From positions 1-64,000 of the forward strand of contig JAGCXM010000018.1 in NCBI GenBank assembly GCA_017961325.1: a DNA stretch of 64,000 nucleotides, in the 5' to 3' direction. The translations under genes were made by a program, and so were the position numbers. Positions within the stretch are counted from its first letter, which is position 1; the number at the start of each line of letters is the position of its first letter. This DNA is from a bacterium (GTDB lineage Bacteria > UBP6 > UBA1177). The notes under the pieces are model-generated. The model did not search any database and had not been told where the DNA came from. It saw nothing but the letters and a program-made list of their open reading frames with translations. This document shows positions 1-64,000 of this stretch, piece by piece.

Positions 1-355
1 AGGTCAGCCTTGAGCATAGCGTGAAGTTTAGCAGCTTCGTTCGGGAAGAGTTTGGTGAGCGATTTGAAGCGGACTTCTCTGTCAAGGAGTTCCTGCGGAT
101 CGCGGGTCGGCTCTTTGCTGTCAAGCTGGAACGGATTCTTTCCTTCCTTTCTGAGGTCGGGGTTGAATCTGTAAAGCGGCCAGTAGCCAGCTTCGACCGC
201 GAGTTTCTCTTCGTTCTGGCTGTGCGACATGTCGATACCGTGGTTGATGCACGGAGCGTAAGCGATGATGAGTGACGGTCCGTTGTATTTCTCAGCTTCG
301 GTCATAGCTTTGACGAGCTGGTCGTGGTTTGCGCGACAAAAGCAACGCTTGCAAC
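1..355 (-). pseudogene. 5'-truncated partial copy of the PFOR gene 3' end
   Basis: Bases 1-333 match the C-terminal coding part of the complete PFOR gene at 4928-5260 without gaps, with scattered, mostly synonymous substitutions (for example FNPDL for FNPEL). The minus frame is open and would encode about the last 110 PFOR residues seen here; the stop would lie about 50 bp left of the window. At 334-345 the copy carries 12 bases where the intact gene has 10, which shifts the frame, and similarity ends near 357, at the stop of the next gene. So this copy lacks about 90% of the gene on its 5' side. The substitution pattern suggests it diverged while coding, from a paralogue or an older duplication. 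Whether it belongs to a larger repeated block cannot be seen from this window. Confidence 0.8.
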
Positions 356-356
356 A

Positions 357-1310
357 TCAAAAGAATTTTGGAATTATCGGTATTAAAAGGTGCATAATAA
401 ACCACACTAATAAGATGATAACTGCAAAAACTATTGTTTTCAGAATTATACAACAGAATTTGTTCTTAAAAATTGAATCTTTTTCGTCATAAGCAACACG
501 AGTTGTAACGCCGAAAAGTTCAAAAAAGACATTGAAACAACGATTAGTGCTGTAGTCTTTCAAAATTTTTGATGAAAATATTCTTAAAATAATGCTTAAG
601 ATGTAGTATGCTGAAATTATTGTTAAAATACATGTGATTGTAGAGAGTGCGCCGTTTTTTTGCAAAAATTTGAGAAATTCTCTGATAAAATTTACGGTTT
701 TCGCCGCAATTTGGTTTCCAAGCACAGATTTACAGATTTGATCACATGAATCACAGCAACAGAAGGAGACCATATCGTTTAAAGTGATTTTATGGATTTT
801 GTTTTCACTAAAAAGAAAAATTTGAAACGCACATAGGAATATCGTGAACAAAACAAATCCGAATTTCCATTTGTTGCTGACTTCTGTTTTTGAGCGTTCC
901 CAGTCGTGTTTGAGGAGGAGAGCGATTCTGCCTTGAAATTCTTCAATATCATTGCTGTCTGGTGCAGAAATTGGATTTGGTAAAAATTTTCTTAAAATAT
1001 TCAATATTGCATTATCTTCCTCGTCAAACGGATTGAGTCTGCTTTCAAAGAAGGCAATATGCTTTTGGAGTTCAACATAATCCGGGTTGCAGAAGCATTC
1101 GCGAAATGCCAAGTTCAGAGTTTTTGCGGCTTCTAATTTTCTAAGCAAAGTTACAGTTGTTTCGGTTTCTTTCCTTATTCCATTCCGCCATTTTCTTCTT
1201 TCGTCAGTGATGAATTTGAGGGAATTCTTTTTATCGTCTGAGCTTTTCGTGAACCATGCCGTTACGAGAGCAGCTGCTATACCTGTAAAAATTTCAGGCA
1301 AAAGACTCAT
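357..1310 (-). CDS. Multi-pass membrane protein of unknown function
   Basis: 317 residues. The start ATG at 1310 has an AAGGAG ribosome site. There is a short hydrophobic N-terminal segment (about residues 8-20), then a charged ITDERRKWRNGIRK stretch of a kind common after the first segment of small uncharacterised membrane proteins. A soluble part of about 110 residues follows, then three further hydrophobic segments near 150-168, 220-242 and 293-313, and a Cys-rich patch (FCCCDSCDQIC) near 185. No family with a known function was recognised. The stop sits directly against the truncated PFOR copy, so the two are in the same orientation across a rearrangement junction. It could be an accessory gene that arrived with that rearrangement, which is inference. 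Confidence 0.7.
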   Translation of the reverse strand: MSLLPEIFTGIAAALVTAWFTKSSDDKKNSLKFITDERRKWRNGIRKETETTVTLLRKLEAAKTLNLAFRECFCNPDYVELQKHIAFFESRLNPFDEEDNAILNILRKFLPNPISAPDSNDIEEFQGRIALLLKHDWERSKTEVSNKWKFGFVLFTIFLCAFQIFLFSENKIHKITLNDMVSFCCCDSCDQICKSVLGNQIAAKTVNFIREFLKFLQKNGALSTITCILTIISAYYILSIILRIFSSKILKDYSTNRCFNVFFELFGVTTRVAYDEKDSIFKNKFCCIILKTIVFAVIILLVWFIMHLLIPIIPKFF

Positions 1311-1371
1311 TATTTTTTCTCCTTAAAAAATCCTATGCCCGCAGAAACGGGCAAAGGAAAGGTTGATAAAA

Positions 1372-2499
1372 TCACTCCGAGCGGACGCAGCGGACATAGA
1401 GAGGATAGTTTATGTTTTCGCTTTCGATATCTCCGGATGCAAATTTTACAACCCAGACGAAATTATAATCATCCATAGATGAAGACCACAAAGCGTTGGT
1501 ATCACCTAGTTCGCTGTATTTTCCGCTTTCATCCGGATCATAATCACATGAGCAAGCTTCACTGTCCCAGCATTCGTCGAATGAAAGACAAGTGTCAGTA
1601 ACATTGCAACTGCCGCCGCTTTTTGTGCCATGGCAGTTTTTGATGAGTGTTCTGAGTTCGCTGATTGTCGGCAGGCGCCAGTCTCTGAATCCTTCTTCCG
1701 ACAAACTGTCGCAATAGGCTGCAGCGGCTAGACCTGTCATACATGTCGGTGATCTTCTTGACCAGAGCATATTTCTTGCCGGATCATGATAAGATTTGTC
1801 ACATTTTTCTCCAATCCAAGAATAGCCTGAATTACATTTAAACCGGCATTCTGTTGTGCTTGGTTCTTCGTTGTGTCTGCTTTTGTTTGTCGGTAGCCAA
1901 CTGTATCCGTTCCATGTTTGCGTTATTTGTGAAACCGTGTTCCAGTTTGCGTTTCGAGGCAAGTCCGTGCAGTCGGCTGTTCTTGTCTGTGCAGTTTCGC
2001 ATTTTCCGTTGTTCCATGAATAGCCGCTTGTGCATTTTGAACGGACGCAGCGGACGTGATAATTTTCATGAAATTCTATAAGTTCAGTCTGCATGTGGTC
2101 TTCTAGAAACATTACAGCCCACATAGCCGTTGTATAGTTGATATCGGAGCCTTTATCGTTTGTCCAAAGCCAGACATCGCCTGTTTTGATGTAATAAATC
2201 TCTTTGTTTTCTCTATATTCAAAAAGACAATAAATGTCATTCTCCAGACAAGGATTGCCCGTGTAGTTTTTAACTACTGTTTCGAGTTCCTCGGCTGACG
2301 GTAAATGCCAGTCGTCATGCCCGCGCTCCCTTAAATTTGTGCAATAATCCTGTGCCTCATACCAGTTCATTTCGTAGGAAGAGAGCGACGACCAGCTGAT
2401 GCTGTTTTCAAGATCGATCTCGGCTATTTCATCGTGTCCGCATGACGCCAAAATCACGGAAAAGAGACAAATCGTGATAAGTAAACAGATATTTTTCAT
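1372..2499 (-). CDS. Lipoprotein with two DUF1566 (Lcl-type) domains
   Basis: 375 residues. A signal peptide ends in a lipobox (VILASC, Cys about 20), so it is predicted to be a lipoprotein. Two DUF1566 copies are visible: residues about 33-155 (WYEAQDYC, DWHLPSAEEL, YHVRCVRS) and about 240-375 (AAAAYCDSL, DWRLPTISEL, LYVRCVRSE). Between them lie short Cys-rich linkers (SGYSWNNGKCE, SGYSWIGEKCD). DUF1566 resembles C-type-lectin/formylglycine-enzyme-like surface folds, and its function is usually unknown. The start has a GGAGG site. It lies downstream of two other secreted-protein genes on the same strand and has a paralogue at 25882-26844. Confidence 0.85.
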   Translation of the reverse strand: MKNICLLITICLFSVILASCGHDEIAEIDLENSISWSSLSSYEMNWYEAQDYCTNLRERGHDDWHLPSAEELETVVKNYTGNPCLENDIYCLFEYRENKEIYYIKTGDVWLWTNDKGSDINYTTAMWAVMFLEDHMQTELIEFHENYHVRCVRSKCTSGYSWNNGKCETAQTRTADCTDLPRNANWNTVSQITQTWNGYSWLPTNKSRHNEEPSTTECRFKCNSGYSWIGEKCDKSYHDPARNMLWSRRSPTCMTGLAAAAYCDSLSEEGFRDWRLPTISELRTLIKNCHGTKSGGSCNVTDTCLSFDECWDSEACSCDYDPDESGKYSELGDTNALWSSSMDDYNFVWVVKFASGDIESENINYPLYVRCVRSE

Positions 2500-2509
2500 T
2501 TTTCGCCTC

Positions 2510-3073
2510 CTACCAGTTAAATGTCAGATAAAACGAGTTCTCAAGCGGGTTCGCTCCGAAGGAAAGTTTTGTTTTTTTCGCTTCCTTTTCTTCCTCGAAC
2601 TCAATGCTGTAAAACACTATCCCGGTTGTTATCAAAGCCGCACCGAGAGCAACTCCGGCAGCACCGAGAGCCAAGAACATCATTCTGTCGTCATCGGCGT
2701 TTTTTGCCTTTTTCCTGTATTTTTCGGCATCTTCCTGGAAAGTGGCGTTGTGGCAGGCATCAGTGTATTTGTCGTGCCACTTTTTTGAATCGCTCATTTC
2801 ATAGAACGAAAATCCGCCGAGCCCGGCAAGAACGACTCCGGAAACAACAAGCGTAGTTGTCGCGATTATCATTCTTTTACGCTTAGTAAACTGCGCATTT
2901 TCCAGCTTTTCGGCCGTTTCTTCTTCCTGCCTTCGGGTTTCGAACTCCTTTTTTGTCTCTTCGCTCTGCTGACCGCTGATTTCGTCAAGCGTCCTCGGCG
3001 CGGCTGTCAGAGTGAAGCTGCCGAAGCAGAGAGTCACGGCGAGTAATATTGCACAAAAATTCAATGATTTCAT
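2510..3073 (-). CDS. Secreted or membrane protein with two hydrophobic segments
   Basis: I chose ATG 3073, which gives a clean signal peptide (MKSLNFCAILLAVTLCFGSF, cleavage near TAA-PRT), over the upstream TTG at 3088, which lacks ribosome-site spacing. After a charged helix rich in E/K/R (about 35-65) come two hydrophobic segments (about 70-95 and 130-155) separated by a charged loop with one Cys, then a short C-terminal part ending in an aromatic strand (FYLTFNW). The build (signal, charged region, two hydrophobic segments, beta-like last strand) resembles the product of 10555-11334. No named family was recognised. The gene starts 18 bp after the lipoprotein gene at 3092 ends, so they are probably one operon. 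Confidence 0.7.
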   Translation of the reverse strand: MKSLNFCAILLAVTLCFGSFTLTAAPRTLDEISGQQSEETKKEFETRRQEEETAEKLENAQFTKRKRMIIATTTLVVSGVVLAGLGGFSFYEMSDSKKWHDKYTDACHNATFQEDAEKYRKKAKNADDDRMMFLALGAAGVALGAALITTGIVFYSIEFEEEKEAKKTKLSFGANPLENSFYLTFNW

Positions 3074-3091
3074 TTCGTTACCATCCAAAAG

Positions 3092-3706
3092 CTATTCATC
3101 TGATTTCTCTTCTTTCGGAGCCGGTGCCGGATTCTGTCTGACAGCTTCCTTGAAAATTTTCGGAGCAGCTTCGGGTTTTCCGCCTTTTTCTTCCGGGATT
3201 CTCAGGCAGCCCTGACAGTTTCCCGTCTCGCAGGAAAGCTGGCAGTATCTGAAAGCATCGCTTCTTTCGACAGAAACTTCGTCGTAAATGACAAGCTTAA
3301 GGGCGATTCCCTTGACCCACGCCGTTTTTTTACCGTCTTTGTTCTCCTCTTTAAGCATAGTGATGATCATTCCGTCTGCGTTTGAGTTTTGAATCGCATT
3401 GAATGCGGCAAGTTTTGCGAGAGGGGAAAGCTTTTCGATTTCAACCGCAGAATTTTTTGAAAAAAGGTTGAGTTTCATTCCGCTTGCAGCTTCCAAACTT
3501 ACCGCCTCTTTTGTTTTGTTGTCGGCCTTTCCCTCGATAAAACCCTGAACCTGAAACCCGATTTCGATCGGGCGCGACCAGACATGCATCGCCTCGGGAG
3601 CGAGTTTTGCCTCTTTTGAAACACTCATCGTAGAAATCTGCGAAGCGCAGGAGCAGAGCATTGCGAAAACAACCGCAGCAAGTGTAAATCCGAAAAATCT
3701 TTTCAT
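3092..3706 (-). CDS. Lipoprotein of unknown function
   Basis: The true start is ATG 3706, with GGAGGA 5-10 bp upstream; the longer frame from TTG 3718 overlaps that site. The signal peptide ends in a lipobox (AMLCSC, Cys about 20 from the chosen start). The mature part of about 180 residues includes KLAAFNAIQNSNADGMIITM, which looks like a small alpha/beta domain, a Cys cluster near the C-terminus (CQLSCETGNCQGC) and a Pro/Ala/Glu/Lys tail. Family not recognised. It is the first gene of a run of secreted-protein genes reading to 1372. Confidence 0.7.
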   Translation of the reverse strand: MKRFFGFTLAAVVFAMLCSCASQISTMSVSKEAKLAPEAMHVWSRPIEIGFQVQGFIEGKADNKTKEAVSLEAASGMKLNLFSKNSAVEIEKLSPLAKLAAFNAIQNSNADGMIITMLKEENKDGKKTAWVKGIALKLVIYDEVSVERSDAFRYCQLSCETGNCQGCLRIPEEKGGKPEAAPKIFKEAVRQNPAPAPKEEKSDE

Positions 3707-3822
3707 CTTTTCCTCCAATAAAAAAAATTAGTAAAAAATATAAAACGGGAGACAAAAACCTTTTGAAAACTCAAAACTATCGGAATTTTTTGAACTTTCT
3801 CTGAAAAATTTTCCTAAAAAAC

Positions 3823-3850
3823 TTGACTTTAATGCAAAATTAGATATAAT
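3823..3850 (+). promoter_or_regulatory. Predicted sigma70-type promoter
   Basis: TTGACT at 3823-3828 and a perfect TATAAT at 3845-3850 are separated by 16 bp in AT-rich DNA. Transcription would start about 3857, at the edge of the heptamer repeat, and run toward the gene pair at 4173-4687, giving a leader of about 310 nt. Confidence 0.55.
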
Positions 3851-3858
3851 TAAAATCG

Positions 3859-3898
3859 GATTCTTGATTCTTGATTCTTTATTCTTGATTCTTGATTC
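3859..3898. repeat. Heptamer tandem repeat (GATTCTT), 5.7 copies
   Basis: Five full units and one partial unit are seen; the fourth unit reads TATTCTT. The array begins about nine bases after the predicted -10 hexamer of a plus-strand promoter, so changes in copy number would alter the transcript leader, not a protein. Confidence 0.85.
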
Positions 3899-3999
3899 AC
3901 AAAATTTGTATTTTCTATTAACAAGGCTCATCCTCTCAAAAAATCAAACGCGACATATAATAAGGAAAGGTGAGAGAAAGGCAAGAAATTTTAAAACAG

Positions 4000-4095
4000 C
4001 ACACGCCCTCGTCGCTTCGCGCCACTCCCGCTAACTTAGCGGGAGAATAGAATCAATTCAAAGGTGAACGGTGCTTCGACAGGCTCAGCAACCGA
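4000..4095. repeat. Dispersed repeat elements, first copy
   Basis: Two modules recur at 4720-4772 in the opposite order. The 26-bp module at 4000-4025 (CACACGCC.TCGTCGCTT.GCGCCAC) matches 4747-4772 with two differences. The 23-bp module at 4073-4095 (GCTTCGACAGGCTCAGCAAC...) matches about 4720-4742. Between the modules is an inverted repeat, CTCCCGCT/AGCGGGAG (4025-4032, 4038-4045). The copies bracket the small gene pair at 4173-4687. Confidence 0.75.
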
Positions 4096-4172
4096 GATCG
4101 GTTTTGCCACTTGTTTTCAAGCGTTTTTGTGCTATAATCCGCAGGTTTTTTGAGACGGAGGAGATTTTTAGC

Positions 4173-4403
4173 ATGATGCGAAAAGAATTTTGTGAAAAAG
4201 ACGGAATATTGATTACTTATACAGAAAACGATGTCTGTTTTGAGGAATGCAGCACTGCAAGGGCTGTGTTGCTGAGAAATGACGGAACGGTGATTCACTC
4301 CAACTTTGATTCCGAAAGAGATGCTTTTTTTAAGGAATATCTCAAAAAAATTTATCCTGCAATAACGACATTCCGTTCTCTTGATTCTTTGGAGAGTGCA
4401 TAA
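4173..4403 (+). CDS. Small protein upstream of and coupled to a DUF4160 protein
   Basis: About 76 residues. The start ATG at 4173 (or 4176) follows a GGAGGAG site; the longer frame from 4071 has no ribosome site and runs through a repeat. The protein is hydrophilic with no obvious catalytic motif and ends in a helix-like FKEYLKKIYPAITTFRSLDSLESA. Its stop overlaps the next start (TAATG), so the pair is translationally coupled. DUF4160 genes typically sit beside a small DUF2442-type partner in toxin-antitoxin-like pairs. This one occupies the partner position, but I cannot assign it to DUF2442. Confidence 0.65.
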   Translation: MMRKEFCEKDGILITYTENDVCFEECSTARAVLLRNDGTVIHSNFDSERDAFFKEYLKKIYPAITTFRSLDSLESA

Positions 4404-4687
4404 TGCCTGAGTTTCTTCGTGCAGCAGGATTCAAGATCTATTTCTGGTCAAATGAGAAAAACGAGCCGATTCATTTTCACATAACACAAGGAAATCCAAC
4501 GGAAAACGACACGAAAATCTGGGTGCTTTCCAGCGGTTCATTCCAGTTGGCTCACAATAAAGGTCGTGTTTCCGAAAAAGATTTGTCCCGTATTTTTTCT
4601 GCTATGCAGATTTATTATTTTGAATTCGTAAATTTCTGGAAAGATTTCCACGGCGGAGAAGTCCGCTTCAAAGACAAGGAAAACTAA
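4403..4687 (+). CDS. DUF4160 family protein, toxin-antitoxin-like
   Basis: 94 residues with the DUF4160 pattern: MPEFLRAAGFKIYFWSNEKNE, then a conserved HFH motif (PIHFHIT) about residues 28-33, and a helical C-terminus ending FWKDFHGGEVRFK. DUF4160 is a widespread small family of unproven biochemical role that often occurs in two-gene accessory cassettes and is suspected to be part of a toxin-antitoxin system. It overlaps the preceding gene by one base. Flanking dispersed repeats fit a mobile cassette. Confidence 0.75.
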   Translation: MPEFLRAAGFKIYFWSNEKNEPIHFHITQGNPTENDTKIWVLSSGSFQLAHNKGRVSEKDLSRIFSAMQIYYFEFVNFWKDFHGGEVRFKDKEN

Positions 4688-4719
4688 TTTCTTTTAACCG
4701 AACTTACAACTACAAAGCT

Positions 4720-4772
4720 TGCTTCGACAGGCTCAGCAACCGATGACACACGCCTTCGTCGCTTTGCGCCAC
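4720..4772. repeat. Dispersed repeat elements, second copy
   Basis: The GCTTCGACAGGCTCAGCAAC module (about 4720-4742) is followed directly by the CACACGCCTTCGTCGCTTTG... module (4747-4772). Both occur at 4000-4095, in reverse order and further apart. The following stretch, ACTTGCCACTGGCAACTTG, is a further small dyad. Confidence 0.75.
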
Positions 4773-4820
4773 CGGATCAACTTGCCACTGGCAACTTGAT
4801 TCTAACTTAGAAGGAGAAAT

Positions 4821-4846
4821 AAAAAAAACGGGGGCCTGAGCCCCCG
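4821..4846 (-). terminator. Rho-independent terminator of the PFOR gene
   Basis: A 7-bp stem CGGGGGC/GCCCCCG (4829-4835, 4840-4846) with a 4-nt loop is followed, on the minus strand, by a run of eight T (4821-4828). It lies 30 bp past the PFOR stop. Confidence 0.9.
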
Positions 4847-4875
4847 CTTAAACCAATAAAGGTGAGGTCTAACGA

Positions 4876-7800
4876 CTAAAGAATATCGTTGTCGTTGAGT
4901 TTTTTGAGTCTCTCGTAACGGTCTTTGAGGTCAGCCTTGAGCATAGCGTGAAGTTTCGCAGCTTCGTTCGGGAAGAGTTTGGTGAGCGATTTGAAGCGTA
5001 CTTCTCTGTCAAGGAGTTCCTGCGGATCGCGGGTCGGCTCTTTGCTGTCAAGCTGGAACGGATTCTTTCCTTCCTTTCTGAGTTCCGGATTGAATCTGTA
5101 AAGAGGCCAGTAGCCGGCTTCGACCGCAAGTTTCTCTTCGTTCTGGCTGTGCGACATGTCGATACCGTGGTTGATGCACGGAGCGTAAGCGATGATGAGT
5201 GAAGGTCCGTTGTATTTCTCAGCTTCGGTCATAGCCTTTACAAGCTGGTCGTGGTTTGCGCCCATTGCGACGCTTGCAACGTAGATGTAACCGTAAGTCA
5301 TCGAAATCATTCCGAGATCTTTCTTTCTTACTTTCTTTCCGCTTGTCGCGAATTTCGCTGTCTGGCCGAACTGGGATGCCTTTGAAGCCTGACCGCCCGT
5401 ATTGGAGTAAACTTCTGTATCGAGAACGAGGATATTGACGTTTTCGCCGCTTGCGAGAACGTGGTCAAGACCGCCGTAACCGATATCGTAAGCCCATCCG
5501 TCGCCGCCGAGGATCCAGATCGATTTCTTGACGATGTAGTCGCTGAGATCGTAGATCCTGTCGAGCGTTTCGCAGCACGGATCGCCGTTTGCGAGGACGT
5601 TCATGATCTTCGGGTAGAGCTCTTTCGTCTTTTCTGCGTCTTCCTTGTTGTCGATCCATTCCTGGAAGAGTTTTTTAGCTTCTTCGCAGAGTGTGTCGCC
5701 GCATTCGCAGGTCGGTTTTTCGATAGCTTTCTTCATGAGAGCTTCGAGAGTATTTCTTTTCTGTTTTACAGCGAGAGCGATACCGAAGCCGTGCTCTGCG
5801 TTGTCTTCAAAAAGGCTGTTTGCCCATGCCGGACCCATGCCGTTTTTGTTCTTGCAGTAAGGAATCGTCGGAGCGGTTCCGCCGTAGATCGAGGAGCAGC
5901 CCGTTGCGTTGGAAACTATCATTCTGTCGCCGAAAAGCTGAGTGATGAGTTTGACATACGGAGTTTCGCCGCAGCCTTCGCATGCACCGCTGAACTCAAA
6001 GAGCGGCTGCTGGAGCTGGCTGCCTTTAACCGTGTTCTTCGGAAGGAGGTCGTCCTTTACCGGAACATTGATCGAGAAGTCGTTGTTTGCAGCTTCTTCG
6101 TCAACGATTTCGCCGAAGTGAACCATTTCGAGTGCTTTGTTCTTCGCGATGCAGACATCAGCGCAGTTTCCGCAGCCGAGGCAGTCCATCGGGTAAACCT
6201 GCATTCTGAATTTGAGACCTTCGAGACCTTTGCCGATAGCTTTTACGGTCTTGAAAGTTTCAGGAGCGTCAGCCATTTCTTCTTCGGTAAGAAGGACAGG
6301 TCTGATAGCAGCGTGCGGGCAGACGAACGAGCATTTGTTGCACTGGATGCAGTTTTCGGGGATCCATTTCGGAAGTTTGATCGCGACGCCGCGTTTTTCG
6401 AATTTCGTGGTTCCGGTCGGGAACGAGCCGTCGGGACCCGGAAGTTCGCCATGAACGTCGTTAGCGAATCTGCTGACAGGAAGGTCGTCGCCGTTCTGAC
6501 GTGCGATCGGGTTGATGATCTCTTCGACCATATACTGCTCAAGGTCACTCGAGTATGCTTCGTGAACTTTGTGGATGTCGATCTCTACTTCCTTGGAGTT
6601 GAGCCAAGCTTCCTTATCGTATTTGAGTTCCTTGATTTCGGTGCCGGCAGCGTCAACAGCAGCGTTGTTCATGTCAACGATGTTCTGACCTTTCTTGCCG
6701 TAGGATTTCTGGTTGGCGTTTTTAAGGCTTGCAACTGCCTGGTCGAAAGGAATAACTTCGGAAAGTTTGAAGAATGCGGTGAGCATTATCATGTTGATTC
6801 TCTTTCCGAGGCCGAGTCCTTCGGCGATCTTGACAGCATCGATTATGAAAACTCTGCCGTTCTTCTTTGCGATGTCCTTCTTGAGGGCAGCCGGAAGGTT
6901 CTCTTCAGTCTCTTTTTCGTTCCAGTTGGTGTTGAGAACGAAGATACCGCCGTCTTTAAGGTTCTTGCTGAGGTCGTACATATTTACATAAGCCTGATTG
7001 TGGCAAGCGATGTAGTCTGCAGTCGTGATGAGATACGGAGATTTGATCTTCTCGTGGCCGAATCTGAGGTGGCTGACTGTGAGACCGCCCGATTTTTTCG
7101 AGTCGTAAGAGAAGTAGCCCTGTGCGTACTGTTTGGTTTCGTCGCCGATGATCTTGATTGCGTTCTTGGAAGCGCCGACCGTACCGTCAGAACCGAGACC
7201 GTAAAGCATGCACTGAACGGTTCCCTTCGGAACTGTGTCGAGGATCCCGTATTTGAGCGATCTGTAGGTGACATCGTCTTCGATACCGACTGTGAAGTGG
7301 TTCTTCGGCTCTCTCGATTTGAGGTTGTCGAAAACAGCCTTGACCATGCCGGGCGTGAATTCTTTCGAGGAAAGACCGTAGATACCGCCGACAACTTTGA
7401 TCGATTCGTTTCTGTTGTAGAGAACAGTGGAAACGTCTTTGAAAAGCGGTTCGCCTTCGCTGCCCGGCTCTTTTGTTCTGTCGAGAACGGCGATAGCTTT
7501 AACAGATGCGGGGATCGCTCTCATAAGGTGTTCCGCGCTGAACGGTCTGAAAAGACGTACTTTTACGAGACCGACTTTTTCGCCCTGTTTGAGCAGGTAG
7601 TCGATGGTCTCTTCGATCGTGTCGCATGCGCTGCCCATAGCGATGATGACTCTCTCAGCTTCAGGATCGCCGTAGTAGTCGAAAAGGTGGTAGCTTCTGC
7701 CGGTGAGCTTCGAAACTGCGTCAAAAGCTTCCTGAACGATCATCGGAGCCTGATCGTAGTAGGTGTTGCAGGCTTCTCTTGCCTGGAAGAAGATGTCGGG

Positions 7801-8466
7801 GTTCTGAGCCGAGCCCTTGAGAACAGGTCTTTCGGGGCGGAGAGCTCTTTCTTTGAAGTCAGCGATAGCGTCGTAAGGAACTATCGTTTTGATATCTTCG
7901 TCGTCGAGTATCTCGATTTTTGAGATTTCGTGGCTTGTTCTGAAGCCGTCGAAGAAGTGGATGAAAGGAAGTCTTGCCTTAAGCGCCGAAACGTGTGTTG
8001 CAAGCGCGAGGTCGTAAGCTTCCTGGACCGATGTGCTGGAGATCATGCAGACGCCTGTCTGACGGCATGCCATAACGTCGGTGTGGTCGCCGAAAATCGA
8101 AAGCGCGTGGCTTGCGATCGCTCTTGCGGTGACGTGGAAAACGCCCGGAAGAAGCTCGCCGGCGATTTTGTAAAGGTTGGGGATCATAAGAAGAAGACCC
8201 TGGGAAGCGGTGTAAGTCGTGGTGAGAGCACCGCCGCTGAGGGATCCGTGGACAGCACCGCTTGCGCCGCCTTCGGACTGAAGTTCAGCTACGATAAGGT
8301 CGTTTCCGAAAATGTTCTTTTTGCCGTTTGCGCTCCATTCGTCGGTAACTTCGGCCATCGGCGAACTCGGAGTGATAGGATAGATCGCCGCAACTTCAGT
8401 CATCGGGAAACTTGCGTAAGCGACCGCCGTGTTTCCGTCAACACATTTCATAGTTTTTTTTGCCAT
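4876..8466 (-). CDS. nifJ: Pyruvate:ferredoxin (flavodoxin) oxidoreductase, single-chain
   Basis: 1196 residues, the usual length for homodimeric PFOR. It oxidises pyruvate with CoA to acetyl-CoA and CO2 and reduces ferredoxin in the cytoplasm. The N-terminal pyrimidine-binding domain begins MKCVDGNTAVAYASFPMTEV. A central ferredoxin domain carries two 4Fe-4S motifs (CIQCNKCSFVCP and CLGCGNCADVC). A further cluster and the thiamine-PP domain follow (CEGCGETPYVKL, then GDGWAYDIGYGGLDHVLASG and NTGGQASKASQFG). The start has a GGAGG site, and a strong terminator follows the stop. A diverged partial copy of the 3' end lies at 1-355. Confidence 0.97.
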   Translation of the reverse strand: MAKKTMKCVDGNTAVAYASFPMTEVAAIYPITPSSPMAEVTDEWSANGKKNIFGNDLIVAELQSEGGASGAVHGSLSGGALTTTYTASQGLLLMIPNLYKIAGELLPGVFHVTARAIASHALSIFGDHTDVMACRQTGVCMISSTSVQEAYDLALATHVSALKARLPFIHFFDGFRTSHEISKIEILDDEDIKTIVPYDAIADFKERALRPERPVLKGSAQNPDIFFQAREACNTYYDQAPMIVQEAFDAVSKLTGRSYHLFDYYGDPEAERVIIAMGSACDTIEETIDYLLKQGEKVGLVKVRLFRPFSAEHLMRAIPASVKAIAVLDRTKEPGSEGEPLFKDVSTVLYNRNESIKVVGGIYGLSSKEFTPGMVKAVFDNLKSREPKNHFTVGIEDDVTYRSLKYGILDTVPKGTVQCMLYGLGSDGTVGASKNAIKIIGDETKQYAQGYFSYDSKKSGGLTVSHLRFGHEKIKSPYLITTADYIACHNQAYVNMYDLSKNLKDGGIFVLNTNWNEKETEENLPAALKKDIAKKNGRVFIIDAVKIAEGLGLGKRINMIMLTAFFKLSEVIPFDQAVASLKNANQKSYGKKGQNIVDMNNAAVDAAGTEIKELKYDKEAWLNSKEVEIDIHKVHEAYSSDLEQYMVEEIINPIARQNGDDLPVSRFANDVHGELPGPDGSFPTGTTKFEKRGVAIKLPKWIPENCIQCNKCSFVCPHAAIRPVLLTEEEMADAPETFKTVKAIGKGLEGLKFRMQVYPMDCLGCGNCADVCIAKNKALEMVHFGEIVDEEAANNDFSINVPVKDDLLPKNTVKGSQLQQPLFEFSGACEGCGETPYVKLITQLFGDRMIVSNATGCSSIYGGTAPTIPYCKNKNGMGPAWANSLFEDNAEHGFGIALAVKQKRNTLEALMKKAIEKPTCECGDTLCEEAKKLFQEWIDNKEDAEKTKELYPKIMNVLANGDPCCETLDRIYDLSDYIVKKSIWILGGDGWAYDIGYGGLDHVLASGENVNILVLDTEVYSNTGGQASKASQFGQTAKFATSGKKVRKKDLGMISMTYGYIYVASVAMGANHDQLVKAMTEAEKYNGPSLIIAYAPCINHGIDMSHSQNEEKLAVEAGYWPLYRFNPELRKEGKNPFQLDSKEPTRDPQELLDREVRFKSLTKLFPNEAAKLHAMLKADLKDRYERLKKLNDNDIL

Positions 8467-8486
8467 AAAATCCTCCGTATCTAAGG

Positions 8487-9101
8487 TTAGTCAATATAAG
8501 TTTTCCCGTTGAACGCTTCGAGAACCGTTCTCCTGTCGAGAACGTCAGGTGCCGCCCCTGCAGGAAGCCCTCTCGCTATGCGGGATATTCTGACATCACA
8601 GTTTTCAAGGGAGTCTTTGATGTAAAGCGCCGTCGCGTCTCCTTCGATCGAGAAGGGGAGTGCTAGAAGAACTTCCTTTCCCGGATTTGATTCGACTCTC
8701 TGTCTGAGCTCTTTGATCTTCAGATCTTCGGGAAGGATGTTCTCAAGCGGCGCGATAAGACCGCCCAGAATGTGGAATGAACCTCTGAAACAGCCGTTGC
8801 GCTCGATCGCCGACATGTCGCCGTAGGTCGCTACGACGCAGATGATGTCGCTGTCTGACGAACAGTTCGCGCAATCCGCGCCCGCAGCCTTGAAAGCTCC
8901 GCAGGTATCACATATCTCGACGTTTTCAGAAAGTTCGATTATTTTTTTGAGGGTGTTTTTCATTTTCGGATCGCAGAGAATGGAATAGGAGAGCTTTTGT
9001 GCCGCTTTCAGGGAAATTCCCGGAAGCTTTTTGAACTCTTCGACCAGCGTCCTCATCGATTGGGCTGCCGGAGAGACGAAAGATTTCTCCATTCCTTCCA
9101 T
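8487..9101 (-). CDS. recR: Recombination mediator protein RecR
   Basis: 204 residues, the normal RecR length. It works with RecO/RecF to load RecA at gaps. Order seen: N-terminal helix-hairpin-helix (LVEEFKKLPGISLKAAQKLSY), a four-Cys zinc finger (CDTCGAFKAAGADCANC, about 64-80), then a Toprim domain (IICVVATYGDMSAIE) and a C-terminal Walker-B-like region with ISRIARGLPAG. ATG 9101 has a GAGGT site inside the end of the upstream ybaB gene. ybaB-recR is a classic pair, here without dnaX. Confidence 0.96.
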   Translation of the reverse strand: MEGMEKSFVSPAAQSMRTLVEEFKKLPGISLKAAQKLSYSILCDPKMKNTLKKIIELSENVEICDTCGAFKAAGADCANCSSDSDIICVVATYGDMSAIERNGCFRGSFHILGGLIAPLENILPEDLKIKELRQRVESNPGKEVLLALPFSIEGDATALYIKDSLENCDVRISRIARGLPAGAAPDVLDRRTVLEAFNGKTYID

Positions 9102-9108
9102 TACGACC

Positions 9109-9423
9109 TCAGAAAAGACCCGGGAAACCGTTTATCTTGTTGCCGACGAGCTTCGAAAGCCTGCTTTCCTTCTCTTTTCTGACCGTTTCAATGCTCTGGT
9201 TTACGGCCGCGATGAAAAGATCTGTGAGCATTTCGGAATCTTCGCCCGTGAGAAGATCCTTCGAAAATTCGATGTTCGTGATCTTCATGTCGCCCGTCAT
9301 CGTGACTTTGACCGCGCCGCCGCCCGCTTCTGTATTGAAAGTTTCTGTTTTGAATTCGGCTTCTAAAGCCGCCATTCTTTTCTGCATTTTCTGAGCCTGC
9401 TGCATAAGACTCTGAATATTCAT
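9109..9423 (-). CDS. ybaB: YbaB/EbfC nucleoid-associated protein
   Basis: About 104 residues from ATG 9423, which has GGAGG five bases upstream; the TTG at 9444 is not favoured. It has the typical start MNIQSLMQQAQKMQKRMAAL, then the conserved EAGGGAVKVTMTGDMKITNIEF and a C-terminal KLVGNKINGFPGLF. The family forms small DNA-binding dimers next to recR. Confidence 0.95.
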   Translation of the reverse strand: MNIQSLMQQAQKMQKRMAALEAEFKTETFNTEAGGGAVKVTMTGDMKITNIEFSKDLLTGEDSEMLTDLFIAAVNQSIETVRKEKESRLSKLVGNKINGFPGLF

Positions 9424-9488
9424 CTTAACCTCCGAAATTAACAAAAAAACGCTACAACATAATAATTAAGAGATAAAAGGCAAGATTT

Positions 9489-10409
9489 TTATTCCCGCGT
9501 TTCGTAGAATTTTACGGCCGCTTCGTGCATTTCATAAATGGTTTCCTCTTTTCCCGAACAAATCAGAAGTTTGTCAGTTCCGCTTGCGAAAAACAGTTCG
9601 GTTTTTTCTTTCGCGGAAAATACGTCGAGCGCGTGCATTTCGATGTCGTCAGTCATCGAGATGCCGGTGAAACCGATGTCTCTGCGCAGAATCCTGTCCC
9701 ATTCAGGCGAAAGCGAAGCGGGCAGAGGACTGATTTCGGGCAGAAGAAGATGCGCCTTCATCACGAATCCGGCGGCATTGGCAAGGCTGGAGTAGGGGAC
9801 GAGGTCTTCCTTTGAAAGTTCGGAAAACGGTTTCGTTATCAGCGGAAGTTCCGAATGGGAGTCGACGACCGTAGTTCCGTGTCCCGGGAAGTGCTTGATT
9901 ACGGGAAAAACGCCGTTTTCGGCCATTTTCTGGATGTATATTCTTGCAAATTCGGTAACGGTTCCGGGATCTTCGCCGAATGATCTGTCGCCGACGATGG
10001 AGTTGTCATCGCCGCTTCGAAGGTCGATGTTCGGTGCCATATTCATGTTTATCCCGATTTCATTCAGCTTTTTCGCCAAAATCCCTATTTTTTCAGCGGC
10101 GGTTTCCTTTCCTGAAGCAGCTAGTTCCTTCATCGACGGAAGCGAATATTCCCCTTTCGGCAGACGTCTCACTCTGCCGCCCTCCTCGTCTATCGAATGG
10201 AACTCTATCGAATCGAAACATTTTGTAGATTTGATGAGGCTTTGAAGCGATTCGCAGCTTTCCACGTTTCTTTTGAAGTATATTATTCCGCACGGCGATA
10301 CTTCGCGCAGCATCGAAATTTCGTTTTTTGAAAGCGATGTGCCTGAAAGCGAGATGATGAGGCGGCTTCCCGCAAGCTTTTTCAGTCTTTCGAGTTTCGG
10401 CTGGATCAT
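9489..10409 (-). CDS. nagZ: Glycoside hydrolase family 3, beta-N-acetylhexosaminidase type
   Basis: About 306 residues from ATG 10409 (AGGAG six bases upstream; TTG 10415 rejected). GH3 hallmarks are HSIDEEGGRVRRL (about 75-87), the KHFPGHG loop followed by DSHSELP, which carries the His/Asp acid-base dyad of NagZ-type enzymes, and MTDDIEMHAL with the nucleophile Asp. NagZ removes GlcNAc from anhydromuropeptides in cell-wall recycling. There is no signal peptide, which fits the cytoplasmic role. No recycling partner genes are adjacent, so the substrate is inferred from family only. Confidence 0.9.
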   Translation of the reverse strand: MIQPKLERLKKLAGSRLIISLSGTSLSKNEISMLREVSPCGIIYFKRNVESCESLQSLIKSTKCFDSIEFHSIDEEGGRVRRLPKGEYSLPSMKELAASGKETAAEKIGILAKKLNEIGINMNMAPNIDLRSGDDNSIVGDRSFGEDPGTVTEFARIYIQKMAENGVFPVIKHFPGHGTTVVDSHSELPLITKPFSELSKEDLVPYSSLANAAGFVMKAHLLLPEISPLPASLSPEWDRILRRDIGFTGISMTDDIEMHALDVFSAKEKTELFFASGTDKLLICSGKEETIYEMHEAAVKFYETRE

Positions 10410-10554
10410 TTTCAACTCCTAAAACAGATTCTCCGCAGAAATATAGCCTAAAAGGTTTTATTTTTACATTTTTTCAGCTTGGAAAAGCAAAAATTTGTTA
10501 TTTTTCGGTTTGCGACTAAAATTAAATGTTTATTGTTTTGAGAGGAGACGCAAA
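10410..10554. other. Divergent intergenic region
   Basis: 145 bp of AT-rich DNA between nagZ (minus) and the secreted-protein gene at 10555 (plus). It must hold both promoters. GAGAGGAG just before 10555 is the ribosome site of the right-hand gene. Confidence 0.5.
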
Positions 10555-11334
10555 ATGAGAAGAATTTCTTTGTTTCTTTTAATGATTTTCGGACTTTTTA
10601 TAATTTTTGCACAGGAAAACGCCTCTGAAACCGATCAGAAACCGGCCGAAACGTCTCAGGAAGTGCAGCCGGCCGGAGCCGCTCCGGAGGCTTCTAAAGA
10701 AGAACCTCAGAATGCAGAAACGTTACCTGAAACGTCTCAGTCTTCTGAAACTTCTCAGGAATCCCAGCCGGCGGCAACCGTTCAGGAAGCGGAAGCAAAA
10801 GAAGAATCCAAAGAGGAATCCAAAGAAGAAGATCAGCCCGAAGATGCTAAAAAGGGAGAAACAACCAAAGCGGCCAAAAATGAAACGGAAGATGAATATG
10901 AATCTGAGTTCGAGCGGGATGAGGATTTCTACATTCCGGTTGAGGAAGATGAAGTTACGAAGACTGGGCGCAGGTCCGATACAGAATACTACAGACCTTA
11001 TTTGGGTGTCGGAGTTTCGCTTGTCGTTATTGGTTCCATTTCTGTCTTAGCCGTTATGCCGGCGATGGGAGCTATGGCTGTTGCCGATTCCGACATATGT
11101 GCCAATAATGAGGAAAAGCAATATGCTTTCTGCGCAGTTTTACGTACCGGGCACCATACGGCTTGGACTACCGGAGCTGTTCTCTCAGGTGTTGTCGGAG
11201 CAGGCATGGTAGTCACCGGATCCTGGCTTGTATCTGTTCAAAAACCTAGGAAAAACCAGAATGTTACGTTAAACAGCTTTACGATTGTTCCGAGGAAACA
11301 GGGAATGTTTGCATCGATAGGCTTTAAATTCTAA
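10555..11334 (+). CDS. Secreted protein with long acidic low-complexity region and membrane segments
   Basis: 259 residues from ATG 10555 (GAGAGGAGACGCAAA upstream); the upstream ATG at 10495 would put a basic leader in front of the signal peptide. Signal peptide MRRISLFLLMIFGLFIIFAQ is followed by about 110 residues dominated by E, Q, P, A, S and K, with repeated ETSQ-type units (PAETSQEVQPA, ETSQSSETSQESQPA). Two hydrophobic segments (about 145-170 and 200-220) flank a loop with two Cys, and the protein ends in a beta-like strand (MFASIGFKF). The design resembles the protein at 2510-3073. Function unknown. Confidence 0.7.
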   Translation: MRRISLFLLMIFGLFIIFAQENASETDQKPAETSQEVQPAGAAPEASKEEPQNAETLPETSQSSETSQESQPAATVQEAEAKEESKEESKEEDQPEDAKKGETTKAAKNETEDEYESEFERDEDFYIPVEEDEVTKTGRRSDTEYYRPYLGVGVSLVVIGSISVLAVMPAMGAMAVADSDICANNEEKQYAFCAVLRTGHHTAWTTGAVLSGVVGAGMVVTGSWLVSVQKPRKNQNVTLNSFTIVPRKQGMFASIGFKF

Positions 11335-11372
11335 ATCTCAATCATATTTTTGTCATAATTAAGGAGTCGAAA

Positions 11373-12374
11373 ATGACAGTAAGTTACAAAGAATTGGGAC
11401 TTGTAAACACGAAAGAACTTTTTCAGAAGGCGGTCAGCGGCGGCTACGCGATTCCTGCCTACAACTTCAACAACATGGAGCAGCTTCAGGCAATCATCAT
11501 GGCGTGCGTTGAGACAAAATCTCCTGTAATTCTGCAGGTTTCCAAAGGTGCGCGTGATTACGCCAACGCAACTCTGCTCAGAAATATGGCGCGCGGTGCA
11601 GTCGAATACGCAAAAGAACTCGGCTATCCGATTCCCGTCGTTCTCCACCTTGACCACGGCGGAGACTTCGAGATCTGCAGACAGTGCATCGACAACGGTT
11701 TCAGCTCGGTAATGATTGACGGATCACATCTTCCATACGAAGAAAACGTCGCTCTTACCAGAAAAGTCGTCGAATATGCTCATTCGCAGAAGGATTATGT
11801 TACGGTCGAAGGCGAACTCGGCGTTCTTGCCGGCATCGAAGACGAAGTTTCCGCTGAACACTCTTCATACACTCCGCCGGAAGAAGTCATAGATTTCGTC
11901 GGTAAAACGGGCGTTGACTCTCTTGCAATTTCGATCGGAACGAGCCACGGCGCGAACAAATTCAAACCCGAGCAGTGTACGAGAAACGAAGAGGGCATTC
12001 TTCTTCCGCCGCCTCTCAGATTCGACATTCTTGAAGAAGTCGAAAAGAAGCTTCCGGGTTTCCCGATTGTACTTCACGGTTCATCTTCAGTTCCGCAGGA
12101 TTTGGTAAAGATAATCAATACTTACGGCGGAAAGCTCAAAGATGCGATCGGCATTCCGGAAGAGCAGCTCAGACGTGCTGCTGCAAGTGCGGTCTGCAAA
12201 ATCAACATTGACAGTGACGGACGTCTTGCCATGACTGCGGCAGTCAGAAAGGTTCTTGCTGAAAAACCGGCTGAATTCGACCCGAGAAAGTATCTGGGAC
12301 CGGCAAGAGAGGCACTCAAGGAACTCTACAAGCACAAAAACATAAACGTTCTGGGAAGCGCCGGAAAGGCATAG
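11373..12374 (+). CDS. fba: Class II fructose-bisphosphate aldolase
   Basis: 333 residues. It is a zinc-dependent aldolase for fructose 1,6-bisphosphate in glycolysis and gluconeogenesis. Seen: AYNFNNMEQLQAI, the zinc/catalytic HLDHGGDFEICRQCIDNGF, VEGELGVLAGIEDE, the Na/substrate loop GTSHGANKFKP, LHGSSSVP with a zinc His, and KINIDSDGRLAMT near the C-terminus. AAGGAG precedes ATG 11373 by about 6 bp. A tagatose-bisphosphate aldolase cannot be excluded from sequence alone but is less likely. Confidence 0.95.
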   Translation: MTVSYKELGLVNTKELFQKAVSGGYAIPAYNFNNMEQLQAIIMACVETKSPVILQVSKGARDYANATLLRNMARGAVEYAKELGYPIPVVLHLDHGGDFEICRQCIDNGFSSVMIDGSHLPYEENVALTRKVVEYAHSQKDYVTVEGELGVLAGIEDEVSAEHSSYTPPEEVIDFVGKTGVDSLAISIGTSHGANKFKPEQCTRNEEGILLPPPLRFDILEEVEKKLPGFPIVLHGSSSVPQDLVKIINTYGGKLKDAIGIPEEQLRRAAASAVCKINIDSDGRLAMTAAVRKVLAEKPAEFDPRKYLGPAREALKELYKHKNINVLGSAGKA

Positions 12375-12447
12375 ACATCCGGAACGGTCTGATTTGTTTT
12401 AGTGTTTTTAAAAGAACAAAATGCTTTATTTTGTTGGAGATTTGGCT

Positions 12448-13560
12448 TTGAAAAAACTCTTTTTGACGCTGTGTTCGCTTTTTTTGTCGGTTTCTCTGCT
12501 TTATGCCGGCAGTCCTCAGGCTGACAACAAACTGTTTTACGCCGTACAGTCGATGAATGTCAACAGAGCTCTCGACGCCATCAAGGCTGGAGCTGACGTC
12601 AACGGCGTGGATGAAGACGGCTGGCCGTTTTTCATAACCGCAGCGAACAGCGGAAATGTTGCGATGATCGATGTTTTTTTGCGGAAAAGGGTGAAAATCG
12701 ATATTTCCGGACCTGACGGAAAAACCGCTCTAATGCATGCCCTCTCTTCAAAAAACAAGAAGGTCATAGCAATTCTGATCCGTTCCCGGGCTTCGCTTTC
12801 GGCCAAGGACAATTCGGGAAAATCTGTTCTGATGTATGCCGCCGAGGCCGGAAACGCCGAAGTCGTCAACAAAGCTTTGGCTGCGAGGGCGAATCCTCTG
12901 GAAGCTGACAACAAAGGCCTGAACTCGCTGAACTATGCAATGGCTGGCAAAAACAAGCAGATCATCCAGATGCTCGGAAAGTACGAGACCCAGCCGCATG
13001 ATTTCATGGTTGCCGTTGAAACCGGAAATACGACAAAGGCGAGAAAGCTGCTTAAAAACGGTGTCGACCCGAATTTGAAAAACGAATCCGGAGAACCGCC
13101 GATTTTTGTTGCAATCAGAAACAATGACAGGGCGATGCTCAAACTTCTGCTTGAAAACAATGCCGATGTCAATTTCAAAAACAGCAAAGGCTACACGATT
13201 CTTATGTTCTGTCTCGCGTCAAATAAGATAAGTCTGGCGAAGGAGCTGCTTCAAAACGGTGCTTCGGGAAATTTCAACTTCAAATACGGCGGCGGAAAAA
13301 CCGCGCTTATGATTGCGATAAAGTCCAAAGACAGGCGTTTCGTGAAATCGATTATGAAGTTCAAACAGGATTTCGACGCCGTTGACGATTCAGGCAAAAC
13401 AGCTCTGATTTATGCGGTCGAGGCTGAAATGAGCGATGTCGTCCGCGAACTTCTTGGCAAAGGCGCAGACAGATCGATTGCCGGGAAAAACGGAAAGACG
13501 GCCCTCGATATCGCGACTGAAAAGGATTCAAGCTATCTTATGATGATTCTGAAAAAGTAA
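12448..13560 (+). CDS. Secreted ankyrin-repeat protein
   Basis: About 370 residues. I prefer TTG 12448 as start: it begins a good signal peptide (KKLFLTLCSLFLSVSLLYAGS) and has GGAG nine bases upstream; the ATG at 12421 lacks a site. About ten ankyrin repeats follow, with clear units such as DGKTALMHALSSKNKKVIAILIRS, DNSGKSVLMYAAEAGNAEVV and DDSGKTALIYAVEAEMSDVV. Ankyrin repeats bind proteins; export suggests a periplasmic or surface scaffold. The stop is three bases before fabZ, so the two are co-transcribed. Confidence 0.88.
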   Translation: MKKLFLTLCSLFLSVSLLYAGSPQADNKLFYAVQSMNVNRALDAIKAGADVNGVDEDGWPFFITAANSGNVAMIDVFLRKRVKIDISGPDGKTALMHALSSKNKKVIAILIRSRASLSAKDNSGKSVLMYAAEAGNAEVVNKALAARANPLEADNKGLNSLNYAMAGKNKQIIQMLGKYETQPHDFMVAVETGNTTKARKLLKNGVDPNLKNESGEPPIFVAIRNNDRAMLKLLLENNADVNFKNSKGYTILMFCLASNKISLAKELLQNGASGNFNFKYGGGKTALMIAIKSKDRRFVKSIMKFKQDFDAVDDSGKTALIYAVEAEMSDVVRELLGKGADRSIAGKNGKTALDIATEKDSSYLMMILKK

Positions 13561-13563
13561 CTT

Positions 13564-13986
13564 ATGCTAAACATTGAAGAAATCAAGCAGATCATTCCTC
13601 ACAGGGAGCCTTTTCTGCTTATTGACGGTGCGGAAATAATCGAACCTGAAAGATCGGTGAAAGGTTTTAAAAAACTGACAGGCGATGAAGATTTTTTCCG
13701 TGGACATTTTCCCGATGAACCGGTAATGCCGGGAGTTTTGATTATTGAATCTCTGGCGCAGCTCGGCGCGGTTCTTGGACTGAGTGTTGAAAAATACAAG
13801 GGAAAAAAAATGTACTTCACTTCGGTGAACAATGCTAAATTCAGAAGGAAAGTCGTTCCAGGCGACACTCTTGATCTTTTTATCGAATTCATTTCATTCC
13901 GCCATTCAATCGGTTGCTGCAGGGCTGCTGCTTCTGTCAAAGGAGTTGAAGTCTGCTCGGCCGAACTGGGTTTCGTTTTCGGTTAA
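13564..13986 (+). CDS. fabZ: 3-hydroxyacyl-ACP dehydratase FabZ
   Basis: 140 residues, normal FabZ size. It dehydrates 3-hydroxyacyl-ACP in fatty-acid synthesis. The N-terminal IKQIIPHREPFLLIDGAE and the active-site stretch RGHFPDEPVMPGVLIIES, with catalytic His and Glu, are diagnostic. It follows the ankyrin gene by 3 bp and converges on the helicase gene, whose stop is 14 bp away, with no obvious terminator between. Confidence 0.95.
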   Translation: MLNIEEIKQIIPHREPFLLIDGAEIIEPERSVKGFKKLTGDEDFFRGHFPDEPVMPGVLIIESLAQLGAVLGLSVEKYKGKKMYFTSVNNAKFRRKVVPGDTLDLFIEFISFRHSIGCCRAAASVKGVEVCSAELGFVFG

Positions 13987-14000
13987 CAATCTGAATTTAT

Positions 14001-16022
14001 TTATTTTTTTTGCAGTTTTTCTATCATCGCCCTGAAAGCGTCGGCTGGATTTACCGGAATTTCTACGGTTTTTTCGCCGTCAAGTCCCGCCTCTTTTACG
14101 AAAACCGATTTTTCGGTCTTTTTCGTGATGCCGCGGAACGATACCGTTTCCGGAATCGTGATTGTTAGAACCCTTTTGGCCCGTGTAAACGCGACATAGG
14201 CGAGTCTGCGTTCTTCATCGATATTGTATTCTTCAAGCGCGAGTCTGTTGGGAAAACCGCCCTGATAAAAACCCGGAATGAAAACCCTGTCGAATTCAAG
14301 CCCTTTCGCGCTGTGTGCCGTTATTATCGTAACTTTGCCGCTCGTGCTTTCCTCTTCACCGCTTCCTAAAAGCGAGACATTGTTCACGAAATTCGAGAAA
14401 AACGCTCTTGCCGTATGACAGTCAGGCAAAGATGAATCCGTTGCAACGGCATCAAAAAAAGCTGAAACATTATCAAGCCTTATTCTTGCAACTTCTTCGC
14501 TTTCCGCACTTTTTTTGATTTCATTTTCGATGCCTGTCGATTTAATCAGAAAAGCGGTGAACTCCATCGCTCCGGCCGTTTCGAATTTTTTTTCAAGTTC
14601 TCTGAACAGCATTGCAAAAGCGTTCAGGGCTGAAATCTGATTCTGTTCGAACAGTGTTTTGTAAATGTCGAAATCGTCAAGCAGGGCTCCGGGCGGCATT
14701 TTCAGCGATTCGGCAACATCGAAAAACTTTTCGACCGTCGCATTTCCGATTCCGCGCGTCGGATAGTTGATGATTCTTCTCAAATCGATCTCATCGTTCG
14801 GATTGAGCAGTATTTTTATGTAAGCCAGAATATCCTTGATTTCCTTGTTTTCAAAAAACCTGCTTCCGCCGACTACGACGAAAGGGATTCCGTATTGTGA
14901 AAACGCGACTTCAAAAAATTTCGTCTGAAAGTTCGCTCTGACGATTACGGCGATGTTTTCAAGTCTTTCACCTCCGCTGCGCAGAGCCGAAATTTCCTGC
15001 GCTACAAAATCGGCCTCATCTTTTTCATTCTGCTTCGTAACAACCCGCAATCCGTCTTTTTCATTGCCCTTTTTCGAAGCGAAGCACTTCTTTTCGCTCC
15101 GTTTCGCGTTGTGGGAGATCAACTTTCCTGCGGCATCGACTATTTCATAAACCGACCGGTAGTTCTCCTCAAGTTTTATAACCGCTACATTTTCGAAATC
15201 GTGTTCGAAATTGAGAATGTTTTCGACATTCGCACCGCGCCAGCTGTAAATGCTCTGGTCGTCGTCGCCTACGACGCATATGTTTTTGTGTACCGACGAA
15301 AGGAGTTTCACGAATTCAAACTGCGCGGAATTGGTGTCCTGATACTCGTCAACCATTATATATTTGTATTTTGAAGCGTATTTTCTGCGGATTTCGTCGT
15401 TGTTTTTCAAAAGTGAAACCGGAACGGCTATCAAATCGTCGAAATCGAACGCCGCCCGCGTCCTCATTGCCGCGCAATACGGTTCGAACAGTTTGTTTGC
15501 AACGGCATTGGTGAGGTTTGAAACCAAAAAAGCGGTTCTGGTTCTTAGTGTCGGATCGTTTTTCATCTTTGAAACCGCCGAAACGAGTGCCTGCGGTGAA
15601 AAACGCTCTGCTGAAATTTTTTCATCAGCCATCACTTTTTTCATGAGTTCGCTCTGCTCGTAAGGCGAATATATGGTGAAATTTGCTGGATAGCCCGTTT
15701 TTTCACACTCGGCTCTTAAAATTCTGAGTCCGAGGGCGTGGAACGTGCATATCGTCAGTTTTTCCGATTTTTCTTCTGAATTCAGCAGCCGCCGCAGCCT
15801 TTCGCGCATTTCGCGAGCCGCTTTGTTGGTAAAAGTTACGGCAAGAATGTTTTCAGGCGGAACATTCAAGTCGTCAACCAGATGGGCGATTCTGTGTGTT
15901 ATGACGCGCGTTTTTCCCGAACCTGCTCCGGCAAAAACTAGAACCGCTCCTTCGGTCGTCTGAACCGCTTTTTTCTGCGGAGAACTGAGATTTCCGTCCA
16001 CTTTATTCAAACTAAGCCCCAA
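14001..16022 (-). CDS. pcrA: UvrD/PcrA-type superfamily 1 DNA helicase
   Basis: Up to 673 residues; the family unwinds DNA 3'-5' in repair and plasmid replication. All SF1A motifs are visible: LSSPQKKAVQ, Walker A FAGAGSGKT (about 31-38), VTFTNKAAREM, Walker B VDEYQDTN, GDDDQSIYSWRGA, LEENYRS, TAHSAKGLEFDRV and LAYVAFTRAK. The C-terminal tail is short. No ATG is available: TTG 16022 or TTG 16010 are the likely starts; 16010 has GGGG about 6 bp upstream. It could also be called Rep-like; I use PcrA/UvrD by overall pattern. Confidence 0.9.
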   Translation of the reverse strand: MGLSLNKVDGNLSSPQKKAVQTTEGAVLVFAGAGSGKTRVITHRIAHLVDDLNVPPENILAVTFTNKAAREMRERLRRLLNSEEKSEKLTICTFHALGLRILRAECEKTGYPANFTIYSPYEQSELMKKVMADEKISAERFSPQALVSAVSKMKNDPTLRTRTAFLVSNLTNAVANKLFEPYCAAMRTRAAFDFDDLIAVPVSLLKNNDEIRRKYASKYKYIMVDEYQDTNSAQFEFVKLLSSVHKNICVVGDDDQSIYSWRGANVENILNFEHDFENVAVIKLEENYRSVYEIVDAAGKLISHNAKRSEKKCFASKKGNEKDGLRVVTKQNEKDEADFVAQEISALRSGGERLENIAVIVRANFQTKFFEVAFSQYGIPFVVVGGSRFFENKEIKDILAYIKILLNPNDEIDLRRIINYPTRGIGNATVEKFFDVAESLKMPPGALLDDFDIYKTLFEQNQISALNAFAMLFRELEKKFETAGAMEFTAFLIKSTGIENEIKKSAESEEVARIRLDNVSAFFDAVATDSSLPDCHTARAFFSNFVNNVSLLGSGEEESTSGKVTIITAHSAKGLEFDRVFIPGFYQGGFPNRLALEEYNIDEERRLAYVAFTRAKRVLTITIPETVSFRGITKKTEKSVFVKEAGLDGEKTVEIPVNPADAFRAMIEKLQKK

Positions 16023-16312
16023 TTAACAATAATTAACTGAAAAACAGGCAAAATATGATTGTTTTTCCACATTTTTTCAACATTATTGAGATTTTTATTC
16101 AGTTATATGGTTTTTCCACAAAAAAAGCTTAGAGATAGAATGTAACATCGTTATTGTATTGAATAAAATTAATGCACACTTTTTTGTGCAAATCGATAAA
16201 AGCATTGATATTCCAACATATTTTTGATAAAAATAACGGCGTTCGCAACAAAATTGTGGAAAACTCGGAAAAAGGTGGAAAAAGGGGCTAAGAATCTGAA
16301 ATTGCGGCATAT
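16023..16312. other. AT-rich gap with four DnaA-box-like nonamers
   Basis: There is no gene in this 290-bp gap. TTTTCCACA occurs at 16063-16071 and 16112-16120 on the plus strand, and its complement TGTGGAAAA at 16255-16263. A one-mismatch copy (GGTGGAAAA) lies at 16275-16283. The rest is very AT-rich. It may be a DnaA-binding region (origin, titration site or regulated promoter) or just the helicase promoter region. Confidence 0.55.
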
Positions 16313-16990
16313 TTATCCCGTTCGTCTGCTGAAGGAACGGATTATGACTTTTTTTGCACCGTTCTCCAGTCTCAAAATGGAAAAAACCAGAACCGAAAAC
16401 TCCGGTTTTTCATTCGATTCCAAAAAGAGAGTCCGGTGACGGAGATTTTTTCCCTCAGTTGCGGAATAGCTGCCGGTAAGAATCAGATTAACCTCGCTTT
16501 TCTGGATATCCAGCAGGGCGTCATCAAGCTCTTCATTTGAAGAATCGGGATCGTTGTAAAGGTAATAAATCACAAAATCACTTTCTTTGTCAGGAACGGA
16601 AACGGGGGCTTTTTCCGACGGATCGGTTTCCGGTGCTTTCACATCGTTTGAGCGGTGTTCGGAAAAAGTTATCGCCGGGTCTTCGGCACGTTTTTCAGGA
16701 ACGACGGCCGAAACGAAAAAAGAGACTTTGTCCATCCTTTTTTTTAACGGTTTCACAAATTCCAAAGCGCTTTTCTCTTCAGGGGTGTACAAAATCAATG
16801 TGTTGTTCTTATTGCACTTTTCAGCATTGTCCGACTCTTTGAAAACCAAATCGTCGAAGCTCAGACCGCTTTTGAAGGAGTTCAGGACAACGACGCAGCC
16901 GTCATCTTCCGAAAACGATGAAAACGAAAAAAAGAATATCGCCGAAGCAATAAAAACAACCGAAAAAAATGCAAGGATTAACTTTTTCAC
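16313..16990 (-). CDS. Secreted or membrane-anchored protein of unknown function
   Basis: About 225 residues from GTG 16990 (or TTG 16999). The longer frame up to 17089 reads through the tRNA gene (its MGRDVAQPGRVLRSG... start is the familiar mistranslation of a tRNA) and is rejected. An N-terminal hydrophobic segment (KKLILAFFSVVFIASAIFFF) is followed by a globular part with VVVLNSFKSG and NNTLILYTPEEKSALEF, a Pro/Glu/Ser-rich linker, and a C-terminal beta-rich part (VNLILTGSYSATEGKN, FSVLVFSILRLE). No known family recognised. It lies directly downstream of tRNA-Pro. Confidence 0.65.
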   Translation of the reverse strand: MKKLILAFFSVVFIASAIFFFSFSSFSEDDGCVVVLNSFKSGLSFDDLVFKESDNAEKCNKNNTLILYTPEEKSALEFVKPLKKRMDKVSFFVSAVVPEKRAEDPAITFSEHRSNDVKAPETDPSEKAPVSVPDKESDFVIYYLYNDPDSSNEELDDALLDIQKSEVNLILTGSYSATEGKNLRHRTLFLESNEKPEFSVLVFSILRLENGAKKVIIRSFSRRTG

Positions 16991-17006
16991 GACATTCAAA
17001 CAAAAG

Positions 17007-17083
17007 TGGTCGGGATGACTGGGTTCGAACCAGCGACTTCTGCGTCCCGAACGCAGCACTCTACCAGGCTGAGCTACATCCCG
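17007..17083 (-). tRNA. tRNA-Pro (anticodon CGG)
   Basis: 77 nt with a complete cloverleaf on the minus strand. The acceptor stem is CGGGATG/CATCCCG, the D-arm GCTCAGCCTGGTAGAGT, the anticodon stem CTGCG/CGCAG with loop TTCGGGA (CGG), the T-loop TTCGAAC, discriminator A, and an encoded CCA at 17007-17009. Confidence 0.96.
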
Positions 17084-17182
17084 ACCCAAAAAACGTGTGC
17101 TTTATAGCAAGTTATTTTCAAATAGCAAATTTTTTCTGATTAAAGTCGGGAAGAGTTATTATGACTCACATCTGGCGGAAGT

Positions 17183-19009
17183 TTAAATGAGCAGGACAGA
17201 GCATCCCTCTTCCTCTTCGTCGTCTGACGAAGCTTCGTCTTGCTGCTCATCGTGCGGAGCATTGCCTTCGCCGTTTGATGAAGAAGCGTCAGTGTCGCTG
17301 TCGTCCTTTTCTGAAGAGGTGTCACTGTCGTCCGGAATCTCTTTGCTGCCTTCGCATGTCATGCTTTCCTTGGTGTAAAGCTTTGCCTTCACCGCAGCAT
17401 CGTCAAGTTTCTCGCACGAAGAGGCGAAAATCGATCTGACCGGCAGTCCCTGATTGGTTTTGTAGGCTGATTCAGCTCCGGTTTTGATATCCCAGATAAG
17501 TGCCGTATTTGTAAAGGAAGCGTTTTTCGGCGAATTTTCGGGCTGTTTTACAAGAAAGCGCAGCAAAATCCTTTCACAGTTCGATTCGTCCTGACAGATT
17601 TCCATTTTGTCGGCGAGCATTATGCCTGATTCAAGAGGAAAACCGCCGTTGTCCGGATAATCCTCGAAACATTTTCCCGTACCGGTGTAGTCGATCTGGA
17701 AAGTTCCGGGAATGTAGGTCTGAAGATCTCTCAAAGTGTCGCTCACCGTGACAAATTCCGCCGGCTCGAACCCGTGGTTTTCAACAACGATCTGATAACC
17801 GAAAGCTGTGTCCGGACAGACTTTGCCGTCTTCGCCGGTCGTTGTAAGAAGGAATTTTTCGTTTTTTTCGGGAATGTCGAATGCCGGAAGACGCGTGTCG
17901 ACCGACAGAATCACATAATTCGTAAGAACGATGTCAGCCCCTGTTTTGATGCGGAAATCCATTGAATTCGTACCGTATTGGACGTGCGGATTTATCAGAC
18001 CGTCCTCAATGGTTTCGTCGTATTGCAGGAAAAATGTGTCAATGTCGAACGAAAGCTCTTCGCGGCACTCAGACTGTTCGCCTTTGTGATTGACTGTCCT
18101 GAATTTGCTGTTGAAAGGCTGGTTCAGCGGATTGCACGAACCGTCGACATCGCCCAAAACAAGAGCCTGATTTGCAAGCGATCCCTGAACTTCCAGAGAT
18201 TCCGGAGCCGACTTTACGTCATCGCCGTCGGCTGTCACGAACGAAACCTTAACTGCGGCTTTCTCGGGAAGTTCGAAATTGGCGATGTTTATCGTCGTAG
18301 GTTTCAGCATTGTGTTCGAACTCCATGTCAGCCCGTTATAAAGATAGAGCCTTTTTCTCGCAATCTGCGAAGAACCGTAGACAAGAATAAGCTGCCATCC
18401 GCCTATCATGCTTGCATTCACGCAGTAGTTGTGGTTTGTTCCGCTCTGCGCGCAGTCGTAAATGTCGTCAACGCCGCTCACTTTGTATTCGCCTGTAAGA
18501 GGTTTTATCTCGCCGTTTTCACTACTGTACTGAAATTTCTTAATAATATCAGTAATATCCACTCTGTAAACATAATAGTAGTAACCTTTTGAATAGTATG
18601 ATTCGAATTCGAAACCCTGCAGAGAAGCTGAATTGCCCTGCAGAGATGCAATGACGGTGTGGTCCTCACCGTCGGGAGTCATCAGCGTTACCTCGTTGTC
18701 GGTGAACATCATTGAGTCGGCGTCGTTTACAGAAGCGAACCAGACAAGAAAAGCCTGTTCCACTACGGCGTCTTTCGGGATGTCGCTTTCAAGCAGGAAA
18801 TCGCTTGCGCCTTCGACACCGATGGAAGTGTCGCCCTGCGGCTCGTAAGTCGAATAAGCCGCCGTGTTCACAAGAAGCGATTTTGAAAGAATAAAATAGT
18901 CGTAAGCGCCTTCATACTCGAAAGTCGGGATGTTGCTGATGGGAATCGCTCCGAGCGACAGAACGCCGAGAAAAGCGACCGACATCAAAATCAATGAAAT
19001 TTTTTTCAT
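17183..19009 (-). CDS. Large secreted surface protein with acidic tail and GCSVLLI C-terminus
   Basis: 608 residues. It has signal peptide MKKISLILMSVAFLGVLSLG (start ATG 19009, AGGTG site). The first ~340 residues are a beta-rich ectodomain; residues about 370-490 resemble a DUF11/isopeptide-like repeat (GYQIVVENHGFEPAEFVTVSD, TYIPGTFQIDYTG). Then comes a linker and about 50 residues almost wholly D/E/S, ending EEEEGCSVLLI. There is no sorting TM plus basic tail. The same type of end (GCSVVVVL) occurs on the subtilase at 23523. It is probably a cell-surface or secreted protein; no enzymatic motif was seen. Confidence 0.75.
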   Translation of the reverse strand: MKKISLILMSVAFLGVLSLGAIPISNIPTFEYEGAYDYFILSKSLLVNTAAYSTYEPQGDTSIGVEGASDFLLESDIPKDAVVEQAFLVWFASVNDADSMMFTDNEVTLMTPDGEDHTVIASLQGNSASLQGFEFESYYSKGYYYYVYRVDITDIIKKFQYSSENGEIKPLTGEYKVSGVDDIYDCAQSGTNHNYCVNASMIGGWQLILVYGSSQIARKRLYLYNGLTWSSNTMLKPTTINIANFELPEKAAVKVSFVTADGDDVKSAPESLEVQGSLANQALVLGDVDGSCNPLNQPFNSKFRTVNHKGEQSECREELSFDIDTFFLQYDETIEDGLINPHVQYGTNSMDFRIKTGADIVLTNYVILSVDTRLPAFDIPEKNEKFLLTTTGEDGKVCPDTAFGYQIVVENHGFEPAEFVTVSDTLRDLQTYIPGTFQIDYTGTGKCFEDYPDNGGFPLESGIMLADKMEICQDESNCERILLRFLVKQPENSPKNASFTNTALIWDIKTGAESAYKTNQGLPVRSIFASSCEKLDDAAVKAKLYTKESMTCEGSKEIPDDSDTSSEKDDSDTDASSSNGEGNAPHDEQQDEASSDDEEEEGCSVLLI

Positions 19010-19053
19010 TTTTCACCTGTTTTGCAAAACAAATTTTCAAAAAACATAAATTT

Positions 19054-19464
19054 TTACTGTTCTTTTCCGAACTCGAAAACACCCGGGAAAATATCGGATA
19101 AAATCAGATCCTGTTCTATAATTTTTGTTTCGCCGTTTACCAGAATGACGCGCATTTCCGGATTGAAATCGGCAAGAACCTGCCTGCATATTCCGCACGG
19201 AAAAACTGCTTTTCCGTTAAGCGCCGATGCAATGACGATTGCTTCAAATTCTCTGTAGCCGGCAGTAACTGCTGAGAAAAGAGCCGTTCTTTCGGCGCAG
19301 TTGGTAGCTCCGAAAGAGGAATTTTCCACATTGACTCCGGTAAAAACCGAGCCGTCGGATGTTACGACCGCCGCTCCGACCGCGAAATTGGAGAAAGGCG
19401 CATAGGCGTTTTTGCGCACTTCGACGGCGGATGCAACCGCTTTTTCAAGAGTTTCCCTATTCAT
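19054..19464 (-). CDS. cdd: Cytidine deaminase
   Basis: 136 residues, the size of tetrameric cytidine deaminases. It converts cytidine/deoxycytidine to uridine forms in pyrimidine salvage. Seen: AYAPFSNFAVGAA, the zinc/catalytic NCAERTALFSAV (Cys-Ala-Glu) and FPCGICRQVL with the other two zinc Cys. The start overlaps the end of the punA gene by 8 bp, so the two salvage genes are coupled. Confidence 0.95.
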   Translation of the reverse strand: MNRETLEKAVASAVEVRKNAYAPFSNFAVGAAVVTSDGSVFTGVNVENSSFGATNCAERTALFSAVTAGYREFEAIVIASALNGKAVFPCGICRQVLADFNPEMRVILVNGETKIIEQDLILSDIFPGVFEFGKEQ

Positions 19465-20302
19465 CCTTTTCCTCTAAAACCAGAGAAATGAATCTTTTCA
19501 TGAATGCAGAGAAAAGTTTTTCGGCTTTTGCCGCATTTTCGCTTACTTCTTCGTGGCTGAGCGGGTTGAGCGAAAGTCCTGCAGCCTTGTTCGAAATGAA
19601 GCTGATGCCCGAAACTTCGATTCCCGCGTGTTTTGCAGCGATGACTTCGGGAACCGTGGACATTCCTACCGCATCTGCGCCGAGCGTTGCAAGCATTCTA
19701 ACTTCAGCAGGCGTTTCGTAGGTCGGTCCGCTGAGCGCGATGTAAACTCCCTCTTTGAGCGAAATTCCGTGTTCCATCGCCGATTTCTGCATAAGTATAG
19801 CCATTTTTCGGCTGTATGCGCTCGACATGTCGGGGAAGCGCGGACCGAAATCATCCTTGTTTTTCCCGATGAGCGGGTTTGTTCCCATCAGGTTTATGTG
19901 GTCGCGGATTATCATGAAGTCTCCTGCGTCAAAGTTCCTGTTGATTCCGCCGGCAGCGTTCGTTACGACGAATTTCCTGATTCCGAGAAGGATCAGAGTG
20001 CGCAGAGGAAAAACCACTTCCTGCATCGAATAGCCTTCGTAATAGTGGATCCTGCCCTGCATGATCCAGAAGTTTCTGCCGGAATCATTATCTTTTGCAA
20101 GGATGAGGCGTCCTTTGTGGCCTGCGACGGTCGAAGCCGGAAAATCGGGGATTTCGCTGTAGGGAATGACTAACAGCTGTTCCGCATTTTCCGCGAAAGC
20201 ACCGAGACCGCTGCCAAGAGTTATGAGAAGTTCCGGCATTTTGAGATTTTTTTCTTCAACAAGACTCCTGATGCAGGAAGCTGCATTTTTTAATTTTTCC
20301 AT
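19457..20302 (-). CDS. punA: Purine nucleoside phosphorylase (trimeric type)
   Basis: About 281 residues from ATG 20302, preceded by AGGAGGACGAC; ATG 20314 lies within that site. It splits purine nucleosides with phosphate. Seen: LLITLGSGLGAFAE (phosphate loop), VAGHKGRLI, the base-binding VTNAAGGIN, and GADAVGMSTVPEVIAAKHAGIEVSG with SFISNKAAG. It is coupled to cdd downstream. Confidence 0.95.
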   Translation of the reverse strand: MEKLKNAASCIRSLVEEKNLKMPELLITLGSGLGAFAENAEQLLVIPYSEIPDFPASTVAGHKGRLILAKDNDSGRNFWIMQGRIHYYEGYSMQEVVFPLRTLILLGIRKFVVTNAAGGINRNFDAGDFMIIRDHINLMGTNPLIGKNKDDFGPRFPDMSSAYSRKMAILMQKSAMEHGISLKEGVYIALSGPTYETPAEVRMLATLGADAVGMSTVPEVIAAKHAGIEVSGISFISNKAAGLSLNPLSHEEVSENAAKAEKLFSAFMKRFISLVLEEKDE

Positions 20303-20404
20303 GTCGTCCTCCATAAAAATCCGAAAAATTTTAGTTAAGTGCGAAAAAGAGTCAAACTTAAAAATCTTTCGTATAAATTGCGGGAAAAATCAGGCGGTAT
20401 CTAC

Positions 20405-20433
20405 TTGCAAAAAATTTTTTTTATGTGTAAAGT
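20405..20433 (+). promoter_or_regulatory. Predicted promoter of purF-purH
   Basis: TTGCAA (20405-20410) and TAAAGT (20428-20433) with 17-bp spacing, 30 bp before the purF start, in the divergent region with punA. No purine riboswitch or clear PurR site was recognised. Confidence 0.4.
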
Positions 20434-20463
20434 CGCGCGAATTTTTCTTTTTTGGAGGTTAAA

Positions 20464-21897
20464 GTGTGCGGAATAGCCGGAATTTTTAATGTTTCAGGTG
20501 CCGAAACTCTTGTTGCCGAACTTCTTTTTTCGATTCAGCACAGGGGTCAGGAAAGCTGCGGTCTTGCGGCAAGGAACGATCGCGGAAACATTTTCTGCTA
20601 CAAGGGAATGGGACTTGTAAAGAACGTCCTTAACGAAGAAATTCTTCAAAAATATCAGGGGAATATCGCAATCGGTCACGTCCGTTACCCCACTGCCGGA
20701 AAAAGCGACGAAACAAACAGTCAGCCTCATGTGATCGAGCTTCCCGAAGGTCCGCACCTCGCCATCTGCAGCAACGGCGACATTATCAATTACTACGAGC
20801 TCCGCACCTGGCTTGAAAACGACTACGGATTCACCTTCAAAAGCGACAACGACGGCGAACTTATCGGCAGACTCATAGCCTTTTACCTTCTTCACAAAAA
20901 ACTTACTATCGAGGAATCGATAATTGAAGCGCAGAAACAGCTCAAAGGGGCGTTTTCGTCGATTTTGATCTACCGTGACAAAATGTTCGGTTTCCGCGAT
21001 CCGCACGGATACAGGCCTTACGTCATCGGAACTCTCGAAGATATTCCGGAAAACGGAGAAATTTTGTCAGACGGCGTAGTTTTGGTTTCTGAAAGCTGCG
21101 CTTTCGGCATAGTCGGCGCAAAAATGATCAGAGAGATGCTTCCCGGCGAGATAATCAGGCTCGAAAAAGGCAAACCTATGGTCACGGTTGCTGTAAATTC
21201 AGGCAAAACGCAGCACTGCATCTTCGAGCTCATCTATTTTTCGCGCCCCGATACGAAGGTTTTCGGCGAAAAAGTATACGATGTCCGCAAGAAAATCGGC
21301 GCGCAGCTTGCAGATTACGATAAAGAACTCGCTTTCGGAGACGACACCGTGGTCATTGCGGTTCCAGACTCCTCGAACTTTGTCGCTTTAGGTTATGCAC
21401 AGAAGGCTAAACTTTCTTTCGACATGGGACTTCTTCGAAACCACTATGTCGGCAGAACTTTCACGAAACCGGATCAGAAGCAGCGTGACGAAGGCGTTCG
21501 CCACAAATTCAATCCGCTTCCCGACTTCTTTAACGGCAAAAAAGTCGTTTTAGTCGACGATTCGATCGTCCGCGGCACGACTCTCCGCAAAATTTCTAGA
21601 ATGCTGAGAAATGCCGGCGCGAAGGAAATCCACATCCGCATCGGTTCGCCGAAAGTCATCGGAAGCTGTTACTACGGCATCGATACTCCTACGAAACAGG
21701 AACTTATCGCGGCGAACAAAAGCCACGACGAAATCTGCGAATATCTGGGTGCCGACACGCTGAAACACATCGAAATCGACGATTTCGGGAAAATTCTCCA
21801 CAATTTCGACGATTTCTGCTTTGCATGCTTCAATCTGAAATATCAGTACAAACCGGAAGACTATCACCAGAAGGTCAACCGCCCTGATGCGGAATAA
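20464..21897 (+). CDS. purF: Amidophosphoribosyltransferase
   Basis: 477 residues. It makes 5-phosphoribosylamine from PRPP and glutamine, the first step of purine synthesis. GTG 20464 is the start: GGAGGTTAAA lies just upstream and the next codon is Cys, giving the required N-terminal nucleophile (CGIAGIF) after Met removal; the ATG at 20452 would bury it. An N-terminal Ntn glutaminase domain (IQHRGQESCG, GHVRYPTAGKS, SNGDIINY) is followed by a phosphoribosyltransferase domain with the PRPP loop VVLVDDSIVRGTTLRK. It is followed by purH after 24 bp. Confidence 0.97.
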   Translation: MCGIAGIFNVSGAETLVAELLFSIQHRGQESCGLAARNDRGNIFCYKGMGLVKNVLNEEILQKYQGNIAIGHVRYPTAGKSDETNSQPHVIELPEGPHLAICSNGDIINYYELRTWLENDYGFTFKSDNDGELIGRLIAFYLLHKKLTIEESIIEAQKQLKGAFSSILIYRDKMFGFRDPHGYRPYVIGTLEDIPENGEILSDGVVLVSESCAFGIVGAKMIREMLPGEIIRLEKGKPMVTVAVNSGKTQHCIFELIYFSRPDTKVFGEKVYDVRKKIGAQLADYDKELAFGDDTVVIAVPDSSNFVALGYAQKAKLSFDMGLLRNHYVGRTFTKPDQKQRDEGVRHKFNPLPDFFNGKKVVLVDDSIVRGTTLRKISRMLRNAGAKEIHIRIGSPKVIGSCYYGIDTPTKQELIAANKSHDEICEYLGADTLKHIEIDDFGKILHNFDDFCFACFNLKYQYKPEDYHQKVNRPDAE

Positions 21898-21921
21898 AAA
21901 ACAACTTCAACGGAGGGTTTC

Positions 21922-23484
21922 ATGGCAAAAATCAAAAATGTTATCATCAGTGTTTTTGACAAGACGGGACTTGTCGATTTCGCATCAGAACTTGACAAAG
22001 CGGGCGTCAAAATCTTTTCGACAGGCGGAAGCTGCAAAATGCTTGCCGATAACGGAATAAATGTGACAAAAATCGAGGATTACACCGGTTTCCCCGAAAT
22101 GATGGACGGCCGAGTCAAGACGCTTCATCCGAAGATTCACGGCGGAATTCTTGCACGCAGGGACGATGCAAACCACATGAAAGCGGCATCGGATCACGGC
22201 ATCACGATGTTCGACATGGTAGTTGTCAACCTCTATCCATTCAAAAAGACGGTCGAAAGCGGCAAACCGTTTGCCGACATCATTGAAAACATCGATATCG
22301 GCGGTCCTTCGATGGTCCGCAGCGCATCGAAAAACTTCAGAGACGTCGCTATCGTCACTTCTCCGGATGACTACAAAGCTATACTTGACGAGATGAAGGT
22401 GAATGACGGCGAGATTTCGCTCGAAACGAGATTCAGACTTGCTTCCAAGGCTTTCAGGCTGACTGCGGCTTACGACAGCTACATCAGTTCGTTCCTTTCG
22501 ACCGTTGACTGCAGCGGCGAAAAAATCAGCGAAGATCCCGAGTTCATCAACATGCAGTTCGTCAAAAAAGAGACCCTTCGTTACGGCGAAAACCCGCATC
22601 AGAAGGCTTCGATCTATATCGACAGCGAAGCAAAAAAGGGAACGCTCGCACTTGCCGAGCAGCTTCACGGAAAGCAGCTTTCATTCAACAACTACATGGA
22701 TCTCGAAGCTGCGAAAAATATCGTCAGCGGCTACACCGAACCGGCAGTCGCGATAGTAAAACACACAAATCCGTGCGGTGCTGCGGTAGGCTCAACACTT
22801 GCCGAAGCATACAATAAAGCTCTTGCATGTGACCCGGTCAGCGCATTCGGATCGATCATCGCGGTAAACAAAACTCTTGACGGCGAAACAGCTGAAATAA
22901 TGAAAGCTCTTTTTGTCGAAGCTATCGTCGCTCCGGCATTTTCCGACGAGGCAAAAGCGGTTCTCAGCAAGAAGAAGAACATCAGGCTTGTCGAAGTAGG
23001 CGAGTTTGCACAGAATTTCGCAATGGATGTCGAACTCAAGAAGATCTCCGGCGGCGTTCTCATTGAAACTGCTGACAGGCGCGTCATAACCGAAGCCGAC
23101 CTTCAGTTCGTAACCGGGAAAAAACCGACTCCGGAGCAGATCAAAGAGCTTCTTTTCGCGCAGAACATGGTGCGTTTCATCAAAAGCAACGCGATACTTA
23201 TCGCGAAAAACGGCGCAACGGTCGGTGTCGGAGCAGGGCAGATGTCAAGAATCGACTCGCTCGATATCGCTATCAAAAAGGCTCAGTCGCCTGTCGTTGG
23301 CTGCGTAATGGCAAGCGATGCGTTCTTCCCGTTCAGAGACTGCGTCGACAGAGCTGCATCAGTCGGTATCACGGCGATAATCCAGCCCGGCGGATCGGTT
23401 CGTGACCAGGAATCTATCGACGCCTGCAACGAGCACGGAATCCCGATGGTATTCACAGGAATCAGAAGCTTCAAACATCTGTAA
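21922..23484 (+). CDS. purH: Bifunctional AICAR transformylase / IMP cyclohydrolase
   Basis: 520 residues, normal length; catalyses the last two steps to IMP. An N-terminal MGS-like cyclohydrolase domain (SVFDKTGLVDFA, STGGSCKML, DGRVKTLHPKIHGG) is followed by a transformylase domain with the catalytic Lys-His in VKHTNPCGAA, RYGENPHQKA, and ASDAFFPFRDCVDRAA with IIQPGGSVRD. CGGAGG precedes the ATG. It forms a purine operon with purF. Confidence 0.97.
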   Translation: MAKIKNVIISVFDKTGLVDFASELDKAGVKIFSTGGSCKMLADNGINVTKIEDYTGFPEMMDGRVKTLHPKIHGGILARRDDANHMKAASDHGITMFDMVVVNLYPFKKTVESGKPFADIIENIDIGGPSMVRSASKNFRDVAIVTSPDDYKAILDEMKVNDGEISLETRFRLASKAFRLTAAYDSYISSFLSTVDCSGEKISEDPEFINMQFVKKETLRYGENPHQKASIYIDSEAKKGTLALAEQLHGKQLSFNNYMDLEAAKNIVSGYTEPAVAIVKHTNPCGAAVGSTLAEAYNKALACDPVSAFGSIIAVNKTLDGETAEIMKALFVEAIVAPAFSDEAKAVLSKKKNIRLVEVGEFAQNFAMDVELKKISGGVLIETADRRVITEADLQFVTGKKPTPEQIKELLFAQNMVRFIKSNAILIAKNGATVGVGAGQMSRIDSLDIAIKKAQSPVVGCVMASDAFFPFRDCVDRAASVGITAIIQPGGSVRDQESIDACNEHGIPMVFTGIRSFKHL

Positions 23485-23522
23485 AGTCGCATCTTGAAAC
23501 CGCTTTTTTCGTCGGGGCGAAT

Positions 23523-24992
23523 TTGAAAAAACTCTTTTTTATTCTGTCTTTCTTGATAATTTCAACGCTTTTTGCCGAAGACACGGTTTTCGTGCAGCTT
23601 AAGGACAGCTCTCGCAGATTTTTGAAAAGCGATTTCAGCGATTGCGGAATAAGTTATTTTTATAAAATAAAAAGGACTGATTTTTATGCCGTTCACACCG
23701 GAAACAAGGAGATTTCTCTGGACTGCTTCGCCAGATCACCGCTTGTCAGAAAGGCAGTTCCAGATAAAAAAATGAATATCAGATACAAGAGCGGCGATCC
23801 TTTCTTTCCGAATCAGTGGCATCTTGAAAATACCGGACAGCGCGGTACTGAAGGAAACGATGCCAAGGTCGCCGGAGCGTGGGATTATCTTGAAAGTCTG
23901 GGAATTTCGCCGGGAATCGGAGTCAAAATCGGAATAATCGACGATGCTTTCGATCTGCATCACCCGGATATGAAAGGAAAATATCTCAAAGGACTTGATC
24001 TTGTCGATGGTGACAGCCATCCGTATGCCGATGAGAACGAGCCGCACGGAACCTGCGTTACAGGCGTTATAGCGGCTGTAAAAGACAACGGTCTCGGTGT
24101 TGCAGGAGCGTGTCCCGAATGTAAGATCGTTCCGGTCCGTTCGGGTTCGACTTTGGGCGAAGGTGAAAATATGGCGAACGCCTTCAATTTTGTTCTCGAC
24201 AGCGGAGTCCAGATAATTTCAAACAGCTGGGGACCCGCCGATAATGCCGGAGCGGAGGATATGCCCGAAGTTGTTAAGGAAATCGTGAAATATGCCCGTG
24301 AAAGGGAGCGCGACGGTTTAGGTGTCGTCATATTTTTCGCCGCCGGAAACGGAAACGAAGACATCAGCGCTGAGGAGACTTTCGACGGTTACGCTGCTAA
24401 CGTAGACGTGATTGCGGTAGGAGCCGTCAACGCCTACGGAAAACGCTCGAGTTACAGCGATTTCGGCAGAGATCTTGACATTATGGCTCCTTCGTCCGAT
24501 GTGGACGGCGACTATGTCTGGAATCCGTTTGCCTTCGACACGATGAAAGACGGAATCTGGACGATCGATGCACGGAGCTGGTACGGTTATTCGCAGAGCG
24601 ATTACACCGGAACTTTCGGCGGGACGAGCAGCGCTGCTCCGCTTGCCGCTGCGGTTGCAGGACTTATGATTTCAGCTTGTCCCGAAGTGAGCCGCGACGA
24701 ACTTTACGAAATCATCACGACGACTGCCGACAAGGTTTCTCCGGGTGATGCCGGTTACGACGAAAACGGTTTCAGTGAAAAATACGGTTTCGGCAGGATC
24801 AATGCTCTCGCAGCGCTGCAGCTCCTGTGCGAAAGGCACGAATGCAAAGGCGGACTTCCCGAAATCGATGAAGAAACCTACGAACCAGAAGATCTTGACA
24901 TTGAATTGAGCGACATCGACGAGTTCCCGGACGATTCGATGCTTCCGATAAAAACCACCGAAAAAGGGTGTTCTGTTGTGGTTGTTTTGTAG
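23523..24992 (+). CDS. Secreted subtilisin-like serine protease (S8) with GCSVVVVL C-terminus
   Basis: 489 residues from TTG 23523. Signal peptide KKLFFILSFLIISTLFA, then a short N-terminal region (about 20-95) like a reduced propeptide. The S8 triad is Asp about 140 (VKIGIIDDAFD), His about 175 (EPHGTCVTG) and Ser about 369 (FGGTSSAAPLAAA), with an oxyanion Asn in FAAGNGN. Pairs of Cys (CPEC; C...CERHEC) suggest disulfides. After the catalytic domain is an acidic tail (IDEETYEPEDLDIELSDIDE) and the end TTEKGCSVVVVL, like the surface protein at 17183. It is predicted to be extracellular or surface-bound. Confidence 0.9.
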   Translation: MKKLFFILSFLIISTLFAEDTVFVQLKDSSRRFLKSDFSDCGISYFYKIKRTDFYAVHTGNKEISLDCFARSPLVRKAVPDKKMNIRYKSGDPFFPNQWHLENTGQRGTEGNDAKVAGAWDYLESLGISPGIGVKIGIIDDAFDLHHPDMKGKYLKGLDLVDGDSHPYADENEPHGTCVTGVIAAVKDNGLGVAGACPECKIVPVRSGSTLGEGENMANAFNFVLDSGVQIISNSWGPADNAGAEDMPEVVKEIVKYARERERDGLGVVIFFAAGNGNEDISAEETFDGYAANVDVIAVGAVNAYGKRSSYSDFGRDLDIMAPSSDVDGDYVWNPFAFDTMKDGIWTIDARSWYGYSQSDYTGTFGGTSSAAPLAAAVAGLMISACPEVSRDELYEIITTTADKVSPGDAGYDENGFSEKYGFGRINALAALQLLCERHECKGGLPEIDEETYEPEDLDIELSDIDEFPDDSMLPIKTTEKGCSVVVVL

Positions 24993-25024
24993 AGGCATTT
25001 CTTCTGGACATATCGAAAAGAATT

Positions 25025-25450
25025 TCACAAAATAAAGGCTTGTTCTCTCAAGATAATTTCCAGCATTTCTCTTGGTGTAACCACAAAATGCTGTTTTGGA
25101 AAATGTTTGGTATTACCAGTAACAAGATAAGTTTCGTCAGATTTTCTGTGTTCCATCGTGATTTCATAAAAAACCTTGTCCTTGGGATCCGGCAAAGCTA
25201 AATCAAGCGATTCTGCTTCAATTGATATACCATATTCTTCGATGTTGCCGACAAAATCGTCAATGATTGTTTTCGGCAGGTTAAATTTCGGTCGGCTCAG
25301 TACTTCCCTATATTCATTAAGAATTTCGTTGTTAAACACCGGAACGACCACGCCGTCGAAAACAAGTTTCAGAATATTTCCTGGCAGCGACTGCCATTTT
25401 AGCATTGCCGAAACAACTACATTTGTGTCTATAACCGCATAATATCGCAT
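25025..25450 (-). CDS. PIN-domain toxin (COG1569-type)
   Basis: 141 residues. PIN ribonuclease pattern: Asp8 in YYAVIDTNVVVSAML, conserved Glu in FNNEILNEYREVL, then LALPDPKDKVFYE and SDETYLVTGNTKHFP, as in the family annotated as putative toxin of a toxin-antitoxin system. It probably cleaves RNA. The ATG touches the stop of the RelB-like gene upstream, so they are coupled. Confidence 0.88.
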   Translation of the reverse strand: MRYYAVIDTNVVVSAMLKWQSLPGNILKLVFDGVVVPVFNNEILNEYREVLSRPKFNLPKTIIDDFVGNIEEYGISIEAESLDLALPDPKDKVFYEITMEHRKSDETYLVTGNTKHFPKQHFVVTPREMLEIILREQAFIL

Positions 25451-25732
25451 TTATTTTCTCGCCTCGGCAATTTCGGCATTGATTTCGTCGAGCGTCATTT
25501 CGCTGTTTCCGTTTTGCTCTGCAATTCTGCTTGCGGCTTTCATCGCAGCAAAACCGCGGCTTTCTTCCGTTTTTTCGAGCTTCATCGAGAAAGGAATTCC
25601 GTTTTCACGCACCAAACGGGTGACACAGATTCTCAAATAAGTTGAAAGATCGATACCGAGCTGCTCACAAACGACAAGAGCCTGCGCTTTAGTTGAATCT
25701 TCCATTCTGAACTGCACAAATGATGTTGACAT
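25451..25732 (-). CDS. RelB/DinJ-family antitoxin
   Basis: About 93 residues from ATG 25732 with a GGAGGTAACA site. It has an N-terminal ribbon-helix-helix (STSFVQFRMEDSTKAQALVVCEQLGIDLSTYLRICVTRLV) typical of RelB/DinJ and a helical acidic C-terminus (MTLDEINAEIAEARK) that would wrap the toxin. The partner is a PIN toxin, not RelE/YafQ. It probably represses its own promoter through the direct repeats at 25779-25798. Confidence 0.85.
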   Translation of the reverse strand: MSTSFVQFRMEDSTKAQALVVCEQLGIDLSTYLRICVTRLVRENGIPFSMKLEKTEESRGFAAMKAASRIAEQNGNSEMTLDEINAEIAEARK

Positions 25733-25761
25733 TGTTACCTCCACAAAAAAACCACATATTC

Positions 25762-25798
25762 ATTATAACACAAATGTAATCAAAAGCAATCAAAAGCT
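25762..25798 (-). promoter_or_regulatory. Promoter and likely operator of the RelB/PIN operon
   Basis: On the minus strand TTGCTT (25784-25789) and a perfect TATAAT (25762-25767) have 16-bp spacing, 30 bp before the antitoxin start. Two direct copies of AATCAAAAGC (plus strand, about 25779-25798) overlap the -35 box and would suit binding by a ribbon-helix-helix antitoxin. Confidence 0.55.
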
Positions 25799-25881
25799 AT
25801 TAAAAATTGCGAATAAAAACTTTTTTGAAAATCTAAGCAGTTTTGAACTCTTTGAGATTTTTAGAAACCATCAGATCGTAT

Positions 25882-26844
25882 TTACCTAACGCAACGAACA
25901 TGAAGATTGCTTGATTTCTTATTCTTGCTATCTACATCAGCATTGCCGAAATTCACGCTCCATGCATTGTCCGTATTATTATCTTCTGAGGATGAAGACC
26001 AAAGCCAAATACTATCAGTATCACCTAATGTGCTGTAATATCCGCCGTTGTTTCTTCTGATTGGACATTCACAATTTTTGTCTTTATCTTTAAATGATAA
26101 ATGACCCTTTTTTTCACTCACTTTGCAGAACCCATCCAGTTTTGTTGTTGTACAGTTTTGAATCAAAATCCTAAGTTCATCAATGATTGGCAATCTCCAA
26201 GTATCATAGCCATCTTGATTTAAATTTTTGCAATAAGTTTTAGCCTCATTCCAATTCATTGTTTTTTTAGAGCGTTCAGACCAGTATTTTGTTGGATGTC
26301 TAGAATCCATAGAATAAGAATAGAGCATCCTTTCGTATTCTTTTGCTTGTTTGCTGATTTTTTCTATTTCTAACTTGACATATTCCATCTCTTTTCTTAT
26401 TTGTTCTTTGAATTTTTTTTCTTTTGATTTTGAATTCATTTCTTTTAATCTAGAGTAGGTTTTTTCCATCAAATTCTTATTATGTTTTACCAATTCAATA
26501 AGTTCTTTTAATGCTTCCTGTATTTTTATTTTATTTTTTATCTGTTCAGAACAAATACCATCGGGATGTTTGTTTAAATAGTGTTTCCAAGCTCCAATAG
26601 TGTCTTTGGATAGTGCTATTTTGCAAGCTTTCTGATCCAAAAATTTTTCAGCCTCTTCGGTACAGACACCATTGTGAAACTTTTCTTTATAAACGATCCA
26701 TTTATTTTCCGGATCTTCTCGAGCCTCATTACAGAGTTTTGCATCTTCATTATCTCTGCTGGTGCCTGTCACAGCTATTTTTGTTTCTCCAAAAATTATC
26801 TGCACACAGAGCACAGCAAGAAAGAAAACTATAAGTTTTTTCAA
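25882..26844 (-). CDS. Secreted DUF1566 protein with coiled-coil region
   Basis: 320 residues from TTG 26844 (GAGGTGAAT site). Signal peptide KKLIVFFLAVLCVQIIFG is followed by short helical Cys-containing repeats (about 35-105: CNEAREDPENKWIVYKEKFH, IGAWKHYLNKHPDGICSEQI). A Lys/Glu-rich coiled coil (about 110-175) precedes one DUF1566 domain (about 190-320: NWNEAKTYCKNL, YDTWRLPIIDEL, NLHVRCVR). It is a single-domain paralogue of the lipoprotein at 1372 but lacks a lipobox. Base use is more AT-rich than the neighbours. Confidence 0.8.
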   Translation of the reverse strand: MKKLIVFFLAVLCVQIIFGETKIAVTGTSRDNEDAKLCNEAREDPENKWIVYKEKFHNGVCTEEAEKFLDQKACKIALSKDTIGAWKHYLNKHPDGICSEQIKNKIKIQEALKELIELVKHNKNLMEKTYSRLKEMNSKSKEKKFKEQIRKEMEYVKLEIEKISKQAKEYERMLYSYSMDSRHPTKYWSERSKKTMNWNEAKTYCKNLNQDGYDTWRLPIIDELRILIQNCTTTKLDGFCKVSEKKGHLSFKDKDKNCECPIRRNNGGYYSTLGDTDSIWLWSSSSEDNNTDNAWSVNFGNADVDSKNKKSSNLHVRCVR

Positions 26845-26894
26845 AATTCACCTCTTTTGAAATTTTGTACAAACGGCTTTCAAACAAAACAAAG

Positions 26895-27260
26895 TCAATG
26901 AATATTCAGCAGCCAGATTCCGCCGATTATCATAAAAAGTCCGCCGAACTGAACCGCGCTCAGTTTTTCCTGAAAAACGAAAAGCGACCACAAAGTCACG
27001 ATTATGAGTCCGCACGAAGTCATCATCGGGTAGGCGATTGACAGGTTAAATTTTTCGAGAGCTTTCGTATAGAAAACCAGGGCTGTTCCGAAGCATGCGA
27101 TTCCTGACATAAGCTTGAAATTGGTGATGTAGCTCATCACAAACGGAATAATTCCGTCACTCAGTTTCACAGGGTCTGCCATGACTCCCGCCTTCATCAG
27201 AATGTTGGCACCGGCGTTGAAAACAATCGCCAGAATTAGAAAAATTACGCTTGCATTCAT
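26895..27260 (-). CDS. Small multidrug resistance/EamA-type four-helix membrane protein
   Basis: 121 residues with four hydrophobic segments (about 4-24, 45-65, 75-95, 100-119), including SIAYPMMTSCGLIIVTLWSLFVFQEKLS, the SMR/EamA signature. It could be a small transporter or an ArnE/F-like flippase subunit; the substrate is unknown. The start overlaps the kinase stop (ATGA), so it is translated from the same mRNA. Confidence 0.82.
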   Translation of the reverse strand: MNASVIFLILAIVFNAGANILMKAGVMADPVKLSDGIIPFVMSYITNFKLMSGIACFGTALVFYTKALEKFNLSIAYPMMTSCGLIIVTLWSLFVFQEKLSAVQFGGLFMIIGGIWLLNIH

Positions 27261-28231
27261 AACGCTTTTATTCTTTCAATAAGGTCGGGCCAGCATTCAT
27301 CGGGAATTTTCGCACCGATTTTCTCGATGACGCATGCGGCTAATATTGTTCCGGCCATCGCACTTTGTTCAAGTGTGAGTCCGTTTGCGAAACCGTAAAG
27401 GAACCCTGATGCGTAAAGGTCGCCTGCACCGGTTGTGTCAACGCGTTTCGCATCAACAGGCGGAATTTCGTAAGTGTCTTTTCCGGTTGCGATAATAGAG
27501 CCTTTCGGCCCGGTTTTGACAACTGCGATTCTGCACATTTCGGCGATTTTTAAAGCGCTTTCGCGGGCGTTCAGACCCGTGAACGAACGCGCCTCTTCCT
27601 CGTTTGCAAAAACTATGTCGACATATCTTTCAACTATCGACTGCAGAAATCCCAGATTTTCGACGACGACATTGAAACTTGCAAGGTCGAGCGAAGTCGT
27701 GAGTCCCGCTTCTTTTGCGAGAACGAGTGCTCTTTCAATCAGGTTGTGGTCCTGAACGAGGTAGCCTTCGACATGGAAAATGTCATAACCTTTGAAGAGA
27801 TCAACCGTCAGCTCGTCGGCGGAAAGTTTCACAGCCGAACCGAGATATGTCGCGAAAGTGCGCTCAGAATCGGGTGAAATCAGCGCAATCGCTCTTCCGG
27901 TCTGCGGTTCGTCTTTGAAAAGAAGCGGAGTTATTCCGGAATTTGACATGTCTTTTCTGAAGATATCGCCGAATTCGTCTTCGCTTACTTTACCGATGAA
28001 AGCGGTTTCAATCCCGAGTTTGGCCAAGCCGTGAATGGTGTTCGAAGCGCTTCCGCCGCTCACGAGCGAAAAATCGAGGTTTTCAACAGTCTTCAGAACC
28101 CTTTCGCTGAAAGCAAGGTCTACGAGCTGCATGCTGCCTTTCGCCAAACCGAGTTCAGACAGAACGGAATCGCCGGGCAGAGTGACGAGAATATCGAGAA
28201 GGGCATTGCCCATACCTATGATTTTTTTCAT
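27257..28231 (-). CDS. PfkB-family sugar/nucleoside kinase (adenosine kinase-like)
   Basis: 324 residues. Ribokinase/PfkB fold: VSGGSASNTIHGLAKLGIETAFIGKVSEDEFG near the N-terminus and the C-terminal signature RVDTTGAGDLYASGFLYGF with the catalytic Asp. The MKKIIGMGNALLDILV start and the order of motifs are most like the adenosine-kinase-like branch. It lies next to a 5'-nucleotidase gene, which fits nucleoside salvage, but ribose or another sugar cannot be excluded. Overlaps the SMR gene by 4 bp. Confidence 0.88.
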   Translation of the reverse strand: MKKIIGMGNALLDILVTLPGDSVLSELGLAKGSMQLVDLAFSERVLKTVENLDFSLVSGGSASNTIHGLAKLGIETAFIGKVSEDEFGDIFRKDMSNSGITPLLFKDEPQTGRAIALISPDSERTFATYLGSAVKLSADELTVDLFKGYDIFHVEGYLVQDHNLIERALVLAKEAGLTTSLDLASFNVVVENLGFLQSIVERYVDIVFANEEEARSFTGLNARESALKIAEMCRIAVVKTGPKGSIIATGKDTYEIPPVDAKRVDTTGAGDLYASGFLYGFANGLTLEQSAMAGTILAACVIEKIGAKIPDECWPDLIERIKAL

Positions 28232-28262
28232 TGTAAATGCCTGATTTGATTAGTAAAAAGAA

Positions 28263-29816
28263 TTATTTTTTGACGATTTTTATACGGTCGCCTTTCGGTT
28301 TTGCGAAAGTTCCGTTAGCCTTGATGTGGTCGATAAGAACCGATGCAACAAGGTATGCGGTGTCTTTTTTGGATTTGATGTTTTTGAGAATCGTGTATCC
28401 GTCGCCGCCGTTTGCAATGAACGAATTGAACGCAACTTTGTATTTTTTGGTTTTATCCAGTTTCTGTCCGCCGATTTTGATTTCGAGTGCCGCACCTTTG
28501 AAAATCTTCATTTCGATTCCGGAAACTTGAAGGAATCCGCCTACACCGAAGCCTTTTTCTGCAAAGAAATCAAGAACTTCCTGAATTTGAGCACCGGTAA
28601 GTTCAGCCGTGAAGATAGTATCGTTAAACGGGAATATGCCGTAAATGTCCTTTTCGGTGACTGCTCCCTTTTTAAGACCCTGTCTGATGCTGCCGGCGTT
28701 CATGAAAGCTATCTGCGTACCCGTTTTTTCACGTATGATATCGGTGATGACGTCGCCGAGTTCGATCTCTTTTTCGCGGGCGATGTTGCCGCCTTCAAGA
28801 TTTCTGTCGATTTTACCGATCTGTTTGGTTGAAAATTCGCATTTGAAGCCGTTGAGCATATCGACCATAGCCTTGTTTTCTTTGATTTCCTTGCCGACGA
28901 ATTCGTAACCTTTGCCTTTTACGGTTTTGAGGTTGATCGGGTAAAGTTTATAGTCGGTTTTTACGATTTTTTTGCCCTGGAAGTAGAAGTCGATTCTGCC
29001 GACCCATTTGCCGAGACCTTCAGTCTGAACGATGTACGTGTCGTTGATTTTGATCGGGCTTTCAAGCTGTCTCTGGGTGTGACCGCCGACGATAAGATCG
29101 ATTCCTGAGACGGTTTTAGCCAGTAAGTTGTCGCCTTCATAGCCGTCGAAACTTTTGTCCGTATCATAAAAACCGAGGTGACTGAGGACGATCAGGACAT
29201 CGTTTTTCTTTTTGAGTATCGGAACCCAGGTTTTAGCAGTTTCTATCGGATCCGACATCGTGAGATTGCCTTTGATTCCCTGACCGGAAATGCTTTCTGT
29301 TTCACGGGTCGTGAGACCTAAAACGGCAACCGTAAGACCATCGTCGAATTTCTTTTCGATGTACTCTTTTCCGGCAGATTTCGTGCCGCCTTCTTCATAC
29401 ATGTTTGCGCTGAGGAAGGGGAATTTTGCCTTTTCCTGCATTTTGCGGAAAGCGTCGAAACCGAAGTCGAATTCGTGGTTTCCGATAGTCATTGCGTCGT
29501 ATCCTACAAGGTTCATGCCTTCAACCATCGGCATATTTTCGCAGATGTTGCTTCTCGGATCGCCCAGAGTTATGTCCCCGGCGCTGAGAACGAGGAGATT
29601 GCCGCCTTTGCCCTGAACTTCGGCCCTAATGTCATCAATTAAGGTCTTCTGAGCGGCGAGACCACCGATGCCGGGATTATTAGGTTCGTCGAATTTCCAA
29701 GCCATACCGTGAGAATCATTGGTGAAAATTACCGTTAGCAGACGATCTTTGTTATCATCGGCAAAAACCGTCAAAACAGAAATAATGCAAAAAACAGCAA
29801 CAAAAAATTTTCTCAT
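28263..29816 (-). CDS. Secreted 5'-nucleotidase/UshA-type metallophosphatase
   Basis: 517 residues from ATG 29816 (GGAGGCATAAA site; the TTG at 29834 is not used). Signal peptide RKFFVAVFCIISVLTVFA. The metal-binding motifs of the phosphatase domain are clear: IFTNDSHG, SAGDITLGD, GNHEFDFG, VLSHLGFYD and VGGHTQ. The C-terminal substrate domain carries FMNAGSIRQGLKKG, FPFNDTI and FIANGGDGYTILK. It should dephosphorylate nucleotides in the periplasm. Downstream of a gamma-carbonic-anhydrase-like gene, with nearly no gap. Confidence 0.93.
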   Translation of the reverse strand: MRKFFVAVFCIISVLTVFADDNKDRLLTVIFTNDSHGMAWKFDEPNNPGIGGLAAQKTLIDDIRAEVQGKGGNLLVLSAGDITLGDPRSNICENMPMVEGMNLVGYDAMTIGNHEFDFGFDAFRKMQEKAKFPFLSANMYEEGGTKSAGKEYIEKKFDDGLTVAVLGLTTRETESISGQGIKGNLTMSDPIETAKTWVPILKKKNDVLIVLSHLGFYDTDKSFDGYEGDNLLAKTVSGIDLIVGGHTQRQLESPIKINDTYIVQTEGLGKWVGRIDFYFQGKKIVKTDYKLYPINLKTVKGKGYEFVGKEIKENKAMVDMLNGFKCEFSTKQIGKIDRNLEGGNIAREKEIELGDVITDIIREKTGTQIAFMNAGSIRQGLKKGAVTEKDIYGIFPFNDTIFTAELTGAQIQEVLDFFAEKGFGVGGFLQVSGIEMKIFKGAALEIKIGGQKLDKTKKYKVAFNSFIANGGDGYTILKNIKSKKDTAYLVASVLIDHIKANGTFAKPKGDRIKIVKK

Positions 29817-29817
29817 T

Positions 29818-30399
29818 TTATGCCTCCTGATCAAGTGTTAAACTTTCGATGATCCGTTTTATGTCAGGTGAAGAATATATTGAATCTTTTGAAGATGTCA
29901 AATAGTTGTGCGAATATCTTGCGTAATTCTGAGCCGATTTTTTCAACCCTTCGATTTCTTCGGCTGTAACTTCGCGCTTGATTTTTGCGGGGTTGCCGGC
30001 AACGAGGACGCCTTCGGGGATTTCCGTACCGCCGAGAAGAACGGAATTCGCAGCAATTATCGAGTTTTTCCCGATTTTGCAGCCGTCAAGAACTACTGCT
30101 CCCATTCCGATGAGAACATTGTCACCGATAATTGAACCGTGAATCACGGCGTTGTGTCCAACGGTTACGTCGTCACCGATGAAAGTAGGGTAGAGTGCAG
30201 TAGTAACATGAATCGTCGCATTGTCCTGAATGTTTGTTCTTTCACCGATTTTTATGGTGTTGACATCACCGCGGACGACTGCACCGAACCACACGCTGCT
30301 TTCTGCTCCGAGAGTTACGTCGCCGATAACGTCTGCCGTTTTGAAGACAAACGCTCCGGGATCGATTTTCGGAATCTTGTCAAGATATTTTGTTATCAT
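29818..30399 (-). CDS. Gamma-carbonic-anhydrase-like hexapeptide protein (YrdA family)
   Basis: About 193 residues. ATG 30399 or 30402 follow AAGGAG; further upstream starts lack a site. A left-handed beta-helix of hexapeptide repeats is clear (ADVIGDVTLGAESSVWFGA, IGERTNIQDNATIH). The zinc His residues occur in the right spacing (ATIHVTT, VTVGHNAVIHGS). The family includes carbonic anhydrases and acyltransferase-like proteins such as YrdA/PaaY; activity cannot be told from sequence. A C-terminal helix follows. Confidence 0.9.
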   Translation of the reverse strand: MITKYLDKIPKIDPGAFVFKTADVIGDVTLGAESSVWFGAVVRGDVNTIKIGERTNIQDNATIHVTTALYPTFIGDDVTVGHNAVIHGSIIGDNVLIGMGAVVLDGCKIGKNSIIAANSVLLGGTEIPEGVLVAGNPAKIKREVTAEEIEGLKKSAQNYARYSHNYLTSSKDSIYSSPDIKRIIESLTLDQEA

Positions 30400-30796
30400 C
30401 ATTTTCTCCTTTTTCATCGGAATTTTCTTTTTCAAACTCTTCAAGAACCTTGTCGGCGTCGCTTTTTATGTTCGCGAACGACGAAGCCAGAAGCATGAAC
30501 CCTATCATCGCCAGAACCGCGAAAATGGAAGGTGCGTATTCGGTCTGAGAAAGCCTGTTTGAAGCCGCCATGCACTTTCTCGAAATCTTTTTCCGCTCTT
30601 CCGGAGTCATTTTCTCCCATGATTCGTCGACTTTTTCGGCAAAGCATGTTCCGTCGGCCTTTAGCTGCTCGTATTCGGCACGGGCGTCGTCTCTTGCATA
30701 AAGCATCCAGCAGAGCGCAACAACGCTGACGAGCGAAAGAATAAGACCGTAAAATCCCCGTTTTGTCCCCAAAATCCTTGTTTTTAAGTAATTCAT
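30380..30796 (-). CDS. Small two-TM membrane protein, unknown function
   Basis: 138 residues with TM helices about 15-34 and 90-108. Between them is a charged loop with two Cys (DGTCFAEK, SRKCMAAS), and the tail is highly acidic (KVLEEFEKENSDEKGENDD). It overlaps the start of the hexapeptide-protein gene by about 20 bp and starts 8 bp after the SNF2 gene, so it is part of that operon. No family recognised. Confidence 0.7.
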   Translation of the reverse strand: MNYLKTRILGTKRGFYGLILSLVSVVALCWMLYARDDARAEYEQLKADGTCFAEKVDESWEKMTPEERKKISRKCMAASNRLSQTEYAPSIFAVLAMIGFMLLASSFANIKSDADKVLEEFEKENSDEKGENDDNKIS

Positions 30797-30804
30797 AGCT
30801 TCTC

Positions 30805-33717
30805 CTATTCCGTAAACGCCAGATCGGCAATCATCTTTACAAAATCCTCGCCCGGTTCCTTCAGACTCTGCGAGAGGAAAAAGTCAATCATTCCGCGCTT
30901 TTTCTGGTGAAGATTAAGGATTTTTTCTTCAATAGTTCCCTTTGAATAAAGTTTTGTGACGACCACTTTTTTCGTCTGACCGATTCTGTGGGCACGTGAC
31001 CATGCCTGTTCTTCGACGGCGGGATTCCACCACGGATCGACGATTATGACATGATCCGCTCCGGTAAGGTTTAAGCCCACGCCTCCGACTTTCAGACTCA
31101 GCAGAAATGCGTTCTTTTCACCTGCGTTGAACCTTTCGACAAGCGGAAACCTGTCTTTCGTGTCGCCGTCCATATAAAAATAGTCGATATTGCTCGTATT
31201 GAATGAAGTTTCAATGATTTTCAGCATTTTTACATACTGGCTGAAAATCAGGACTCTGCCGCCGCCCGAGAAAATCTCGTCGCAGATTTCGTGAACCGCC
31301 GCGATTTTTCCCGAAAGTTCAGGAATTATTTCGCCGTCCGTGACAAGAGAAGGATGGTCGGCCGCGAGCCGCAGTTTTGAAAGAAGCGCCAGAATCTCGA
31401 TTTTATTGATGCTTTCGCCTCTTTCTATAAATTCCGCCCTGCCGCGCAGCATCGCCGAAAGGTAGACATCCTTCTGTTTCGGCGTCATTTCCACCGGATA
31501 CTCCTTGATTATAAGTTCGGGAAGTTCATCCAGAATCTCGTTTTTGAGACGGCGCAGAATGAAAGGCGCTGTTTTTTTGCGCAGAAGAAGCAGCTCTTCG
31601 TTGCTGCCGAGCTTTTCCGTTTTGTCGATATCCTTTTTTACGCCAAGATAGTCGGGCATGATGAACTGGAATATGCTCCACAGGTCGCTGATGTGGTTTT
31701 CAAGCGGCGTGCCGGTAAGGGCGAAACGGTGCTTCGATTTGAGCGAACTTAGCAGTTTGAAGCGCTTCGTCTTGTTGTTTTTTATCTGCTGCGCTTCGTC
31801 GATTATTATGGTTTCAAACGACTTTTCCTTAACAAGCGGGTAGTCGTTGATTATGACGGAATATGAAGTAATTATCAGCTCTTTCTGCATGCTTTTCCAC
31901 TTTGCTACCCTCTCTTCCGGTTTCAGCGAGTCAATGACGACGCGCTTCATTTCGGGGAAGAATTTTTCGACTTCGCGGTCCCAGCTCCACACAAGTGTCT
32001 TGGGGCAGACTACGATAGAAGGCATCTCTCCCGTTTCCGATTTTATCATGCAGAGCGACTGCAGGGTTTTTCCGAGACCCATTTCGTCCGCCAGAATGCC
32101 GCCGAGTCCGAGGACTTTAAGGAGCGACATCCATTTGAAGCCGTCGAGCTGGTAGTTTCTGAGAGGAATGTTTGAAAAATCGGTGTCGTCGAGTCGCGGA
32201 AGTACTCCTTTTGAAAGCGAATCAAAAATTTTGACGTATTTTTTTCTCGCTTCAGCCGAGCCTGTAAAGTTTTTGACGATTTTTCTGTTTTTTGACTTGA
32301 GAAGCGGAATGATGTTGGCGACAGGCAGTTTTTCACCTTCGCCGTAGACGGATGAACCGAGCATTTCCGCTATTTTATTGAGAAATTCACCGCTGTTTTC
32401 AAGAATTACCGGTTTCCCTTCAGTGTCGTTTACTACAGGTTCGTCAATGCCGCGCTCGAACTGTCTTACTGCGTCGATAAGCGAGACGGACGGGATGAAA
32501 TCGGCCGACTGCGGCAGTTTGATATTGAAGGAGAACCACTGTTCGTCGCTGTTCACGTCGAGAACGATCTCGGAATCGTCAGCCGCTGCCTGCGGAATGT
32601 TGATTTTTTTGATTTCCTGCTCGTTTTCGATCGTTCCTACGGCGCGGAGTGCGCTTTCAGGCGAGGTTATCCTTGAATAATCCTGCATCGGAACGGTGTA
32701 TGAATTTTTGAAAAGCCTGAAGCCTTCGGCTGCGAGAGCCGATTTTATATTTTTGACCAGCTGCGGATCAATAGCGTAAATGCGTCCGTTTATCGGATAA
32801 TTCTGCTCCAGAACCTTTTTACGCGGCTGGAATTCGATAGATGTTCTGCCGTTTTCGAGAAATATTTTGAGAAAAACCTTTCCTTCGTGAATGTCGGTTT
32901 TGAAAATCACTTTCGTTTTTTCGTTGAGAACGGTTTTTTTCAAATTAAACGCGCCGTCAAGCAGAATCGCCGGACTCAGATTTTCACCCAAATCGGACAT
33001 CGCCCTGATCAGCATGTCTTTTTTGGAGTAACTGAGAGTCCGTCCGAGCAGAGATGCCAGAACTTCGTTCACCCCTTTTGAAAAACGCCAGACCGCGCCT
33101 TCGTCAAGGTCAACTGCAACTCCGTTTTTTGAGGAGTAGAAAACGCTGCCGGAAAGCGAAAATGTTATTTCCGAAGCATCGAAATCGTATGAAAGAACGA
33201 GCGGTTCGTCTGCAGCGAAAAGCGGCATCTGGCCGATTGCGAATTTTTCGGGACAGAGCGAAACCAGAAGCAGCAGCTCCTCGCCGTTAAGCGATTTCGC
33301 GAGAGCCGAAAGCTGCATGTCGCCGCCGTCGGCTGTTTTTACCTCGCCGAAATCCTGATTTACGGTGATTTTGAACGGCGGTTCGGCCCTGCGCTTGTCA
33401 GCTGGCTTTATAACGAGTCGGGAAAGCTGCTCCGAAATATCGGAATTATCCATCAAAAGTTCATTGTAGTAAAGCGCCGTCGCAATGACGTGTTCACATA
33501 GACCTTTCTTGCCGCAGGAACATGTCTTGTTGAAAATATTGCCGAATTCGTTAACTTCGAGTTTAATGTCGCATCCGCCCGCAGAGCCGTGGATAAAGGT
33601 GATTCCGTTTTTGACCGCAGCCGAAAAAATCATTGTCGATTTTTTTTCGTGCAAAGTGCATCCGTCGAAATAGGAATCGGAAGCTACAAGATCTGCAAGG
33701 CGGATTATAACTGACAT
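30805..33717 (-). CDS. SWIM zinc finger SNF2-family ATPase
   Basis: 970 residues. An N-terminal SWIM zinc finger (CSCGKKGLCEHVIATALY, about 70-87) is followed by a long middle region of bacterial SNF2 proteins. The two RecA-like helicase lobes start near 520: LADEMGLGKTLQS, ITSYSVIIND, DEAQQIKN, LTGTPLENHISDLWSIF, RVLIFSQYVKML, LLSLKVGGVGLNLT and SRAHRIGQTKKV. It is a dsDNA translocase probably acting in repair or transcription; the precise role is unknown in bacteria. The start ATG 33717 lies 21 bp downstream of the hppA stop. Confidence 0.92.
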   Translation of the reverse strand: MSVIIRLADLVASDSYFDGCTLHEKKSTMIFSAAVKNGITFIHGSAGGCDIKLEVNEFGNIFNKTCSCGKKGLCEHVIATALYYNELLMDNSDISEQLSRLVIKPADKRRAEPPFKITVNQDFGEVKTADGGDMQLSALAKSLNGEELLLLVSLCPEKFAIGQMPLFAADEPLVLSYDFDASEITFSLSGSVFYSSKNGVAVDLDEGAVWRFSKGVNEVLASLLGRTLSYSKKDMLIRAMSDLGENLSPAILLDGAFNLKKTVLNEKTKVIFKTDIHEGKVFLKIFLENGRTSIEFQPRKKVLEQNYPINGRIYAIDPQLVKNIKSALAAEGFRLFKNSYTVPMQDYSRITSPESALRAVGTIENEQEIKKINIPQAAADDSEIVLDVNSDEQWFSFNIKLPQSADFIPSVSLIDAVRQFERGIDEPVVNDTEGKPVILENSGEFLNKIAEMLGSSVYGEGEKLPVANIIPLLKSKNRKIVKNFTGSAEARKKYVKIFDSLSKGVLPRLDDTDFSNIPLRNYQLDGFKWMSLLKVLGLGGILADEMGLGKTLQSLCMIKSETGEMPSIVVCPKTLVWSWDREVEKFFPEMKRVVIDSLKPEERVAKWKSMQKELIITSYSVIINDYPLVKEKSFETIIIDEAQQIKNNKTKRFKLLSSLKSKHRFALTGTPLENHISDLWSIFQFIMPDYLGVKKDIDKTEKLGSNEELLLLRKKTAPFILRRLKNEILDELPELIIKEYPVEMTPKQKDVYLSAMLRGRAEFIERGESINKIEILALLSKLRLAADHPSLVTDGEIIPELSGKIAAVHEICDEIFSGGGRVLIFSQYVKMLKIIETSFNTSNIDYFYMDGDTKDRFPLVERFNAGEKNAFLLSLKVGGVGLNLTGADHVIIVDPWWNPAVEEQAWSRAHRIGQTKKVVVTKLYSKGTIEEKILNLHQKKRGMIDFFLSQSLKEPGEDFVKMIADLAFTE

Positions 33718-33737
33718 TCTAAAATAAAATCAAATAG

Positions 33738-35921
33738 TTACATCAGATGAAAAACAACTGTTAGACCTACCATAACGATCGAAACCATGCTCATGAGTTT
33801 GATAAGGATGTTGAGCGACGGGCCCGACGTATCTTTGAAAGGATCGCCGACCGTGTCACCGACAACGGTAGCTTTGTGGTTTTCGGAACCTTTGCCGCCG
33901 AAGTTGCCCTCTTCGATGTATTTCTTGGCGTTGTCCCATGCGCCGCCTGCGTTAGCCATGAAAACTGCAAGAACGAATCCGCAGGAGAGACCGCCGATGA
34001 GAAGCCCCATGACGCCTGCAACACCGAGAACGACGCCGACGACTATCGGAATGGCGATTGCAAGAATCGAAGGAAGAAGCATCTCGTGCTGAGCGCCTTT
34101 CGTTGAGATGGCAACGCATCTTGCGTAGTCAGGTTCTGCCTTTCCTTCCATGATTCCCTTGATTTCGCGGAACTGACGGCGGACTTCCTCAACCATCTTC
34201 TGAGCAGCTCTGCCGACAGCGTTCATCGTGAGACCGCAGAAAAGGAACGCCATCATAGCGCCTACGAAAACACCGACGAGAACGACCGGGTTCATAAGGT
34301 TTACGCTGTATGCATCCATGAAGTCGATGAGTGTTGCTTTCGCCGGTTCGAGACCGTTCGGAAGTTTCTCGCCGATACGGATAAGGGCGATCTTGATCTC
34401 TTCAACATAGGAAGCGAGAAGAGCGAGAGCGGTAAGTGCAGCCGAACCGATCGCGAAGCCTTTGCCCGTTGCAGCCGTCGTGTTGCCGAGTGCGTCGAGA
34501 GCGTCCGTTCTCTTTCTTACTTCTTCGCCGAGGCCGCTCATTTCAGCGTTTCCGCCTGCGTTGTCGGCGATCGGACCGTAAGCGTCGGTAGCAAGGGTGA
34601 TGCCGAGAGTTGAAAGCATGCCGACTGCCGCGATACCGATTCCGTAAAGACCTTCAGAGAGAGCCTTTGCCGAGAAAGCAAGCTGGAAACCGTTAGCGCA
34701 GAGGTAAGCCATGACGATCGCGACACCTACCGTAATTACCGGAATTGCAGTCGAAAGCATGCCGAGGCCGAGACCGGAAATGATGACAGTCGCAGGACCG
34801 GTAGCCGAGCTTTCAGCGACTTTCTGAGTCGGTCTGTAGGACTGTGAAGTGTAGTATTCGGTAGCCTGACCGATGATGATGCCTGCAACGAGGCCGCTGA
34901 CTACCGAGAAGGAGATACCGAGCCAGTTTTCAAAACCCATGACGTAAAGGATTACGAAAGTAGCTATCGTTATGAGGAAAGCGCTGACGTTTACGCCTCT
35001 GCCGAGAGCACGGAGAAGCTCTTTCATCGTTGCGCCTTCTTTGGTTTTGACAAGGAAAATGCCGATAAGCGAAAGAACTACGCCGACCGAAGCAATGAGC
35101 ATCGGAGCGATGACAGCCTTTTCCTGAAACGCAGCGTTGCCGGAGAACGCCGAGGCACCGAGAGCAGCCGTAGCAAGGATAGATCCTGCGTAAGACTCGT
35201 AAAGGTCTGCACCCATACCTGCAACGTCACCTACGTTGTCGCCTACGTTGTCAGCGATCGTAGCAGGGTTGCGCGGGTCGTCTTCAGGGATTCCTGCTTC
35301 TACTTTTCCGACGAGGTCGGCACCGACGTCTGCTGCCTTCGTGTAGATACCGCCGCCGACTCTTGCGAAAAGAGCCTGAGTTGAAGCACCCATTCCGAAT
35401 GTAAGCATCGTCGTGGTTATGAATATGAGTTTATGGGCAGCATCAGCCTCCTTAACGAAAATGTTGAGGATGATGTACCATGCAGAAATGTCGAGAAGCG
35501 CGAGTCCGACAACGGTAAGACCCATGACGGCACCGGAGCGGAAAGCGACTTTGAGTCCTTTGTCAAGCGACTTCTGCGCTGCCGCAGCCGTTCTTGCAGA
35601 GGCGTAAGTAGCTGTTTTCATTCCGAAGAATCCAGCCAAACCGGAAAAGAAACCGCCTGTAAGGAATGCAAAAGGAACCCAGTTGTTCTGAAGACCGAAA
35701 ACAGCCATAACGGCAAAAATTACAGCCAGAACTACAAAAACGATTCCTACGATTTTGTACTGCTGTTTGAGGTAAGCCATCGCGCCTTTTCTGACGTGAA
35801 GCGCGATTTTCTTCATAACATCCGTTCCCTCACTTTCCTTCATCATCTGTTTGAAGAAGAAGAAAGCAAAGGCCAAAGCCAGAACGGAAGCACCTAAAAC
35901 CAAGAAAACCAGATTTGACAT
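33738..35921 (-). CDS. hppA: Membrane-bound ion-pumping pyrophosphatase
   Basis: About 727 residues with some 16 TM helices. It hydrolyses PPi and pumps H+ or Na+. The active-site [18 protein letters not shown] and [20 protein letters not shown], plus the C-terminal [19 protein letters not shown], are diagnostic. [10 protein letters not shown] carries Ala where K+-independent enzymes have Lys, so this is the K+-dependent class. Na+ or H+ as coupling ion cannot be settled by eye. Start ATG 35921 (GGAGGCGTTT); the ATG 12 bp upstream is inside the ribosome site. Confidence 0.96.
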
Positions 35922-36170
35922 AAACGCCTCCAAAAAACAAAAAAAAGACCTTTCAAAAAATGCGTTGCATTTAACGACTTTTTTTAAAAATAGGCAAGTT
36001 ATTTATAAAAATTTATTGTTAAAAGGAAATTCTGAAAATCATGCGCCGTGAAAAACGGTTTTTATGCAAAAAACAAAGGTTGTACCGATTTTTTTATTGC
36101 CTTATTTTTTTAAGGCTGTATGATTGTGCCGTTATTGTTTTTTTTAAGGTCGTTTTTGTGGTAACAGGCA
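35922..36170. other. Divergent intergenic region
   Basis: About 250 bp of AT-rich DNA between hppA (minus) and the radical-SAM gene (plus). No gene, hairpin or clear paired promoter boxes were picked out with confidence. Confidence 0.4.
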
Positions 36171-37418
36171 GTGGAACTTATCGAAAAACTTGAAATATTG
36201 GGAGCGGCTGCAAAGTTCGACGCGAGTTGTTCTTCCAGCGGAAGCGACCGTCGCGGAAGCTTCGGCGGGATAGGAAGCGCGTACAAAGCCGGAATCTGTC
36301 ACAGCTGGGCGGCTGACGGCAGGTGCATAAGTCTGCTCAAGGTTCTGTTTACGAACTACTGCATCAATGACTGTGCCTACTGCATAAACAGGCGCAGCAA
36401 CGATGTCAGGCGCGCCGCTTTTACGGTTGACGAACTGGTCATGCTGACGATGAATTTTTACAAAAGAAACTATATCGAAGGGCTTTTTCTGAGTTCCGGC
36501 ATCATAAAAAACGCCGATTTTACCATGGAAAAACTGATTTCGGTGGCGAAAAAACTGCGGAAGGAAGAAAATTTCAACGGATACATTCACCTGAAAGTTA
36601 TCCCGGGAGCAAGTGAAATTCTTGTAAAAGAGGCAGGGCTTTATGCGGACAGAGTTTCGGTAAATATCGAACTTCCTTCAGAAAAAAGTCTGAAACTGCT
36701 TACCGAGAAAAGTAGAGAGTCGATCATAAAACCTATGACCAGTATCAGTTGCGACATAATTGAAAACAGGGAGGAGAGAAGCAAAACGAAAAAACTTCCC
36801 GTTTTCGCTCCGGCGGGACAGACGACGCAGCTGATTGTCGGTGCTACGCCTGACAATGACCGGAAAATAGTGAAACTTACTGAGGCTTTTTATAAAAAAT
36901 TCAGCATGAAAAGGGTTTACTACTCGGCATTTGTGCCGGTGAATTCCGACAACCGTCTTCCCGTTGTGTCGCTTCCTCCGCTCGACCGTGAGCACAGGCT
37001 TTATCAGGCTGACTGGCTCATGCGTTTTTACGGTTTTAAGGCAGACGAGATAGTTTCTGAGGAAAATCCGTTTCTTTCCGAAGATATCGATCCCAAGGCT
37101 TTCTGGGCGATGCGCAACATGCACCTTTTCCCTCTGGAAATCAACTCGGCAGCGTTCGAGATGATTCTCCGCGTTCCCGGAATAGGGCGGCAGTCGGCAT
37201 TCAGAATCGTCAGCGCGAGAAAAAACGGTTCACTTGATTTCGATGATCTCAAAAGAATCGGCGTCGTCTTGAAAAGGGCGCGTTATTTTATTACGTGCAG
37301 AGGAAAAATGATGCCGGAAACTGTTGTGTCAGAACAGACTGTTCTTGAAGCGATGAAATCGACAAGTACGAGAGCCGGTGCGGTCGATCACACTTTTGAG
37401 CAGCTTTCTCTGTTTTGA
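36171..37418 (+). CDS. Putative DNA modification/repair radical SAM protein
   Basis: 415 residues from GTG 36171. The radical-SAM cluster motif CINDCAYC (about 64-71) sits in a TIM-barrel (SSGIIKNADFTMEKLI, IHLKVIPGAS). A C-terminal helix-hairpin-helix (ILRVPGIGRQSAFRIVSARK, about 328-350) would bind DNA. This order, with the N-terminal KAGICHSWAADGRCISLLKVL, matches the family known as putative DNA modification/repair radical SAM protein. It is almost always found with the DUF4130-type gene that follows here after 4 bp. Substrate unknown. Confidence 0.9.
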   Translation: MELIEKLEILGAAAKFDASCSSSGSDRRGSFGGIGSAYKAGICHSWAADGRCISLLKVLFTNYCINDCAYCINRRSNDVRRAAFTVDELVMLTMNFYKRNYIEGLFLSSGIIKNADFTMEKLISVAKKLRKEENFNGYIHLKVIPGASEILVKEAGLYADRVSVNIELPSEKSLKLLTEKSRESIIKPMTSISCDIIENREERSKTKKLPVFAPAGQTTQLIVGATPDNDRKIVKLTEAFYKKFSMKRVYYSAFVPVNSDNRLPVVSLPPLDREHRLYQADWLMRFYGFKADEIVSEENPFLSEDIDPKAFWAMRNMHLFPLEINSAAFEMILRVPGIGRQSAFRIVSARKNGSLDFDDLKRIGVVLKRARYFITCRGKMMPETVVSEQTVLEAMKSTSTRAGAVDHTFEQLSLF

Positions 37419-37422
37419 AGTT

Positions 37423-38178
37423 ATGATTTTTTTGTATGACGGCACTTTTGAAGGTTTTCTTAGCGCGGTTTTTGACGCATTTCTTTGCAAAGAAAAAGTC
37501 GAAATCGGGAAAAAATGCGGGTGGCAGCCGCAGCTTTTCTCTGAAACGGTTGAAGTCGAAACAGTGCCGGAAAAAGCTGAAAGAGTCGCTGACAAACTCC
37601 TTTCGGTATGCGGAAGACGCGGTTTTTCGTCAATAGTTTACATCTTTCTTTCGGAAGTTGAAAAGTGCGAAACTTATGATTTTTACTTAATAAAAACGCT
37701 TTTCAAGCGTGGGACGAAGGCGTTTTCATATTTTCAGAACGAGAAAATCTTTCAGGCGGTGAATATCCGGAAAAAAGTTGCGCGGGAATTTGACAAACTG
37801 CTCGGTCTGCTCCGTTTTACGGAGCTTTCATCGGGAATGTTCTATGCCCCGTTCGAGCCTGAATTCAACATTCTGCCGCTTGTCACGACTCATTTTTACG
37901 AACGTCTTTCGGGAACGAAGTGGATGATTCACGATTTGAGGCGCGGAATTGCCGTATATCATGCGGAAGGAAACACGGAAAATGTTGAATTTATTGATGA
38001 AATGACGTCTCATCTCAATATGATAGCTGTTTTGGGAAAGTCGGAAAATGAAGAAGATTTTGCAAAAATGTGGAAAAACTATTTTAAAACGATAGCGATT
38101 GAAAGCCGCATAAATCCCAAACTTCAAAGACAGTTCATGCCGCAGAGATACTGGAAATATATGACAGAAAAGAATTGA
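37423..38178 (+). CDS. DUF4130/TIGR03915-type probable DNA metabolism protein
   Basis: 251 residues from ATG 37423 (the earlier ATG at 37378 lies inside the upstream gene). The start MIFLYDGTFEGFLSAVFDAF and the central RKKVAREFDKLLGLLRF and MFYAPFEPEFNILPLVTTHFYERL with WMIHDLRRGIAVYH are the family's pattern. In other bacteria this domain can be fused to uracil-DNA-glycosylase-like domains. The pair is thought to act together on DNA; the reaction is not known. Confidence 0.9.
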   Translation: MIFLYDGTFEGFLSAVFDAFLCKEKVEIGKKCGWQPQLFSETVEVETVPEKAERVADKLLSVCGRRGFSSIVYIFLSEVEKCETYDFYLIKTLFKRGTKAFSYFQNEKIFQAVNIRKKVAREFDKLLGLLRFTELSSGMFYAPFEPEFNILPLVTTHFYERLSGTKWMIHDLRRGIAVYHAEGNTENVEFIDEMTSHLNMIAVLGKSENEEDFAKMWKNYFKTIAIESRINPKLQRQFMPQRYWKYMTEKN

Positions 38179-38263
38179 TAGACTAACTGCAGAATTCCTG
38201 AGGTTTCGTCAAGAATATTATTTGAACATTTTGTCATGTCTTTAAAAACGCAATTAACGAATT

Positions 38264-39184
38264 TCAGAACCTGTACCCGGTTTCGAACATCATGAATTCG
38301 TGGTGACCGTATAAAAAGCGGCCGTGCTTATTACTTTTCAATTTATCTGTCCTGTCACCGTCTTCATCACGTTCGTTAGCTCTTTCGTAAAAAAGATTGC
38401 TTTTGTAATTGCTGCTTCCGAAATCTCCGCCGATTGAAGTAGAGAAAAACCAGTTGTTGTCAAAGACAAAACTTAATCCTAAAGACCATGTTCCGCTGAT
38501 TTTATAATTGTATATTCTGTGGTTGAATTCATTCAAGTCTTCGGATAATTCCTCATTGAGTTCTTTGTCGGAAGAACCCCATCCGAATTTGAATATATTG
38601 TTGTTTATTCCGAGTGAGACCCTTGGTTCGACACTTTTCAAAGCCCCGATACCGGCTTTCAATTCATAGGCTAAATTCAATGTTACCGGAATTCTCATGT
38701 AGTGGAGCATGATATAAAAATCGGGATAATCTTCGTCATAATAGTAATCATCATCGTAATATCTGTTCTCTTTGTTGCGCCATGTCGTCGGCATCCAGTA
38801 CTGGAAGTTGAATCCGAATCCAAGATATAGATTGCCCTCACCTCTGCCGCTCTCTTTTTTGAAGACGAGCCAGTTGAAATCCAAACCTAAAGAAGCCCCG
38901 AATTGGTTCTTAAATACGTAGTCCTCATATTCGCGAAACATCCCAGCAGTTCCGCTGAAGTCGGCTCCGATTCCGAATTTGAAACTGGTAAAGAAATTTT
39001 CCTTCTGACTGTTTTTCTGTTTTCCGCTTTCAGTTTTTGTTTCAGATGCTGCTGATTGTTTCTGCTCAGGGGAAACAAACTCAATGCTGCCTGCCTCCTG
39101 TGAGGTCGTTACAGATTCAATCTCTTCAGCATAAAGAACAGAGGCACACAGCAACAAGATAATGAAATAAAAAGATTTTCTCAT
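38264..39184 (-). CDS. Predicted outer-membrane beta-barrel protein
   Basis: About 306 residues from ATG 39184 (GGAGACTGTATT site). Signal peptide RKSFYFIILLLCASVLYAE, a Ser/Glu/Lys/Gln-rich spacer (to about 65), then alternating aromatic strands (FFTSFKFGIGADFSGTAGM, GNLYLGFGFNFQYW) and a final strand ending FETGYRF, with aromatic C-terminal Phe as in outer-membrane barrels. Many Tyr/Asp loops (YYDDDYYYDEDYPDF). Function unknown. Confidence 0.75.
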   Translation of the reverse strand: MRKSFYFIILLLCASVLYAEEIESVTTSQEAGSIEFVSPEQKQSAASETKTESGKQKNSQKENFFTSFKFGIGADFSGTAGMFREYEDYVFKNQFGASLGLDFNWLVFKKESGRGEGNLYLGFGFNFQYWMPTTWRNKENRYYDDDYYYDEDYPDFYIMLHYMRIPVTLNLAYELKAGIGALKSVEPRVSLGINNNIFKFGWGSSDKELNEELSEDLNEFNHRIYNYKISGTWSLGLSFVFDNNWFFSTSIGGDFGSSNYKSNLFYERANERDEDGDRTDKLKSNKHGRFLYGHHEFMMFETGYRF

Positions 39185-39250
39185 AATACAGTCTCCTTTT
39201 TTTAAAAACATAAACGCTTTATGTTAAAGATGTGATGAATAAATGCAAGT

Positions 39251-39700
39251 TTAAATGAGGCTCTCCAGCAGCGCCGCGCACCCTTTTGTGACATCGTTCC
39301 ATGTTGCGTCGAAATCGCCTGTGTACCACGGATCGGCGACATCGCGGTCAACTCCCGCATAGTTGAGAAGGAGTTTTATCTTGTTTTCAGGGTCACCGCC
39401 GCAGATGCGTGTCATGTTGCGGATGTTGGCGCTGTCCATGCCGATGAGAAGGTCGAATTTCTTATAGTCGCCGGCGTTCATCTGTCGTGCAGTTTTTCCG
39501 GCGCATGCAATACCGTGTTCGGCTAATTTCCTTTTTGCGGGCGGATAGACGGGGTTCCCGGTCTCTTCGGTGCTCGTCGCGGCCGATTCTATCCCGAATT
39601 TGTCGGTTAGACCTGCGTCTGCAACTAATTTTTTCATAACAAATTCAGCCATCGGGCTTCGGCAGATGTTGCCGTGACAGACAAAAAGTATTTTGATCAT
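39251..39700 (-). CDS. Low-molecular-weight protein tyrosine phosphatase
   Basis: 149 residues. The P-loop C8HGNICR14S near the N-terminus is the CX5R motif, and the general-acid Asp is in DPWYTGDF (about 119-126). The family includes arsenate reductases and regulators of exopolysaccharide kinases. No tyrosine kinase is adjacent. GGAG precedes the ATG. Confidence 0.93.
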   Translation of the reverse strand: MIKILFVCHGNICRSPMAEFVMKKLVADAGLTDKFGIESAATSTEETGNPVYPPAKRKLAEHGIACAGKTARQMNAGDYKKFDLLIGMDSANIRNMTRICGGDPENKIKLLLNYAGVDRDVADPWYTGDFDATWNDVTKGCAALLESLI

Positions 39701-39736
39701 GGTAATCTCCTTTGATTATTCGAATCTGTCTTATAA

Positions 39737-40942
39737 TTACATCACTTCAGTTTTATCCAGTAACCAGTTTGCAATATCCACGATACGGATTCCTTCATAT
39801 TGATATGTTTCCTGATGTGTTCTTGCCAGGATCATTTTCGGATAGGCGTCTTTTATTGCAAGAAGCGGTGCGTATTCCCGTTCGAATGTTTCGGGATTGT
39901 CTATATATTCGGAGACTTGGATATATATCTTTTCATCTTGCCTGATTGCAACAAAGTCGATCTCTTTTTTGTATAAAACACCTGCATATACTTCATAGCC
40001 GCGTCTTAAAAGTTCGATTGCCACTATATTCTCCGAAATTCTGCCAAAATCAGGGTTGCGTGTTCCCAAACGAGCACTTCTGAATGACGGATCGGCAAGA
40101 TAATACTTGTCGTTTGAAGCCAGATACTTTTTTCCTCTTATGTCATATCGTCTTACTCTGTAAAAACCGAAAGCGTTACACAGATAGCTTATATATGCAC
40201 CGACAGTCTTATCGTTTGTTTTTATTTTGTTCAAGAGAAGCGTATCCGCCATTTTGTTCGCAGAAACAATATTCGAAACATTGTCCATCAGATAATCAAT
40301 TATCTTGTCCAGAAGCGGGATATTCCTGATTTTATACTTTTTTACGATATCCCGGATCACAAGCGTTTCAAAGACATCGTTTAAATATTTGGTCTGCATA
40401 CTTGGATCTGAATATAGATAACTCCCTGACATTCCGCCGCTATTGCGGTATTCCGTATATGCCTTGTAGGCATCGTTTAAATCAAAGTATTCCATATATT
40501 CTTTCAGTGAAAAAGGATATACTTCAATGCTGTAGGTTCTGCCGGTAAAAAGCGTCGCAAGGTCACTGCTGAGCAAAAAAGCATTGGAACCGGTCACATA
40601 AATATCGTAGTTTCCTGAAGAGTGGAGGCTGTTGAGCGTGATCTCGAATCTGTCGCACAACTGCACTTCGTCAATAAACAGGTAATTGTTTTTTTCACTT
40701 ACGTAATGTTCTTTAACAAAAGAATTTAACTTGCGGTATTCCTTGATCTCATCGTAATCAAGATTGGTGAAATCAATATATATGATATTCGCTTCTTTAT
40801 CTGTTTCACGGATATACTGGATAAAAGCTTCCATCAGTTTTGATTTTCCGCTGCGACGGATTCCTGTAATCACTTTTATATCCGGAACACCTTTTACGCG
40901 TTTTAATTGTTCCATATAAAACGGTCTTTCGATGATTTTCAA
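39737..40942 (-). CDS. AAA ATPase with DUF4143 domain (first of two)
   Basis: About 401 residues. TTG 40942 gives the usual family start (KIIERPFYMEQL) and has GGAGG eight bases upstream; the GTGs at 40948/40951 overlap the site. Walker A GIRRSGKSKL (about 26-35), Walker B YLFIDEVQL, sensor VTGSNAFLLS, then a C-terminal DUF4143 nuclease-like domain (FRSARLGTRNPDFGRISENIVAIELLRRGYEV, KEIDFVAI). Such ATPases are common accessory genes of unknown purpose. A distinct paralogue lies at 56458. Confidence 0.9.
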   Translation of the reverse strand: MKIIERPFYMEQLKRVKGVPDIKVITGIRRSGKSKLMEAFIQYIRETDKEANIIYIDFTNLDYDEIKEYRKLNSFVKEHYVSEKNNYLFIDEVQLCDRFEITLNSLHSSGNYDIYVTGSNAFLLSSDLATLFTGRTYSIEVYPFSLKEYMEYFDLNDAYKAYTEYRNSGGMSGSYLYSDPSMQTKYLNDVFETLVIRDIVKKYKIRNIPLLDKIIDYLMDNVSNIVSANKMADTLLLNKIKTNDKTVGAYISYLCNAFGFYRVRRYDIRGKKYLASNDKYYLADPSFRSARLGTRNPDFGRISENIVAIELLRRGYEVYAGVLYKKEIDFVAIRQDEKIYIQVSEYIDNPETFEREYAPLLAIKDAYPKMILARTHQETYQYEGIRIVDIANWLLDKTEVM

Positions 40943-40967
40943 TGTCACCACCTCCTTTTTCGTAAAT

Positions 40968-41017
40968 ATGATAGCTTTTTATTTCGAGATATGCAATTTT
41001 TTTATTTTCTCGAAATA
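40968..41017 (-). promoter_or_regulatory. Promoter and operator-like inverted repeat of the DUF4143 ATPase gene
   Basis: On the minus strand TTGCAT (40991-40996) and TATCAT (40968-40973) are 17 bp apart. A 10-bp inverted repeat TATTTCGAGA/TCTCGAAATA (40980-40989, 41008-41017) has one arm in the spacer and the other overlapping the end of the ketosynthase gene. It could be an operator; it is not followed by a T-run, so I do not call it a terminator. Confidence 0.45.
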
Positions 41018-42192
41018 GGATCGCCGGTAATCACAAGACATGCATTCGCGCCGCCAAAAGCAAACGAGTTGGAAAGGCAGATTTTTACTTGATGTAAATT
41101 ATTGTTTTTATTTACGAAATTCAATGATGGCATCTCTTCGTCAAAAACTCCGTCCCAGATCTGCGGCGGAAGAACATTGTTTGTGACCGCAGCAAAGCAG
41201 ATCGCGAGTTCGAGTGCGCCGGCGGCTCCCAAAGTGTGGCCTGTTACCGGTTTTGTGGTGGAGCACTTAACTTTGTAATTTCCGAAAACGGCGTCAACTG
41301 CCTTTGCTTCCATCGAATCGTTGAATTTTGTTCCGGTGCCGTGGAGATTGATGTAATCGACTTCTTCCGGCTTTATCTTCGCGTTTGAAAGTGCTTTTTC
41401 TATCGCTTTTTTGGCTCCAATTCCGCTCGGATCGGGGGAAGTCATGTGGTGCGCGTCGCAGGATTCGCCGTAACCGAGAAGGCATATTTTGGGCATTGAT
41501 TCGTCAAGCGGTTCTTTCGAAAGGAGGAAAAATGCCGCACCGTCGCCTAAAGTTATGCCGGATCTGTTTTTGCTGAAAGGGTTTGTGATGCTGCCTGATA
41601 TCGCTTCCAAAGAGGCAAAACCGTCCAAAGTTGTGTCTGATGCTATGTCGATCCCGCCGGCAACAGCCGCGTCGCACGATCCCGATTTTATGAGTTTAGC
41701 AGCTTTTATTATTGCTCCTGCACTTGAAGAGCACGCTGTCGAAAATGTGCAGACAGGGCCTTTGAGAGAGTATTTTTCGGCAATGAAAGTCGAAACATAG
41801 TCTGCACCCTGCATCTCTATCGAATAATCTTCAGGAAATGCGCCGTTTTCAAAGTATTTCCTGTGCCCCGCGATTGAAAGTTCAGTTCCGTTGTCACACG
41901 ATCCGACACAAACCGCGATCCTTTTTTCTCCGTATTTTTCCTTTGCTTTTTCGATGATATTTCCGATCTGTTTGAGTGCAGCTTCTTCGATCCTGATTAT
42001 TTTCATATCGAATCTGCCGGATGAGGGGTTCAGCTTCGATTCATCGATTCTGGCTGCGAAAAATGTGCTTCCGGAGAATGTTTCATAGCGTTTTATCCCG
42101 CTCTGGTCTCCGTTCAGCAGTGATTTCCAGAGTTCTTCGGCGTTTTTTCCCGCTGCCGAAAAAACTCCCGGACGTGACAAGTATATTTTCAT
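41002..42192 (-). CDS. Beta-ketoacyl-ACP synthase of aryl-polyene type
   Basis: 396 residues, FabF/FabB fold. It extends acyl-ACP by Claisen condensation. The triad is Cys154 (FSTACSSSAGA), His284 (LHGTGTKFND) and His319 (PVTGHTLGAAG). The start overlaps the MMPL gene stop by 4 bp, and that gene overlaps the LolA-like gene, a gene order of aryl-polyene and related specialised fatty-acid loci. The rest of the pathway lies at 57.9-63.2 kb beyond an inserted defence island. Housekeeping FabF is less likely because of this context and the divergent N-terminus (IYLSRPGVFSAAGKN). Confidence 0.88.
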   Translation of the reverse strand: MKIYLSRPGVFSAAGKNAEELWKSLLNGDQSGIKRYETFSGSTFFAARIDESKLNPSSGRFDMKIIRIEEAALKQIGNIIEKAKEKYGEKRIAVCVGSCDNGTELSIAGHRKYFENGAFPEDYSIEMQGADYVSTFIAEKYSLKGPVCTFSTACSSSAGAIIKAAKLIKSGSCDAAVAGGIDIASDTTLDGFASLEAISGSITNPFSKNRSGITLGDGAAFFLLSKEPLDESMPKICLLGYGESCDAHHMTSPDPSGIGAKKAIEKALSNAKIKPEEVDYINLHGTGTKFNDSMEAKAVDAVFGNYKVKCSTTKPVTGHTLGAAGALELAICFAAVTNNVLPPQIWDGVFDEEMPSLNFVNKNNNLHQVKICLSNSFAFGGANACLVITGDPISRK

Positions 42193-44552
42193 TTTTTATC
42201 TCCCGAAGTGTAGAAAAGTGCGGCTAAGTAAGCGGCGCAGAGTCCTGTAAATATTGAAAAACCTATCAAGTGAACCGGCTGGAAGGAACTCAGTGCGAGC
42301 GCGCCGAATGAAACTATTGTTGTGAAAAACGAAAGGAAAATGGCGAAAGGTTCGAGCCTTTTTTCGGTCGGGTCTTTGGTTTTTTCGTTTTCCTGTGTGT
42401 AAATTATGTAGTCGAGACCGAGCCCGAAAACCAGAATTATGCCGGTGACTGAGAAAAATTCGGGTCTGGTGTTTGTTGCGGCAAAAACAGCCGATGTCGC
42501 AAGAATGACGATGAAGGGGATCGAGATTATTTTGAGCGACTGCCGCGTGTTGTAGAAAAATCTGAGGACGATGAACATGAGTATATATGCGGCTAAGAAG
42601 AATTCGAGGACGATCGTCGTTACTTTGTCAAGGTCGGAATTTATGTCTTCGACTTTGTGGACGAAATAGACCCCTTCGTTTCCTTCGACGATACTTCTGA
42701 AAACTTTTGTTTCAGCCATAAAGTTCGGGATAACTATTGAATAATATTTGTCTTTAACTTTGCCGAGCCAGTAAGAGGAAAGAGCTTCTTTTATTGAGGA
42801 AGGGAAGTCGTCTGAGGTGACTGAAAGCATTGTTTTTTCAGCTTCTCTGAAGGTGTTTTTGAAGTTTTCGGCTTCGTTTCCGTCAAATTCCAGTGTTTCA
42901 AACTGTTTTTCGGTAAAAGGAAGGAGCTTTTCGACTGCCGAGCGCGATTTTTTCTGCTTTTCGACTGACGGGATGAATACGGATGTTGACATTACGCCGT
43001 CGCCGTTTTTATCAATGGTTTTAAGCCTTTCGCGCAGATTCTCTTCTTTTCTGAGGACCTCGTTTTCGTCACTGCCGCTTACGATGAACCAGCTGACCGG
43101 AGCATAAGATATGACGGAGTAAGCCTCTTTTTCGTTTTCAAGAAGCTCGCCCTCTTCTTTGTAGAGTTTTTTGAGGTCGTTCTCTATCCCGAAATTCTCT
43201 CTGAAAGCGAAAAGCAGGATGAGGGAGAGCACAACCATTGCGCATATTCCCGCTTTTCCGTTGATTTTTTTGACGAGAGCGAACCCTTTTTCAAAAAGTC
43301 CGACTCCTCTGACAACTCTGTTTTCAGGAAGCGGAACATACGGGAATACCGCGGTCGTCGTGAGAAATGAGCTTACGAGCCCTGTCACCGAGAAAAGCGA
43401 CATCTGCTTGAGAAGGTTGAACGGCGCGAAAATGAGGGCTAAAAAGCAGACTGATGATGAAATTATCGCCATCGTAAGTCCGGGAAGGAGCTTCGATCTG
43501 ATCTCTCCGCCCGATTTCAGATTGGTGTTCCCTGAAGCGTGGACGAAGTAGTGAAGGCTGTAGTCGATTGACGAACCTATCAGCGAAGTTCCGAAAACAA
43601 GCGTGACTAAATGGACTTTGCCGAATACTGCGAAAGTAAGTGCCGCAGCCGAAAAAAGCGAAAAGAATATCGAAATCAGCGAGAGTATTATCGGAGTTGC
43701 CGAACGGAAGACAAGAGTCAGCATCAGAATTACGATAATCATTGAAATTATTGAGATTATTTTGATCTCTTCGGAAGCTGAATTTGAGCTTTTGTGGCTG
43801 TGGAAAGTGCCGCCGGAAACTACGCAGCGCGTCCCTGTTTCGGCCTTTATTTTGCCGCATATATCGTAAATTTCGGTTATTCCGTTGTCCATTGAAGCGA
43901 GAGCCGCGCCTTTTGGAGAAAGCTCTGTTTTTATCATGACATACCAGAGTCCGTTTTTTTCCGCCGCGAGAACGCCGTCCTTCGGCCTTAAAGCGGTGCC
44001 GGAATGTTCCAAAACTTCCAGATATTTCTGCAAGTTATGTTCTGCAAGCATGAAGGGGTCGCTGCTTATGTTGTCAAGCGGAAGCATGGTGAAAGGGCTG
44101 TAGATCCTGGATACCGCCTCCTGCGCAAAGTCTTCGGCTCCGCCGTTTTCGATCGCCTTTATAGTCTCGTCGTCAAGCAGATCAAAGCGGTATTTGTAGA
44201 AAAAATCGCTTATCTCTTTGATGTCGACAGTGTCGGTATTGAGCATGACCGAAACGAAGCAGGGGCTTCCGTTTAGTTTTTCGTATATCCTTTCGGCTCC
44301 CGCCTTCGCCTTTTCGAAATCTTTGTCGGCGCTGAGGACAATAGCTACTTTGCTGAGTTTCTGCATCAGCGTTTCATTCGCTTTTTTCAGCGATTCCTCT
44401 TCGAATGGTTTCGGCATCATATTGAAAAGATCGGAATCCAGAGAGAACTTCCCGTTTTCGTAAGAGTAAGAAATTACTAATAAAACTACGACTCCGATGT
44501 GGAAGATTAGCCAGGAGAGGAGAAATTTCCGGTTAGTCTTTTTTGAATTCAT
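42189..44552 (-). CDS. MMPL/RND-type lipid exporter of the APE-like locus
   Basis: 787 residues, about 12 TM helices in two homologous halves, each one TM, a soluble loop and five TM (IISIISMIIVILMLTLVFRS; FFSVTGIILVFGLGLDYIIYTQ). The GSSIDYSLHY and GLGLDYIIY motifs carry the Asp typical of MMPL proton relays. It probably moves the polyene lipid across or out of the inner membrane. It overlaps both neighbours, so it is co-translated with the LolA-like protein and the ketosynthase. Confidence 0.92.
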   Translation of the reverse strand: MNSKKTNRKFLLSWLIFHIGVVVLLVISYSYENGKFSLDSDLFNMMPKPFEEESLKKANETLMQKLSKVAIVLSADKDFEKAKAGAERIYEKLNGSPCFVSVMLNTDTVDIKEISDFFYKYRFDLLDDETIKAIENGGAEDFAQEAVSRIYSPFTMLPLDNISSDPFMLAEHNLQKYLEVLEHSGTALRPKDGVLAAEKNGLWYVMIKTELSPKGAALASMDNGITEIYDICGKIKAETGTRCVVSGGTFHSHKSSNSASEEIKIISIISMIIVILMLTLVFRSATPIILSLISIFFSLFSAAALTFAVFGKVHLVTLVFGTSLIGSSIDYSLHYFVHASGNTNLKSGGEIRSKLLPGLTMAIISSSVCFLALIFAPFNLLKQMSLFSVTGLVSSFLTTTAVFPYVPLPENRVVRGVGLFEKGFALVKKINGKAGICAMVVLSLILLFAFRENFGIENDLKKLYKEEGELLENEKEAYSVISYAPVSWFIVSGSDENEVLRKEENLRERLKTIDKNGDGVMSTSVFIPSVEKQKKSRSAVEKLLPFTEKQFETLEFDGNEAENFKNTFREAEKTMLSVTSDDFPSSIKEALSSYWLGKVKDKYYSIVIPNFMAETKVFRSIVEGNEGVYFVHKVEDINSDLDKVTTIVLEFFLAAYILMFIVLRFFYNTRQSLKIISIPFIVILATSAVFAATNTRPEFFSVTGIILVFGLGLDYIIYTQENEKTKDPTEKRLEPFAIFLSFFTTIVSFGALALSSFQPVHLIGFSIFTGLCAAYLAALFYTSGDKK

Positions 44553-45168
44553 CCAACTCCTCTTGCGTAAGTTTTTCGGGGTGTTTCTGGTGCTCGAAAA
44601 TGTAGCTCATGCTGCCGCCGTCGGCAAAGTATATCTCAGCCATGAAAATTGCAACCGAGCCTTTGACGAAAGTTCCTTTAAGGTTCATCGAACTGATCGC
44701 ATAAGCGATGGTCTTGTCTTTCGGAACGAGCAGGGCTTCCCATTTTTCGGCGCTTGTCGCTTTGAAATTGACCTTGAAATTCTTGTTTATCTCGGCCGCG
44801 TTCCCCGCGAAAAGGGAAGAGACGATGTCGTTGACTTTAAGAAAAGTGTCGCTGTTGAGCATGCTTTTCACAGTCTTTTTTCCCTTCGCGTCAGTAGTTA
44901 TCATGTAGGCATCGATTATTGCTATCTTTGAAGGGACGGGCTTCAGCGTTTTCCAGACGACTCCGTCTCTCGTGAGGATGAAAGTTCCCGAAGACTTGAG
45001 GCTCTTTTTGAGTGCGCTCGTCTTTATCTGCGTAAATTCGCCCGTCGTGTTCTTGTATACCGCGAGGTGCTTGCATATCGTCTCGAATGTGAGCTCTTCA
45101 GCAGGGAAGAGAGGGTAAACAACAAAAATTACTGCTAAAAGAACCAATATTTTTACATGTTTATTCAT
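44533..45168 (-). CDS. LolA-like periplasmic lipid carrier of the APE-like locus
   Basis: 211 residues from ATG 45168 (GGAGGTTTTT); the frame upstream to 45417 is not part of the gene. Signal peptide NKHVKILVLLAVIFVVYPLFPA. The LolA-type half-barrel is suggested by TGEFTQIKTSALKKSLKSSGTFILTRDGVVWKTL and SKIAIIDAYMITT. In APE loci this protein is thought to carry the product or its precursors across the periplasm. It overlaps the MMPL gene by 20 bp. Because the upstream half of the locus is 12.5 kb away it must now have its own promoter. Confidence 0.88.
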   Translation of the reverse strand: MNKHVKILVLLAVIFVVYPLFPAEELTFETICKHLAVYKNTTGEFTQIKTSALKKSLKSSGTFILTRDGVVWKTLKPVPSKIAIIDAYMITTDAKGKKTVKSMLNSDTFLKVNDIVSSLFAGNAAEINKNFKVNFKATSAEKWEALLVPKDKTIAYAISSMNLKGTFVKGSVAIFMAEIYFADGGSMSYIFEHQKHPEKLTQEELDEFKKD

Positions 45169-45226
45169 AAAAACCTCCAAAATCTGCCTCTTGAGATGCC
45201 GGAACACTCTTTCAAAAAACCTGGGA

Positions 45227-45254
45227 AATATATAGAACCTCGCATATTTTGCAA
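45227..45254 (-). promoter_or_regulatory. Predicted promoter of the detached LolA-MMPL-ketosynthase block
   Basis: On the minus strand TTGCAA (45249-45254) and TATATT (45227-45232) with 16-bp spacing, about 60 bp before the LolA-like start, at the left edge of the inserted island. Confidence 0.4.
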
Positions 45255-45298
45255 AATTTCCTGCTGCAGCGGCGGAATGAGTAGGAGGCATCGGGTTT

Positions 45299-45880
45299 TT
45301 ATGATTTAGTGTCGTATTCCCTGCTTTTTTCTTCAAGCAGATTAAAATCGCAACAGAATTTCGCGATTTTGCCAGTTGATTTCTGATTATCGTATAAATT
45401 CGAGGCTTTTTGAACAACAGAATCGATAATTTTGATGCAGAAAGAGTATTCGATGTTTAACAAGACCTTGTATTTTTTCATGTCTTCAGAATCATCGGGA
45501 GAAAAATTCAAGTTTATTTCGGAGTAAAGTCCTGGTTTTACAGGAATCATTTTTTTCAGATCTATGACTGAAATGATGTGTTTCAGCGAACCGTCGGGAT
45601 TTTCCGTATAGATGCCGTTAAGTGCTTTTTCAGACTTTTTGCAGTTTTCAAAAATTAGAAAACGGTCGATATCGACATTTTTTCATGATTTGTGTTTTTC
45701 CTTAGCGGAAGAAAGCGGAATCACATATTCATTTCCTTTGTCTTCAACAAGAATTCCAAGATAAGGTTTTGTTTCATAACCGACAGGCTGCCAGTATACT
45801 TCCTTGCAGAAATCGTGAAGATATTTCAAATATTTCTGATCTATAGAAATGAATTTCAGATTATTTTTCAGAGAGAACAA
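45299..45880 (-). pseudogene. ToxN/AbiQ-family type III toxin gene interrupted by one in-frame TGA
   Basis: From TTG 45880 (GAGGAAAAC site) the frame reads about 65 residues with the ToxN/AbiQ pattern: ISIDQKYLKYLHDF, KPYLGILVEDKGNEYVIPLSSAKEKHK. It meets TGA at 45683-45685 and then continues in the same frame without another stop to 45299: KNVDIDRFLIFENC, HIISVIDLKKMIPVKPGLY, including the MIPV block of the family. Total about 193 codons, near ToxN length. So a single nonsense change splits an otherwise full toxin. TGA is a normal stop in the neighbours, so recoding is unlikely. The family consists of endoribonucleases that cut their own antitoxin RNA. Confidence 0.75.
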
Positions 45881-45890
45881 AGTTTTCCTC

Positions 45891-45918
45891 AAAAAAAATA
45901 GGCTGCCCGAAAGCAGCC
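45891..45918 (-). terminator. Intrinsic terminator between antitoxin RNA and toxin
   Basis: Stem GGCTGC/GCAGCC (45901-45906, 45913-45918) followed on the minus strand by TATTTTTTTT. In type III loci such a terminator sets the antitoxin-to-toxin RNA ratio. Confidence 0.85.
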
Positions 45919-45972
45919 CTCGTTAATCTTCATCTCTTTGCGGAAATCCGCAGGTTAATGGAGACCTTCCGA
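45893..45972 (-). ncRNA. Candidate ToxI-like antitoxin RNA
   Basis: A consensus promoter (45979-46006) would start transcription near 45972. An intrinsic terminator ends it near 45893, just before the toxin ribosome site. The RNA would be about 80 nt. It holds two ATTAAC copies 32 nt apart and a small hairpin (TGCGGA/TCCGCA). Promoter, short RNA, terminator, then toxin is the type III toxin-antitoxin layout. The clear multi-copy 35-nt repeat of ToxI is not seen, so the antitoxin is either a one-to-two-unit type or eroded. Confidence 0.5.
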
Positions 45973-45978
45973 CCAAGA

Positions 45979-46006
45979 AGTATAGAGATGAAAATAAAAA
46001 TGTCAA
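45979..46006 (-). promoter_or_regulatory. Strong sigma70-type promoter of the type III antitoxin RNA
   Basis: Perfect TTGACA (46001-46006) and TATACT (45979-45984) with 16-bp spacing on the minus strand, just past the Vsr gene stop. Confidence 0.65.
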
Positions 46007-46031
46007 GATAAAATGAAAAATTTTTTCTAAT

Positions 46032-46562
46032 TTAATTTTTATTTTTCTTGAATGCGTTTGCTTCAGTGGCTTTGTATTCTGCATCCGGTTCCGCTGCGGC
46101 GGCGAAACCGCTGTCAAGGTCGGGGTATTCGAAAGGTTTTTGCGGGTTTTTGCCGATTTTGGAGATGACTTTCGCCATCGTCTCTTCGAAAGAGGATGAT
46201 TTCAGCTCGCATTCCCAGACAACGATCACATTCCAGCCGCTTTCCTGCAAGGTTTTGTAGTTTTTGAGGTCGCGTTCGCGGTTGCGGGAGATTTTGGATT
46301 GCCAGAATTCGACATTCGATTTCGGCATCACGAATTTGTCGCACCCGTCGTGACCGTGCCAGAAACAGCCGTTCACGAAAATCACGGTTTTGTATTTCCT
46401 CATCACGATGTCGGGTCTGCCGGGAATATCCTTCACGTTCAGGCGGTAGCGGTAGCCGTGCTCCCACAGCCATCTGCGGACCTTGAGTTCAGGTTTTGTG
46501 TTTTTGCTGCGGATGCGGGACATGTTTTTGTGGCGCTGTGTTGGTGTGAGGACGTCGGTCAT
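46032..46562 (-). CDS. vsr: Very short patch repair (Vsr) endonuclease
   Basis: 176 residues. Vsr nicks 5' of T:G mismatches made by deamination of 5-methylcytosine. Seen: TPTQRHKNMSRIRSKNTKPEL, then IPGRPDIVMRKYKTVIFVNG with the catalytic Asp, and CFWHGHDGCDKF with zinc/catalytic His and Cys. The C-terminal ~35 residues are an extra polar tail. The start overlaps the mcrC stop (4 bp). Vsr genes normally sit beside a cytosine-5 methyltransferase, which is not present in this window. Confidence 0.94.
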   Translation of the reverse strand: MTDVLTPTQRHKNMSRIRSKNTKPELKVRRWLWEHGYRYRLNVKDIPGRPDIVMRKYKTVIFVNGCFWHGHDGCDKFVMPKSNVEFWQSKISRNRERDLKNYKTLQESGWNVIVVWECELKSSSFEETMAKVISKIGKNPQKPFEYPDLDSGFAAAAEPDAEYKATEANAFKKNKN

Positions 46563-48832
46563 GGTTTTATGTACTGCATCAGTTCCTCACCTGTTTTGAA
46601 AACAGGAGCACCTTCCGGATATTCTTCGGAATTTCCGGCTTCGGAAATGATTTTTTCAAGGTCAATTTTTGATGACAGCTGCACTTCCTCGTCAAAAACG
46701 AAGCAGAAGTAGTTCCCTTTAGGATCGGGGTAAAGAGCCTGACGCATTCTGGCTTCATCCATCGTGGCATGGTGATGAACATGGAAAACTCTGTATTGGT
46801 TGCTGTTTTCTTCACCGAAACGGTATAAAATCACGAATTTAACATCCGTTCCTGCAAGAAATGCCGGTGACAATGCTCCGTCGCGGACAACGCTTCCGCG
46901 TTTTTTCAGGCGGACATTGTATAGATTCGTTTGTTTGTCGTTTTTACCGAGAATCCAGGCCAGCTGTTCGTCTGAATGATAGCATCCGATGAGAAAATGC
47001 TTGTTCTGGTAACGCTGGATATGGTGCACTGTAAGCAGTGATGAAGGAACTGCAGCAACTTGTGTCGGTTTAACTTCCGGCAGCAGTTTTGCAGGATTGT
47101 CGCCAAGTTTACATTCTTCGTAGTAAAATCCGGGTTCAAGCAATGCCAGAACAAGTTCGTTTTCGCTCCCGAACTTCGGATCACTGTCAAGAGCAAGTGA
47201 ATAGTATTTTTGCTGACCTTCGATGTTGTACGGAGTGAAAACTTTTCCCAGAAGCTGCTGAAAATTTTCTTTAAGGAATTCGTCGGCATTAACGCCTTCG
47301 CGCGGTGTCATGGCATAGAAATCATATTGTTTTTCCAGCATTTTCTGAATCTTGCTGCGGAATATTTCCCTGACTTTTTCTTTCCATGCTTTTTTCTGTA
47401 ATGCGTTGTTTCGGGCGTAAAGCGACACGACATATAGGAAATTTACATCATAGTGGCAAATCAGGAGAGTGTCGCGGTCGAAAAGGCGGTTGTCGAACTG
47501 GCGGTTTGTGAAAAAATTCGTTTGCTTGTCCGCAAGCTCAATATCATCGTTGTAATCCAGCTTTTCGTTAAGACGGGCACTGATGAAAAAATTCGGAATT
47601 ATGTTGTAACCTTCGGTCACATTGTCGCGCAGTTTGGGTACATTGCGGAAATTCTGTTTGTCGAACTGTAAATCCTTGTCGTCTTTGTCATCATTCATAA
47701 ACAGGTTCAGATTCCACTGGATGACATTTCTGGCATAAGTGAACTGCTTATAAACCGACTGTTTTCCGATTTCTCCTTTGCGTTTGTAATATTTGCTGTC
47801 GCCGATGTAATAAATCGGCTTATCCTCTTCGTTGTTTATCAGATTTTTGTATGTGAAAATATGATCAACCAGTTTGCCGTCTTCCTGTTCCTTCAGTCCT
47901 TTCGGTATGTTTTCCGTGTCGCCTACAAGTTCGTCAATGATTGCTTCGAAAACGATATTGTAGTTTTTGACCAGAAGATATTCTTTCTGTTCTGCACTGA
48001 TTCTGATTTCCTTTGCTCTGTCAAAGAAGGCATAGCAGAGATTCCAGAGTTCAAGAGCTTTGTCGGAAAAATATTTGTATTTGATCTGCAGAAGTCTGGT
48101 TTTTCCGAGACCTTTCAGATATGTCTCAAACTGTCTGCCTTTGATCAGATCGAAATTGCAGTCGGTATTTTTCGGGAATCCGTAAGTATCGCCGATGTAG
48201 TTTAGAATTGAAAAGAAGATGACAAGCAGTTCTTCATCGAAATTTATCTGCCGTTTTTTGTTTACCGGATTCAGATAAACAGGATTCTGATCCTGAATGA
48301 TTGCGTTTGTCGTGCTGATTGTGCGGTTCCAGTTGATTTTGTTGATGCCTGAATGGATATTGCGGAGCACGAAAAAGAAGAAATTTTTGTTCTCGCGGTT
48401 GAATCTGATGATTTCAAGCAGAATATCAAGAAAAGTATTGCTTAACCTGCGGCTTCCTCTGCCTGCTTTGGCAATCTGCTTGTGATAGACGATGCCGGAA
48501 TCAATATGGCGATCCTTAAAAACCACGATTGAGCGGTAAATCCACACCGAAAACTCATAAATGAAGGAATATTCTTCTTTCGAGAGCGGATTATTGGCAT
48601 CAAGGTCAATTATTGATTCAGGGGAATATTTGCCGAATACAAGTTCCTGATTGTCGCCTTCGAGAAGCACTTTCGGAAGAATGAATACACAGTCTTTCAG
48701 TTGGGGGTTGTAGTAATAACCGACATAGTGGATTGAAACTTTGCCTTCGATATTTTCCAATGCGTCAATGCCGCTGATAACCTCTTTAACATCAGCTGCG
48801 TTGTACTTGTATTCTTCGATGAGGATGTGCAT
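46559..48832 (-). CDS. mcrC: McrC-like (LlaJI-type) restriction nuclease subunit
   Basis: 757 residues, much larger than E. coli McrC. The DUF2357-like layout has an N-terminal beta-rich region, then a PD-(D/E)xK nuclease core about 330-365: DHIFTYKNLINN, then the catalytic IYYIGDSKYYKRKGE (Asp-x-Lys). The C-terminal ~250 residues may be an added DNA-binding or regulatory part. It is the cleavage partner of the McrB-type motor upstream, as in the LlaJI/McrBC group. ATG 48832 has only a weak ribosome site; a 26-bp palindrome precedes it. Confidence 0.82.
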   Translation of the reverse strand: MHILIEEYKYNAADVKEVISGIDALENIEGKVSIHYVGYYYNPQLKDCVFILPKVLLEGDNQELVFGKYSPESIIDLDANNPLSKEEYSFIYEFSVWIYRSIVVFKDRHIDSGIVYHKQIAKAGRGSRRLSNTFLDILLEIIRFNRENKNFFFFVLRNIHSGINKINWNRTISTTNAIIQDQNPVYLNPVNKKRQINFDEELLVIFFSILNYIGDTYGFPKNTDCNFDLIKGRQFETYLKGLGKTRLLQIKYKYFSDKALELWNLCYAFFDRAKEIRISAEQKEYLLVKNYNIVFEAIIDELVGDTENIPKGLKEQEDGKLVDHIFTYKNLINNEEDKPIYYIGDSKYYKRKGEIGKQSVYKQFTYARNVIQWNLNLFMNDDKDDKDLQFDKQNFRNVPKLRDNVTEGYNIIPNFFISARLNEKLDYNDDIELADKQTNFFTNRQFDNRLFDRDTLLICHYDVNFLYVVSLYARNNALQKKAWKEKVREIFRSKIQKMLEKQYDFYAMTPREGVNADEFLKENFQQLLGKVFTPYNIEGQQKYYSLALDSDPKFGSENELVLALLEPGFYYEECKLGDNPAKLLPEVKPTQVAAVPSSLLTVHHIQRYQNKHFLIGCYHSDEQLAWILGKNDKQTNLYNVRLKKRGSVVRDGALSPAFLAGTDVKFVILYRFGEENSNQYRVFHVHHHATMDEARMRQALYPDPKGNYFCFVFDEEVQLSSKIDLEKIISEAGNSEEYPEGAPVFKTGEELMQYIKP

Positions 48833-48858
48833 TATTACTTATCTTGTGATACCACGGT

Positions 48859-48884
48859 AATTGTGCAACGCGCGTTGCACAATT
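48859..48884. promoter_or_regulatory. 26-bp perfect palindrome between mcrB and mcrC
   Basis: The half-site AATTGTGCAACGC is repeated as its exact reverse complement with no spacer (48859-48871, 48872-48884). It lies in the 69-bp gap, 27 bp before mcrC. No T-run follows, so a dyad operator or mRNA hairpin is more likely than a terminator. Confidence 0.7.
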
Positions 48885-48901
48885 GATTCGTCAGATCGTA
48901 A

Positions 48902-50317
48902 TTACTCATTGTTGTTTCCTGTATTGTCTTCTTTGTTCAGTACTTCTATTCCCAAATTCTTCAGAAACAACTCTACTTTGCTCTCGGCAATCTTTGTTTC
49001 ACCATTATCTGTCGTATAGAACTTGTTGAAAGACAACTCTTTACCGTCTTCGTCTTTGAAAATATCGTTGTCGAATCCGAAATCCTTGAAGACATCGTTC
49101 CAGAGGTAGAAAATGACTTTGCTGACAAATTTTTCCGCACTGATAATGCCGTCGTTATCTGCTTTACAGAAGAAGTATCCGAGTTTCTTGTCTTCCGAAT
49201 TGGTTGTGCTCCCGATTTGTTCATTGATTTTTTCAATGAAATCCCACCAGTCGTATTCATCGTTGTTTACGGCAATCCGCCATCCTTTATTACAGTTGTG
49301 AATCGGCACATATTCCCAGTCCCAGCGGCGTTTGAAAGCCGAATCAATCGGGAAAAGTGACTGGTCACTTGTGTTCATCGTAGCCCAAATGTAGAGGTTG
49401 GACGGAAGAACAAGAATTTCGCCTTTTCTTATTTTTACAGCGGTTTCTTCGGAGTTCATGCCGCAAAGAGCCGGAGCATTCAGAAATACCATGTTGGTAA
49501 AAACCGAATCCAGATATTTTTTCATGTCTTTGTCAGCTTTTATCGGATATTCCGAAAATCCCTCTTCGTCACGGTCAAGCAGCTGGAACAAATCACCGAA
49601 AATCTGAGCGCAGTTGCCGCGGTTGATTTCTTCGATGACCAGATACTGTTCTTCCGGCTGTTTGCCTTCTTTTACCGCCTGAGCATAAAGTTTCCATGCG
49701 TTTGTATATGCCTGAAGAAAAGCCTGATCAACGAATTCATAAATTATGCGGTCTTCAGTTATCTGCTGACCGTCGGCACCTTTAACTGCAACAGCCTTTT
49801 CGCCGTAAGTAGAAAATACAGGAACCTGCTTTGTTGTCGGCTTGTATGCACCTACGAAAGTTGAGTAGTCGCTGTCCGGATGAAAAGTTGTGCGGATAAC
49901 ATTTTTGCCTTCAGTCAGTTTCTTGATTGCGTAAGATTTTCCTGTGCCTGGAGCACCGTAGAAGATGCGCTGGAGAGGGGAGAGATGAAATCTATTCGCT
50001 CTTTTTGCTAACCTTAAAATTTTTTCTTGCCCAAGTATCATTTTGGCCATGGTTACAAGAGTTGCACCATAACCGTATTCGTATTTATCAATATCGCTTT
50101 GTCCCGATATTTTAAAACGTATGTCAGTCGTCGGAACTTCAGGGTGTTGCTCCATAAAAGTTACAAACTCTTGTAACAATGCTTTAGATATTGTTCTAAG
50201 CCCGACAGCTCCTTTGCTGTCTGATTTTACAAGATAGCAAAGTCTGTCTTCATCAATGATGGTAATTTGACCGTTTTCTGAACTGTCTCCGACATTTAAT
50301 TTGTTTGTTTTGATCAT
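48902..50317 (-). CDS. mcrB: McrB-like AAA+ GTPase subunit
   Basis: 471 residues. AAA+ motor of a McrBC-type system. Walker A YGAPGTGKSY (about 120-129), Walker B YLVIEEINRGNCAQIFGDLFQLLDRD, and the McrB-specific ATMNTSDQSLFPIDSAFKRRW with sensor Asn/Asp and arginine. The N-terminal ~110 residues would hold the specificity domain and are not recognised as EVE/YTH or other named reader. The C-terminus is Asp/Asn-rich. It is separated from mcrC by the palindrome gap. Confidence 0.92.
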   Translation of the reverse strand: MIKTNKLNVGDSSENGQITIIDEDRLCYLVKSDSKGAVGLRTISKALLQEFVTFMEQHPEVPTTDIRFKISGQSDIDKYEYGYGATLVTMAKMILGQEKILRLAKRANRFHLSPLQRIFYGAPGTGKSYAIKKLTEGKNVIRTTFHPDSDYSTFVGAYKPTTKQVPVFSTYGEKAVAVKGADGQQITEDRIIYEFVDQAFLQAYTNAWKLYAQAVKEGKQPEEQYLVIEEINRGNCAQIFGDLFQLLDRDEEGFSEYPIKADKDMKKYLDSVFTNMVFLNAPALCGMNSEETAVKIRKGEILVLPSNLYIWATMNTSDQSLFPIDSAFKRRWDWEYVPIHNCNKGWRIAVNNDEYDWWDFIEKINEQIGSTTNSEDKKLGYFFCKADNDGIISAEKFVSKVIFYLWNDVFKDFGFDNDIFKDEDGKELSFNKFYTTDNGETKIAESKVELFLKNLGIEVLNKEDNTGNNNE

Positions 50318-50430
50318 GGATTTTGTTCCTTAATATCTGTTAATTCTATTTGTTTTGCTTGATTGTATTACAAAAACAAAGCACTTTGTAATTGATAAAA
50401 ATTTTTAATCTTCCTTTTTGATCATTATTG

Positions 50431-51471
50431 TTATGCAGCATGTGTTTTGGTAATAGGTATAGGTTTTAGATACTTAAAATTTTGCATAAAAACTTTTAAA
50501 TCAGCTCCCACAAAGTCATAATTTTCTAAATTAATATCTTTCTTTTCATCTCGTGCATCATAAACAAGCAAATATCCAGTACGTAAACTTTTTTCAGAAG
50601 TATTAAGAAGTTCTTTTATATACTCTAAGGTTTGAGTTACACCTTCTTTTACTCTTTTAACTCCATATGGTGTACTAATTCCGGTTCCAGAATCATTAAT
50701 TGAAACACCAATCCATTTAATTTCAATAAAATACAGTTCTCCTCTAACATCAAAATATATATCATTCCTCTTCTTCGATTGCCCCAATTCAACTTCTACA
50801 TTAAAAGTATATTGCATATGCTCTGTTAAATACTGACACAATTGATCCCTCATATAATGCTCTGGTTTATTTTTTAGGATATTACGATTAATAAGAGATG
50901 AATCAATCTGACGTAGGGTTGCATTATCTGCTAAAATGCACATATAATTTACTTGTTGTGTTAAATACTGCTTTGCATATTCATCCAAAACAATCTCTAA
51001 CTGAGATATATCTCTTTTTTTTAGATATCGCATTCTGTCTTCATGACTATAAAAAAAATTGTTATCTTCTATCGCCTCCCCATCAATATAGAGAGTAACA
51101 CCTTCTTCTCCAAAGAAAAAAACAACATTGTCATATGATTCAGATTCTAATTGTTTTCGTACTCCAAAAGTATTTCCTAATAGGTATTTTTTCTCGAGAA
51201 TATCGCATGATGCATTAATTTTAATGAAATTATTCTCCCGGATTTCACTCTCAACAACTTTTAGCTTTTCTGTAAAAACTGAAAATTGTATTGAATCCAA
51301 AATCTCATTCGGAATAGCTATTGAGAATAAATTCCTTTTATTAAGCTGCTTTTCCCAAAATTCTTGAAAAACTCTTCTATGCAAAATATCAATTTTATCT
51401 TGGTTTTTTTTGTGTGTTTGTTTAACTTTTATAATTTTTTTTAGCAAATCATCAGAAAAAGAAAAATCCAT
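50431..51471 (-). CDS. PD-(D/E)xK nuclease-like effector of an ABC-three-component system
   Basis: 346 residues. A C-terminal nuclease core is visible: HYMRDQLCQYL (helix), then NDIYFD (Asp237) and ELYFIEIKW (Glu250-x-Lys252), the D...ExK pattern of restriction-fold nucleases, followed by a helix with QTLEYIKELL. The N-terminal ~180 residues are not recognised and include GEEGVTLYIDGEAI. Its start overlaps the middle-component stop by 1 bp (TAATG). Position downstream of an ABC ATPase and a middle component makes it the likely effector. Strongly AT-rich. Confidence 0.75.
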   Translation of the reverse strand: MDFSFSDDLLKKIIKVKQTHKKNQDKIDILHRRVFQEFWEKQLNKRNLFSIAIPNEILDSIQFSVFTEKLKVVESEIRENNFIKINASCDILEKKYLLGNTFGVRKQLESESYDNVVFFFGEEGVTLYIDGEAIEDNNFFYSHEDRMRYLKKRDISQLEIVLDEYAKQYLTQQVNYMCILADNATLRQIDSSLINRNILKNKPEHYMRDQLCQYLTEHMQYTFNVEVELGQSKKRNDIYFDVRGELYFIEIKWIGVSINDSGTGISTPYGVKRVKEGVTQTLEYIKELLNTSEKSLRTGYLLVYDARDEKKDINLENYDFVGADLKVFMQNFKYLKPIPITKTHAA

Positions 51472-52085
51472 TATTTTTCCCCCCTCAAGATTTTTCCAAA
51501 AATATATTCAAAATATAGTTTTAAGTAATCTTTGTTATCAAGAATATCGTCTTCTTTTGTCAGTTTACTTTCAAATGCATCTTTGAACTTATTTAAAAAT
51601 TTTACCGTATCATTGTCAGAGCCAATATTAAGGTTATAGACAGAATTGGATTCTAAAGAATTTTTATACTCTGGATCCCTGAAAATGAAATCAAAAATTT
51701 TATCTTCTCCATAAACACCAAGTATAAAAGAAATATCATCAAACCATGAATCCTTTAACTCATAATTTTCTGATGAAATAGTATGGTTGATATGAGATAG
51801 CCCATATCCTTCTTCAGAATGAATCAATAATTCATTTGCTTTTAAATTTGTAACAGCATTGTCAATATCGGCATCTTCAGGCCCACTCAAAGTTCGTGTA
51901 AAATTATAATCGTCCTTAAATATATTATCTTTTTCAGTATATCGGAAAGAATACAAAACTGCAGATAAATATAGAATACGGTTTATTGAAGATTCACGAA
52001 CATATTTCCAACCGATATTCTCTAGTTTTGTTAATAGGAGTAAAATATCTTCACTTTTTAGAATTATTTCATCATATCTAGCCAT
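51471..52085 (-). CDS. ABC-three-component system middle component
   Basis: 204 residues, helical: EDILLLLTKLENIGWKYVRESSINRILYLSAVLYSF, FTRTLSGPEDADIDNAVTNL and NELLIHSEEGYGLSH, resembling a winged-helix-like small domain. This is the middle-component pattern of ABC-3C systems, which link the ATPase sensor to its effector. It overlaps the ATPase gene by 8 bp upstream and the nuclease gene by 1 bp downstream. Family assignment is by context and overall form. Confidence 0.7.
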   Translation of the reverse strand: MARYDEIILKSEDILLLLTKLENIGWKYVRESSINRILYLSAVLYSFRYTEKDNIFKDDYNFTRTLSGPEDADIDNAVTNLKANELLIHSEEGYGLSHINHTISSENYELKDSWFDDISFILGVYGEDKIFDFIFRDPEYKNSLESNSVYNLNIGSDNDTVKFLNKFKDAFESKLTKEDDILDNKDYLKLYFEYIFGKILRGEK

Positions 52086-54057
52086 TACAAATGTCCTCCA
52101 ATTCGTCAGATAACTTTTTTAAGATATCATGGTGCTTTTGAACTTCTGAAACTTTTCCGATTTTAAATAAGTTTAGAATTTTTTTGTTTTTTGTCTTGCC
52201 TAATATAGTTTTTATGAACGATGTATTATTCAAGTTTGTGGTCATAATAAGAACATTTGGAAAACTGATATATTTTACAAAAATATCAGCCGCGTTTTCT
52301 TCATAAGAAACATCTAAACTACTATCTGGTGTTTCACAGATATAAAATGACCCTGTTGTGTAAAAAAAGTTTAAAACACTCATTCTAAAAGAATAATCAA
52401 CAAAAAAACGCTGTGATTCTGAAAGCTCATCTTCATCATAACGAGCAACATTGTCTATTATCGGGAAAAACAATTTAATCATTTTATCTTTAACTTTCTT
52501 GTCTTTTACAGACTCCAAAGTTAGACAACATGGTAACTTCATAAATGCCTCTGCAAAATCTGCGAAAACATTTGAAATATTTCTTGTGTTTGCCTGTAAA
52601 CTATCTTCAATTCTTTTGGCTATTTCAGATGCATTTTTAAACAGCTCTTCACTTTTTCCTTGATGTTCTTCCTTTTCTTTATTTAATTGATCAATTCGAT
52701 TCATCATGATCTTATATGAAAAATCTTGATTGCTATTGCTGTTCTCGCTGGATTCAAGAGAACGTAAGATAGCGTTTTTGTCAAATAACTTGATTTTCAA
52801 ATTTCTATATTCCGAGTCTAATTTTTTTAAGATCTTCTCGTTCTCAGTAATTAATTTCTCATATTTAGTTCTTTCAGATATTAAATTTAAAATCTCGCGT
52901 TTCAAATCAGAGATTTTTTCATTTCCATCAGAAATACCAGCTATTTTTGTGTGGCAGAAAAAACATTCATCAGAAGAAGTTTTTACTTTTTTAATACTTA
53001 AATCTGAATTACAAAAAGGACAAATTCTGTTGATCTCATACTGCTTTTTAAAGATTTCGTATTTAGGATTTAAATCTTTCCAAACTCTATTCATATGTAT
53101 GGAATCATATTGTTCTTTTTCCTTTTCTTTTTGATTTAAAGCTGTAGATAAATCTGCTGTTTTCTTGTAATAAGATTTTGTTTCTTTTTCTATCTCAGCC
53201 TGTTTTTTTTCAACGGAATCTTGCTTCTTTTCTAAAGAGTCAATTTCCTCCAATATTTTTAATTTTTTTATATCAGCATTATCTGAATTGTCTTCATTTA
53301 TTTGCTCAACAACTCTCTTAATGGCTTTTATTTCTTCTTGTGTATGCCTTGCCAAACTGTCCTGATACTTTGCTTCAAATTCAAAATCTTTTCTTTGTTT
53401 TTCATATTTTGGATCATTAAAAAACGCATTCATTAAGCGTTCTTGCGCATCTTCATTCCACAAAACATTTTCTCTGGATTCGCCAAAAAACAAAATTTGA
53501 TTTACAAAAAAGATAAAATCATCAAAATCTGACAGATTGGCTTCTTTAGACACAAGGATTTCATAATTGTATTGTAAATTATTCTTATTCTTTCCAGCAT
53601 CATTATAATCTTTATAAGAATCCTGATTTATTGGTTCACCTTCAACGATTGTTTTAAGTCCATTTTTTATAACATTCACTTCGAGAATCTTTGCTTCATA
53701 CAAGCTGCGTTTTACAACAAACAGAGTCTCGTTTATCATAAAATGTAATTCGACAAAACCTTCTTTATCAGACTCAACAAGCTTTGTTCTATTTCTAAAA
53801 AAAGAATCGCTGTTTTTATAACTTTCTCTTGTAAGTCTTTTTTCACCTTTGTAATTTTTCACATCTAACTGTTTCTTATACAATCCAATCAAAGCGTATT
53901 TTAAAATATTTATAAATGTTGTTTTTCCGACTCCATTTCCACCGACAATCAGATTAAGTCCTTCAATAAAATCATAATCAATATCTTCACTATAAAGAGA
54001 ATAATTTACAATTTTAATCTTTTTTAATGTTGGTAAATAAACTTTATGATCTTCCAT
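52078..54057 (-). CDS. SMC/Rad50-like ABC ATPase with zinc-hook coiled coil (ABC-3C ATPase)
   Basis: 659 residues. Walker A LIVGGNGVGKTTF (39-47). A coiled coil (about 225-340 and 370-480) is capped by four Cys at about 346, 349, 365 and 368 (CPFC...CFFC), a zinc hook. The signature LSESQR is at 545-550 and Walker B YICETPDSSLD at 572-582. The ETPDSSLD form of Walker B is typical of the ABC-3C/overcoming-lysogenisation-like ATPases of conflict systems. Such ATPases are thought to sense foreign DNA or its replication. It starts 4 bp after the methyltransferase gene. Confidence 0.85.
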   Translation of the reverse strand: MEDHKVYLPTLKKIKIVNYSLYSEDIDYDFIEGLNLIVGGNGVGKTTFINILKYALIGLYKKQLDVKNYKGEKRLTRESYKNSDSFFRNRTKLVESDKEGFVELHFMINETLFVVKRSLYEAKILEVNVIKNGLKTIVEGEPINQDSYKDYNDAGKNKNNLQYNYEILVSKEANLSDFDDFIFFVNQILFFGESRENVLWNEDAQERLMNAFFNDPKYEKQRKDFEFEAKYQDSLARHTQEEIKAIKRVVEQINEDNSDNADIKKLKILEEIDSLEKKQDSVEKKQAEIEKETKSYYKKTADLSTALNQKEKEKEQYDSIHMNRVWKDLNPKYEIFKKQYEINRICPFCNSDLSIKKVKTSSDECFFCHTKIAGISDGNEKISDLKREILNLISERTKYEKLITENEKILKKLDSEYRNLKIKLFDKNAILRSLESSENSNSNQDFSYKIMMNRIDQLNKEKEEHQGKSEELFKNASEIAKRIEDSLQANTRNISNVFADFAEAFMKLPCCLTLESVKDKKVKDKMIKLFFPIIDNVARYDEDELSESQRFFVDYSFRMSVLNFFYTTGSFYICETPDSSLDVSYEENAADIFVKYISFPNVLIMTTNLNNTSFIKTILGKTKNKKILNLFKIGKVSEVQKHHDILKKLSDELEDICNG

Positions 54058-54061
54058 CTTT

Positions 54062-55420
54062 CTACTTTTTCTCCAAAACGATTACACCTTCAAGCAATTT
54101 ATCAACATGCTCTTTTTGCTGAGGGCTTGTTTTTAAATAACGGGCTTTTCTGATTTCCTGTACAGAAAAACCGATATCTTCTGCAATAGAAGCACAAATA
54201 TCAAGAGTTTTTATCTCCACATTAAAATATGCAGAGTTTGAAACATTAAAATAAACCTTCCCGCCTTTTCGCATTTTTTTGTACAACTCTTTAAAAAGAG
54301 TATCCATATCTACAAAATAAAGACGAATCATATCTATTATGGAAGGGTTCCATAAAGTGAAATTTTTCGCAGACTTATCCAATCTCTTTAAAGTAGATTT
54401 AAGAAGTGAATTTTTTATGTCAGCATTATCATGCCAATGAATCTGAACATGTGAACGAAAGGTGTGTTCTCTCAGATTTTGGATCTGAGCATTATCTTTA
54501 GTAAATCCCAAAGTTTTCAGCTCGAGCATATAAGTGTCTGTATAGTCACGTGAATTAAGATACGGAGGCGAAGTGATTACCAAGTCGATGGAATTGTCTT
54601 CGACTTTTTCATTTATGGCAAAACGAGAATCTGAATTGAAAAGAAAGCTTTTGTTTTTCTGAGAAAATTCTACATTCGGCTTGAATGAATTTTTTATATC
54701 TTCCAATAGCTCATCTGTTACTTTTTTATCAAATTTTGTAAAGACATCTTCCTTAGTCAGCTTTATTGAAGTCCAATTTTTTTTATATGAAAGGCATTTT
54801 CCGTTTCTATATAAGTTCGAGACATCAAGCAATATCGCAGCTAATGCTATCGTAAATAAATCTTTATAAATTTCCTCATTTATTGCATCGATTGCGATTT
54901 TAAGTTTTTTTACCGCCAGACCGACTTCATTGTCATAATTCCATTTTTTGCTTTTGTCTGACTGATATAAAGTCGGAAAAACAGAAGAATCCAAGTTGGT
55001 GTCATTTAATTTATTCCGGGTGTTTTTTATGCTTGCAAACCAATAATTTGCTCGTTCATAAGTATATTCGGTTTCAAGTTTCACTTTGCCAATCAAATAC
55101 ATGAGAGGATTTATTTCGAATGAGTAGCATTTTATTCCAAGATTCTGTAATTCAAGAGCGGTTGTTCCACTACCGGAAAATGGTTCCAGACAACATTCTA
55201 TTTTTTGTTCTTTATTTTCATCTATTATTGATTGAATAAATTCTTTTGAGTAACCTTCAACAAAAGGATACCATCGATGGATCGGTTCCTGTTTATTCTT
55301 ATTAAACTGCATGATACGCCCGTAAGTATCCGTAAAATCTGCATAGTTATATTTTAACGCATCATTTGACATACACTGGTCAAAACGGTTATAACCACAT
55401 GAATCTTGCATTTTGCACAT
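54062..55420 (-). CDS. DNA methyltransferase (N6-adenine or N4-cytosine type)
   Basis: 452 residues. SAM-binding motif I EPFSGSGTTALE (about 79-90) and catalytic motif IV TSPPYLNSRDYTD (about 283-295), with about 190 residues between them holding a target-recognition-like helical region. The SPPY tetrad marks an exocyclic amino-methyltransferase. The Cys-rich N-terminus (MCKMQDSCGYNRFDQC) may be a leader; the Met at residue 17 is a later possible start. It is first in a four-gene AT-rich operon with the ABC ATPase, middle component and nuclease, so it may protect host DNA from that nuclease. Confidence 0.87.
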   Translation of the reverse strand: MCKMQDSCGYNRFDQCMSNDALKYNYADFTDTYGRIMQFNKNKQEPIHRWYPFVEGYSKEFIQSIIDENKEQKIECCLEPFSGSGTTALELQNLGIKCYSFEINPLMYLIGKVKLETEYTYERANYWFASIKNTRNKLNDTNLDSSVFPTLYQSDKSKKWNYDNEVGLAVKKLKIAIDAINEEIYKDLFTIALAAILLDVSNLYRNGKCLSYKKNWTSIKLTKEDVFTKFDKKVTDELLEDIKNSFKPNVEFSQKNKSFLFNSDSRFAINEKVEDNSIDLVITSPPYLNSRDYTDTYMLELKTLGFTKDNAQIQNLREHTFRSHVQIHWHDNADIKNSLLKSTLKRLDKSAKNFTLWNPSIIDMIRLYFVDMDTLFKELYKKMRKGGKVYFNVSNSAYFNVEIKTLDICASIAEDIGFSVQEIRKARYLKTSPQQKEHVDKLLEGVIVLEKK

Positions 55421-55743
55421 CGAATAGTGTCAAAAAAACAACTTTTTATCAAGGAAGCTGCTTGCCCACCAAAAAACGTCGAATAAATTAAGGCAAAAAA
55501 ACGAAAAAGTATATTTATTTTTTATCAGAAATCAAAGATTCTTGTTTTATGAAACATTTCTGCACGACGGAAATTCTGAAATTTTTTCCGCGGAAAGAAA
55601 CAATTTCATTCTCGGAAATTTCTGCTGAAAGAATTTCGCGTTCTTTTTTTCACAGAAATCTTGCGCAAAAAAGATTGTTTTTGTGCGCCGTGCGGCGGCT
55701 TCGTTTTTGAAGTCACATTGTGACCTCAAAAAATAAATTGCCC

Positions 55744-55806
55744 GCTTCAAACTATGTGCTTGAAAGTGCGAACTTTGCACTGATAACATCCTAAAACTTG
55801 AATTTT
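55744..55806. repeat. Direct repeat copy A (about 60 bp, internal dyad)
   Basis: Begins GCTTCAAACTATGTGCTT and continues ...AACTTTGCACTGATA... to ...ACTTGAATTT. It matches copy C at 57853-57915 over the whole length and copy B at 57778-57818 over 41 bp. The central dyad (GTGCTT/AAGTGC) uses G.T pairs, whereas in B and C it is GCGCTT/AAGCGC. Confidence 0.8.
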
Positions 55807-55831
55807 GATAAAATAATGATAAAATGATGAT
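55806..55831 (+). promoter_or_regulatory. Likely operator/promoter of the Phd/RelE pair
   Basis: Tandem copies of TGATAAAAT(A/G)A (about 55806-55831) lie 25-50 bp before the antitoxin start, a usual place for autorepression by Phd/YefM proteins. Confidence 0.4.
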
Positions 55832-55854
55832 AGTTTTTTGTTTTTTAGGAGGAA

Positions 55855-56121
55855 ATGATGCAAATTCGCCCGGTTTCAGATCTACGCAACAAATTCTCTG
55901 ACATAGAGAGTTTGGTTTTTTCAAGGAAAGAGCCGGTTTTTCTGACAAAAAACGGCTACGGTTCTATGGTGGTGATGAGTCTCGACATGTACGAAAGCCT
56001 TACCGAAAATATCGAGGCAAAACTTGATGCTGCGGATATTCAGGCAGAAGAGACTCCAGAACGCCTCTCCCACGATGAAGTTTTTAGTGCTGTCCGCGCA
56101 CACATCGGGGCAAATAAATGA
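55855..56121 (+). CDS. Phd/YefM-family antitoxin
   Basis: 88 residues (ATG 55855 or 55858 after AGGAGG). The typical N-terminus MQIRPVSDLRNKFSDIESLV and LTKNGYGSMVVMSLDMYESL form the Phd/YefM DNA-binding fold; the C-terminal helix (SHDEVFSAVRAHI) would block the toxin. It overlaps the toxin start by 4 bp (ATGA). Confidence 0.92.
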   Translation: MMQIRPVSDLRNKFSDIESLVFSRKEPVFLTKNGYGSMVVMSLDMYESLTENIEAKLDAADIQAEETPERLSHDEVFSAVRAHIGANK

Positions 56122-56423
56122 GCTACAAGTTACGCTATCTTCCGTTGGCAAAAGAAGATCTGATCAATATAGTTGATTATATTCAAAATACCCTTTTAAG
56201 CCCGATCGCCGCAGAAAATACCGTTTCAAGAATTGAAAAAGCGATCCTTAAACGTTTGGAAAACCCTGAATCTTTCGCAGTTTGTCCGTCATCAAAAGAA
56301 CGAAAGCATCCATACCGAAGAATCAATGTAAAAAATTATACCGTGTGGTATGTGGTCATTGATGATATCATGGAAGTTAGAAGAATTCTTTATTCCGGGC
56401 GTAACGAGAAAAGATTGTTGTAA
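56118..56423 (+). CDS. RelE/ParE-family toxin
   Basis: 101 residues. The pattern YKLRYLPLAKEDLINIVDYIQNTL, RRINVKNYTVWYVVIDD and VEVRRILYSGRN-like C-terminus is that of the RelE/ParE superfamily; the AxxDLxxIxxYI helix is closer to ParE. Target (mRNA at the ribosome or gyrase) cannot be decided by eye. Encoded with a Phd-type antitoxin and bracketed by direct repeats. Confidence 0.92.
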   Translation: MSYKLRYLPLAKEDLINIVDYIQNTLLSPIAAENTVSRIEKAILKRLENPESFAVCPSSKERKHPYRRINVKNYTVWYVVIDDIMEVRRILYSGRNEKRLL

Positions 56424-56457
56424 AGACGGAACGAGCTGAAAATCTGTTTTTGTTTAC

Positions 56458-57768
56458 CTACAGCTCGATGCTGTTTTTATCCAGCAGGAACGGAATTACG
56501 CCGATATAAATGATCCCGTTTTCGTCAACGCTTCTTTTTCTGTTTCCGTTCTCAACGACGATTTTTTTGAAAAAGTCCCCGCTGTTTAGGAGCGGCTTGA
56601 TCTCCTGCAGTTTTTTTTCTTCGTTTTCGATGCTGAATGCCGACTGGACGTAGGTTTTGCTGAATCCGTGGTTGACTATGAAATCAATTTCAAGTTTTGT
56701 CCTTTTCTGAACTCTGTTTTCGCTCTTTGAAACTTCGACGACACCGACATCAACGGAATATCCGCGTGAAACAAGCTCGTTGTATATGATATTTTCCATT
56801 ATGTGCGTTCGTTCCTGCTGGCGGAAGTTGAGTTTTGCGTTTCTTATGCCGATGTCAGTTGCATAGTATTTTACAGGAAAGTCGAGATATTTTTTGCCTT
56901 TGATGTCGTAACGGAGGGCTTTTCTGATGATGAAAGAGTCTTCTAGATACTCAAGATATTTTTTGACGGTATGGTCTGACAATTTTAAATTGTTTAATGA
57001 ATTCAGAGTGTTGGTCAGTTTGTGAGGATTCGAGAGAGAACCCGTTGCGGAAAAAATCACATCGATAAGTCCGTTCAAAGCAGCCTCTCCGTCCAGATTG
57101 TAGCGCTCGGCAATATCCTTCAGATAAATATGTGAGAAAAGCTTTTTAAGATAGTCCGCTTTTCCCTTTTCAGTTTCTTCAAGAACGGCGAGAGGCATAC
57201 CGCCGAATGTCAGGTATTCTTCCCATGCATCCGATTTCTCGAGACCGCAGTATTCATAATATTCACTGAAACTTAAAGGGAAAAGATTGATTTCTGTTCC
57301 TCTGCCTCTGAAATTCGTGGCGACATCCTTCGAGAGAGTCCTGGAATTGCTTCCGGTGACATAAATATCAAGATTTTCTCTGGACATGAGATCATTCAGG
57401 ACATCGTAGAAAGTTGTGTAGAGCATCATTTGATCGTCTTCGGCGACTTTCGAGGCATCTATATCCTTTTTGATTTTGTATGAGAGCTGGATTTCATCAA
57501 TGAAAATGTAAAAATCTTCGGTATTGTTGATTTTTGAAAGAATGTATTTGTATAAATTCTCAGGATTACGCAACTCTTCAAAAGCCATTTTGTCCAAAGC
57601 GATCTGAATTATATGGCAGTCATCCACACCTTCAGAATTCAGGTATTCTTTAAAGATTTTGAAAAGCAGGTATGACTTGCCGCATCTGCGAAGTCCTGTG
57701 ATTATTTTTACAAAGCCGTTTTTCCTCTTTGAAATCAACTGGTTAAGGTAAGAATTTCTTTTTATCAT
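56458..57768 (-). CDS. AAA ATPase with DUF4143 domain (second of two)
   Basis: 436 residues. Walker A GLRRCGKSYLLF (about 25-36), Walker B FYIFIDEIQL, sensor VTGSNSRTLS, then the DUF4143 C-terminus with RNAKLNFRQQERTHIMENIIYNELVSRGYSV and LEIDFIVNHG. It differs from the 39737-40942 protein in length and detail, so it is not a recent duplicate. GGAGGTC precedes ATG 57768. It lies between repeat copies A and B and probably travels with the Phd/RelE pair. Confidence 0.9.
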   Translation of the reverse strand: MIKRNSYLNQLISKRKNGFVKIITGLRRCGKSYLLFKIFKEYLNSEGVDDCHIIQIALDKMAFEELRNPENLYKYILSKINNTEDFYIFIDEIQLSYKIKKDIDASKVAEDDQMMLYTTFYDVLNDLMSRENLDIYVTGSNSRTLSKDVATNFRGRGTEINLFPLSFSEYYEYCGLEKSDAWEEYLTFGGMPLAVLEETEKGKADYLKKLFSHIYLKDIAERYNLDGEAALNGLIDVIFSATGSLSNPHKLTNTLNSLNNLKLSDHTVKKYLEYLEDSFIIRKALRYDIKGKKYLDFPVKYYATDIGIRNAKLNFRQQERTHIMENIIYNELVSRGYSVDVGVVEVSKSENRVQKRTKLEIDFIVNHGFSKTYVQSAFSIENEEKKLQEIKPLLNSGDFFKKIVVENGNRKRSVDENGIIYIGVIPFLLDKNSIEL

Positions 57769-57777
57769 TTGACCTCC

Positions 57778-57915
57778 GCTTCAAACTATGCGCTTTAAAG
57801 CGCCAACTTTGCACCAATAATATATCTATAATTATTAGATTTTCAAGATAATGCTTTAAACTACGCGCTTAAAAGCGCAAACTTTGCACTGACATGTATC
57901 AAAAGCTTGAATTTA
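57778..57915. repeat. Direct repeat copies B and C
   Basis: Copy B is 57778-57818 and copy C 57853-57915, both starting GCTT(C/T)AAACTA(T/C)GCGCTT and containing AACTTTGCAC. B holds a perfect 14-bp palindrome GCGCTTTAAAGCGC. C extends to the region beside the small APE lipoprotein gene, as does copy A at the far end of the cassette. Confidence 0.8.
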
Positions 57916-57922
57916 TCTTCAG

Positions 57923-58117
57923 TTACAGATCTTCCAGCGCCTTCTTTTCCTTTTCTTCGGCTGCTTTGACTGCGTCGTTGAGCTTCTTCTGCGCTTCATC
58001 TTTCATTTCGATCATTTTCTGAGCTTCGGTTGCGGGTGTAGGCGGCTGCTTTCCGCATGAGGATATGATAAGGGAAAACAAAAGAACGAAAATAAGCGCG
58101 ATAGATGATCTTTTCAT
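57923..58117 (-). CDS. Small lipoprotein at the end of the APE-like block
   Basis: 64 residues. Signal peptide with lipobox (LIISSC, Cys about 21) and a mature part of about 43 residues that is a single Ala/Glu/Lys-rich helix (EMKDEAQKKLNDAVKAAEEK). AGGAG precedes the ATG. It follows the thioesterase gene by 12 bp. Function unknown; it resembles small periplasmic spacer lipoproteins. Confidence 0.75.
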   Translation of the reverse strand: MKRSSIALIFVLLFSLIISSCGKQPPTPATEAQKMIEMKDEAQKKLNDAVKAAEEKEKKALEDL

Positions 58118-58129
58118 TTTTTTCTCCTG

Positions 58130-58567
58130 TCAGGCATGGTCGTTGTTATTAGAAATTATCGCTTTGACTTTGTTTACGAATACTTCGGGGCAGGAGAATT
58201 CCGATTCCATTTTTTTGATGTTGAAAGCCATCTGGGTGCTTTCTGCTTTTGTCGTGAGCTCTCCTTTTTCATTGAAGATTTCGTATTTTATTTTGATCAT
58301 GTTCTCGTATTCGACAAGGCTTGAGACTATTTTAGCGTGCTCTCCGAAAGTGAGCGGCTTTATGTATCTCACTTTGATGTCGGTCACGGGGAAGGCGTAG
58401 CCCGATTTCACCATTTCGTTGTAGTTGTAGCCGATTTTGTCGAGCAGGGCGCAGCGTCCGGTCTCCATATATTTCACATAGTTTCCGTGCCATACGACAT
58501 TCATCGGGTCGAGGTCGAAAAAGGCGACCTGGAATTCAGTTGTTTCGGAGCAGTAGATCTTATCCAT
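58130..58567 (-). CDS. Acyl thioesterase of the APE-like locus (4HBT fold)
   Basis: About 145 residues from ATG 58567 (GGAGGTGAAA). Hotdog thioesterase with VAFFDLDPMNVVWHGNYVKYMETGR, carrying the catalytic Asp, and IKVRYIKPLTFGE, as in YbgC/FadM-like proteins and the thioesterases of aryl-polyene loci (ApeK type). It may release or edit acyl-ACP intermediates. It overlaps the acyltransferase gene by 8 bp. Confidence 0.88.
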   Translation of the reverse strand: MDKIYCSETTEFQVAFFDLDPMNVVWHGNYVKYMETGRCALLDKIGYNYNEMVKSGYAFPVTDIKVRYIKPLTFGEHAKIVSSLVEYENMIKIKYEIFNEKGELTTKAESTQMAFNIKKMESEFSCPEVFVNKVKAIISNNNDHA

Positions 58568-59534
58568 TTTCACCTCCGTTTTTTTGCCAGAAATCAAAGA
58601 AATTATACCACTGATACGGGTATTTTATGCAGTATTTTTCAAGAGTTGTGACGTATTCGCCGCAGAGTTCCTCAATTCTTTTTTTGGTTTCGGCTCTGCC
58701 GCAGCTGAAACCGGTTTTCGCTTTCTCGACAAACATATTGTTTCTGGGAAAAAGTGCCGCGCTTTTTGTGCGAAGGCCGAAAACGAAATATACGGGAGCT
58801 TTGAGAAGCGAGGCAATAAGGAATACTCCGTAGGGAAATTCGGCCGTTTTTCCTAAAAAATCGTGCTCAATGAAGCGTTTTCCGCTGTGTGCCGAGGTCC
58901 TGTCGCCCGTGATCACGACCAGTCCTCCGTTTTCGACCTCATTCTGCAGCGCGAATATAGTCTCCGGGCCTATCGAATCAGGGTCGATGACGTTTGTCAC
59001 GACTTCTGGGTTTATCTCTTTCAAAGTGTTGTTGAACTGACTCGTCACTTTCATCGACATGATCGTGGTGACGCTTATTTTTTTGGAAACTCCGGTTTCG
59101 CAGAAACTCGAAAGGCTGCGCATGAGCTCGATGTTTCCGAGGTGCGAGCCGATTAAATAGGCTCCTTTGCCGCTTTCAAGAAGTGAAATCAGCTCCTGAA
59201 GATCGTCATCGTGCTTTATCAGATTTTTGTATTTGGTTTTTCCGAGCCACCCCTCCATTTTTTCGACTACTGAAAGGGCGAACGAGAGAATTGTGAGGTA
59301 TGGATTTATCTTTTCCGGAGTTTCGCCGTTTGTGTAAAGCTGCATCTGTTTTTGAAAGTTTTCAACATGTTTGCGAGCACTTTTTGCGCAGAGAAAAAAG
59401 AAAAAACTTACAGGAATTACGATAAGATGAACTAAAAACGCGGGTAGAAACTTTATCAGAAGCAGCGTGAATTTAAGCGGTCTGCTGGTGGAAACAACTT
59501 CCTGACTGTCACTCCAGTGCCCGTTTCCGCTCAT
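58560..59534 (-). CDS. LPLAT/HtrB-like acyltransferase of the APE-like locus
   Basis: 324 residues. One N-terminal TM segment (LLLIKFLPAFLVHLIVIPVSFFFFLC) and an acyltransferase fold with GAYLIGSHLGNIELMRSL (HX4E motif, about 129-146), then ITGDRTSAHSGKRF and EFPYGVFLIASLLKAPVYFVF. The GHWSDSQE N-terminus and the YPYQWYNFFDFW C-terminus are shared by the acyltransferases of APE loci. It is predicted to attach a fatty acid to the membrane anchor of the product. Confidence 0.88.
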   Translation of the reverse strand: MSGNGHWSDSQEVVSTSRPLKFTLLLIKFLPAFLVHLIVIPVSFFFFLCAKSARKHVENFQKQMQLYTNGETPEKINPYLTILSFALSVVEKMEGWLGKTKYKNLIKHDDDLQELISLLESGKGAYLIGSHLGNIELMRSLSSFCETGVSKKISVTTIMSMKVTSQFNNTLKEINPEVVTNVIDPDSIGPETIFALQNEVENGGLVVITGDRTSAHSGKRFIEHDFLGKTAEFPYGVFLIASLLKAPVYFVFGLRTKSAALFPRNNMFVEKAKTGFSCGRAETKKRIEELCGEYVTTLEKYCIKYPYQWYNFFDFWQKNGGENG

Positions 59535-60280
59535 TTTTTTCTCGTAAGTGAATGGTAAATTATAACCGGAAGTCTCGGAATCATTCCGAGGTAAAGGCGT
59601 GTGTAAGTCTCTGAAATTCCTGCATTATCCCAGAATAAGCGGAAGTTTGAGATGCCATCAGTGGGGTATGAAATTTTCACAGGTTCCGAGATTATCGGCA
59701 CGTTCGCCCAGAAAAGGCGCACTAAAATTTCGATGTCAAAACCCATTCTTTTATTGATGTAAAGCGTGCGTTTTAAAGTTCTCACGAAAGGGGCGACAGG
59801 ATAAATGCGGAAACCGACCATAGCATCTTTTATCAAGCGCGAAAGTGTGACGATGTGGATCCACATATTTGCGAATTCACGCCCTTTGACGCGGCTTTTC
59901 GGCGCATTTTCATCGTATTCCGGGCATCCGCAGATGACAGAATCGGGATTTTCGCGCGAAAGTTCAAGAAAGCGCGGGATTTTCGAAGTGTCGTGCTGGC
60001 CGTCGGAGTCAAGCTGGAAAACGTGCGTGAGCCCCATTTCTGCAGCTTTGAGAACACCCGTTGATACAGCTGCTCCTTTGCCGCCGTTTTTTTCTCTGAC
60101 TACTAAAACCGCATTTCTGCAACCATTAACTGCTTCTTTTATAAGTCTTTGATTTTCTTCATCGTTTCCGTCATCGACTGCGATTATCGGAAAGTCGTAT
60201 TTTTCAAGTTCCGTCAGAACGCCTTTCAAGGCCTCTCCGTGCCTGAAAACCGGGATGACAAAGCCTAATTTTTGTTCCAT
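59531..60280 (-). CDS. Family 2 glycosyltransferase of the APE-like locus
   Basis: 249 residues. GT-A fold: GFVIPVFRHGEAL, the nucleotide-binding VDDGNDEENQ, KNGGKGAAVSTGVLKA, the DxD-type LDSDGQHD and GFRIYPV with MGFDIEILVR. It resembles dolichol-phosphate-mannose-synthase-like enzymes. In APE loci such a protein may add the head-group sugar. Overlaps the acyltransferase by 4 bp and abuts the dehydratase gene. Confidence 0.9.
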   Translation of the reverse strand: MEQKLGFVIPVFRHGEALKGVLTELEKYDFPIIAVDDGNDEENQRLIKEAVNGCRNAVLVVREKNGGKGAAVSTGVLKAAEMGLTHVFQLDSDGQHDTSKIPRFLELSRENPDSVICGCPEYDENAPKSRVKGREFANMWIHIVTLSRLIKDAMVGFRIYPVAPFVRTLKRTLYINKRMGFDIEILVRLFWANVPIISEPVKISYPTDGISNFRLFWDNAGISETYTRLYLGMIPRLPVIIYHSLTRKK

Positions 60281-60648
60281 TACGCCTCATGAACTTCAAA
60301 AGTGCCGGTCGAATAGACCATTTTCTGCAGTGTAAAGTCTGAAATCGTGTAGGTGAGTGCAGGTTTAGAGCAGTCGTATTTCATTTCGAGAAGCGCAACT
60401 GTACCCGGAAGGATAGGGGATGAGAATTTTATCCGCCTGATGTTGGGGACAAAGCGTTTTGTGCCGAAATAAATTCCGGCGAGTCTTGTCACGATTTCAA
60501 ACTGCGCTACAGCCGGGAGAAGCTTGAACTCAGGGAAGTGACCGTCAAAGAAATCGGATTCTTCCTTAATATTGAGTTTTAAGATAACATGCTGGTTTTC
60601 TTTGAGAATTTCCTGCTCAACAACTATGCCGTGAAGATTTTTTTCCAT
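60280..60648 (-). CDS. Hotdog 3-hydroxyacyl-ACP dehydratase of the APE-like locus
   Basis: 122 residues. FabA/FabZ-like DFFDGHFPEFKLLPAVAQFE with the catalytic His. The region after the His (LLPAVAQFE) replaces the usual PG.L..E, as in ApeI-type dehydratases. It is separate from the housekeeping fabZ at 13564. Its ends meet the neighbouring genes with one-base overlaps. Confidence 0.88.
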   Translation of the reverse strand: MEKNLHGIVVEQEILKENQHVILKLNIKEESDFFDGHFPEFKLLPAVAQFEIVTRLAGIYFGTKRFVPNIRRIKFSSPILPGTVALLEMKYDCSKPALTYTISDFTLQKMVYSTGTFEVHEA

Positions 60649-62033
60649 TATTTCACCTCAAACAGAGCTGCGATTTCTTCTTTGTGCTTTTTCCCCTGAA
60701 TGTCGGCCGGAAGTTTATCCAAAAAGCGCCATTTTTTGGGAATCACCGTGTTCTCGAAGTAATGCATGAGAAAATCGTGAAAATATCTGTTCAAAACGAG
60801 CTTTTCCTTGCCCGCAAACTGCTCTTTTCCTTTCCGGTTCAGTACTATTGCCGCGGCGAGATACTGCCTGATGTCGTTTGAAAGGGCGATGACTTTGACA
60901 TCTTCGATGAACCCGCTTTCAAGAAGTCTGTTTTCGACTTCGGTAAGCGAGATGCGCTTTTCCTCGATCTTGACGATCGAATCGCTTCTTCCTTTGAGCA
61001 GAAATTTTCCGTTTTCAAGCATTTCAGCCATGTCAGCCGTCGCGAAACCGGCAGGATCCTTGATGTAGGGCGAGATGATCCGCAGGCAGCCGTCGTCACC
61101 GAGCCAGATTTTCGCGTTGTCAAATGGAGTCCAGACGAGCCCGTCTTTATCCTGCATTCTGTATGCAATGCCCGAAGTTTCGGTGCTGCCGTAGACTTCA
61201 AGCGGGTATATTCCGAAAACTTTGTTTGTTTTTACAGCAAGTTCGGGACTCACCGCGCCGCCGCTCGTGAAGAGCCATGGATCGCGCATATTCAGTTTTT
61301 CAACGATCTCGACTGTCCTTTTAAGGAAAGCGGGAGTTGCGACTATCAGATATTTTTCGTCAGTAAGTTCTTCAAATTCTTCAGGAAATTCGATCCTTTT
61401 ACGCCTGAAAGGAGTGCCTGTTGCAAACGGGAGCGAAAAACCGAAAAGAAATCCGAAAATGTGATGCTGGCTCACTGTGGAAACGAACTTTCTTTCGGAA
61501 ATTTTGTCGAGCCACTTCAAGATTATGAAAGCGTTGTCCTCTTCAAATTCCTTCATTCTCTGCGGAACTGCCTTCGGTTTTCCGGTCGAACCCGATGTGA
61601 AGAGGAAAATGCGCGTCGTTTCGCCGTTTATTTCTGGAGTTCTTTCGATATCTTCTTTTGCAGGCTCTTCTGATTTTTCAATAATTTCAGGAATATAGAG
61701 TGAATTCTGAACCTCGGCGTCAGTTAAAAGTTTCATTCCGGGAAGAAGCGCTTCGGCAAGGAAATTTTCTGAAATATTCTGCGTCAGGTGTACTGCTTTC
61801 CGGCACTGGAGAAGAGCGGTGAAAGTGACTCCGAAATACCAGAAATCGCCGCAGTGGAGAATATATGAATCGGTATCTCTGCTTTCAATGAAATGCCTCA
61901 TTTTTGCTGTGTCACGAAGAAAATCCACCCAGGTTTTGAAAACGCCGTCCGACCATTTTCCGTCGTAGCAGACGACCGCGTCTTTTGCTCTGGATGAGGC
62001 TTTGAATTTTGTAATAGGGAAAACTTTTACCAT
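60648..62033 (-). CDS. AMP-dependent acyl/aryl ligase of the APE-like locus
   Basis: 461 residues, ANL fold. P-loop IFLFTSGSTGKPKAVP (about 140-155), VYGSTETSGIAY and the C-terminal GRSDSIVKIEEKRISLTEVE with the hinge Asp and the AMP-binding Lys region. Shorter than typical acyl-CoA synthetases, as usual for APE ligases (ApeH type), which load the starter acid on the ACP. The starter here is unknown; no ammonia-lyase is nearby. It overlaps the COG4648 gene by 7 bp. Confidence 0.9.
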   Translation of the reverse strand: MVKVFPITKFKASSRAKDAVVCYDGKWSDGVFKTWVDFLRDTAKMRHFIESRDTDSYILHCGDFWYFGVTFTALLQCRKAVHLTQNISENFLAEALLPGMKLLTDAEVQNSLYIPEIIEKSEEPAKEDIERTPEINGETTRIFLFTSGSTGKPKAVPQRMKEFEEDNAFIILKWLDKISERKFVSTVSQHHIFGFLFGFSLPFATGTPFRRKRIEFPEEFEELTDEKYLIVATPAFLKRTVEIVEKLNMRDPWLFTSGGAVSPELAVKTNKVFGIYPLEVYGSTETSGIAYRMQDKDGLVWTPFDNAKIWLGDDGCLRIISPYIKDPAGFATADMAEMLENGKFLLKGRSDSIVKIEEKRISLTEVENRLLESGFIEDVKVIALSNDIRQYLAAAIVLNRKGKEQFAGKEKLVLNRYFHDFLMHYFENTVIPKKWRFLDKLPADIQGKKHKEEIAALFEVK

Positions 62034-62641
62034 TTTCTATCCACGAATTTTCTCACAATAAATTCGGCAGCAAACAAAATGCCCATTAAGATATACGATA
62101 TTCCGCCGTTGTAAAGAGACCAGATTTTATCCGCATCGTCCGGCAACAATCCGAAAATTTTTTCTGAAAAAACGGTGAAAATTGCGACAGTTCCGTTGAA
62201 AATAAAGAAAATGCACCAGGCAATTGTCACTTTTCTGCAGTAAATTTCAACCTTTTTTTCGTGAAAAGAGCCTTTTATAGACTTATCGGCAAGAGTTGCG
62301 AAACGAAAAATCATATTCGGCCCGTAAATAAGAGTTGAACCGAAAAACATTAATAAAATCAAATTGATAGCGACCGGATAAAGTTTAAGGAAAATAGATT
62401 CGTTTGTTAAAAAGCAGAGCAGACCGGCAAGAAAAAATAGAACAGAAGTCGCAAGCGGTTTCCATTCAAGTTTTTTCTCCTTTTTTTTGGCCGAAACACT
62501 GACGAAAAGCGCCGCCGCAAGGGCTATTATGCAGAGTGAAAGGAGTTTTAAAGGAAGTTTGAAAACAACTAAAAGTACAAAAACTAAAATCGGATAAAGT
62601 ATTGAAAGAACATAGAAAAATATTCGGAATGCTTTTTTCAT
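62027..62641 (-). CDS. COG4648-type membrane protein of the APE-like locus
   Basis: 204 residues, about six hydrophobic segments, with conserved ERx-less pairs such as YPVAINLILLMFFGSTLIYGPNMIFRFA and RKVTIAWCIFFIFNGTVAIF. This pattern matches the COG4648 membrane proteins found next to ACPs in APE loci (ApeG type), whose exact function is unknown. It is placed as usual between the ACP genes and the ligase. Confidence 0.85.
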   Translation of the reverse strand: MKKAFRIFFYVLSILYPILVFVLLVVFKLPLKLLSLCIIALAAALFVSVSAKKKEKKLEWKPLATSVLFFLAGLLCFLTNESIFLKLYPVAINLILLMFFGSTLIYGPNMIFRFATLADKSIKGSFHEKKVEIYCRKVTIAWCIFFIFNGTVAIFTVFSEKIFGLLPDDADKIWSLYNGGISYILMGILFAAEFIVRKFVDRKW

Positions 62642-62659
62642 CTGAAAAGTTTAGAAGAA

Positions 62660-62941
62660 CTATTTACTGCCTTCCTTCGGCAGAACTTCGTCGGAAAGAT
62701 ATGGAGCAAGCGCGTCAACAACATCCTGAACGTTACGGACACTTCTTAAAATCGAAGGATCGATGTTACCTTTTCCGGCTGGGATGTACTCTTTCATTTT
62801 GACGAAAAGGTCGATTGCATCAATTGAATCAAGGTTAAGATCTTCTCTCAGATCAGCTTGGGGAGTTATAAGATTTTCGTCGATTTCGAATTCTGCGGCA
62901 AGTATCTTTTTAAGTTCGCTGAATATTTCTTCCTTTTTCAT
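62660..62941 (-). CDS. Acyl carrier protein of the APE-like locus (second in operon)
   Basis: 93 residues. Phosphopantetheine site LREDLNLDSIDAIDLFVKM with Ser about 37. Acidic helical bundle as in other ACPs. The sequence differs from the ACP upstream, so the two are not recent copies; APE loci typically carry two ACPs. It follows the first ACP by 9 bp. Confidence 0.93.
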   Translation of the reverse strand: MKKEEIFSELKKILAAEFEIDENLITPQADLREDLNLDSIDAIDLFVKMKEYIPAGKGNIDPSILRSVRNVQDVVDALAPYLSDEVLPKEGSK

Positions 62942-62950
62942 ATTTTGCTC

Positions 62951-63217
62951 CTATTTTGCTTCATTTTTTGTTGAATTTATGTATTCGGCCAAAGCGTTGA
63001 CGGATGCGAAATGCTTCCTGTTTTCGGCATTGTCTGACGAAAATTTAATCCCGAATTTCTTTTTTAGCGCAACGCCGAGTTCAAGCGCGTCAATTGAATC
63101 AAGCCCCAAACCTTCTCCGAAAATAGGCTCTGAATCAACGATGTCTTCAGGCTTGACGTCTTCAAGTTCCAAAGATTCAATGATAACTTTTTTTATCTCG
63201 TTTTTTAATTCTTCCAT
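62951..63217 (-). CDS. Acyl carrier protein of the APE-like locus (first in operon)
   Basis: 88 residues from ATG 63217 (GAGGAAAC); the longer frame to 63445 runs through the promoter and into tgt and is rejected. Phosphopantetheine site GEGLGLDSIDALELGVAL with Ser about 41, and an N-terminal helix MEELKNEIKKVIIESL. First gene of the operon. Confidence 0.93.
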   Translation of the reverse strand: MEELKNEIKKVIIESLELEDVKPEDIVDSEPIFGEGLGLDSIDALELGVALKKKFGIKFSSDNAENRKHFASVNALAEYINSTKNEAK

Positions 63218-63244
63218 GTTTCCTCGCTTTTGAAATTCAATGTT

Positions 63245-63300
63245 GCGGAGGTCTCCGCCAAAAATCCGCAGTATTATAGGGATTTTTGGTTTAAAGGCAA
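63245..63300 (-). promoter_or_regulatory. Promoter and leader hairpin of the APE-like operon
   Basis: On the minus strand TTGCCT (63295-63300) and a perfect TATAAT (63273-63278) are 16 bp apart, 56 bp before the first ACP start. A dyad GCGGAG/CTCCGC (63245-63250, 63253-63258) follows in the leader. Confidence 0.6.
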
Positions 63301-63362
63301 ATTTTTTTAATGTCTTTGATTCTCTTGTTTCGTTGAAAACGGAATTTTCAGAAAATAAAGTC

Positions 63363-64000
63363 TTATCTTTCGTAAACTTGAGAAATTTCCGAGTAAAATC
63401 CGGATATTGTTCCTTCTTCAATCCGTTTGCGGGCTTCTGCGGCAAGATCGAGATAGAAATGAAGGTTGTGAATAGAATTCAGAATCGGCGAGAGGTATTC
63501 GCCCGCTTTGTAGAGATGTCTCAGGTATGCGCGGCTGAAATTGCGGCAGGTGTAGCAGCTGCAGTGCTCATCCACCGGTCGCGTGTCACGTTCAAATTCG
63601 GCGCGTTTGATGTTCATTGTACCGTTCCGCGTGAAAAGCTGGCCGTTCCTCGCGTTTCTGGTCGGCATTACGCAGTCAAACATGTCGACTCCTTCCAGAA
63701 TCCCTTTGATGATGTCGCGCGGAGTTCCGACACCCATGAGGTATCTCGGTTTATCGGCCGGAAGCTGATGCGGGATAGCTTCAAGAGTTTTGTACATCTC
63801 TTCCTTTTCTTCGCCGACGCTGAGTCCGCCGATAGAAAAACCGTCAAATGGAAGTGCCGTCATTTCTTCAAGGTGTTTCATCCTGAGTTCTATGTCGGTT
63901 CCGCCCTGAGTTATTCCGAAGAGGGCGTTACTGCTTTTTCTTGCCTCCAAACAGCGCTGTGCCCAGCGCGTCGTGCGCTCCATCGAATCGATCATATAGT
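63363..64000 (-). CDS. tgt: tRNA-guanine (queuine) transglycosylase, C-terminal part
   Basis: At least 212 residues; the N-terminal part lies beyond the right window edge, so the Met at 63995 is internal. It exchanges guanine-34 for the queuosine precursor in tRNAs. Seen: FGITQGGTDIELR, LMGVGTPRDIIKGI, the catalytic nucleophile Asp region MFDCVMPTRNARNGQLF, and the zinc site CSCYTCRNFSRAYLRHL. The stop is 146 bp upstream of the APE-like operon in the same orientation. Confidence 0.95.
   Translation of the reverse strand, partial: YMIDSMERTTRWAQRCLEARKSSNALFGITQGGTDIELRMKHLEEMTALPFDGFSIGGLSVGEEKEEMYKTLEAIPHQLPADKPRYLMGVGTPRDIIKGILEGVDMFDCVMPTRNARNGQLFTRNGTMNIKRAEFERDTRPVDEHCSCYTCRNFSRAYLRHLYKAGEYLSPILNSIHNLHFYLDLAAEARKRIEEGTISGFYSEISQVYER

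What the first reader, a model, noticed from the sequence alone, without database searches (positions are those of the whole stretch)
45299..46006. Type III toxin-antitoxin locus with toxin stopped by a single in-frame TGA
A perfect TTGACA/TATACT promoter, an about 80-nt RNA, a strong terminator and then a ToxN/AbiQ-like frame form the type III layout. The toxin frame is conserved on both sides of TGA 45683-45685, in the same frame. This implies a very recent inactivation, a reversible loss-of-function state, or a sequencing error. The antitoxin RNA lacks the obvious long tandem repeats of classical ToxI.
Basis: partly seen in the sequence, partly recalled or inferred. Interest (0 to 1): 0.6.

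Follow-up and report, generated by a model that had tools for sequence, protein, structure and literature searches.

The report
Broken ToxN, single-unit RNA antitoxin
A gut bacterium carries a toxin gene that was recently cut short by a stop codon while its RNA antidote stayed intact; the antidote is a single copy of a unit that other bacteria carry in tandem, and complete lone copies also sit in four large phage genomes, where they could disarm the toxin.

Summary
Window 46006-45299 (minus) has promoter, ~80-nt RNA, terminator, then a ToxN frame (PF13958, 133 bits read through) with one TGA at codon 66. Near-identical alleles in sister species have a sense codon there, always Trp. Against the closest, the window differs by 5 synonymous and 3 missense changes plus the stop, so the lesion is recent; sequencing error cannot be excluded without reads. 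TGA is a normal stop here. Three other alleles in the genus carry different lesions (deletions, frameshift), two with promoter and RNA fully preserved.

The missing repeats are real. The RNA is one complete antitoxin unit, single at all 17 loci of this type in the genus and in Treponema zioleckii (isolate record), but tandem (2 to at least 4 copies, 51-54-nt spacing) before homologous toxins in Lachnospiraceae-type Firmicutes and one Treponema. It fits the ToxI pseudoknot layout with an added, covarying hairpin.

Beyond the finding: four large phage contigs (139-218 kb) and one Agathobacter plasmid carry complete solitary copies; the phage records hold no ToxN and none is annotated beside the plasmid copy. 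They look like natural RNA decoys. Known family, new variant.

The parts
45979..46006 (-). promoter, TTGACA-16-TATACT
   Evidence: conserved before homologous loci
45893..45972 (-). predicted antitoxin transcript, about 80 nt including terminator; start inferred from the -10
45922..45972 (-). single antitoxin unit
45964..45967 (-). stem S1, 5' side (AGGU), pairs with 45952-45955 (ACCU)
45957..45960 (-). probable stem S2, 5' side (CAUU), pairs with 45931-45934 (GAUG); invariant, untested by covariation
45940..45951 (-). extra hairpin in the last loop, covarying
45900..45919 (-). intrinsic terminator stem-loop between RNA and toxin
45299..45880 (-). toxN frame (start TTG 45880), interrupted
45683..45685 (-). 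in-frame TGA at codon 66

Best explanation
A chromosomal type III toxin-antitoxin module of the ToxN/AbiQ family whose antitoxin is one pseudoknot unit rather than a tandem array. In intact copies a single promoter would make mostly the short RNA (stopped at the terminator) and some read-through toxin mRNA; the ToxN ribonuclease would trim the RNA and be held inactive by it. In this genome the toxin frame has recently been cut by a nonsense mutation at codon 66, so the module is now effectively antitoxin-only. The RNA is untouched and probably still made; since its core is identical to that of the intact paralogous module on contig C22 of the same genome, it may add to neutralising that toxin. 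Shown: layout, family, single lesion, intact relatives, single unit. Inferred: transcription, processing, neutralisation, loss of toxicity.
For: PF13958 133 bits across the stop; solved-structure relatives are ToxN/AbiQ. Four ToxN loci in this genome, ToxN in 15 of 15 genomes of the genus. Near-identical intact alleles; first 65 aa 100% identical. dN 0.0065, dS 0.045 against G014:C63 with the stop codon left out. Other lesions in G005:C10, G010:C1 and G012:C41; promoter, RNA and terminator identical in G005:C10 and, bar one T added in the terminator tract, in G010:C1. Same RNA unit in tandem before homologous toxins. Hairpin covaries (5 of 5 pairs change on both sides). Residues beyond the stop (Asn79, Gln117 in E. 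coli ToxN) are needed for toxicity (PMC8860590), so the 65-aa product should be harmless. TGA is a stop in 10 of 45 long window ORFs; no tRNA-Sec above threshold.
Against: No reads, no expression data. A consensus error would give the same picture at this one base. The S2 stem is invariant, so covariation cannot test it. Experiments on other systems found that at least 1.8 repeats of antiQ and 2.5 of ToxI were needed (PMC5086642), so activity of a natural single unit needs proof. This assembly lacks RF2, though a whole 5.9-kb stretch is missing with it.
Confidence: 0.85

Rival explanations
1. The TGA is a sequencing or assembly consensus error and the toxin is intact in the organism.
For: Single base, otherwise intact frame; draft assembly in 48 contigs.
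Against: Sister alleles carry other lesions that cannot be single-base errors, so toxin loss is common in this allele group; only this one of the four ToxN loci of the genome has a stop.
Confidence: 0.13
2. The antitoxin RNA is kept by selection after toxin loss, as an anti-addiction or anti-decay device that protects against the paralogous or incoming ToxN.
For: Promoter and RNA preserved beside broken toxins; solitary units on a plasmid and in phages.
Against: The lesions are too young for the RNA to have decayed, and an antitoxin cannot be lost before its toxin, so toxin-first decay is expected without selection.
Confidence: 0.25
3. TGA is read through (reassigned codon, selenocysteine or programmed suppression), giving a full toxin.
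For: The column is Trp in relatives and this assembly shows no RF2.
Against: TGA ends 10 of 45 long ORFs, some overlapping the next start as ATGA; all 14 sister genomes have RF2 and a 5.9-kb stretch holding it is missing here; no tRNA-Sec above threshold.
Confidence: 0.02

Closest known systems
ToxIN / AbiQ family type III toxin-antitoxin systems (ToxIN of Pectobacterium and Bacillus thuringiensis, AbiQ of Lactococcus)
   Same: Toxin family, promoter-RNA-terminator-toxin order, pseudoknot layout, catalytic motif
   Different: One antitoxin unit instead of 2.8-5.5; 51-54-nt unit with an extra hairpin, against 34-36 nt; toxin disrupted here
CptIN and TenpIN type III systems
   Same: Longer antitoxin unit (45 and about 50 nt)
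   Different: Different toxin families; their arrays are about 2.1 units; here the toxin hits ToxN/AbiQ structures
pseudo-ToxI of phage PhiTE (PMC3475682)
   Same: Phage-borne copy of a type III antitoxin unit without the toxin (compared with the phage copies found here)
   Different: PhiTE wild type carries 1.5 DNA repeats that do not make one full unit and must expand; the four phage contigs here carry one complete unit with the conserved core
Racr RNA anti-CRISPRs (solitary repeat units, PMC10651486)
   Same: Solitary viral copy of a host repeat unit used as RNA decoy
   Different: Mimics CRISPR repeats, not a toxin-antitoxin RNA; function of the units here is untested

Membership tests
Type III toxin-antitoxin, ToxN/AbiQ family | toxin homologous to ToxN | tested here: met
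   PF13958 133 bits over the full profile; PADLOC AbiQ 89.5 bits for the intact sister; ToxN/AbiQ solved structures
Type III toxin-antitoxin, ToxN/AbiQ family | RNA gene then intrinsic terminator directly upstream of the toxin, one promoter | tested here: met
Type III toxin-antitoxin, ToxN/AbiQ family | antitoxin is a tandem array of repeats | tested here: not met
   single unit; the same unit is tandem in Firmicutes relatives
Type III toxin-antitoxin, ToxN/AbiQ family | unit folds as an H-type pseudoknot | tested here: inconclusive
   template fits but weakly against shuffles for this unit; first S1 pair and the hairpin covary, S2 invariant
Type III toxin-antitoxin, ToxN/AbiQ family | complete toxin frame | tested here: not met
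   TGA at codon 66 here; intact in sister alleles
Type III toxin-antitoxin, ToxN/AbiQ family | toxin is an endoribonuclease neutralised by the RNA | not testable with these tools
   needs an expression experiment
phage antitoxin mimic (pseudo-ToxI type) | phage carries an antitoxin unit without the toxin | tested here: met
   4 phage records, one unit each, no PF13958 hit; the records may be incomplete
phage antitoxin mimic (pseudo-ToxI type) | the RNA suppresses the host toxin during infection | not testable with these tools
   needs a phage and host experiment

The most novel reading that the evidence does not exclude
Type III antitoxins can be single complete pseudoknot units, and unrelated large phages carry such solitary complete units as ready-made RNA decoys against ToxN, the toxin-antitoxin counterpart of RNA anti-CRISPRs.
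Probability: 0.6. Interest if true: 0.65.

Novelty: new variant of a known kind. Interest (0 to 1): 0.5.

Why it matters
[quoted passage not shown] The same unit in single and tandem form gives a natural series for asking why arrays exist. Complete solitary units in large phages would be a natural RNA counter-defence, so far known in the held literature mainly from the PhiTE escape mutants. The nonsense toxin itself is ordinary decay of a toxin gene.

Tried and rejected
Rfam at gathering threshold and at E up to 10 for the RNA: only chance-level matches. RNAfold nested structure GGUCU/AGAUU: broken in up to half of the relatives, so not preferred. My first S2 (CUC/GAG) was replaced by CAUU/GAUG because it fits the loop lengths of the other ToxI units; both are invariant. 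Recoding of TGA: rejected. Loss of RF2 in this organism: rejected as a probable assembly gap, since a 5.9-kb stretch with Lgt-like and YchF-like genes is also missing. Orphan RNA units elsewhere in the genus: none; the one weak hit (G004:C1, 25.9 bits) lies in a sequence that reads like an ordinary coding region. Phage copies of two other antitoxin types of the genus (C13, C34): none by exact pattern. Relaxed viral pattern: two extra hits with only 16 and 11 bits, taken as chance.

Full report
What is there. On the minus strand, window 46006-45979 holds TTGACA-16-TATACT, followed by about 80 nt of RNA with a terminator at 45919-45900, then a frame from TTG 45880 to 45299 with one TGA at 45683-45685. 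Read through, the frame matches Pfam ToxN_toxin across the whole profile, 133 bits. A profile of the intact relatives finds ToxN and AbiQ among solved structures.

The stop. The window's genome (48 contigs, 2.35 Mb) has four ToxN loci; only this one has a stop. All 15 genomes of the genus have ToxN. They are gut metagenome assemblies, mostly from ruminants; one record title reads UBP6_UBA1177 and others read Spirochaetales bacterium. Near-identical intact alleles occur in G014, G008, G009 and G012. The TGA falls in a column that is Trp in every intact long-form relative, including Treponema and Firmicutes. Against G014:C63 the window has 5 synonymous and 3 missense differences plus the stop; dN 0.0065, dS 0.045 with the stop codon left out. 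The remaining 65-residue product is identical to the intact allele. It keeps the positions aligned with the catalytic Lys33, Thr52, Ser53 and Lys55 but not Asn79 and Gln117, whose mutation abolishes toxicity in E. coli ToxN (PMC8860590). TGA is an ordinary stop here: it ends 10 of 45 long ORFs in the window, there is no tRNA-Sec above the curated score, and all 14 sister genomes have RF1 and RF2.

Not alone. Within the same allele group, G005:C10 has an internal deletion of about 110 nt and a one-base insertion, G010:C1 an internal deletion of about 216 nt, and G012:C41 an internal deletion. In G005:C10 the 169 nt from promoter to codon 16 are identical to the intact allele; in G010:C1 the promoter and RNA are identical and one T is added in the terminator tract. 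This makes a real lesion in the window more believable than an error. It does not show selection for the RNA, because an antitoxin cannot be lost before its toxin.

The antitoxin. The RNA unit AAGGUCUCCAUUAACCU-hairpin-AAAGAGAUGAAGAUUAA occurs once at each of 17 loci in the genus and once in Treponema zioleckii kT3, a named strain record. The same unit is tandem, 2 to at least 4 copies at 51-54-nt spacing, before homologous toxins in Lachnospiraceae-type Firmicutes and in a horse-faeces Treponema assembly. Self-similarity separates single-unit from three-unit loci (11-13 of 25 against 20-21 of 25); it does not pick up the two-unit C34 type, whose units are too diverged and were recognised by structure. 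Across the antitoxin types in the genus and relatives, one template fits: S1, three-base loop, S2, short gap, S1', loop, S2', A- or UUUAAA-rich tail. For single units the template is weakly discriminating against shuffles (for the window 80 of 300 shuffles score as high, and the top-scoring solution there is a different one), so its support is the agreement among types. In this type S1 is AGGU/ACCU, S2 probably CAUU/GAUG, and the last loop carries a hairpin. All five hairpin pairs and the first S1 pair show changes on both sides; 25 double-change cells against 9.7 in shuffles, covariation 0.208 against 0.081. S2 never varies and remains untested.

Recombination. Toxins of two groups (about 60% identical) share nearly the same unit, and promoter, hairpin and terminator variants are mixed between groups, for example G008:C73 with a C22-like unit before a C46-like terminator and toxin. 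This suggests that the RNAs are interchangeable between these toxins, so the window RNA may act on the intact C22 toxin of the same genome. This is inference.

Phage copies. An exact core pattern found four IMG/VR contigs of 139-218 kb. A stricter pattern found the same four; the reversed pattern found none. Each record has one unit (53-57 bits) and no ToxN hit. The units lie outside the ORFs of 60 aa or more listed there. The model scores are partly circular because the core was the search pattern; the independent part is the AAA before GAGAUG, the tail, the hairpin pairing and the new S1 pairs (GC in L144, GU in L145). Phage nature is supported by a terminase hit, baseplate and head protease matches in G015, RNA ligase, polynucleotide kinase and ribonucleotide reductase around the unit in G016, a weak terminase hit about 7 kb from the unit in G017, and endolysin, dCMP deaminase and tRNAs in G018. 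A solitary unit behind a promoter-like sequence also lies on an Agathobacter rectalis plasmid with no annotated toxin in the 5 kb shown (the gene table is incomplete). PhiTE carries 1.5 repeats that do not make a full unit until expanded (PMC3475682). RNA anti-CRISPRs are the nearest analogy (PMC10651486).

Known or new. By toxin and gene order this is a type III ToxN/AbiQ locus. It fails the tandem-repeat criterion, and published tests needed at least 1.8 antiQ or 2.5 ToxI repeats (PMC5086642); a single CptI repeat was used as a construct in kill/rescue work (PMC4627078). I found no report of natural single-unit type III antitoxins in the held library; the key survey (Blower 2012) is not held, so novelty is provisional.

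Noticed in passing
L142:982-1037, L143:2274-2327, L144:10831-10883, L145:8380-8433: Four large phage contigs each carry one complete copy of the antitoxin unit and no ToxN hit; possible natural RNA decoys.
   Followed up: yes
L148:2497-2552 (NZ_CP143948.1, Agathobacter rectalis plasmid): Solitary antitoxin unit behind a promoter-like sequence with no annotated toxin nearby.
   Followed up: partly
window 9496: Synteny with sister genomes breaks exactly here; the adjoining 5.9 kb with RF2, an Lgt-like and a YchF-like gene is absent from this assembly although all 14 sister genomes have RF2. Probably an assembly gap.
   Followed up: partly
L001, L002, L039/L040, L008, L011: Five further ToxN antitoxin types in the same genus, with one, two or three units; the genus looks like a natural series for antitoxin array length.
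   Followed up: partly
window 46032-55420: Cluster next to the module: Vsr, an AAA protein with type II restriction enzyme similarity, a type II methyltransferase, an LmuB-like ATPase, and large proteins without family match (46559-48832, 50431-51471).
   Followed up: partly
window 39737-40951 and 56458-57768: Two AAA_14/DUF4143 ATPases that match PADLOC candidate PDC-S01, one on each side of the module region.
   Followed up: no

Follow-up and report, generated by a model that had tools for sequence, protein, structure and literature searches.

A recurrent set of four genes for a DNA methyltransferase, an SMC/Rad50-like ATPase, a LmuC-like protein and a predicted PD-(D/E)xK nuclease: a candidate restriction-modification-like defence

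Results and discussion

Four adjacent ORFs on the minus strand (positions 50431-55420) of the 64,000-nt stretch of DNA analysed here (the window) encode a DNA methyltransferase (MTase), an SMC/Rad50-like ATPase, a middle protein and a putative PD-(D/E)xK nuclease (Table 1); the last three are called the triad below. The four-gene composition and the catalytic residues are conserved, and the ATPases make up a separate branch. Because the set recurs in bacteria that are only distantly related, in phages and in one archaeon, we read it as an unrecognised kind of restriction-modification defence with components of Lamassu-like type: judging from sequences and models, the four genes probably constitute one ATP-dependent system, in which methylation would shield self DNA and a Lamassu-like complex would gate the nuclease. 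No description of this combination was found in the literature searched, the coverage of which is incomplete.

Table 1. Positions of the four genes and their sequence motifs in the window
Feature	Position	Strand	Evidence or conservation
DNA amino-methyltransferase, 452 aa	54062..55420	-	Pfam N6_N4_Mtase 3e-9; PADLOC MTase_II PDLC03224 8.8e-68
MTase AdoMet-binding motif PFSGSGT, residues 80-86	55163..55183	-	G83, G85, T86 in 33/33; P80, F81 in 32
MTase catalytic motif SPPY, residues 284-287	54560..54571	-	invariant, 33/33
SMC/Rad50-like ABC ATPase, 659 aa	52078..54057	-	Pfam AAA_23 6.7e-7; PADLOC LmuB 4.4e-17; PDB SMC3, Smc, Rad50 chains
Walker A, residues 39-47	53917..53943	-	K45 in 33/34, one gap
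Putative zinc element, two CxxC (four Cys), mid-ATPase, residues 346-368	52954..53022	-	each Cys in 33 or 34 of 34
ABC signature SESQ, residues 546-549	52411..52422	-	34/34
Walker B and D-loop (CETPDSSLD), residues 573-582	52312..52341	-	catalytic-Glu position is Thr
Middle protein, 204 aa; N-terminal part winged-helix-like, resembles Lamassu LmuC	51471..52085	-	AlphaFold2 model, LmuC chains
Predicted PD-(D/E)xK nuclease, 346 aa; catalytic domain in C-terminal half	50431..51471	-	invariant core residues, PDDEXK_9, fold matches
Nuclease core D237...E250-x-K252	50716..50763	-	invariant in 34/34 intact triads
Nuclease QxxxY, residues 280-284	50620..50634	-	Q 34/34, Y 33/34

The locus and its neighbours

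An earlier note on this DNA had described an AT-rich four-gene operon, and the ORFs, their places and their junctions proved to be as it gave them: a 4-nt gap separates the MTase and ATPase genes, and the middle-protein gene overlaps the ATPase gene by 8 nt and the nuclease gene by 1 nt. The same gene set is found elsewhere, as detailed below. The GC content of the MTase, ATPase, middle-protein and nuclease genes is 0.327, 0.284, 0.280 and 0.288, respectively (28-33% vs 40-42% in the flanking genes), and their GC3 is 0.19-0.30 vs 0.44-0.49, in agreement with the claim that they are more AT-rich than their neighbours. This contrast and a genome of the same genus without the four genes support the suspected transfer, as an acquisition into a variable site. 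A check of the host for Fib_succ_major, a marker that would point to Fibrobacter, gave 0 matches.

The unit adjoins a McrB-like gene and a gene for a 757-aa protein, and McrC is among the structures to which the nuclease core can be aligned (Z 5.6). Both observations would suit a Type IV-like, modification-dependent system with a triad directed against foreign methylation and a different task for the MTase. The McrB-like pair, however, lies outside the unit, since its GC is host-like (0.41-0.42), it stands without the four genes in the same-genus genome, and phmmer searches (E 1e-3) found no relatives of either protein at the other 35 family loci, the sole other match being L007, a locus without the triad. 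A system that attacks methylation and is tied to its own MTase would furthermore damage itself unless the marks differed, and we consider this explanation highly improbable.

Recurrence of the gene set

Searches with only the ATPase yielded at least 34 further loci, labelled in the databases as belonging to seven bacterial phyla, one archaeal MAG and viral contigs. An MTase adjoins the triad at 33 of the 34, and the remaining locus (L018) stops inside the ATPase at a contig end; recurrence of the same set at ATPase identities of 16-67% to the window copy excludes chance. The gene order ATPase-middle protein-nuclease is kept in all 34 intact triads. The 34 loci include L032, identical to L034 in protein lengths and scores, and the family further contains the window, as the starting point, and L004, a broken copy from Azospirillum reached via an MTase search (ATPase frame broken, nuclease without the ExK core). 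L026, which encodes a different ATPase (1018 aa, 2e-14), was excluded from the family; L032, L018 and L004 were omitted from residue counts, gaps and trees, and L025, the ATPase of which is cut, was not used for distances, for counts of MTase position or for the ATPase tree.

A profile survey of 791 genomes that had not been preselected (397 from Pseudomonadota, 394 from Bacteroidota) had contributed six of the 34 loci, all six with the MTase; with three to six ATPase candidates scored per genome, these frequencies are lower bounds. The best genome-wide MTase match lies at the triad in 19/19 triad genomes searched (19 of 21, G039 with L025 and G041 with L018 having been left out). In the reverse test, an MTase match with E <1e-130 occurs in five of 249 Pseudomonadota genomes (one of them the centre), exactly the five that hold the triad, and the next-best match has an E-value of 1.8e-57. 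The earlier note had held that homologues of the triad generally lacking the MTase would speak against its reading; such homologues were looked for and not found among the loci examined, and in the neighbourhood survey the four genes do recur together. The MTase is linked to the restriction genes, and its cognate function is putative. Of the eight viral loci, five were inspected, and all five contain genes typical of phages (e.g. terminase, portal, tail or integrase). A tblastn search of plasmids with the ATPase identified one relative, from Burkholderia stagnalis, and the same search with the nuclease none; no relatives were retrieved from phages searched with the ATPase, or from viral contigs when the ATPase or the nuclease served as a single query sequence.

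The SPPY-type MTase had been presented as the dedicated first gene of the operon. It is indeed a constant part of the system, but it precedes the triad in only 8/32 systems and follows it in 24/32. At least eight changes of its position or strand can be placed on the ATPase tree, with adjacency kept throughout, and no more than 40 nt separate it from a triad gene in 29/33 cases. Pairwise MTase distances correlate loosely with those of the triad proteins (r 0.47-0.57), compared with r 0.84-0.92 among the triad proteins themselves; in the best MTase tree the triad MTases do not form one clade, and a one-clade constraint is not rejected (p-AU 0.257). Such labile orientation and partial agreement of distances and trees would be consistent with mere co-travelling neighbours, i.e. 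a complete ATPase-middle protein-nuclease defence and a selfish or anti-restriction MTase residing in the same islands. This explanation has to be set against the linkage at 33/34 loci and in 19/19 genomes and the exact reverse match in 249 genomes. In addition, because repeated rearrangement has left the MTase next door, its adjacency appears to be maintained by selection, and we find it quite improbable that the genes merely travel together. We also considered a specificity shared by the ATPase arms and the MTase, but MTase distances correlate about equally with those of the arms and of the heads (0.57 and 0.56, respectively), and thus matched arm-MTase specificity is unsupported.

Analysis of the triad proteins

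The description of the ATPase as Rad50-like is borne out by its matches to Pfam AAA_23 and PADLOC LmuB and to PDB chains of SMC3, Smc and Rad50, and the Walker B string CETPDSSLD reported in it is present. The position of the catalytic Glu is occupied by Thr in 28 and by Ala in six of 34 sequences, and by Glu in none. The proposed zinc hook is correct insofar as a Cys element exists, but the element consists of two CxxC pairs (C346/C349 and C365/C368), unlike the Rad50 hook, which has a single CxxC per protein.

The AlphaFold2 model of the middle protein (pLDDT 89.9) ranks three LmuC chains 2-4 among 844 aligned (Z 7.1-7.3, rmsd 3.6-3.8, 122-124 residues), values of Z <8 that may reflect a common arrangement; the top-ranked chain is DarTG (Z 9.7, rmsd 4.8). 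For the nuclease, the D...ExK core recognised earlier in the last gene was confirmed, and E204, D237, E250, K252, Q280 and D305 are invariant in 34/34 intact triads. Pfam PDDEXK_9 matches 9/29 nucleases (best 8.2e-5). A restriction-type fold had been proposed as a check of this protein, and structural matches of the core are mostly to restriction enzymes and viral cap-snatching endonucleases; the rows for OkrAI, BamHI, HincII and McrC have Z ≤6.3, a range where chance arrangements may occur, and the model of the complete protein is of low quality (pLDDT 58.1). The conserved core, PDDEXK_9 and the structural matches together support the prediction of a restriction-type nuclease, and the models indicate the folds of the middle protein and the nuclease core. 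PDB sequence searches gave nothing convincing with the middle-protein profile and no match with the nuclease profile, Foldseek alone produced no match for either model at E 0.001 or better, and neither protein has a model of its own in PADLOC 2023, Pfam 2025 or NCBIfam 2026 as searched.

Relation to known defence systems

Like Lamassu/ABC-3C/DdmABC (LmuA-LmuC-LmuB), the triad combines in one operon an SMC/Rad50-like ATPase of ~650 aa without the usual catalytic Glu, a middle protein of ~200 aa with a model similar to LmuC, and a nuclease as effector. It could therefore be argued that the four genes mediate Lamassu-like abortive infection: the ATPase and the middle protein would sense DNA ends or replication structures regardless of sequence, the nuclease would kill the cell, and the MTase would only keep the released nuclease from attacking host DNA or tune the trigger. 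In line with this, the LmuB profile PDLC03859 matches 26/27 triad ATPases, the middle-protein model resembles three LmuC chains, and a missing catalytic Glu is common to LmuB (Q, T or N at 9/9 control loci; PMC10586767 likewise gives a change of E to Q for LmuB). The profile match is, however, not diagnostic, because PDLC03859 also hits ORFs of 1,100-1,300 aa that are probably SMC proteins; it has matches in 9/14 control genomes as well. Sensing of this kind calls for no MTase: 8/9 LmuB control loci have no related MTase in view and the ninth has a weak one (4e-15) ~3 kb away, so that this type of ATPase needs no MTase in general, whereas the present set almost always includes one as its fourth gene.

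Assignment of the system to ABC-3C, the original paper on which reportedly appeared in 2020, was not upheld. At E 0.1, Pfam ABC-3C middle-component (MC) models match 0/29 middle proteins and effector CTD models 0/29 nucleases, whereas such models do match all 10 Lamassu control proteins, which come from six LmuB control loci (6/6 middle proteins match MC2, MC3 or MC5 and 4/4 effectors match CTD7); these scans cover 29 members, with the later systems L056-L061 (n = 6) outside. Other differences from Lamassu are the order ATPase-middle protein-nuclease instead of effector-MC-ATPase (at 9/9 LmuB control loci, same-strand genes of MC or effector size precede the ATPase gene) and the location of the nuclease domain in the C-terminal half. 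Unlike LmuB, the triad ATPases have an intact SESQ signature and D-loop, and according to the alignment they carry Asn where 6/9 control LmuB have the switch His. In the ATPase tree, 33 triad ATPases are on one side of a branch and nine LmuB on the other (support 97). In view of the near-constant MTase and the lack of matches to ABC-3C effector and MC models, abortive infection of the Lamassu kind appears unlikely to be the function of the set.

Similarity to Type II restriction-modification is seen in the MTase family (PADLOC PDLC03224 subfamily) and the PD-(D/E)xK nuclease, but the restriction part comprises three proteins, including an SMC-like ATPase, rather than a single enzyme. As for MADS, which is made up of eight genes, PADLOC mad3 matches 26/27 triad ATPases (best 1e-15) and mad2 the window MTase (1.9e-6), but the mad3 model, with 374 positions, is shorter than the triad ATPases, and no mad model matches the window middle protein or nuclease (PADLOC, E 0.1). 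Dnd and Pbe likewise employ an SMC-like ATPase (DndD, PbeC) in modification-linked defence, with weak profile matches; they rest on backbone phosphorothioation, whereas the mark considered here would come from an AdoMet-dependent DNA MTase.

Proposed mechanism

In the restriction-modification-like defence that we favour, the MTase, an enzyme type assigned from sequence, would mark host DNA at its own target. In its sequence the AdoMet motif PFSGSGT precedes SPPY, and the latter suggests N4-cytosine or N6-adenine methylation. The ATPase dimer and the LmuC-like protein would form a nucleotide-gated clamp that stays on DNA. Since the hydrolysis residue is Thr or Ala in 34/34 sequences with the signature and the D-loop intact, the ATPase probably switches rather than cycles. 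The clamp could be set off by incoming DNA that is not marked, or by unmarked DNA in a trigger state like that of Lamassu, and would then release or activate the PD-(D/E)xK nuclease to cut the DNA. More tentatively, we propose that the set represents a separate class of ATP-dependent restriction-modification, spread in bacteria, archaea and phages, in which an SMC/Rad50-like clamp and a LmuC-like adaptor read methylation and free a nuclease, a Lamassu-type sensor (or the ancestor of one) having been turned into a self/non-self restriction machine.

How Lamassu-type SMC complexes discriminate self from invader is described as unsettled in PMC10586767, the main text of which contains no word starting with "methyl". 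A branch with a near-obligate DNA MTase would offer a direct handle on Lamassu-type sensing, as methylation could switch the trigger. If confirmed, the system would unite the logic of restriction-modification with that of SMC-based sensing, add a widely spread member to the known systems and open a route to new methylation specificities.

Relatives of the MTase also exist without the triad, next to Type II enzymes of the AvaI/BsoBI type or of other types. Of the six MTase-only loci (L097-L102), two were scanned for neighbouring genes: the MTase of L102 adjoins a Type II enzyme (7.6e-120) and that of L101 a Type IIG/I-like protein. Further triad-free relatives, on plasmids, adjoin annotated Type II enzymes.

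Gene content of the four-gene unit

The window encodes a DNA amino-methyltransferase (MTase) followed by an SMC/Rad50-like ATPase, a middle protein and a nuclease (the last three are termed here the triad). The MTase and ATPase genes are 4 nt apart, whereas the next two junctions overlap by 8 nt and 1 nt, respectively. The GC content of the four genes is 0.28–0.33, compared to 0.40–0.42 in the adjoining genes. On balance we favor the view that the four genes form one defence unit, in which the logic of restriction-modification is combined with Lamassu-like machinery, and we infer that the unit cuts and is gated by methylation.

Genes of the unit and the neighboring McrB-like pair in the window
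Feature	Coordinates	Strand	Matches and remarks
DNA amino-methyltransferase (MTase), 452 aa	55420-54062	minus	Pfam N6_N4_Mtase; PADLOC MTase_II 8.8e-68
SMC/Rad50-like ATPase, 659 aa	54057-52078	minus	Pfam AAA_23; PADLOC LmuB 4.4e-17
Middle protein, 204 aa	52085-51471	minus	third ORF of the unit
Nuclease ORF, 346 aa	51471-50431	minus	fourth ORF of the unit
McrB-like gene and 757-aa partner	46559-50317		REase_II profiles match the McrB-like gene

The family alignment of the ATPase reveals conserved Walker A, signature (SESQ) and D-loop motifs, and the midportion contains two CxxC pairs. The position after the Walker B acid is occupied by Thr (28/34) or Ala (6/34), and never by Glu (0/34). This Glu is likewise missing from LmuB, the Lamassu ATPase, in all nine of our control loci (Q, T or N), and a review (PMC10586767) gives E to Q as the change in LmuB in general. 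The MTase exhibits a PFxGSGT motif followed by SPPY, the latter invariant in 33/33 sequences. Its triad-free relatives include one that adjoins a Type II restriction enzyme (locus L102, 7.6e-120) and one next to a Type IIG/I-like protein (L101), and further ones reside on plasmids beside annotated Type II enzymes. Profile searches of Pfam, PADLOC, NCBIfam and PHROGs returned no match for the middle protein and only marginal ones for the 346-aa protein (PADLOC PDC-M45C 0.087; PHROG 17011 0.023), which also hit NCBIfam TrpC at 0.0034, with 16.7 bits against a model cut-off of 258.

Recurrence and coupling of the four genes

Using the ATPase alone, a three-row alignment retrieved at least 20 loci from genome contigs (including L026, which is not counted in the family) and eight from viral contigs, and a 27-ATPase profile added at least six further genome loci, not counting the centre genomes from which the surveys started. 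A Burkholderia stagnalis plasmid (L003), also located with the ATPase alone, carries the same four genes, and among the matches listed the MTase adjoins the triad in 33 of 34 loci. The sole exception, L018, lies on a contig that stops inside the ATPase; in L032, which resembles a copy of the viral locus L034, only the MTase end is visible at the contig edge. Judged by record title, the holders among the matches listed, many of them MAGs, belong to Spirochaetota, Pseudomonadota, Bacteroidota, WOR-3, Kiritimatiellota, Actinomycetota and Chloroflexota, and include one Methanosarcinaceae archaeon. An extra Azospirillum locus (L004), reached via an MTase search and outside the 34, has an intact MTase, a broken ATPase frame and a nuclease without the core motif. 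Such a loss of the restriction side with retention of the MTase is an order compatible with restriction-modification, but this is a single MTase-selected case, and the break is perhaps a sequencing error.

The set is rare yet tightly coupled, and its composition and coupling are directly observed. Surveys (centres not counted) detected the ATPase in at least 4 of 397 Pseudomonadota and at least 2 of 394 Bacteroidota and, among the matches listed, in none of 295 Actinomycetota or 197 Spirochaetota. The best MTase match sits at the triad in 19/19 triad genomes scanned (of 21 available). In the reverse test, the MTase profile identified 5 of 249 Pseudomonadota at E < 1e-130 (next best match 1.8e-57), and these are the same five genomes that hold the ATPase in the survey, one being the centre.

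Among 32 systems the MTase is encoded downstream of the triad on the opposite (12) or the same strand (12), or upstream on the same strand (7) or divergently (1), layouts that require at least 8 changes on a quick ATPase tree. With starts placed at the first start codon, its distance to a triad gene is 40 nt or less in 29/33 systems and 120 nt or less in 32/33. Hitch-hiking does not easily explain this adjacency, because the MTase remains beside the triad despite the rearrangements and because the genes are coupled in the surveys.

Comparison of the unit with its closest relative, L008 from a Spirochaetaceae MAG, yielded dS values of about 2.1 (near saturation) for the MTase, 0.26 for ATPase codons 1–60 and 0.7 or more for the remainder, 0.15–0.25 for codons 1–120 of the middle protein and 1.0 for codons 121–180, and 0.12 for the nuclease. 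Therefore, the nuclease and most of the middle protein were shared recently, while the MTase and most of the ATPase are old and different. This one pair of systems fits a scenario in which MTase and ATPase would constitute the variable, specificity-bearing pair. Across 32 systems, distances of the MTase correlate only loosely with those of the triad (r 0.47–0.57), compared to 0.84–0.92 within the triad; the ATPase arms follow the MTase distances no better than the heads do, and MTase trees are out of step with the ATPase (e.g. at L033, L013 and L023). It is as if MTases were replaced now and then, but not lost.

Nuclease, middle protein and relation to Lamassu

Residues E204, D237, E250, K252, Q280 and D305 of the nuclease are invariant in 34/34 intact triads, and Y284 in 33; we assign them to a PD-(D/E)xK core that is accompanied by a QxxxY motif. 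Pfam PDDEXK_9 matched 9 of 29 members (best 8.2e-5). The predicted structure is only fair around residues 155–305, and its structural matches, among them OkrAI, BamHI, BspD6I, McrC, SwaI, HincII and viral cap-snatching endonucleases, reach Z 6.3 or less. The middle protein (window 51471-52085) was modeled with pLDDT 89.9. Rank 1 among its structural matches goes to a DarTG complex chain from M. tuberculosis (Z 9.7, rmsd 4.8, 141 residues), ahead of LmuC, the Lamassu middle protein, found in ranks 2–4 from three complexes (Z 7.1–7.3, 122–124 residues); LmuC-like adaptors and parts of DarTG may be linked.

The unit works with Lamassu-like parts but does not qualify as Lamassu in the comparisons below, and its assignment to the ABC-3C systems in the earlier note is not supported as it stands. 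Pfam ABC-3C models matched 0/29 middle proteins and 0/29 nucleases of the family, whereas MC2, MC3, MC5 and CTD7 matched 10/10 proteins scanned from six LmuB control loci. In the ATPase tree, 33 triad ATPases split from the nine LmuB proteins with support 97. In the nine LmuB-profile loci, effector- or middle-protein-size genes precede the ATPase gene, and a related MTase gene is visible in only one, as a weak match (4e-15) about 3 kb away. The LmuB match of our ATPase is not diagnostic, because the same profile also matches long SMC-like ORFs. We found no description of the four-gene system in the accessible text of the open-licence PMC literature searched; our claim of novelty is restricted to this literature and to Pfam, PADLOC, NCBIfam and PHROGs.

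Genomic neighborhoods

In the same-genus genome L114, about 960 nt devoid of ORFs of 80 aa or more separate the McrB-like gene from the antitoxin gene of a Phd/ParE pair; in the window, the four genes occupy this interval. Positions 50317-55855 of the window are a variable defence spot, where the relatives L112 and L113 carry a cytosine-MTase cluster and PDC-S41, respectively. The McrB-like/757-aa pair has host-like GC and is separate from the unit. The 757-aa protein has no convincing match in Pfam, PADLOC or NCBIfam, the McrB-like ORFs of same-genus relatives are longer than the window's, and relatives of the two proteins were not found at other triad loci.

Phage genes, which encode a terminase, a portal or tail protein, a helicase or an integrase, are present in 5/5 viral loci checked, of eight. 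Downstream of the unit in the viral contigs L034 (12311-15077) and L032 (4714-7480) there is a tight trio of 336, 213 and 373 aa, which none of the four family profiles matches at E 0.01. In the B. stagnalis plasmid (L003, 767-10890), a single MTase is flanked by two different ATPase–middle protein–nuclease triads, the second one divergent. The Trinickia locus L026 (4938-11042) comprises genes of 807, 216 and 1018 aa, the last encoding a distant SMC-like ATPase, with no MTase in view. A cluster on a Cryobacterium plasmid (L007, 5869-12178) may represent a further multi-gene MTase defence; it encodes two MTases, proteins of 389 and 415 aa, and an AAA ATPase with weak similarity to the McrB-like protein of the window (1.9e-5).
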